23,429 nt of DNA, taken from a virus. The stretch lies in the IMG/VR virus record IMGVR_UViG_3300030328_001643, positions 1-23,429 of that record; one strand, given 5' to 3'. The notes under the pieces are model-generated. The model did not search any database, had not been told where the DNA came from, and saw nothing but the letters and a program-made list of their open reading frames with translations. Of this stretch, positions 1 through 23,429 are shown piece after piece. The translations under genes and the position numbers were made by a program. Position 1 is the first letter of the stretch. Every line of letters begins with the position of its first letter.

Positions 1-1185
1 ACAACCGAGGAGCATCAGCAACTCAAAGACAGCCTGCAAAGGTTCGGAATCGTTGATCCTGTTATAGTAAATAATAACAAAGAACGAAAAAACATCTTAG
101 TAGGAGGACATCAAAGGGTGCGAATTTGGAAGGAACTAGGAAACGAAACAATCCCTGCCGTTGAAATTAACCTAACATACGAAAAGGAGCGAGAACTTAA
201 TGTAAGATTAAACAAGAACGTGGGTAGTTGGGATCACGATATGATGGCTAACCACTTCGATGTGGAGGAGCTCACAGATTGGGGTTTTAAAGCTGAGGAG
301 TTATTCTTCCAGGATGACATAGTAACAGATGGAAATATACCTGATGATGAAGTGCCTGAAATAAAACAAAGCCGTGTATCTTTTGGAGATGTGTATCAAT
401 TAGGAAACCACCGACTAATGTGTGGAGATAGCACCAACGAAAAGGATGTAGAAAAACTAATGAACGGAGAAAAAGCAGATCTAATTTTTACAGATCCACC
501 ATACGGAGTAAGCTACAAAGGAACTGACTTCGATATTATAAAAAATGATAACCTAAGAGGAGAACCACTCTACGAATTATTATATAATTCTTTTAAAAAT
601 CTGTTTAAATTCTCAAAACAAAATCCTGCAGTTTATATATGGCACGCTAGTAAAACACAAATGATATTCGAAACTGCAATAAATGATGCAGGCTTTGAAG
701 TAAAAGAGCAACTGATATGGAATAAAGGAATGAGCCTAGGAAGGAGTGACTACCACTGGGCTCACGAGCCGTGCTTTTATGTGAGAAAAAAAGGACACAA
801 TAATGAATGGTTCGGAGATCGTAAAAACAAAACCATACTACGAGAAGGCACAATCGACTATGATAAATTTAAAAAGAAGGAGTTGATCCAAATTATAAAT
901 GCAATGCGAGATGAAAGCTCAAGCTGGGAAATAAAAAAAGACAGCGTGCAATCTTACAAACACCCCACACAAAAGCCTGTAGACTTATGTATTAGAGCTT
1001 TAGTAAACAATACAGAAGCAAAACACACCGTGCTGGATTTATTCGGAGGATCAGGAAGCACTATGATAGCAGCTCAAAAATTAAACAGGCGATCCTACAC
1101 GATGGAACTAGACCAAAAGTATGCAAGCGTAGTAGTGGAAAGGTGGGAGCAATACACTGGCGAGAAGGCACAAAAGGTAAAGTAA
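1..1185 (+). CDS. ParB-like nuclease/DNA N6-adenine methyltransferase fusion (5' partial)
   Basis: The reading frame is open from base 1, so the true start lies left of the window and 394 residues are visible. The N-terminal part has the ParB/Srx-type pattern GGHQR (about residues 35-39), followed by a helical region. The C-terminal part is a beta-class amino-methyltransferase: the catalytic DPPY at about residues 165-168, then HPTQKP, then the SAM-binding motif DLFGGSGST near residue 350. The order DPPY before FGGSG defines the beta class, and DPPY (not SPPY) favours adenine N6 methylation. ParB-methylase fusions are common beside phage terminases. A role in protecting phage DNA from restriction or marking it for packaging is inference. 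A GTG at 118 could start a shorter protein, but that would discard the conserved ParB motif. Confidence 0.9.
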   Translation, partial: TTEEHQQLKDSLQRFGIVDPVIVNNNKERKNILVGGHQRVRIWKELGNETIPAVEINLTYEKERELNVRLNKNVGSWDHDMMANHFDVEELTDWGFKAEELFFQDDIVTDGNIPDDEVPEIKQSRVSFGDVYQLGNHRLMCGDSTNEKDVEKLMNGEKADLIFTDPPYGVSYKGTDFDIIKNDNLRGEPLYELLYNSFKNLFKFSKQNPAVYIWHASKTQMIFETAINDAGFEVKEQLIWNKGMSLGRSDYHWAHEPCFYVRKKGHNNEWFGDRKNKTILREGTIDYDKFKKKELIQIINAMRDESSSWEIKKDSVQSYKHPTQKPVDLCIRALVNNTEAKHTVLDLFGGSGSTMIAAQKLNRRSYTMELDQKYASVVVERWEQYTGEKAQKVK

Positions 1186-1212
1186 AAAAAAACCCCCTGA
1201 GTTAGGAGGTTA
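1184..1212. terminator. Hairpin after the methyltransferase, with its U-tract on the - strand
   Basis: AACCCCCT (1191-1198) pairs with AGGAGGTT (1204-1211) with one mismatch around a 5-nt loop. An A run lies immediately to the left. Read on the - strand this is a stem followed by a T tract, the classic intrinsic terminator. Read on the + strand the stem lacks a U tract, so + strand termination is uncertain. It may block antisense transcription or stabilise the 3' end. Confidence 0.45.
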
Positions 1213-1267
1213 AAAACTATGGAAGTTTTAACTTTTACGACTCGGCAAAAATATAAAAAGAAATCAA

Positions 1268-1399
1268 ATGGCAAAGATTAATCAATTTTTTTTTAGGAAA
1301 AAGAAACAAAAGAAACGAAAAGGAATACATAGCAAGAATAAAAGTAGAACTAAAGGTGGACCTCAATATGTGAAACCTTACAAAGGACAAGGAAGATGA
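1268..1399 (+). CDS. Small very basic protein (43 aa) upstream of terminase
   Basis: This short frame starts at ATG 1268 after an A-rich leader and ends at TGA 1397-1399, overlapping the next start as ATGA, a sign of translational coupling. The product is extremely basic: a lysine/arginine cluster follows MAKINQFFF, and it ends with KPYKGQGR. Short Lys/Arg-rich proteins with a GQGR-like end appear to be a recurring element beside terminase genes in Bacteroidota phages; that is from memory and not verified here. The charge suggests nucleic-acid binding, but no function is known. The overlapping - strand frame at 1235-1450 is judged a shadow. Confidence 0.6.
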   Translation: MAKINQFFFRKKKQKKRKGIHSKNKSRTKGGPQYVKPYKGQGR

Positions 1400-1587
1400 T
1401 ACACTTTCAATGTAACAAATGTGGAAAAGAAAAGAAACTGATGAAAGCAACTCTTGAAGTTATAGATGGCAAAGTAAGAACTAGAGAAGCCCTATGTAAA
1501 TGCGGAAATTATATGCAGGAGCAGGAAAAAGACTTCGGGGGGTTTCCTGGAATAATAAGAACTGAGCCGACACTAAATAAAAAGTGA
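1396..1587 (+). CDS. Small zinc-ribbon protein (63 aa)
   Basis: The product has two cysteine pairs, CNKCG near residues 6-10 and CKCG near residues 34-37, separated by a basic stretch. This is the layout of a minimal four-cysteine zinc ribbon. Its start overlaps the preceding stop by ATGA, and its stop overlaps the small terminase start by TGATG, so it belongs to the packaging operon. Zinc ribbons here would most simply bind DNA or a terminase partner, but I do not recognise a named family. The C-terminal 20 residues are polar and look disordered. Confidence 0.65.
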   Translation: MIHFQCNKCGKEKKLMKATLEVIDGKVRTREALCKCGNYMQEQEKDFGGFPGIIRTEPTLNKK

Positions 1588-2063
1588 TGGGGAGAGGAAG
1601 GAAGAAAGTACCAACAAAAATAAAAGAACTTCAGGGAACTGCAAAACCTGAGCGTATGCTTGAAAACGAAATGCAAGTCGCACTCGTTGAAAAGATACCA
1701 CTAGCACCTGAATGGTTAAGCGAAATAGGAAAACAAGAATGGATCAAGGTATGCACGGAACTATTTAATAAGCAAATGCTACATCAGATAGATTTATCAT
1801 TACTAGAAGCGTACTGTAATGCTATAAGTTTACACATTGAAACAGAACAAATGCTAAGAGAAAAAGGAAGGATACAAGTTTATAAAAACGCTGATGGAAC
1901 ACTTAAACATATGCAAGCAGTACCCTATCAAAAGATAGCTAACGATGCCTTAGATAGAGCCTTAAAAATTGCTACTCAATTTGGATTTACTCCAACAGCA
2001 AGGACAAGTATAAACCAACCAACACTGATACAACAAAACAATGAATATAACTTCTTCGAATAA
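1587..2063 (+). CDS. terS: Terminase small subunit, P27 family
   Basis: The N-terminus is basic (GRGRKKVPTKIKELQGT), followed by the helical P27-type core with PLAPEWLSEIGKQEWIKV and a C-terminal helix containing ALKIATQFGFTPTAR. Length (158 aa) and the position just before the large subunit fit P27-family small terminases, which recognise phage DNA and load the motor. A GTG three bases upstream (1584) is possible, but ATG 1587 overlaps the previous TGA as TGATG and is the better start. The 3' end overlaps the large terminase gene by 23 nt. Confidence 0.88.
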   Translation: MGRGRKKVPTKIKELQGTAKPERMLENEMQVALVEKIPLAPEWLSEIGKQEWIKVCTELFNKQMLHQIDLSLLEAYCNAISLHIETEQMLREKGRIQVYKNADGTLKHMQAVPYQKIANDALDRALKIATQFGFTPTARTSINQPTLIQQNNEYNFFE

Positions 2064-3627
2064 AAAAAATAAATATTACTTTGATCAACAATCAGCTGAC
2101 CGAGCCGTTGCATTTATAGAAACGCATATAAGACATTGCAAAGGAGAACTAGCAGGCAAACTATTTAAGTTAGAAGAATGGCAAAAAAAGGATTTAATAG
2201 AACCAATATTCGGATGGAAACATACAGATACAGGACTAAGAAAATACAGATCGGTCTATTGTGAGATAGCACGGAAGAATGGAAAGTCGAGCCTCGGAGC
2301 AGCAATAGGATTATATTTATTATTTGCAGACTCAGAACTGGGATCTGAAATTTTTAGCTGTGCAGGAGATAGAGCTCAAGCGTCTATTATATTTGACTTA
2401 GCAAAGAGAATGATACAACAAGATCCAACGCTCCACAGTAAAGCTAAAGTTTTCAGAAACTCTATAACATTTCCTAGCAAGGGAAACACCTACAAAGTGC
2501 TATCATCAGATGCAAGTTTGCAACACGGACACAATCCAAATGGAATACTTTTTGATGAGCTGCACACCCAAAAGTCAAGAGAATTATATGATACAATGGT
2601 CACAGGTACAGGAGCAAGAACACAGCCTCTACTATTTACAATGACTACTGCAGGATCAAGCAAAACAGATGGAAACATATGCTGGGAGGTTCACGATTAT
2701 GCACAGAAGGTAAAGGATGGAATTATAAAAGATGAATCATTCCTACCAGTATTATATGCTGCAAATGAAACAGATGACATACAAGATCCTGAAACTTGGA
2801 AGAAAGCAAACCCAAATCTAGGAGTGTCGATCACCGAGGAATACCTAAAAAGCGAAGCGAAGCGTGCTGCAGAATTACCCAGCTATGAAAACACCTTTAA
2901 AAGATTACACTTAAACATATGGACTACATCAATAAGCAAATGGATAAGCGACTCAATATGGATGGAAAACTATGAACCAATAGATCTCGAAATTTTAAAA
3001 GGACAAAAATGCTGGGGTGGATTAGACCTAGCATCAACGATGGATCTAAGCTCGCTAGTTTTATATTTTCCTATGGAGGAGCAAAAAGATGTGGTGCTGG
3101 TGTGGTTCTGGTGTCCTGAAGCCTCAGCCGAAATAAGAGGTAGAAAATACAAGCTACCATACGATGAATGGATAAGAGATGAATACATAAAAGCAACACC
3201 AGGAGATGTGCAGGATTATGAATACATACGAAAAGACATAAATAATATTATTGAAGATTATGACTTACAAAGTATAGCCTTTGATAGATGGAACTCAAGC
3301 CAACTGATAATACAACTAAGCCAACAAGATGGAATACCGATGTCACAATTCGGACAAGGATATCGTAGTATGTCTGCACCGAGTAAAGAACTAGAAAAGC
3401 TGGTGCTTAAAAAAGAGATCAATCACTTAAACAATCCTGTGATGAGATGGCAATGCGAAAATGTGCAATTACAGACAGATCCTGCAGGAAACATAAAAAT
3501 AAATAAACAAAGAAGCTCAGAAAAAGTAGATGGAATGGTAGCACTTGTAATGGCTCTGGGCGAAATGATGACAGATGAGAACCCAGGCGAATCAATATAT
3601 AATGATCGTGGAATTTTAACTTTTTAA
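2041..3627 (+). CDS. terL: Terminase large subunit (ATPase and nuclease)
   Basis: This is the DNA-packaging motor, 528 aa, of the Terminase_1 (HK97-like) family. The ATPase domain shows a Walker A-like ARKNGKSS near residue 78 and a Walker B GILFDELHT near residue 170. A TMTTAG segment follows and fits the coupling motif. The C-terminal RNase-H-like nuclease domain has acidic metal ligands in GGLDLASTMDLSS (about residue 326), SIAFDRWN (about 412) and EKVDGMVAL (about 496). All expected motifs are present, so the enzyme looks intact. The start codon lies within the last 23 nt of terS, in another frame, implying coupled translation. Confidence 0.96.
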   Translation: MNITSSNKKNKYYFDQQSADRAVAFIETHIRHCKGELAGKLFKLEEWQKKDLIEPIFGWKHTDTGLRKYRSVYCEIARKNGKSSLGAAIGLYLLFADSELGSEIFSCAGDRAQASIIFDLAKRMIQQDPTLHSKAKVFRNSITFPSKGNTYKVLSSDASLQHGHNPNGILFDELHTQKSRELYDTMVTGTGARTQPLLFTMTTAGSSKTDGNICWEVHDYAQKVKDGIIKDESFLPVLYAANETDDIQDPETWKKANPNLGVSITEEYLKSEAKRAAELPSYENTFKRLHLNIWTTSISKWISDSIWMENYEPIDLEILKGQKCWGGLDLASTMDLSSLVLYFPMEEQKDVVLVWFWCPEASAEIRGRKYKLPYDEWIRDEYIKATPGDVQDYEYIRKDINNIIEDYDLQSIAFDRWNSSQLIIQLSQQDGIPMSQFGQGYRSMSAPSKELEKLVLKKEINHLNNPVMRWQCENVQLQTDPAGNIKINKQRSSEKVDGMVALVMALGEMMTDENPGESIYNDRGILTF

Positions 3628-3637
3628 AAAAAACTTT

Positions 3638-3859
3638 ATGCCAATACCAATAGAAATACTAGCACTACTAAGCCCTGCAGGTTTTGAAAAACGCTTCCAT
3701 AAACACTGCAAAAATTCTAAAAACTATGAACACGCATACGAATTAACTGAAAGAGAATATGAACAAAACTTCGGAAAAAGGAGATACTCCTCATATGATA
3801 GCTTTAGAGTTACTAAAAATCGGAAAAATCGAAACAATGCTACAAGGCGAAATGAATAA
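3638..3859 (+). CDS. Small conserved phage protein between terminase and portal (73 aa)
   Basis: The product begins MPIPIEILALLSPAGF and has a tyrosine-rich core with YEHAYELTEREYEQNFGKRR, then a basic tail rich in Arg, Lys and Asn. It lies 10 nt after terL and 37 nt before the portal gene, so it is probably in the same transcript. I have the impression that similar EHAYE...GKRRY proteins recur at this place in Bacteroidota phages, but I cannot name a family or function. The charge pattern suggests nucleic-acid or capsid-portal contact at most. Confidence 0.6.
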   Translation: MPIPIEILALLSPAGFEKRFHKHCKNSKNYEHAYELTEREYEQNFGKRRYSSYDSFRVTKNRKNRNNATRRNE

Positions 3860-3871
3860 TTAATCGTATAA

Positions 3872-3888
3872 TTGGCGACTTAAAGCCA
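3872..3888. other. Small hairpin before the portal gene
   Basis: TTGGC and GCCAA form a 5-bp stem in the 37-nt gap before the portal start. There is no following T tract, so it is not a convincing terminator. It may be an RNA-processing or translation-control hairpin, or chance. Confidence 0.2.
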
Positions 3889-3896
3889 AAACTTAT

Positions 3897-5129
3897 ATGG
3901 GATTATTAGACACACTGAAAGGTGTTTTTATTAGTAATAAAAAAACTGAAAAACGGAATAATTTTCTAGCAGCAATGACAACTCGAGGATCATCGAGTGG
4001 AATGTCAGTAACAGATGAAACAGCTATGAACTTCACAGCTGTGTGGGCTGCAATCCGAATACTATCAGAATCAATAGCACAACTACCTCTTGCAGTTTAT
4101 CAAGAGGATAAAAAAGGTAATAAAGCCGTTGCGACTAAACATCAACTTTATAACTTACTACACAGAAAGCCAAATGAAAATATGACTACCTATACATTCG
4201 TACAAAAATGTATGATAGACTTATTGACAAGAGGAAACTCATTCGTTTATATAAAAAGAAACGGAGGAGCAAGACCAGTAGAACTCCTACCATTACTACC
4301 CACTGATGTAAAGTTAGTAGAAAATGATGGGATCATATATTATGAATTACAAGAAGGAGGAATCGTTGATCAATACGATATGCTACACTTTAAGGTAATG
4401 AGCAAGGATGGACTTATAGGAATGTCACCAATAGATGTTGGTGCGAATGCAATAGGTTATGGATTAGCTTTAGAAACTTACGGATCTTCTTTCTTTGGAA
4501 ACGGAGCAAAAGTAAGTGGTGTATTATCTACAGATCGTCATCTTTCAGATGAAGCAATCGAAAGATTAAAGGTTTCATTTCAGGAAAACTATACAAGAAT
4601 CGGAGATGCTAATAAAACAATGGTGCTAGAGGAAGGCTTGAAATTTCAACAGATCAGCTTATCAAACGAAGCGTCTCAATTTTTAAATAGTCGTGAGTTT
4701 TCAATAACAGAAATAGCTCGACTTTTTAATTTGCCTCCTCACCTACTTAGGGACTTGACTAAATCCAGCTTTAATAATATATCGGAGCAAAGTAGAGAAT
4801 TCGTGCAGTATTCATTAATGCCTTACTTAGTAATGATGGAAAGCGAAATGAACTGTAAACTATTCAGATCCACTGAACTAGGTAAAGTAGAAGCGAAGTT
4901 TAATGTGAGTGCTTTATTGCGAGGAACTCCAAAAGACAGATCCGAATACTACAGAACAATGCTAAACATTGGAGCAATGAGTATAGATGAAATAAGAGCC
5001 TATGAAGAACTGCCTACAATTGAAGGTGGAGATAATCACTTTATGCAATTAAATATGGCTACCCTTAATGATATAATAGATGGTGGAACTTTAAAAACAG
5101 AAACAAATGCCGATACCAAAACCAAATAA
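3897..5129 (+). CDS. Portal protein, HK97 family
   Basis: The 410-aa product is a typical HK97-type portal, the dodecameric ring at the capsid vertex through which DNA enters. Supporting segments are NFTAVWAAIRILSESIAQLPL near residue 45, the Leu/Pro-rich RPVELLPLLP near 130, and SREFSITEIARLFNLPPHLL near 265, which is the hallmark C-terminal helix region of this family. Length is normal. The gene follows terL and precedes the protease, the canonical order. Its last 23 nt overlap the protease gene in another frame. Confidence 0.95.
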   Translation: MGLLDTLKGVFISNKKTEKRNNFLAAMTTRGSSSGMSVTDETAMNFTAVWAAIRILSESIAQLPLAVYQEDKKGNKAVATKHQLYNLLHRKPNENMTTYTFVQKCMIDLLTRGNSFVYIKRNGGARPVELLPLLPTDVKLVENDGIIYYELQEGGIVDQYDMLHFKVMSKDGLIGMSPIDVGANAIGYGLALETYGSSFFGNGAKVSGVLSTDRHLSDEAIERLKVSFQENYTRIGDANKTMVLEEGLKFQQISLSNEASQFLNSREFSITEIARLFNLPPHLLRDLTKSSFNNISEQSREFVQYSLMPYLVMMESEMNCKLFRSTELGKVEAKFNVSALLRGTPKDRSEYYRTMLNIGAMSIDEIRAYEELPTIEGGDNHFMQLNMATLNDIIDGGTLKTETNADTKTK

Positions 5130-6138
5130 TAAAGAAACTAAAAAAGAATTTATTAATAGGTGTATGGCTGATACAACAATGGTAAATGAGTATGATGAAA
5201 AACAAAGGCTAGCAATATGCGAAGCTCAAATAGAAAATAACAAAACAATGGAAAGAACAATAAATGCACGACATATTAAAAAAATTATTGAAGATGAAGA
5301 AACCATCACTATCGTTTACGGTAAATCTGAAGATTTCGAAGGTGTGGAAATTGATACAGAAAATGAGATCGTGGAGGATGTAGATGAAGTAGTAGAAGAA
5401 AAAGATCACATCCCAGGACATACAGATGAGGAGGAGATAGTCGAGGAGATAGATGAGGAAGAAGAAGAAGAACTCGATGAGGATGATGAGAACGAATACA
5501 GAAGTGGAATGAAAATAAATGTCTGGGATAAAAAACACACCCAAGAAAAGCGATACTTTGAAATAGAAAGCAGGCTAGACACAAAGAATGGGAAAGATGT
5601 GGTAATAGGACACGCTGCGGTTTTTAATAGCCTGAGCGAGGACTTAGGCGGCTTTAGAGAAAAGATCCAACCTGGAGCATTTGATGATGTCTTAGAAAAT
5701 GATGTGCGTGCTTATTTCAACCACGATCCTAACTATCTACTCGGAAGAACAAGTGCAGGAACGCTAAGATTAAGTGTAGATGAACAAGGACTAAGATATG
5801 AACTAGATGTCCCAAATACAACTGCAGGTCGAGATTTAAAAGAAAATATGAGATTAGGGAATATCACTCAATCCAGCTTTGCATTTACAATAGGCAGGGA
5901 TGGTGATGCTTGGGAAAGAAATGAGGATGGTGCTGATATAAGGATCATCAAAAAGGTCAATCGCCTATATGATGTCTCCCCAGTAAGCCTCCCTGCTTAT
6001 CCTTCGGCAAATGACCTAGCACTAGCAACAAGAAGTAATATGCTGGATAAAGAAAACACAAGAAAAGAACTAGAAGCAAAATATGAAGATCATTCTATAT
6101 TGAATTTAAAAATTAATTTATTAAAAAGGAAAAAATGA
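5107..6138 (+). CDS. Prohead protease, HK97/U35 type, with acidic N-terminal extension
   Basis: The maturation protease cleaves scaffold regions inside the prohead. The protease domain occupies about residues 150-315. Candidate catalytic residues are H206 in NHDPNYLLGRT and S257 in SQSSFAFT, followed by LYDVSPVSLPAYP. It is longer than the usual roughly 200 aa because of the N-terminus. Residues 1-45 form a small Cys-containing motif (PKPNNKETKKEF, RCMAD, QRLAICEAQ) that recurs at the N-termini of Bacteroidota phage proteins. Residues about 78-130 are almost pure Asp/Glu with little else. The start overlaps the portal gene by 23 nt and the stop overlaps the capsid start as ATGA. The extension may be a scaffold or inhibitory propeptide; that is inference. 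Confidence 0.92.
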   Translation: MPIPKPNNKETKKEFINRCMADTTMVNEYDEKQRLAICEAQIENNKTMERTINARHIKKIIEDEETITIVYGKSEDFEGVEIDTENEIVEDVDEVVEEKDHIPGHTDEEEIVEEIDEEEEEELDEDDENEYRSGMKINVWDKKHTQEKRYFEIESRLDTKNGKDVVIGHAAVFNSLSEDLGGFREKIQPGAFDDVLENDVRAYFNHDPNYLLGRTSAGTLRLSVDEQGLRYELDVPNTTAGRDLKENMRLGNITQSSFAFTIGRDGDAWERNEDGADIRIIKKVNRLYDVSPVSLPAYPSANDLALATRSNMLDKENTRKELEAKYEDHSILNLKINLLKRKK

Positions 6139-7352
6139 AAAAATCACTAGAACTTAAAGAAACTCGTTCTAGCTTAGTAGATACTCTAGAAGGCATTAAA
6201 AATACTGCAGAAGGAGAGTCGAGAAGCTTGAATGAAGCAGAAAACATCGAAGTGGATAATACATTAAAAGCTATCGATGAGTTAGATGAGCAAATCACTA
6301 GAGCGGAAAGAGTAGAGAAAGAACTAAGAATCTCTGCTGCAGTAAGTGGTGCTAAAGTATCAACAGAATCACCAAAGGAAATGAGAAACTACTCATTCCA
6401 AGAAGCAATGAAGCAAGCAGTAAACGGCTCGCTAAGTGGCTTAGTTAAAGAGATGGATCAAGAAGCAAGAAACGAAAATCCTAATCAAAATTATAGAGGA
6501 GTAGCAATACCTCACTCTATATTAAATCAAAGAGCAGCAGTAACAACTGCAGCGTCAAGTGGATTAGAGGTTCAAAGTTTCACTGATCAATTAGAAGCAA
6601 ACTTAGTGCTAGCGTCAGCAGGTGCTAATTTTTACTCAGGAGTTGCAGATCAAAAATTTCCAATCGTTGAATCAATCTCATCAAGCTGGGTAGCGGAAGA
6701 TCCAGGATCTGATGTAGCAGCAGCAGGATCTACTACTAGCTTAACATTGACACCTAAGAAATTGATCTCAGTTGTTGATTTATCTAGAGAAGCAATGACT
6801 CAAAACGCAGGCTTAGAAGCAGCGATCCGTAGAAATATGGCAGCTAACATCGCTTCTACTTGGGAGAAGGCTTTATTAGCTAAGTCAGATGTATCAGGAG
6901 CTCCTACTTCTATCTTTGCTGATGTTACTGCATCATCAACAGGTGTAACAGCTGCAGACTTTATCGATTTAGAAGCTACAGTACTTGGAAATAATGTACC
7001 ATTAGAAGGAGCTAGAATGGCTTACTTATTTGACAAAGATGCGTACTCGTCAATTAGAACATTACTACAAACTACTGGTGTAGCAGCATTATGGAATCCA
7101 CAAACTAAAGAGTTAAATAACTACTATGGGTTCTTCTCTACAAACGTAGGTAATGGTGGTACTGCTGATAAAGCTCACGCTATCTATGGAGATTTCAGCC
7201 GTGTACATTTAGCACAGTTTGGTGGCTTAGATTTATTATATGATCCATATACTAAGTCAAGACAAGGACTAGGAACTCTTATAGCTACTACTTTAGTTGA
7301 TGGCGATGCAACAGATAATACTACTGCATTTGCAACTTTAGTTGAAGCATAA
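6135..7352 (+). CDS. Major capsid protein, HK97 fold
   Basis: The 405-aa product has the layout of HK97-type capsid precursors. Residues 1-75 form a charged coiled coil (the delta/scaffold domain, normally removed by the protease encoded just upstream). A mature domain follows, starting around residue 105 and including VSGAPTSIFADVTA and KDAYSSIRTLLQTTGVAALWNPQ. The mature part is rich in Ala, Ser and Thr. Isoleucine is encoded mainly by ATC here, whereas neighbours mostly use ATA, consistent with selection for high expression. Translation is coupled to the protease by ATGA. A strong terminator follows within 20 nt. Confidence 0.95.
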   Translation: MKKSLELKETRSSLVDTLEGIKNTAEGESRSLNEAENIEVDNTLKAIDELDEQITRAERVEKELRISAAVSGAKVSTESPKEMRNYSFQEAMKQAVNGSLSGLVKEMDQEARNENPNQNYRGVAIPHSILNQRAAVTTAASSGLEVQSFTDQLEANLVLASAGANFYSGVADQKFPIVESISSSWVAEDPGSDVAAAGSTTSLTLTPKKLISVVDLSREAMTQNAGLEAAIRRNMAANIASTWEKALLAKSDVSGAPTSIFADVTASSTGVTAADFIDLEATVLGNNVPLEGARMAYLFDKDAYSSIRTLLQTTGVAALWNPQTKELNNYYGFFSTNVGNGGTADKAHAIYGDFSRVHLAQFGGLDLLYDPYTKSRQGLGTLIATTLVDGDATDNTTAFATLVEA

Positions 7353-7368
7353 TAGTTAAAAAATTGAA

Positions 7369-7411
7369 GGGAAAATGGGGGGAAATTCTCCCCCTATTTC
7401 TCCTTTTATTT
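7369..7411 (+). terminator. Intrinsic terminator after the major capsid gene
   Basis: A G run (7377-7382) pairs with a C run (7390-7394) around a short loop. The stem extends outward through AAAA/TTT and GG/CC pairing (7369-7375 with 7397-7403). TTTTATTT follows immediately. It ends, or thins out, the packaging/head transcript after the capsid gene, which would help raise capsid mRNA relative to downstream genes. Confidence 0.85.
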
Positions 7412-7592
7412 ACGTATTGCTAAATCAATTCTAAGGCACAAATAAAGCCCTGTGTTGCATTATAGCACTACAATGAACCGAGTATACCTAAAAAGCGAGA
7501 AATTAGAACTGTCGAGATTTGCAGGGTAAGAAAAAGATGGGTAAAAAACGCATAATAAATATTATGTTAAATAGAAAAATAGACAAAATAAT
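7412..7592. other. Gap between head and connector blocks, no clear gene
   Basis: This 180-nt stretch has no long reading frame. CCCTG (7448-7452) and CAGGG (7522-7526) could close a folded RNA of about 80 nt. Two very short frames, 7473-7529 (18 codons) and 7537-7596 (19 codons, its TGA overlapping the next ATG), may be leader peptides or chance. I find no convincing TAnnTTTG promoter box, although a promoter would be expected after the terminator on its left. Confidence 0.3.
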
Positions 7593-8168
7593 ATGAAATA
7601 TTTAGATGTAACTACATATCACGACACTCAAATAGTAAGCACTGCTGACTTAAAAGAACATCTAAGAATAACTTTCAGTGATGATGATACCTACATCGCT
7701 AGTTTAGAAAAAGCGGCTGTTCGTAGACTCGAGGAGTATACTAATCTGTTGTTATTAAACTCTACTGTTAGACAATATGGGTTTGAGTTTTCAGACTTAG
7801 AAGTGTTATTTAAAGGTCCATACTATCCTGAAGGAATAACAAAAGTATACTCATATATAGGTGGATCGTGGGTATTAATAAGTGCTTCTGACATAGAATT
7901 TATAACGAAAAGCCTCCCAATGAGAGTATATAAAATGCCTGATGCTACCCTGTCTACACCTGATGATGTAAAACAAAAATACTATTGTGAGTATCAACTA
8001 GGCTATGAAACCGCAGATGAAATACCTGATCCATTAATACAAGCGATCAAAATAATGGTAGCGGATATGTATGAAAATAGACAAAGCGTGATCGTAGGTA
8101 GACAAGTGTCAGAAATACCAAAAACTGCGGAATATTTAATGATGCCATACAAGATACAAACACTATGA
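7593..8168 (+). CDS. Head-tail connector protein, HK97 gp6-like
   Basis: The 191-aa product starts with a helix-rich segment, STADLKEHLRI then DDTYIASLEKAAVRRLEEYTN. This is the signature of the gp6-like connector family (Phage_connect_1), which forms a ring beneath the portal. A middle beta-rich region is followed by EIPDPLIQAIKIMVADMYENRQ, the conserved C-terminal helix. Position after the capsid gene and before the head closure gene supports the call. The stop overlaps the next start as ATGA. Confidence 0.85.
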   Translation: MKYLDVTTYHDTQIVSTADLKEHLRITFSDDDTYIASLEKAAVRRLEEYTNLLLLNSTVRQYGFEFSDLEVLFKGPYYPEGITKVYSYIGGSWVLISASDIEFITKSLPMRVYKMPDATLSTPDDVKQKYYCEYQLGYETADEIPDPLIQAIKIMVADMYENRQSVIVGRQVSEIPKTAEYLMMPYKIQTL

Positions 8169-8533
8169 TAGGAGTAGGTCAACTAGATACTAAAATACAG
8201 GTGCAATCACCATCCACCACTGCTAACCCCCAATATGGTGGTATACAGGATACGGAATATGATACACCAAGTGGAACTCCAGACAGTGTATGGGCATATA
8301 TGATATGGAAAAGTGGTAGAGAAAAAGAAGAAGCCGATCAAATGACTGGAGAAACAATAGTCGAGTTTTATATAAGATGGGAATCATATAAAGAAAAGAT
8401 CCAACCTAACTGGAGGATAAAATATGATGACACAGCAGGAACATCACAATATTATTATATAGAAAAGATCCAGCATATAGATGGAAGGCATAAGATCACT
8501 AAACTAACAGCAACACAAAAAGATAATAACTAA
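8165..8533 (+). CDS. Head closure / head-tail adaptor protein
   Basis: The 122-aa product has the opening GQLDTKIQVQSP, a beta-rich core with DSVWAYMIWKSGREKEEADQ, and TIVEFYIRWE near the middle. This matches the SPP1 gp16/Phage_H_T_join type of head-tail joining protein: a small beta barrel with typical wording around 'W-A' and 'E...A'. Such proteins seal the capsid exit after packaging. It is coupled on both sides, by ATGA upstream and TAATG downstream, within the connector operon. Confidence 0.82.
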   Translation: MIGVGQLDTKIQVQSPSTTANPQYGGIQDTEYDTPSGTPDSVWAYMIWKSGREKEEADQMTGETIVEFYIRWESYKEKIQPNWRIKYDDTAGTSQYYYIEKIQHIDGRHKITKLTATQKDNN

Positions 8534-9009
8534 TGGAGTTAAACGCAAGAAAAGTAATCGGAATGCGAGAGCTACAAAGAGCAATGCGTAAAATTCCATA
8601 TGAGGTAAAAAAGTCGAAATTTATGATGGCCGTATTCAGACAAGCGGCAAAGCCAATCATCGCTGCAGCAAGAACTGAACTATCAGGATATAATGAATAT
8701 AGTCAAACGGGACAATTAAGAAAAAGTATAAAAGCATTTTCAACAAGAGCGAGCCGAAGGCTTCCAGCTTTATACGTAGGGCCAAAAGCAACAGGAGGAA
8801 AAGCGAAAAAGAACAAACAAAGAGGAGGAGGATACTATGGTGCAATGTTAGAATATGGAACAGCAACCGCCTCAGCTCATCCTTTTATGCGACCAGCGTG
8901 GGAAAAATCACAAGGATCGGCAGGAGAAATATTAGTAAATGGTGCTGCAGCCGTAGTGCAAAAGATATTAAATAGAGAAGCAAAAGGATTAAAAAGATTA
9001 TATAAATAA
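8533..9009 (+). CDS. Tail-completion protein, HK97 gp10-like
   Basis: The 158-aa basic product has the gp10-like layout. An N-terminal helix contains MRELQRAMRKIP, then a conserved AAKPIIAAARTEL helix, TGQLRKSIKAF, and a C-terminal segment GAMLEYGTATASAHPFMRPAWE. The 'EYGT...HPFMRPA' pattern is diagnostic of this family (neck or tail completion). A glycine/lysine-rich loop (GGKAKKNKQRGGG) interrupts the domain around residue 95. Start and stop overlap the neighbours as TAATG. Confidence 0.9.
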   Translation: MELNARKVIGMRELQRAMRKIPYEVKKSKFMMAVFRQAAKPIIAAARTELSGYNEYSQTGQLRKSIKAFSTRASRRLPALYVGPKATGGKAKKNKQRGGGYYGAMLEYGTATASAHPFMRPAWEKSQGSAGEILVNGAAAVVQKILNREAKGLKRLYK

Positions 9010-10211
9010 TGAGAACTGGAGCAATAATATATCCTATACTATCATCATATAACACACTAACTAATATGGTGGCTGCTAGTAAAATCTTTGCTGTTCGTGC
9101 TTTACAAGGCACGCAAGGACCATACATAGTATATAGAGAAATAGCTTCTACACCAACGAATACCAATGGAGATAGCTTAGACACTAGTGCTGATCCACGA
9201 ATTAGACAAAGAAGCATACTGGATGTATATACTGTGCAAATTTCAGTATTTGCAGATACCTATCTAGATGTAGAAGAAATAGCAATAGCAGTAAGACAAG
9301 CACTAGATAGAGAATGGGGTTCAGCGACAACTTTATATGCAGATGAAATATCGCTAGACTCCTGCGTTTATCAAAGCTGTGTGGATGACTATGATGATGA
9401 CTATGGAGAAAGAGGTATATATATCAAACATTTAGATTTTAGTCTGCGAGTAAATAGAATATTTATAAGTAATACATTTTTAAATGAAAAATCTATACAT
9501 TTTGATGGAGTAGATGATAAATGCGAAGGAATAGATAGCTCATTATATACACCTACTACTGATGGCTTCTCAATATCGGTATGGGTTAAAATGGACACTA
9601 CAGGTGCTAGTGAATGGATAGCAGGTAAAAATGCTCAATGGGGGTCTGGTGCGTATCATTATGAATGGGACTTGTTAAAAAGATATAATGACTCTATAAG
9701 ATTTCGAACATTTTTCGGTGATAGTTTAACTAATAATGTGGAATTCGATAGCGTACAAACTATAGGCACTGACTGGACTCATATCGTGGTATCATACGAT
9801 GGAAGTCAAACAGCTGCAGGATATACAATGTGGATTAATAATACTGAATTAACTCAAGCTAACACACTAGCTGAAGTGACATTAAATGGTTCATACGGAT
9901 CAATATCCGATACCATATGTAAATTTATGGTGGGCTTTTCAGGATCAGATTCAATGTCAGGAAATGTGGATGAGGTAACTATATGGAGTGAAGTATTATC
10001 ATCTACTAAAGTTTCTAATCTTTATAATAATGGAAAAGCAGGATCACCCTTAGTAGCACCTACTGTAAGTGATAATTTAGTTGGATATTGGAGAATGGGA
10101 GATGGAGCTACATATCCAAATATACCTGATAATAGCCCTCAATATAGCAATCAAATAGTAATGACAAATATGACATCAGGAGATATAGAATCAGATGTCC
10201 CACCATCATAA
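9009..10211 (+). CDS. Tail terminator-like protein fused to a LamG/concanavalin A-like domain
   Basis: Residues 1-150 resemble tail terminator proteins of the DUF3168 type: IIYPILSSYNTLTNMV, then GPYIVYREI, then YTVQISVFADTYLDVEEIAIAVRQ. They sit at the expected place after the gp10-like gene. Residues about 155-400 form a LamG-type beta sandwich: IHFDGVDD, TDGFSISVWVKMD, WTHIVVSYDG, GNVDEVTIWSEVLSS and LVGYWRMGDG. The usual terminator is about 130-150 aa, so the lectin-like domain is an addition. By inference it is displayed at the neck or upper tail and may bind glycans of the host surface or environment. The join is in frame with no sign of sequencing error. Confidence 0.87.
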   Translation: MRTGAIIYPILSSYNTLTNMVAASKIFAVRALQGTQGPYIVYREIASTPTNTNGDSLDTSADPRIRQRSILDVYTVQISVFADTYLDVEEIAIAVRQALDREWGSATTLYADEISLDSCVYQSCVDDYDDDYGERGIYIKHLDFSLRVNRIFISNTFLNEKSIHFDGVDDKCEGIDSSLYTPTTDGFSISVWVKMDTTGASEWIAGKNAQWGSGAYHYEWDLLKRYNDSIRFRTFFGDSLTNNVEFDSVQTIGTDWTHIVVSYDGSQTAAGYTMWINNTELTQANTLAEVTLNGSYGSISDTICKFMVGFSGSDSMSGNVDEVTIWSEVLSSTKVSNLYNNGKAGSPLVAPTVSDNLVGYWRMGDGATYPNIPDNSPQYSNQIVMTNMTSGDIESDVPPS

Positions 10212-10214
10212 GAT

Positions 10215-10442
10215 ATGAATACAAGATACTGCATAATAGAAGCTACAAATATAGATAATATAGATTTTTCAAAAGTTATAGAATCTAAAGATACAATAAG
10301 ATACAAACTAGATGGATCAGAATTTATAGTTAAATACATAGGAACTAAACCTGAATGTTTAAATGAATATACCGACTTAAGTCACACTGATATATTAAAT
10401 ATAGTTAAGAACCCAGCACTCGGCTGGACAAATCAAATATAA
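10215..10442 (+). CDS. Small conserved protein of the tail region (75 aa)
   Basis: The product begins MNTRYCIIEATNIDNIDFSKV, followed by a beta-rich stretch with YKLDGSEFIVKYIG and a C-terminal LSHTDILNIVKNPALGW. It starts 4 nt after the tail-terminator gene and ends just before the next start, so it belongs to the connector/tail operon. The I-D-F-S...LDGS pattern seems familiar from Bacteroidota phages, but I cannot assign a function. A small adaptor or chaperone role is only a guess from position. Confidence 0.65.
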   Translation: MNTRYCIIEATNIDNIDFSKVIESKDTIRYKLDGSEFIVKYIGTKPECLNEYTDLSHTDILNIVKNPALGWTNQI

Positions 10443-10443
10443 A

Positions 10444-10632
10444 ATGGAAGATACTAAATTAATAAAAGATTATACTAGCGAACACGGAAGGATATATCCA
10501 TCAGGAAGCTATATAGCGTGTTGTAGAGAAACATATAATATATTAGTTGATCAAGGAATAGCTGAAAGACATCCAGGAGATAAAGCTAAGAAACAACCTA
10601 AAAAAGCAAAAACAAATGGCAGCAATAAGTAG
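10444..10632 (+). CDS. Small protein with basic tail (62 aa)
   Basis: The N-terminal 45 residues contain YTSEHGRIYPSGSYIACCRETYNILVDQG, with a G-x-I-Y-P-x-G pattern seen in small phage head or tail proteins. The C-terminus is rich in Lys, Pro and Asn (KAKKQPKKAK). The stop overlaps the next gene by 17 nt in another frame. I do not recognise a function. Its place before two beta-rich structural candidates suggests a minor virion component or assembly helper. Confidence 0.6.
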   Translation: MEDTKLIKDYTSEHGRIYPSGSYIACCRETYNILVDQGIAERHPGDKAKKQPKKAKTNGSNK

Positions 10633-10969
10633 TCAAAGGATAAGTGAAACAGGACTAACTCCTACGTTAACTGTTCCTGAGTCATCATCTAATACTTTCA
10701 CAAATAGTGGTAATGAATTTATAATGATCCAAAACAACGATGGATCAACAGCTAATACAGTAACTGTAACTGCTACTACTACTGATGTGGATCTACCCTT
10801 ATATGGAGATTTAACTAAGAGCAATGCCTCGCTTTCAGTAGCGGCAGAAACTACGGCATTTATTGGCCCTTTCCCTTTAGGAGCATATGCAGGAACAGAT
10901 AACGCTGTCACCTTTACATTAACCTCAACATCAAATGTAAAAGTGGCAATTTTAACATTAGAAGATTAA
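10616..10969 (+). CDS. Probable small beta-sandwich virion protein (117 aa)
   Basis: The product is rich in Thr, Ser, Val and Asn and appears entirely beta-stranded: TVTVTATTTDVDLPLYG, SLSVAAETTAFIGPFPLGAY and DNAVTFTLTSTSNVKVAILTL. The 'FIGPFP...Y...VTFT...VKVA' layout occurs in small phage structural proteins encoded between connector and tail-tube genes, which would fit a decoration or surface protein. This assignment is from pattern and position only. The 3' end overlaps the tail-tube gene as TAATG. Confidence 0.6.
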   Translation: MAAISSQRISETGLTPTLTVPESSSNTFTNSGNEFIMIQNNDGSTANTVTVTATTTDVDLPLYGDLTKSNASLSVAAETTAFIGPFPLGAYAGTDNAVTFTLTSTSNVKVAILTLED

Positions 10970-11418
10970 TGGCAAACGGAATAATAAATGGGAATGAGTA
11001 CTATGTAAATATTGCTGGTAAGTATATCATCGGTGGTATTACTGCTAATTTATCTTTTAAAACAGCAACTAAAGATCTAACTTGTAGAGAAACTTATAAC
11101 TGGAAATTAATATGCCCATCTTCGAGAAGCTGGAGTGTAGAATTTGAAGGAAAGTTTATGTTTGATTTTTTAAATTCTTCTATATCAGCATCTCAAAGGC
11201 CCTCAACCTTTGTATTAGAAAAGGCATTCTTTGCTCAAGGATCAACATATAGTAGAGATGTATACCTAGAATTTTATAGCCTCTCAACTGGAAACAGATG
11301 CTGGTATGGATATGGATACTTAAAATCAGCAAGTATAGATACACCTAACGAGGATAGCTCAACTGTTAAATTAAGTTTGATAGGAAAAGGAGCTCCAACA
11401 ATGTATCAAGTAACATAA
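10969..11418 (+). CDS. Tail tube protein, first paralogue
   Basis: The 149-aa product is beta-rich and aligns by eye with the next gene. Both begin with a short Gly/Ile-Asn-Gly motif (NGIINGNEYYV here) and contain a W-S/E-V-E/S-x-EG strand (SWSVEFEGKFMF). Both end with an almost identical DTPNEDSST stretch before a G-x-GA end. Tail-tube (TP901-1-like) subunits have this size and place. It has more aromatic and Cys residues than its paralogue. It may be a minor tube or tube-initiator subunit. It is coupled to the previous gene by TAATG. Confidence 0.75.
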   Translation: MANGIINGNEYYVNIAGKYIIGGITANLSFKTATKDLTCRETYNWKLICPSSRSWSVEFEGKFMFDFLNSSISASQRPSTFVLEKAFFAQGSTYSRDVYLEFYSLSTGNRCWYGYGYLKSASIDTPNEDSSTVKLSLIGKGAPTMYQVT

Positions 11419-11494
11419 CAAGAAAAAAAGAAACAATTGATGATTAAATTAATAAAAATAAATATAAATTAGAAACCTTAAAAATTAAACAAAA

Positions 11495-11926
11495 ATGGCA
11501 ACAGATGGAGTAATTAATGGCACAAAATTTGCTGTATACGCTGGGACAACTAAGGTAGCGTATGCAACATCAGCCTCAATAACAATGAATCACAATCTTA
11601 GAGATACGAGTACAAAAGACTCGGCTGGATGGCGTGATCAATTAGAAGGACAACGTGACTGGGAAGTTTCAGTAGAGGGTATGTTAATATTTACAAACCT
11701 AGATGGAACGGCAATCACAGGACTAACAATGAATGAGTTATATACAAGCTATATAGCAACTAGGGACTCTTTCACTTTAAAATTCTCAACTGAAGTATCA
11801 GGAGATATCAAATGGAGTGGAACTGCGTTCTTGACAAGTTTATCTGCAGACACACCAAATGAGGACTCTAGTACTTGGAGTGGATCATTTAGTGGTTCGG
11901 GAGCATTAGTTCAAGCAGCAGTATAA
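11495..11926 (+). CDS. Major tail tube protein, second paralogue
   Basis: The 143-aa product has the classic small tail-tube form: DGVINGTKFAVYAG, a SITMNHNLRDTSTKDSAGW segment, DWEVSVEGML and DTPNEDSSTWSGSFSGSGAL at the end. The 'R-D-x-x-x-K-D-x-x-G-W' pattern is typical of TP901-1-type major tail proteins. It has its own 76-nt A-rich leader and is followed by terminator-like hairpins, consistent with high, separately tuned expression. It shares the DTPNEDSST motif with the preceding gene, pointing to an old tandem duplication. Confidence 0.85.
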   Translation: MATDGVINGTKFAVYAGTTKVAYATSASITMNHNLRDTSTKDSAGWRDQLEGQRDWEVSVEGMLIFTNLDGTAITGLTMNELYTSYIATRDSFTLKFSTEVSGDIKWSGTAFLTSLSADTPNEDSSTWSGSFSGSGALVQAAV

Positions 11927-11933
11927 CAATCTA

Positions 11934-11996
11934 GAGCGAATCCTTGCTGCCTTTTTATTTCTTAAAGGGGTGGCTCGGATGACCTCTTTATTTATT
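11934..11996 (+). terminator. Terminator region after the tail-tube gene
   Basis: TAAAGGGGT (11963-11971) pairs with ACCTCTTTA (11982-11990) in a 9-bp stem with one G-U pair, followed by TTTATT. A weaker hairpin just upstream, AGCGA/TTGCT around 11934-11947, is followed by GCCTTTTTATTT. The tandem arrangement after a highly expressed virion gene suggests partial or full termination. Confidence 0.75.
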
Positions 11997-12015
11997 AACC
12001 TTTAAGAAAAATAAA

Positions 12016-12369
12016 ATGACATACGAAATAATAGAATTAGGAGGTGAAAAATACCCTCTATTTTTTGGATTTAATGGACTAAGAAAATACTGTGCGTTAA
12101 CAGGAACATCACTAAATGCACTTATGAATTTAGGACAAGACATAACGCTAGATGAAGCGTTAAAATTAGTATTAGTAGGAATAGAAGAAGGGTGTAGAAA
12201 GTCAGGTCAAACCTTTGATTTAACAATCGATGAGCTAGGCGATACTTTAGATCAAGATATGACAGGACTAACTAGAGCCTTAGAAATATTCGGAGAACAA
12301 ATGGGACATAATATGGCAACTCCTACTGACACTACAAAAAAAAAGATCCAAAAGAAAAAGAGGAAATAA
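12016..12369 (+). CDS. Tail assembly chaperone, short (zero-frame) product
   Basis: The 117-aa product contains YEIIELGGEKYPLFFGFNGL, a helical core with LNLDEALK-like text (DITLDEALKLVLVGIEEGC) and DMTGLTRALEIFGEQ. It ends in a very basic tail, KKKIQKKKRK. Position between tail tube and tape measure, size, and an overlapping second frame identify it as the 'G'-type tail assembly chaperone that coats the tape measure during tail growth. The frame ends at TAA 12367 shortly after the A9 slippery run. Most ribosomes are expected to make this form. Confidence 0.85.
   Translation: MTYEIIELGGEKYPLFFGFNGLRKYCALTGTSLNALMNLGQDITLDEALKLVLVGIEEGCRKSGQTFDLTIDELGDTLDQDMTGLTRALEIFGEQMGHNMATPTDTTKKKIQKKKRK
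12336..12342 (+). promoter_or_regulatory. Predicted -1 ribosomal frameshift site in the chaperone gene
   Basis: Nine A residues run from 12336 to 12344. In the zero frame they read ACA AAA AAA AAG, so the heptamer A AAA AAA is phased exactly for -1 slippage. The -1 frame has a stop (TGA 12327-12329) just upstream of the run. It is then open through to 12710, which is what a programmed frameshift needs. Transcriptional slippage on the A run is an alternative route. Confidence 0.85.
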
Positions 12370-12710
12370 TAACCTTCGATAGTTTAGAACGAATAGCACT
12401 AGGAGAACTAAATATGAGATTGGATGATTTTTATAATATGACACCTCGGAACTTTGCTAATGCTCAATTAGGATATAAGGCTATGTATGATCAAACCCAA
12501 CAAGCAGAATGGGAGCGATCAAGATGGATGGCGTGTGTGATCATTAATCCTCATCTAAAACGAGCAATAGATCCTAAAAAAATTACTCGCTTTCCTTGGG
12601 AGATAAAAAAGAGCTCTGTAGATTTTAATCAAGAACTCATAGATAAAATAAGAAAAGAGTCAGAATATGATGATAAAGTGCAAGAATCAATAAATAAAGA
12701 CAATGCCTAA
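12342..12710 (+). CDS. Tail assembly chaperone, -1 frame extension ('T' part of the fusion)
   Basis: This is the downstream frame reached by the -1 shift. It adds 122 residues to the first 109 of the chaperone, giving a fusion of 231 aa. It opens with acidic text (KDPKEKEEI), continues with LERIALGELNMRLDDFYNMTPRNFANA, and includes QAEWERSRWMACVIINPHLKR and a charged C-terminus. The first ATG of this frame (12414) is inside the open region, has no good leader, and would leave the preceding open codons unexplained. Fusion products of this type recruit tail-tube subunits to the tape measure. The end overlaps the tape measure start by 8 nt. Confidence 0.82.
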   Translation, partial: KDPKEKEEIITFDSLERIALGELNMRLDDFYNMTPRNFANAQLGYKAMYDQTQQAEWERSRWMACVIINPHLKRAIDPKKITRFPWEIKKSSVDFNQELIDKIRKESEYDDKVQESINKDNA

Positions 12711-15339
12711 AAAAGCCCTCGCATCCTTAAATGTAGTTATTAATGCAGTAACATCTCCTCTTTTTAGAGGACTAGCAAAAGCACAAAGACGTCTCGCAGT
12801 ATTCGGATCTAAAATGAAAGCTGTAGGAAGAAGTATCACTACAAGTTTTGCTCTCCCTTTTGCAGCGATTGGTGCTGCAGGAGCTAAAATGGCAATAGAC
12901 TTTGAAAAGAATATGACCAAGATAAATACCTTGGTGGGTATTTCAGCGAAGGAAGTCAATGAAATGAGTAAAAGTGTAATGAGCCTTTCAGGACAAACGG
13001 CTCAAGCACCAGCCGATCTAGCTGATGGTTTATTCTTTTTAACTTCTGCAGGACTCCGTGGTGCAAATGCAATGTCAACCTTAGAAGCAGTTTCTAAAGG
13101 AGTAGCAATAGGACTTGGAGAACAAACTGATCTAGCGAAAGTCGCTGCTGCAGCTCAGAACGCATACGGACAAGAAACGATCACTGCTGCCGAAGCATTA
13201 GATGTATTTGGAACTGCAGTAAAAGAGGGTATGTTTGAAGCCTCCGACTTAGCGGAAGTATTAGGAACGCAACTCGGTATGGCTTCTAGCCTTGGAATTT
13301 CATTCCAGGAAGCCTCAGCTTTTATAGCTACATACACTAAAACAACAGGAGATGCTAAAGCAGCCTCTACAAGTTTCGGGGGAGTAATGATGTCGCTAGC
13401 AAAAACAACTCCACAAATGGAGGAAGCACTAAACCGTGTGGGAATGACAGGGGACTCGGTGCGAGCCAGCCTAGGCGAAAAAGGATTAAGACAAACCCTT
13501 ATAGATATAAAATCTGCCTTTGAAGAAAACAATGTGCCTTTAACTAAAATGTTTAGTAAATCTCAAGCATTAAAAGGGGTGCTTGGTGTATTAGGAAACC
13601 AAACAGAAGTATATGGAGATGTTCTAGATGGAATGGGACAATCTGCAGGAATGGTAGAAAAAGGATTCGGAACGTTAGAAAAGACTGCAGGGTTTAAAAT
13701 GCAAAAAGCATTCACTAATCTAAAGAATGCAGCAATGGAACTTGGTGCTATACTGATGCCGCTTTTTACAACAATAGTCAATGGTGCAGTTGCAATTGGA
13801 AAAGGCTTCACAGAATTAGATGGTGGAACTAAAAAATTAATAATAGGTGCTGCAGCTCTTCTAGCTTTTAGTGGTCCTTTGATGACAATAGGAGGTACAA
13901 TCCTGTCAGTTATGAGTGCAATCATATCTCCTATAGGATTAGTTGTTGCAGCTGTGGGTGCTTTGATTGCTGTGATAGTAAATAACTGGTCGACAGTAAA
14001 AACTATCTTTGTTAACTTTATTAATTATTTTATTACTTTATATAACGAATCAATATTAGTAAGAGCAGTTATACAAGGTTTTATTATGAATTTTAAAAAC
14101 GTCTTAGCTGCTGGAGTTTTCTTAGGAAAAAATCTAGTTACTGTATTTACTGCTATGAAAAACGCTTTTATGGACATCATAGGAGGTATAGGAGATATCC
14201 TACTAGGAATTTTAACATTGGATGCTTCTAAAATAAAAGAAGGATTTAAAAAAAGCCTAGGAGGTGTTAGCGATGCTGTAAAAGAATCGTTTGATGGGGT
14301 GGCTGAAAATGCTAAAGAGTTGGGAGAGAAAGTAGCTCAAAACTTTGGAGATGCAGTAGAAAATACAGTTAATGGTAAACCTTTACAGATGATAACTGAG
14401 GATGATGTACAAAATACAGTAGACAATGTAGGGGGGTGGTTTATGGATAAGTTAGGAGCGGTAAAAGATAAACTAAAAGGATTTATGGGTGGATCAATAC
14501 TATCTGTGCCTGAAGGACCAAGTGCAACAACAACCACTCCAAGTACAACATCTGATGATGGATCAAAAAACCTTAGTAAAACACTAAACAAGAAGAAAAC
14601 CTTAATACAACAATATCTAGATTGGGCTAAAAATGAATATGCTGATTTTTCAGAAAAGGTAAGTCAAGTATGGGGAGCTATAAGTCAAGTAGCAGGTGCA
14701 GTTTTAAATGGTATTAGTGCAAAGTTTGCTGCCGAAGCTGAGAAACAAAATACAATATTAGACAATCAACAAACTAAAGAACAAGAAGCATTTGATAACC
14801 AAAAAGAACTAGCAATAGCTAAAATTGAAAACTCTAAAATGAATGAGGAGCAAAAAGAAAAAGCACTAACTGATATAAAAGAAAGATACGAGATCAAACA
14901 AGAAACACTAGATAAAAAGTTTGATGATAAAAGAAAAGCACTACAAAAAAAACAAGCCGAAAGACAAAAAGCATTAAATATAGCAAACGCAATAATGGGT
15001 ACAGCCCAAGCTATAGTGCAGGCTTTAACAGTGCCTCCACCAGCAGGATTAGTATTAGCAGGAGTCGTGGGTGCTTTAGGTGCTGCTCAGATCGCTGCCA
15101 TAGCTTCAACCCCAATACCACTAGCTAAGGGGGGACTAGCATACGGACCAGTAAATGCAATAGTAGGAGATAATCCTGGAGCGGCAAATGATCCAGAAGT
15201 TATCGCTCCTTTATCTTCACTAAAACAAATGCTAGGAGGAGAAATGAATCTAACTGTAAATGTGGGAGGTGTATTAAAAGGAGATGACATATACCTAGCA
15301 AATAATATAGCGGATGAACAAAGAGTAAGATATATATAA
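12703..15339 (+). CDS. Tape measure protein
   Basis: The 878-aa product sets tail length and lies inside the tail tube. The N-terminal 330 residues match the TP901-type tape measure domain, with FAAIGAAGAKMAIDFEKNM and the repeated ALDVFGTAV, TQLGMASSLGISFQEA and TTGDAKAASTSFGG text. Hydrophobic segments lie around residues 376-429 (LIIGAAALLAFSG, LVVAAVGALIAVIV), usual for proteins that enter the host membrane. A charged coiled coil spans about 680-760. The end is hydrophobic and Gly/Ala-rich with AKGGLAYGPVNAIVGD, typical of the family. By the rule of about 1.5 angstrom per residue the tail would be near 130 nm; this is an estimate. Confidence 0.95.
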   Translation: MPKKALASLNVVINAVTSPLFRGLAKAQRRLAVFGSKMKAVGRSITTSFALPFAAIGAAGAKMAIDFEKNMTKINTLVGISAKEVNEMSKSVMSLSGQTAQAPADLADGLFFLTSAGLRGANAMSTLEAVSKGVAIGLGEQTDLAKVAAAAQNAYGQETITAAEALDVFGTAVKEGMFEASDLAEVLGTQLGMASSLGISFQEASAFIATYTKTTGDAKAASTSFGGVMMSLAKTTPQMEEALNRVGMTGDSVRASLGEKGLRQTLIDIKSAFEENNVPLTKMFSKSQALKGVLGVLGNQTEVYGDVLDGMGQSAGMVEKGFGTLEKTAGFKMQKAFTNLKNAAMELGAILMPLFTTIVNGAVAIGKGFTELDGGTKKLIIGAAALLAFSGPLMTIGGTILSVMSAIISPIGLVVAAVGALIAVIVNNWSTVKTIFVNFINYFITLYNESILVRAVIQGFIMNFKNVLAAGVFLGKNLVTVFTAMKNAFMDIIGGIGDILLGILTLDASKIKEGFKKSLGGVSDAVKESFDGVAENAKELGEKVAQNFGDAVENTVNGKPLQMITEDDVQNTVDNVGGWFMDKLGAVKDKLKGFMGGSILSVPEGPSATTTTPSTTSDDGSKNLSKTLNKKKTLIQQYLDWAKNEYADFSEKVSQVWGAISQVAGAVLNGISAKFAAEAEKQNTILDNQQTKEQEAFDNQKELAIAKIENSKMNEEQKEKALTDIKERYEIKQETLDKKFDDKRKALQKKQAERQKALNIANAIMGTAQAIVQALTVPPPAGLVLAGVVGALGAAQIAAIASTPIPLAKGGLAYGPVNAIVGDNPGAANDPEVIAPLSSLKQMLGGEMNLTVNVGGVLKGDDIYLANNIADEQRVRYI

Positions 15340-18300
15340 TGGCTTATCAAAGAACATATTTTTTTAATTTTGTAGATGAAGGTGGTATAACCTATCGCTT
15401 AGAAATGTATGATGGTGCAAGCCCACCAGCCAGCCAGCAGGATAGAGAAGGGAGGCTAGGAAAAGATGGATGTAAAATAAAATGGGGATCGGATGGGAGT
15501 GGAATGTTTGCACCCTTAAAGCCGTCTACTTTAAGTTTTGAATTTACGGTATGGGATTATTGGAGTGCATCCTATATCCAGTTATTAAGAACAGCACGAC
15601 AAGAGCGAGATGTATATGTAGGTCTTTATAGAGAAACGGTAGTAGGTAGTAATAGCCCTCAATACCATCCATTATGGGGTGGGTTTTTATTAATGGATTT
15701 ATCCGATGATCCTGATATGGCAATGCCCTATACAATAACTATAAGAGCTATAGATGGAATCGCCTCCTTGAAATATATAGATTTTGTACCACAAGCAACC
15801 ACCCAAAATGCGAATCACGAATACTCAAGAGCGGATACGTATATGGCGGATACAAATAACTCTCAGCCTACCTGGAGAACCTTTAAACTCTTAATACATT
15901 TAGCATTAAGAGAGTGTGGGCCATTTGATGCAAGTGTCGGATCAACCCAAACTGAAGCAACTTTTAAGACTGCTGTACAATGGTTTAATGGAGATCATCC
16001 TAGCACAAGTATTGATCCAATGACTCATACTAGAGCCAATCCTTCTGTCTTTTATGAAAGGATAGATATGGGAGAAGATAATGAGCCGAAATGGAAGGCT
16101 TCATCTTGCTATGATGTATTAAAAGCAATTTGTAAAGCGTGGGGAATGAGATTAGTATATTATAAAGGATCTTATTATTTTATACAAATATCGTTATTTC
16201 ATAAGACTGGAGCAGGAAATCAAGCATCACCAGTAGATATTCCAAACTTTACATATAATATAAGTAATGCTGTACTTGTAGGTTCATCAGATAGTATAGA
16301 AAGGTGGTGGCAAAAATATCAGTTAACATTAGATAATACTCTAACCTCGCCTGAATGTAGAAATTTAAAAATGGCAGGAGGATCATATAATGTATTGCCT
16401 GCATTAAAAAAAGTTACTATTGACTTTTTAAATGTTGACAATAATAATAGATTCACAACCTTCCCACCTATACCATTGACAAGCAGTATAGGTGCTCCAA
16501 CAAGTAATGGTAGTTATTATGAATTTACTTCTATGGGAAATTTTACATTTGATGGTGTAAATGATCAGGACTTCTTCCAAAGGATATATCTAGTATTTAA
16601 CAACACATCAGGATTTGCTGGGCAAATTGGGATGAGATTTACATTATGTGCGAGGATAGCTGGAACAGGATCAAACACGGTAAATGAAACTCCCATCAAT
16701 AATGGCTGGACTCACTTTTTATTTTACAATACTACTACGGAAGTATTAGAGTGGTATGGTCCTCTTGGCCTCGCTTTTTTAGGTTTTGAAATAGATATAT
16801 GGTTTCCTATTCCAGCAGGAGCAAGTACTAAAGAATTGACTGGGGAAATTATTAATCAATACTATTCATATCCACCATTCCCTGCAGGAACTGGAACTAC
16901 TAACTATCCATTATTTGCGGCTGGAGATTACGAGGTAGGCTACTATGTTAATTCAAATGCCTCAACAACCTCTGGAGGAATAGTGATGGGTAATTGGTGG
17001 GGAACAGGACAATTTGGATATGGATCAGGAGCAAACTCAACTAATCCGTGGGATGCAGGAGTCTCCTATACAGATCCAGCTCAAACGGCTGGAGTAGGTG
17101 CGTCAGATTTTGCACCAATTATAAATGGAGCAATAGGATCAAATATGACTACTACCTCACTGACTCAATCAGGAGATGATACAGCCGAGATAAAGATAGA
17201 TGATGTGTTATTCGGAGATACAGGAAACAATGCATCAGAAGGATGTCTACAAGTTTATGATGGATCAACCTGGAATGCTTCAGACTTTGCAGGAAACTGG
17301 GGAGAGCAAACACTCACAGGTGGAAATTCCTTCTCTCAACAATTAGCAACAGATATCATCGATACTCAATCAGAAAATATCCTAAAGTTTAATGTAACCA
17401 CTACACTACAACCTCAAGAAAGCGTATACTATAATGATGGCTATGCTGATAGGCCGCAATTTGCTGCTCCAACTTCAACGTTTAAAACTCCAGCTTTTAC
17501 GGCTGCAGCTGCAACTGAGAAAAGATGGCTAATGCATACAGGCGAATGGAATGTAATGAAACAACAATGGAAGTGGGTATTATATGAGATTGAAAGATTT
17601 AATAAACCTACCACTACTACTACGAGTAGAGTGGGAGGACAAAACTCAGGAAATGTCGGCTTGCCAGGAGCAGGAGTGCCTACCACTAATAATAGTGCGA
17701 GAATGGGTAATCCTGCAGCAGGGAACTCAAGAGCAATAGCACAGTTACAAAGACAACAAAGTGAACCAATCGCTACAGTAAGTACAACTCAAGCTATTAG
17801 TCGGACTATTGTAGAAGGGTATGAATATAAACAAACTATCACCAGTATAGCAGTAAGAGAAATGCCTGAAGCACTATTAAAAACAGGAGATAAAATATTA
17901 TTATATACATCAACTACAAAAAAATATGGAGATCCTGGTGCAACAGAACCCACAGATCCAATTTTAAGAAATCATAGTATAGAGTTTGAAGTGAGTGCTG
18001 ATCAAGCTGCAGATGCAACATCGATAAGCGTAACATCCCAAGTCATATATCAAGACATTATAGCAGGAGATAAAATATCATTTAGCCCTAAAGATTTGAT
18101 CACTCAATATCAAAATAAAACAAGAGGTAGTATAGGAGGAATGGAAGTAACTGCTACGAGCATAGATGGAGCAAGAAGTGTAGGTAGAAATGTTATTAGT
18201 TTTAGAGTAGAAGGGGATGGTTTAAGTAGTGGATCATACTACGTACTAAATGGAGAAGATAGTACTAGGAGCGGTAGATTTCAACAAATCAATACTAATG

Positions 18301-18659
18301 CTCCTACAAGTATAGGTACTCAAAGATCCTTTAAATCTATGAAATTTATAGCTGATGGAGCATACACAATCGAAAGCGGTAAAGCGGTAGTAAGTGGAGA
18401 TTCAGGGTGGAGTGTAAATCTCGATTTATATAAAGCATCAACAGTAGATGAATCAACATCGGTACAAGCAATGACTTTAATAGGAAGATATGTGCTAGCT
18501 TTAGATGGCGATGCTAAAACACAAGTAGTAACTATGGAAGCAGGAACATCAAGCTCTTTAGTGAGTGGAGATCTAATAGTGCCGCATATATATGCAGCAA
18601 CAGGAACTGGAACGTTTGACTTTAGAGGTGGTTTAACTTTCACATTAATAAGAGAATAA
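15339..18659 (+). CDS. Large tail-tip / baseplate protein (1106 aa)
   Basis: This gene starts as TAATG with the tape measure and is the only large gene left in the tail block. The N-terminal 150 residues (FFNFVDEGGITYRLEMYDG, AIDGIASLKYIDFVP) are beta-rich like distal-tail/hub proteins of Bacteroidota phages. The middle is rich in Gly, Asn, Thr and aromatics, with long beta stretches. A Ser/Gly/Asn-rich linker near residues 765-810 leads to a C-terminal beta sandwich ending GGLTFTLIRE, resembling receptor-contacting tail domains. No separate fibre gene is seen, so this protein may combine hub, tip and receptor binding. The exact family is not recognised. Confidence 0.78.
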   Translation: MAYQRTYFFNFVDEGGITYRLEMYDGASPPASQQDREGRLGKDGCKIKWGSDGSGMFAPLKPSTLSFEFTVWDYWSASYIQLLRTARQERDVYVGLYRETVVGSNSPQYHPLWGGFLLMDLSDDPDMAMPYTITIRAIDGIASLKYIDFVPQATTQNANHEYSRADTYMADTNNSQPTWRTFKLLIHLALRECGPFDASVGSTQTEATFKTAVQWFNGDHPSTSIDPMTHTRANPSVFYERIDMGEDNEPKWKASSCYDVLKAICKAWGMRLVYYKGSYYFIQISLFHKTGAGNQASPVDIPNFTYNISNAVLVGSSDSIERWWQKYQLTLDNTLTSPECRNLKMAGGSYNVLPALKKVTIDFLNVDNNNRFTTFPPIPLTSSIGAPTSNGSYYEFTSMGNFTFDGVNDQDFFQRIYLVFNNTSGFAGQIGMRFTLCARIAGTGSNTVNETPINNGWTHFLFYNTTTEVLEWYGPLGLAFLGFEIDIWFPIPAGASTKELTGEIINQYYSYPPFPAGTGTTNYPLFAAGDYEVGYYVNSNASTTSGGIVMGNWWGTGQFGYGSGANSTNPWDAGVSYTDPAQTAGVGASDFAPIINGAIGSNMTTTSLTQSGDDTAEIKIDDVLFGDTGNNASEGCLQVYDGSTWNASDFAGNWGEQTLTGGNSFSQQLATDIIDTQSENILKFNVTTTLQPQESVYYNDGYADRPQFAAPTSTFKTPAFTAAAATEKRWLMHTGEWNVMKQQWKWVLYEIERFNKPTTTTTSRVGGQNSGNVGLPGAGVPTTNNSARMGNPAAGNSRAIAQLQRQQSEPIATVSTTQAISRTIVEGYEYKQTITSIAVREMPEALLKTGDKILLYTSTTKKYGDPGATEPTDPILRNHSIEFEVSADQAADATSISVTSQVIYQDIIAGDKISFSPKDLITQYQNKTRGSIGGMEVTATSIDGARSVGRNVISFRVEGDGLSSGSYYVLNGEDSTRSGRFQQINTNAPTSIGTQRSFKSMKFIADGAYTIESGKAVVSGDSGWSVNLDLYKASTVDESTSVQAMTLIGRYVLALDGDAKTQVVTMEAGTSSSLVSGDLIVPHIYAATGTGTFDFRGGLTFTLIRE

Positions 18660-18663
18660 AAAA

Positions 18664-18843
18664 ATGATAACAGAAATAATAAATAAATTATGTCCAACTA
18701 CAATAATACTAAATGTAAGTGCGATCACCCTGAGTTTAACGAATGTGGAAACGAGCCTAAAAATTGTTGTTTACATTGTGACTGCGGTGTACACGATAAT
18801 AAAGATTGCAAAAGAATTAAGCGACTGGAAGAAAACAAAATAG
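18664..18843 (+). CDS. Small membrane protein, possible holin (59 aa), overlapping the endolysin frame
   Basis: ATG 18664 lies 5 nt after the tail-tip stop, with an A-rich leader. The product has a hydrophobic segment from about residue 12 to 50 (TIILNVSAITLSL, then SLKIVVYIVTAVYTIIKIA) and a short charged end, ELSDWKKTK. This is the shape of a small phage holin or holin-like protein. It overlaps the first 154 nt of the M15 endolysin frame in a different reading frame, so either both are real (dual coding) or one N-terminus is false. Lysis-gene neighbourhood supports it; I cannot exclude chance openness. Confidence 0.55.
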   Translation: MITEIINKLCPTTIILNVSAITLSLTNVETSLKIVVYIVTAVYTIIKIAKELSDWKKTK

Positions 18844-19220
18844 AGTTTAATATAAAACTAAACTACTTCGATATTTCAGAATTTGAATGTCCCTGTGAAA
18901 AAGGATCAGGTAAAAAAATGGATCTAAATTTATTAATGATCCTAGATAATATGCGACATAGAGCAAAAATACCTTTTAAAATTACATCAGGATATAGATG
19001 CCAAAAGTATAATGATACACTAAAAAACAGCTCTAAAAACTCCGCTCATTGTTTAGGAAAAGCCGTAGACATAGCTGCACCAACGAGTAAACAAAAATAC
19101 TTAATAATTGAATCAGCTCTACATTTCGGCATACAACGACTGGGGGTGGGATCTAATTTTATACACATAGACATACAAGAGGAAAACGAAAAGCCAACGA
19201 AAGTAATATGGACTTATTAA
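18690..19220 (+). CDS. Endolysin, M15 family peptidase
   Basis: The domain from about residue 55 to 176 is an M15-type L-Ala-D-Glu or D-Ala-D-Ala peptidase that cuts cell-wall peptides during lysis. It has the opening NYFDISEFECPC, the FKITSGYRC strand, and the zinc site made by H120 and D127 in SAHCLGKAVDI and H159 in FIHIDI. The first 50 residues are unusual: about nine Cys and several His (CKCDHPEF, NCCLHCDCG), possibly an extra metal-binding region. They may instead be an artefact of overlap with the small membrane-protein frame. No ATG exists between 18690 and the core domain, so a shorter form would need a non-ATG start. Confidence 0.85.
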   Translation: MSNYNNTKCKCDHPEFNECGNEPKNCCLHCDCGVHDNKDCKRIKRLEENKIEFNIKLNYFDISEFECPCEKGSGKKMDLNLLMILDNMRHRAKIPFKITSGYRCQKYNDTLKNSSKNSAHCLGKAVDIAAPTSKQKYLIIESALHFGIQRLGVGSNFIHIDIQEENEKPTKVIWTY

Positions 19221-19246
19221 TTTTTTTTAACTTAAAACCAATTAAA

Positions 19247-19441
19247 ATGAAAGAATTTATAATTAGTAAAATTTTATCATCAAAAAAAGTATGGATGGGA
19301 ATCGCCTCCATAATAATACCATTAATAGCACGAGCTCTAGATGTGGATGAGGAAAGCATAAGCCAAATATGGTGGAGTTTAATCGCCATCCTGGGAGGAC
19401 AATCTTTAGCAGATCTAGGAAAAGAAGCGAAAAAGAAGTAA
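19247..19441 (+). CDS. Small membrane protein, probable holin (64 aa)
   Basis: The start at ATG 19247 has an A-rich leader (CCAATTAAAATG). An upstream ATG at 19208 lies inside the end of the endolysin gene and is less likely. The product has a basic N-terminus, a hydrophobic helix WMGIASIIIPLIARAL, a polar acidic turn (DVDEES), a second helix WWSLIAILGGQSLADLG and a lysine-rich tail. Two short transmembrane helices with a charged end, immediately after an endolysin, fit a class II-like holin. The stop overlaps the next start as TAATG. Confidence 0.7.
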   Translation: MKEFIISKILSSKKVWMGIASIIIPLIARALDVDEESISQIWWSLIAILGGQSLADLGKEAKKK

Positions 19442-20175
19442 TGAATAAGCAATTCAGACCACGTCTAAGTCTGAAGGAAAATCGCTTTTTACAAGAATTC
19501 AGAAGGAAAAAGACAAACAGGCTGGTGGTGGGAGATATACATCTCCCATACACCCACCCAAGATACCTCCAGCACTGCATAGACACTTATCATAAATATG
19601 ACTGTAATGCCGTAAGTTTTACAGGGGATATTATAGACTCGCATTTTTCGAGTTTTCACACTACAAACACAAACACACACGGAGCTAAGTATGAGCTAGA
19701 TATGGCTATAAAGGAAGTAGCCAGCTGGCGTGAAGCATTCCCTGAAGCAACGATCACACTAGGAAATCACGATTTGATCATAGCCAGGAAAACTGAGGAA
19801 GCTGGAATAGATAAAAGATGGGTGCGTAAATTAAATGAAGTATTAGAATGTCCTCATTGGATATTTGAAGAACAATTCGTACACGATAATGTATTATATG
19901 TACACGGAACAGGATGCTCAGGAAAAGGAATAATGAAGCGAGTACAAAACTGGGGAACTTCGATGATCCAGGGACATATACATACCCAGGCATTCGTTGA
20001 TTATACGGCAAGCCTTAGAGATCTTAAATGGGGAATGCAAGCACCCTGCGGAATTGATTATAAAAGCTTCGCTTTTTCTTATGCTAAATTTCATACGGCA
20101 AAACCGATCCTGGGATGTGCGGTAGTATTAGATAATGGGAAAATGCCGATCATAGAGCCAATGATCCTCACATAA
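19441..20175 (+). CDS. Calcineurin-like metallophosphoesterase
   Basis: The 244-aa product carries all the metal-binding motifs of this superfamily: GDIH with D32 and H34, GDIIDSH with D63 and D66, GNHD at residues 108-111 and GHIH at 178-181. It is therefore probably an active dinuclear metal phosphoesterase. Substrate cannot be read from the sequence; DNA ends, cyclic nucleotides and phosphoproteins are all possible. ATG 19441 is chosen because it overlaps the holin stop as TAATG. An in-frame ATG at 19369 would start inside the holin gene. It is the last gene before the hairpin and gap. Confidence 0.9.
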   Translation: MNKQFRPRLSLKENRFLQEFRRKKTNRLVVGDIHLPYTHPRYLQHCIDTYHKYDCNAVSFTGDIIDSHFSSFHTTNTNTHGAKYELDMAIKEVASWREAFPEATITLGNHDLIIARKTEEAGIDKRWVRKLNEVLECPHWIFEEQFVHDNVLYVHGTGCSGKGIMKRVQNWGTSMIQGHIHTQAFVDYTASLRDLKWGMQAPCGIDYKSFAFSYAKFHTAKPILGCAVVLDNGKMPIIEPMILT

Positions 20176-20202
20176 AAAGAAACCTGGAGAAAAATCCCCA
20201 GG
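20173..20202 (-). terminator. Hairpin after the phosphoesterase gene, terminator-like on the - strand
   Basis: CCTGG (20183-20187) pairs with CCAGG (20198-20202), with two more inner pairs and an AAAA loop. On the - strand the stem is followed by TTTCTTTTT, a good intrinsic terminator tail. On the + strand no T tract follows. It could still stabilise the + strand 3' end. Confidence 0.5.
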
Positions 20203-20213
20203 CTTCCAAACAA

Positions 20214-20236
20214 GATAAAAACTTCAACGAATTGAA
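20214..20236 (-). terminator. Second small hairpin with - strand T tract
   Basis: TTCAA (20223-20227) and TTGAA (20232-20236) enclose a 4-nt loop that reads TTCG on the - strand, where GTTTTT follows. It is short and AU-rich, so weak alone, but it repeats the orientation of the neighbouring hairpin. Confidence 0.3.
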
Positions 20237-20442
20237 ATCAAACTGATGAGCAAAAATACATAATAAAAATGAATAAAAGTGCAACAATGCTACAATAAAA
20301 AAGGCAAAAAAAAGCACTTATTTATAGCCCAAAATAAAAGAATTTAGCTATTTATTCATAACTACCCCATTATCAATCAGTTAGCAATACAAATTAATTA
20401 AATAATAATGTTTAAAACCCTAGGTTATAGACAATAATGTGT

Positions 20443-20450
20443 TATATTTG
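20443..20450 (+). promoter_or_regulatory. Bacteroidota-type promoter, -7 box TATATTTG
   Basis: TATATTTG fits the TAnnTTTG -7 consensus of the Bacteroidota primary sigma factor. It lies 37 nt before the ATG of the first early gene. A clear -33 TTTG is absent; GGTTAT at 20423-20428 is the nearest candidate by spacing. The leader downstream is A-rich with no Shine-Dalgarno site. It is the only such box I found in a gap just upstream of a gene. Confidence 0.65.
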
Positions 20451-20487
20451 AATCAACAAACAAAGATAAAAACTAAAAAAACTAAAA

Positions 20488-20670
20488 ATGGAAAACATTA
20501 TCTGCCTTAAATCTTTTAAAACACCTAAAGGTAAAAACTTTGAAAAAGGAAAAAAATATCCTTGTAAAATATATATGAATGAACTAACAGTATATGCAAA
20601 TATATACTCAGATCTTGGAATAATATTTAGAAGTAATAAAAGTTTTAGTAAATATTTTAAATTTGATTAA
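20488..20670 (+). CDS. Short early protein (60 aa), isolated by promoter and terminator
   Basis: The product starts MENIICLKSFKTPKGKNFEKG and alternates charged and beta-prone segments (TVYANIYSDLGIIFRS), ending in FSKYFKFD. The F-x-K-G-K-x-Y pattern suggests a small SH3-like barrel, but no family is recognised. It lies directly behind the TATATTTG promoter and 26 nt before a strong branched terminator, so it probably has its own short transcript. Such placement is common for early phage proteins that modify host functions or regulate later genes; this is inference. Confidence 0.65.
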   Translation: MENIICLKSFKTPKGKNFEKGKKYPCKIYMNELTVYANIYSDLGIIFRSNKSFSKYFKFD

Positions 20671-20695
20671 CAAAAGAGTAATAACTAAATTAAAG

Positions 20696-20767
20696 AGGGT
20701 GGAGTATCAATAGATGAACTAGGTGATTGATCACCTAAACTGGTGAGATACTCCTTCCTTTTTTTTT
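20696..20767 (+). terminator. Branched intrinsic terminator after the early gene
   Basis: GGAGTATC (20701-20708) pairs perfectly with GATACTCC (20747-20754). Further pairing of the GGG before it with the TCC after it is possible. Inside lies a second perfect hairpin, AGGTGA (20721-20726) with TCACCT (20731-20736) and a TTGA loop. A run of nine T (20759-20767) follows. The stem and U tract make termination likely. The inner hairpin is more than a simple terminator needs and may be a protein- or RNA-binding element. Confidence 0.85.
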
Positions 20768-20787
20768 AACTAAAAAAACAAAAACAA

Positions 20788-20979
20788 ATGAAATTAAACT
20801 ACAACGATTGGATGTTATATATTTATAACACCTTAAACAAAAAGCCAGGACTAGATCCTGAAAGAGGACAAATAGGAAAGAGATCAATGAAGCAGATCCA
20901 AAAAGAGATTGATGACTTACGAGAGATAGATAGGATCATAAGCGAAAAAGTAAGATCACAATACACCATAAAAAAATGA
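20788..20979 (+). CDS. Small early protein, function unknown (63 aa)
   Basis: The start follows an A-rich leader right after the branched terminator. The product is helical and charged: NYNDWMLYIYNTLNKKPG, a short GLDPERGQIGKR turn, then a long Lys/Glu/Asp helix. No motif assigns a function. The stop overlaps the next start as ATGA, so it is the first gene of the early operon running to the right edge. Expression depends on read-through of the terminator or on a promoter I could not identify. Confidence 0.6.
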   Translation: MKLNYNDWMLYIYNTLNKKPGLDPERGQIGKRSMKQIQKEIDDLREIDRIISEKVRSQYTIKK

Positions 20980-21281
20980 GAAAAACTGCACACAAAGTGA
21001 AGGAGCTGCTGGAGGATGTTCCTTCTTTGAAGGATAGCGACACTAGGCTAACAACTCACATATGGTTTAGAGAATTAGAAGCAATGGGACTAGATCCATT
21101 CAACCAACCCATCACAACCTTTTTAAAATTATATGCAAAAGAAAAGCTAACACTTGCTCCGACAATTAAAAGAGCGAGAGCCAAACTGCAAGAGGAGAAT
21201 CCAAGCCTTAGAGGAGAAAAATATAAACTTAGAAAAGGTGTGATCCAGGATCACTACAAAAAAGAACTTGGATATGAGTAA
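20976..21281 (+). CDS. Early operon protein, function unknown (101 aa)
   Basis: The product is mostly helical: VKELLEDVPSLKDSDTRLTTHIWF, then ITTFLKLYAKEKL and a basic end with IKRARAKLQEENPSLRGEKY. The text R-A-R-x-K-L-Q-E-x-N-P-x-L-R-G-x-x-Y occurs in small phage early proteins of unknown role, as far as I recall. The basic C-terminal helix could bind DNA. It is coupled upstream by ATGA and overlaps the next gene by 8 nt. Confidence 0.62.
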   Translation: MRKTAHKVKELLEDVPSLKDSDTRLTTHIWFRELEAMGLDPFNQPITTFLKLYAKEKLTLAPTIKRARAKLQEENPSLRGEKYKLRKGVIQDHYKKELGYE

Positions 21282-21636
21282 ATATATAATAGAGGACTGG
21301 ATAATGTATGATCGTAAATTAATAGGAATAACTAGCACCGATCCTGCTACAGGATTAGAATTTGCAGACATACAAGAAGAAGCCCATAGCATCCGAGTAT
21401 TTGGAACAAAAGCACAGCTGAAAACCCTATCAATAGAATATAGTATAGATGAGTCGTATAGTTATGAGAAATTAGAATATGGTAGTTATTGGGAGGGAAT
21501 ATGTTTCAACGATGATCCACAAAGCCAAAAGCCGACACTAAAAGAATACAACGATCAATGGCAAAAAACTTATAAATACTACTTAAAAATATATAAACAG
21601 AAAAAGAATAAACCAATTAAAATAAAACTGATATGA
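21274..21636 (+). CDS. Early operon protein, function unknown (120 aa)
   Basis: ATG 21274 is preferred over an in-frame TTG at 21268, as all neighbours use ATG. The product begins MSKYIIEDWIMYDRKLIG, has an acidic middle with several Tyr (DESYSYEKLEYGSYW) and ends in a Lys-rich helix (YYLKIYKQKKNKPIK). No catalytic or binding motif is evident. The overlap of 8 nt with the upstream gene and ATGA with the downstream gene places it in the early operon. Confidence 0.6.
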   Translation: MSKYIIEDWIMYDRKLIGITSTDPATGLEFADIQEEAHSIRVFGTKAQLKTLSIEYSIDESYSYEKLEYGSYWEGICFNDDPQSQKPTLKEYNDQWQKTYKYYLKIYKQKKNKPIKIKLI

Positions 21637-21887
21637 TAAATACAATAGTAATGATGAAACGAGAAAAGTATAAAGCAAAAAGAGTTAAACTTCTAGAGAG
21701 AAAAGAGGAGCTAGAAAATGAGGGTAAACATATAGAAGCCCTAGGATTAGAATTTGCTATAGATCAGATCCAGGAAACACTAACTGATTTATTAGATATG
21801 GAAAACGAAATAAAAAACTATGAAAGGCACACCGAAATGTGTGTTAATTTAATAACTAAAAATAATAAAAAAAATGGCATTAATTAA
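21633..21887 (+). CDS. Small coiled-coil protein (84 aa)
   Basis: Almost the whole product is a charged helix (KREKYKAKRVKLLERKEELENEG, then AIDQIQETLTDLLDMENEIKNY), consistent with a dimeric coiled coil. Met7 or Met8 could be alternative starts, but ATG 21633 overlaps the previous stop as ATGA. The 3' end overlaps the SSB-like gene by 14 nt. Its function is unknown. Immediate linkage to the SSB-like gene hints at a replication accessory role. Confidence 0.6.
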   Translation: MINTIVMMKREKYKAKRVKLLERKEELENEGKHIEALGLEFAIDQIQETLTDLLDMENEIKNYERHTEMCVNLITKNNKKNGIN

Positions 21888-22350
21888 AAAAATTGATTAC
21901 AAAGGTAACGAGTTTAATGATTTACATAAATATGAAATCGAACTCGAGGATAATGGAGAAAAAGTAATTGGAAACATTTTCAAGAAAACTGATAATCCAT
22001 ACTTTAAAGAAGGAGATGAAGTAGAATACACCCTCAACGATAAGGGAACGTTTAAATTGAATAAGCCAGGACAGACTCCTTATAATAAACAAAACACTAC
22101 AAATAAGGGATCGTATAACTACAAAACCAACGAGGATGATGAAGCTAAAAGAATAGCAAGATCCGTAGCACTAAAACTAGCAGTACAATATGGCCCTTCA
22201 TTAGGCATAACTTTTATGAAGGACATAGGAGCAATAGCTGATAGTTTCACTACTTATATTATTGAAGGAACTCTACCCTTCCCTTCAGGATCAGACAGAA
22301 AAGCTCTCACTCCAGCAGATGTAAAACAAGGCGAAAACGATCCATTTTAA
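21874..22350 (+). CDS. Putative phage single-stranded DNA-binding protein
   Basis: The first 65 residues look like a small OB-type barrel: HKYEIELEDNGEKVIGNIF, then KEGDEVEYTLNDKGTFKL. A polar Asn/Lys/Gln linker follows, then a helical region with ARSVALKLAVQYG, and the protein ends GENDPF. A terminal D-x-P-F or D-P-F is the docking tip of bacterial SSB proteins. The pattern 'N-P-Y-F-K-E-G-D-E-V-E-Y' occurs in phage proteins annotated as SSB-like, from memory. Context with a DnaA-like and a replication protein agrees. Other DNA-binding roles are possible. Confidence 0.5.
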   Translation: MALIKKIDYKGNEFNDLHKYEIELEDNGEKVIGNIFKKTDNPYFKEGDEVEYTLNDKGTFKLNKPGQTPYNKQNTTNKGSYNYKTNEDDEAKRIARSVALKLAVQYGPSLGITFMKDIGAIADSFTTYIIEGTLPFPSGSDRKALTPADVKQGENDPF

Positions 22351-22760
22351 TGAATAAGACAATAGAAATAGCTAAATGCACCCTCGCTGATATGTTCAAT
22401 ATCAGGAGGGAGCAATTAGACTATAGAACCAGGACAAGAGAAGTCATAGAAGCGAAAAGATTTCTTATTTATTTTATGGTAAATGAACTAGGGATTAAAT
22501 TCTTATACGTTCCTAAATATTTAAAAAGTATAAAAAGCCACGCTACGGCTATGCATCATTATTATAAACTAAAAGGATTGTTTGAAATGAAGCACGAAGC
22601 CAAAACCAAGGCTAAATACCTACAATTTAAAAATCAAGTGGTAGAAAAAGGGATGGATAAATTAGAGCGTGAACTTTCAAAACAAATAGAATTAAAAAAA
22701 GTAGTCAACTGGAATATAAAACAATTAAAAAGAATGATGGATGATGGATCAGAACAATGA
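22350..22760 (+). CDS. DnaA domain IV-like DNA-binding protein (136 aa)
   Basis: Residues about 12-75 resemble the C-terminal origin-binding domain of DnaA: MFNIRREQLDYRTRTREVIEAKR matches the D-x-x-x-x-R-x-R-x-x-x-x-A-R start. SIKSHATAMHHYYKL matches the DnaA signature R-D-H-S-T-V-x-H. No ATPase domain is present, and the remaining 60 residues form a charged helix. It starts as TAATG with the SSB-like gene and overlaps the replication gene by 20 nt. It may bind the phage origin or host DnaA boxes; this is inference. Confidence 0.6.
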   Translation: MNKTIEIAKCTLADMFNIRREQLDYRTRTREVIEAKRFLIYFMVNELGIKFLYVPKYLKSIKSHATAMHHYYKLKGLFEMKHEAKTKAKYLQFKNQVVEKGMDKLERELSKQIELKKVVNWNIKQLKRMMDDGSEQ

Positions 22761-23382
22761 AAAGCCGACATTTTATGCGATCATACCTGCAAGGGTAAGA
22801 TATGATAAAACACTAAAGCCAAATGCAAAATTATTATATGGAGAAATAACAGCACTATCAAGCAAGGAAGGATACTGCTTTGCTTCTAATAGATACTTCT
22901 CAAATTTATATGAAGTAAATAAAAATACAATTTCAAGCTGGATCTCAGATTTAAAAAACAAAGGATATATATCGGTGCAGATCATAAAAGAAGGAAACGA
23001 AGTAATCGAAAGAAGGATAGGTATAAATGAAATAATGGATACCCCTCACCATCAAAAGCCGAAAGATATTAATACAAGAATTAATACTACAAATAATAAT
23101 ATTATCTTAAGAGAGGAAAAATTTAAAAATGATATTTCATTATTAGAATTTGATATTAATATAAAAAAACAATTCTTTGATTATTGGAAAGAACCGAATA
23201 AGAGCAAAACAAAGATGAGGTGGGAAATTGAAAAGACCTGGGACTTAAACGCAAGAATGCACAGATGGAAACGCAACCAACAAAAATGGGATAAGCCAAG
23301 CAAGAAACCTACCTCATTAAAAAATAAACTCGACACTTTCAACAAGGCAAAACAAATGATGGATCAAATAAATAATAGATGA
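22741..23382 (+). CDS. Helix-turn-helix replication protein
   Basis: Residues 8-80 form a winged-helix domain of the HTH_36 kind: FYAIIPARVRYDKTLKPNAKLL, a recognition segment with YFSNLYEVNKNTISSWI and the wing KNKGYISVQII. An Asn-rich linker follows, then FFDYWKEPNKSKTKMRWEIEKTWD near residue 145, a C-terminal motif seen in phage replication proteins. This two-part structure is usual for lambda O-like or RepA-like initiators. ATG 22741 or 22744 could start it; both lie inside the previous gene. The stop overlaps the next start as ATGA. Confidence 0.75.
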   Translation: MMDQNNEKPTFYAIIPARVRYDKTLKPNAKLLYGEITALSSKEGYCFASNRYFSNLYEVNKNTISSWISDLKNKGYISVQIIKEGNEVIERRIGINEIMDTPHHQKPKDINTRINTTNNNIILREEKFKNDISLLEFDINIKKQFFDYWKEPNKSKTKMRWEIEKTWDLNARMHRWKRNQQKWDKPSKKPTSLKNKLDTFNKAKQMMDQINNR

Positions 23383-23429
23383 AAATACTTAATTTATATG
23401 CTTGTTTAGGTGGTAACAGATACAAATGG
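23379..23429 (+). CDS. DNA methyltransferase-like gene (3' cut by window edge)
   Basis: Only 17 codons are visible: MKILNLYACLGGNRYKW. The pattern L-N-L-Y-A-C-L-G-G-N-R is a glycine-rich SAM-binding motif I, as seen at the start of phage DNA methyltransferases. The start overlaps the replication gene stop as ATGA. The methylated base cannot be inferred from this fragment. Confidence 0.6.
   Translation, partial: MKILNLYACLGGNRYKW

Follow-up and report, generated by a model that had tools for sequence, protein, structure and literature searches.

The window, by which we mean the whole stretch of 23,429 bases analysed here, comes from an IMG/VR record of that length and is a fragment of a tailed-phage genome. 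It starts with genes for a methyltransferase, terminase, portal, protease and major capsid protein, followed by the head-tail adaptor and further neck genes (Table 1). The gene under study is an uninterrupted ORF (9009-10211, plus strand) that codes for 400 amino acids, in which a tail-terminator domain is joined to a laminin G-like (LamG) domain. Downstream of it are small ORFs, the first of which is termed here the partner, then two tail tube paralogues, the tape measure gene (at 12703) and genes for a long tail protein and an M15 peptidase. The terminator-LamG gene is located between neck/head-completion genes and tail tube genes, the position expected for a siphophage tail terminator.

Table 1 Coordinates of the terminator-LamG gene, its domains and neighbouring head and tail genes in the window.
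Feature	Coordinates	Strand	Evidence
Head-tail adaptor	7593..8168	+	Pfam Phage_connect_1, PHROG_40
Head closure / head completion protein	8165..8533	+	Pfam Phage_HCP, PHROG_25
Neck1 / tail-completion protein, adjoins terminator on its 5' side	8533..9009	+	PHROG_5, E 2e-14
Tail-terminator domain, residues 1-152	9009..9464	+	Pfam Tail_completion_gp17, PHROG_347, Foldseek, gene position
Linker/junction, residues 153-159	9465..9485	+	Poorly modelled, AlphaFold2 pLDDT < 50 at residues 152-157; bare relatives end here
LamG / concanavalin-A-like beta-sandwich, residues 160-400	9486..10208	+	Pfam Laminin_G_3, Foldseek
Partner ORF, 75 aa, unnamed family	10215..10442	+	Coupling to phage LamG genes
Tail tube paralogue	10969-11418		PHROG_1407
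Major tail tube protein	11495..11926	+	Pfam Phage_tail_2, PHROG_1407

Several other features of the region were recorded. Positions 1-1185 encode one protein that includes both ParB_N-like and N6/N4 DNA methylase domains and adjoins the terminase genes. An ORF at 10444-10632, encoding a lysine-rich protein of 62 aa, overlaps the gene at 10616-10969 by 17 bases; most relatives show the same 17-base overlap, an indication that translation of the two genes is coupled. The tandem pair of tail-tube-like genes, both PHROG_1407, is kept in several relatives and possibly provides two tube proteins in one tail. The 1106-aa protein encoded 3' of the tape measure gene (15339-18659) has no Pfam or PHROG match and, judged by its position, is likely a tail tip or central fibre protein.

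A tail terminator and a LamG domain in one chain

The preliminary description of this DNA had proposed a tail-terminator-like protein of about 150 aa that is extended in frame by LamG. Pfam and PHROG_347 matches and the predicted folds bear out both halves of this proposal within the one intact 400-aa ORF. In the N-terminal half, Pfam PF11367 (Tail_completion_gp17) matches residues 10-131 with 35.7 bits (cut-off 24.5), and PHROG_347, named 'tail terminator', matches with an E value of 1.8e-31 in two stretches, the best of which covers residues 1-196. In the AlphaFold2 model of the whole chain (see below), this domain has a predicted fold of the HEEHEE type, consisting of a helix (4-13), two strands (39-49 and 71-82), a second helix (85-101) and two further strands (114-129 and 137-150); modelled alone, it reached a mean pLDDT of 79.5. 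Foldseek matched the N-terminal domain to the terminators of T5 (p142), lambda (gpU), GTA and the mycobacteriophages Bxb1 and Mycofy1, among others, with E values of about 1e-6 to 1e-4. Families, predicted folds, gene order and the existence of natural variants that lack the second domain (see below) support the identity of the protein as a siphophage tail terminator (residues 1-152) joined to LamG. Both the predicted fold and the gene position are those of the siphophage terminators lambda gpU, T5 p142, SPP1 gp17 and R4C gp18; however, these are single-domain proteins of about 130-160 aa, whereas here the C-terminus is extended by LamG, which adds about 240 aa. Tail terminators such as lambda gpU and T5 p142 are known as tube-capping hexamers (PMC11784142), and by analogy with the solved homologues the terminator-LamG protein would form a hexameric ring.

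In the C-terminal half, Pfam PF13385 (Laminin_G_3) matches residues 183-335 with 41 bits (cut-off 27.6). The whole chain, modelled with AlphaFold2 from an alignment of 37 relatives (mean pLDDT 80.5), has an all-beta C-terminal part, and Foldseek searches with this model retrieved pentraxins and the Bacteroides ovatus carbohydrate-binding protein 4dqa, with E values of about 1e-9, as well as the LamG region of PAPP-A. The predicted structure supports a LamG/concanavalin-A-like sandwich at residues about 160-400. Since the whole-chain pTM is 0.60, the model does not fix the placement of the two domains relative to each other and leaves their mutual orientation open. A sequence-only search of the PDB with the full protein gave matches to antibodies and C-reactive protein with E values of 0.01-0.3, which were not considered meaningful. 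No in-frame ATG was found between codon 20 and the LamG start; a LamG product that starts separately at an internal ATG near the junction is therefore unlikely and was dropped.

The architecture is already present in databases, as PHROG_347, which both halves of the window protein match, spans terminator and LamG. This profile of 394 columns begins with the terminator, and LamG occupies roughly columns 128-394, as checked with L024 and L100; the latter matches the profile through LamG only, at 4.6e-41. Its name covers the tail terminator only, and mentions neither the lectin-like half nor the partner. A literature search that paired 'tail terminator' with 'LamG' found no report; subscription papers were mostly outside this search, and an earlier description is possible.

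Relatives with none, one or two LamG domains

Terminator relatives were collected from IMG/VR. The combination pointed out in the preliminary description recurs widely among them: the LamG extension was found in 18 contigs of the window's own terminator clade and, at the same position, in about 40 contigs of a second clade with about 33% identical terminators (e.g. L053 and L055). The terminator-LamG fusion is common in aquatic phages, which the preliminary description did not note. Because it is present in independent contigs and in both clades, a sequencing or assembly chimera, or chance, is ruled out. One contig (L039, 5001-6959) encodes a terminator followed by two tandem, mutually divergent LamG domains in a protein of 652 aa. 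Thirteen contigs of the same clade encode a bare terminator, a protein that ends at residue 153-155, exactly at the junction, with the next conserved gene directly after it. The bare relatives include L015, L018, L019, L020, L011, L012, L034 and L040; LamG is wholly missing even from bare relatives with 64-71% identical terminators.

No LamG was found in eight bare-terminator virus records that were searched whole, most of which are fragments. A ninth bare-terminator record, a bacterial MAG of 2 Mb, has one LamG, located on a different contig. All three fused records included as positive controls gave a LamG match in the same whole-record search. In the phage isolate collection, no full-length relative of the terminator-LamG protein was found. 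A Flavobacteriales metagenome assembly includes a bare terminator (28% identity in the scan), encoded on a contig of 17.9 kb; this points to Bacteroidota as hosts.

Exchange and rapid evolution of the LamG half

The terminator tree places the window in a loose group with the bare relatives L015 and L018 and requires two to three changes between the fused and bare states. Several origins of the fusion are suggested, but not forced, by this tree alone, as a single fused clade was not rejected by the AU test (p 0.15). The LamG tree gave a clearer case. The LamG of L033 joins the non-terminator LamGs of L100, L103 and L108 with support of 100/100, while the terminator and partner of L033 are 75% and 87% identical, respectively, to those of L025, the closest. 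A foreign LamG next to an L025-like terminator and partner indicates that the LamG unit was replaced within an existing locus. Related LamG units also occur in other virion or tail-fibre-type proteins. LamG is an exchangeable module: close relatives carry none, one, two or one from another lineage.

Evolutionary rates of the two halves and of the partner were compared separately in 12 pairs of close relatives. Synonymous rates (dS) were broadly similar across the halves, and the dN of LamG was 4-15 times that of the terminator in most pairs. In 10 of the 12 pairs, the terminator had a dN/dS of 0.04-0.17 and LamG one of 0.19-0.47. The two exceptions were L035/L036, an almost identical pair in which LamG is not accelerated, and L085/L087, in which the dN/dS of LamG is 0.11. 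All pairs tested had dN/dS well under 1. Among 33 distinct sequences of the second clade, the terminator had an entropy of 0.22 bits per column and LamG one of 0.83 bits. The variable LamG columns are concentrated in a single region in the middle of the domain (roughly residues 170-225 of L055), which is enclosed by a conserved frame with the motifs FDGVDDY, GNIDE, YWKMGDG and TNM. Such fast and patchy change matches the pattern of a surface-exposed recognition domain under selection, a pattern that does not indicate the target recognised.

A small partner gene follows LamG between carriers

Searches of Pfam, PHROGs and the PDB gave no convincing match for the partner ORF, which the preliminary description had not mentioned. 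Its coupling to LamG was found from both directions. Among loci selected for LamG that include enough sequence, the partner is the next gene in 65 of 69; in three of the other four it lies one gene further, and in one it is missing. Among loci selected for the partner by two narrow profile scans, 104 of 116 have LamG in the adjacent upstream ORF, as do 78 of 82 when near-copies are left out. Pfam Laminin_G_3 was found in the upstream ORF of 76 of these 82, and two of the remaining upstream ORFs look like divergent LamG by eye. One partner match, in L125, falls within an unrelated portal gene and was taken as chance. In seven loci of one phage group (L130-L132, L134-L136 and L143), a conserved gene encoding 133-135 aa (MPTIPSNEQFVG...) lies between LamG and the partner.

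The partner accompanies LamG on varied carriers, namely terminators, fibre-type proteins and free LamG proteins. Two phage isolates also encode it: in Synechococcus phage S-SKS1 it lies, as SWZG_00004, 3' of a 960-aa multi-LamG protein, and in Flavobacterium phage immuto, as immuto35A_222, 3' of a protein with a C-terminus judged by eye to be LamG-like. Its presence 3' of non-terminator LamG genes rules out a terminator-specific gene. Binding to the conserved C-terminal TNM tail of LamG was not supported as a general rule, since the LamG proteins of S-SKS1 and immuto have the partner and lack the tail. The partner was absent from all nine bare-terminator records searched whole, which are mostly fragments, and from all 298 genomes searched for it in host chromosomes of the order of the Flavobacteriales MAG, a search run without a positive control.

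In most pairs the partner is 90-97% identical, compared with 62-85% for LamG; in L024/L026 and L058/L066 the partner changes faster. The coupling tracks LamG and not its carrier, which speaks for a partner that helps or caps this domain, and the slow change of the partner against variable LamGs in most pairs favours a helper. The partner may thus be a helper dedicated to LamG, either a chaperone or a cap. A small gene directly 3' of an adhesin is also the arrangement of the Tfa/gp38 chaperones (Pam3 and Alteromonas V22; PMC9608196, PMC7289586), which, like the partner, follow the adhesin module between carriers. In contrast to this shared arrangement, no sequence likeness of the partner to Tfa/gp38 or other known chaperones was found by Pfam, PHROG or PDB searches, and a chaperone role is putative.

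Discussion

Domain identities, predicted folds, gene order, the presence and absence of LamG, its exchange, its fast evolution and the coupling of the partner were established computationally. The best reading of the terminator-LamG locus, in which we have moderate confidence, is a variable adhesin mounted at the neck in six copies together with a dedicated small helper. The C-terminus of the terminator would be used as a display slot. Residues 1-152, presumably hexameric, would close the tail tube and attach it to the head, and a short linker would hold the LamG sandwich so that it points away from the tube, placing about six carbohydrate- or surface-binding copies at the neck. Through the LamG module, the phage would also adhere reversibly to the capsule of its host or to extracellular polysaccharide, ahead of the encounter between tail tip and receptor. 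The interpretation in the preliminary description, which already included a possible ring of six and adhesion ahead of receptor binding, has partial support. The downstream small gene would supply a helper reserved for LamG; most likely this is a chaperone for assembly, or a cap, that acts like the tail-fibre assembly proteins, whose genes lie directly 3' of fibre genes.

LamG and concanavalin-A-like folds can also bind proteins or be purely structural. Binding of polysaccharide or of the host surface by the LamG described here is made more likely by its fast, patchy evolution relative to the terminator half of the same chain, and by the related LamG units in other virion or tail-fibre-type proteins. 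Outward display of the LamG domain is plausible but not guaranteed, since work on T5 suggests that a tag at the C-terminus of p142 might fold inwards, into the lumen of the tube (PMC11784142). A comparable strategy is known from the Ig-like display domains (Fraser et al., reviewed in PMC9022992), which are exchangeable, dispensable beta-sandwiches on virion proteins and are presumed to aid adsorption. These domains are found on five classes of carrier (fibre, baseplate, tail tube, major capsid and Hoc) among which the terminator is not listed (PMC9022992); here, in contrast, the fold is LamG and not Ig, and the carrier is the terminator.

A more general proposal, which we put forward tentatively and rate at slightly below even chances, extends the neck-adhesin reading to aquatic, probably Bacteroidota, phages. 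Their terminators would mount an interchangeable, six-fold LamG ring at the neck; LamG and its cofactor of ~75 aa would constitute a mobile two-gene module for adhesion that occurs with terminators, proteins of the tail-fibre type and free LamG proteins; and the cofactor would represent a new class of LamG-specific chaperone or cap.

One alternative is a variant that departs from the neck-adhesin reading in the partner only. The partner would be a virion component that sits on LamG or extends it as a tip, cap or bridge, and the adhesin would be the LamG-partner complex. Coupling across carrier types is as compatible with a permanent complex as with a chaperone, and some proteins of the tail-fibre assembly group do remain on the tip, as in the case of gp38, which is the tail fibre tip (PMC12892980). 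However, the partner is slow while LamG is variable in most pairs, and one partner type is found with different LamG types (L033). Both observations fit a helper better than a variable tip, and we regard this variant as rather doubtful.

LamG could instead be a structural clamp or collar: packed on adjacent proteins of the neck or tail, it would stiffen the head-tail joint and take no part in host binding. A precedent is the terminator of Staphylococcus phage 812, which likewise combines a terminator core with an additional beta-sandwich domain, in this case one that locks the parts around it (PMC12886913), and the conserved LamG frame could form a packing surface. In phage 812, though, the tail is contractile and the sandwich locks the sheath (PMC12886913), whereas the LamG of the window protein is variable and the window has no sheath gene. 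Moreover, LamG is wholly missing from the bare relatives in spite of their similar terminators, evolves much faster than its own terminator and has been exchanged with non-terminator LamGs; a joint whose partners are fixed would not be expected to withstand such change. A clamp is therefore unlikely. Very improbable is a neutral or weakly useful passenger that was left by tail-gene recombination and is unused by the phage: the many close relatives that do without LamG indicate that it is dispensable for tail termination, but LamG is under purifying selection in all pairs tested, its frame is conserved across very divergent sequences, it has been retained in two terminator clades and it keeps its co-located partner gene.

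Domains that bind the host are usually sought on the tail tip, the fibres and capsid decorations. Surface binding would gain a new site, and a new stoichiometry, from a variable lectin-like domain carried by the tail-capping protein, and the natural variants with no, one, two or swapped LamG domains make the role of this domain testable. The LamG-plus-partner module is the part most worth following. The partner family is unannotated, yet it marks phage LamG genes almost perfectly and can thus serve as a finder for adhesion modules in unannotated phage genomes; the partner may also be required for the laboratory production of phage LamG domains.
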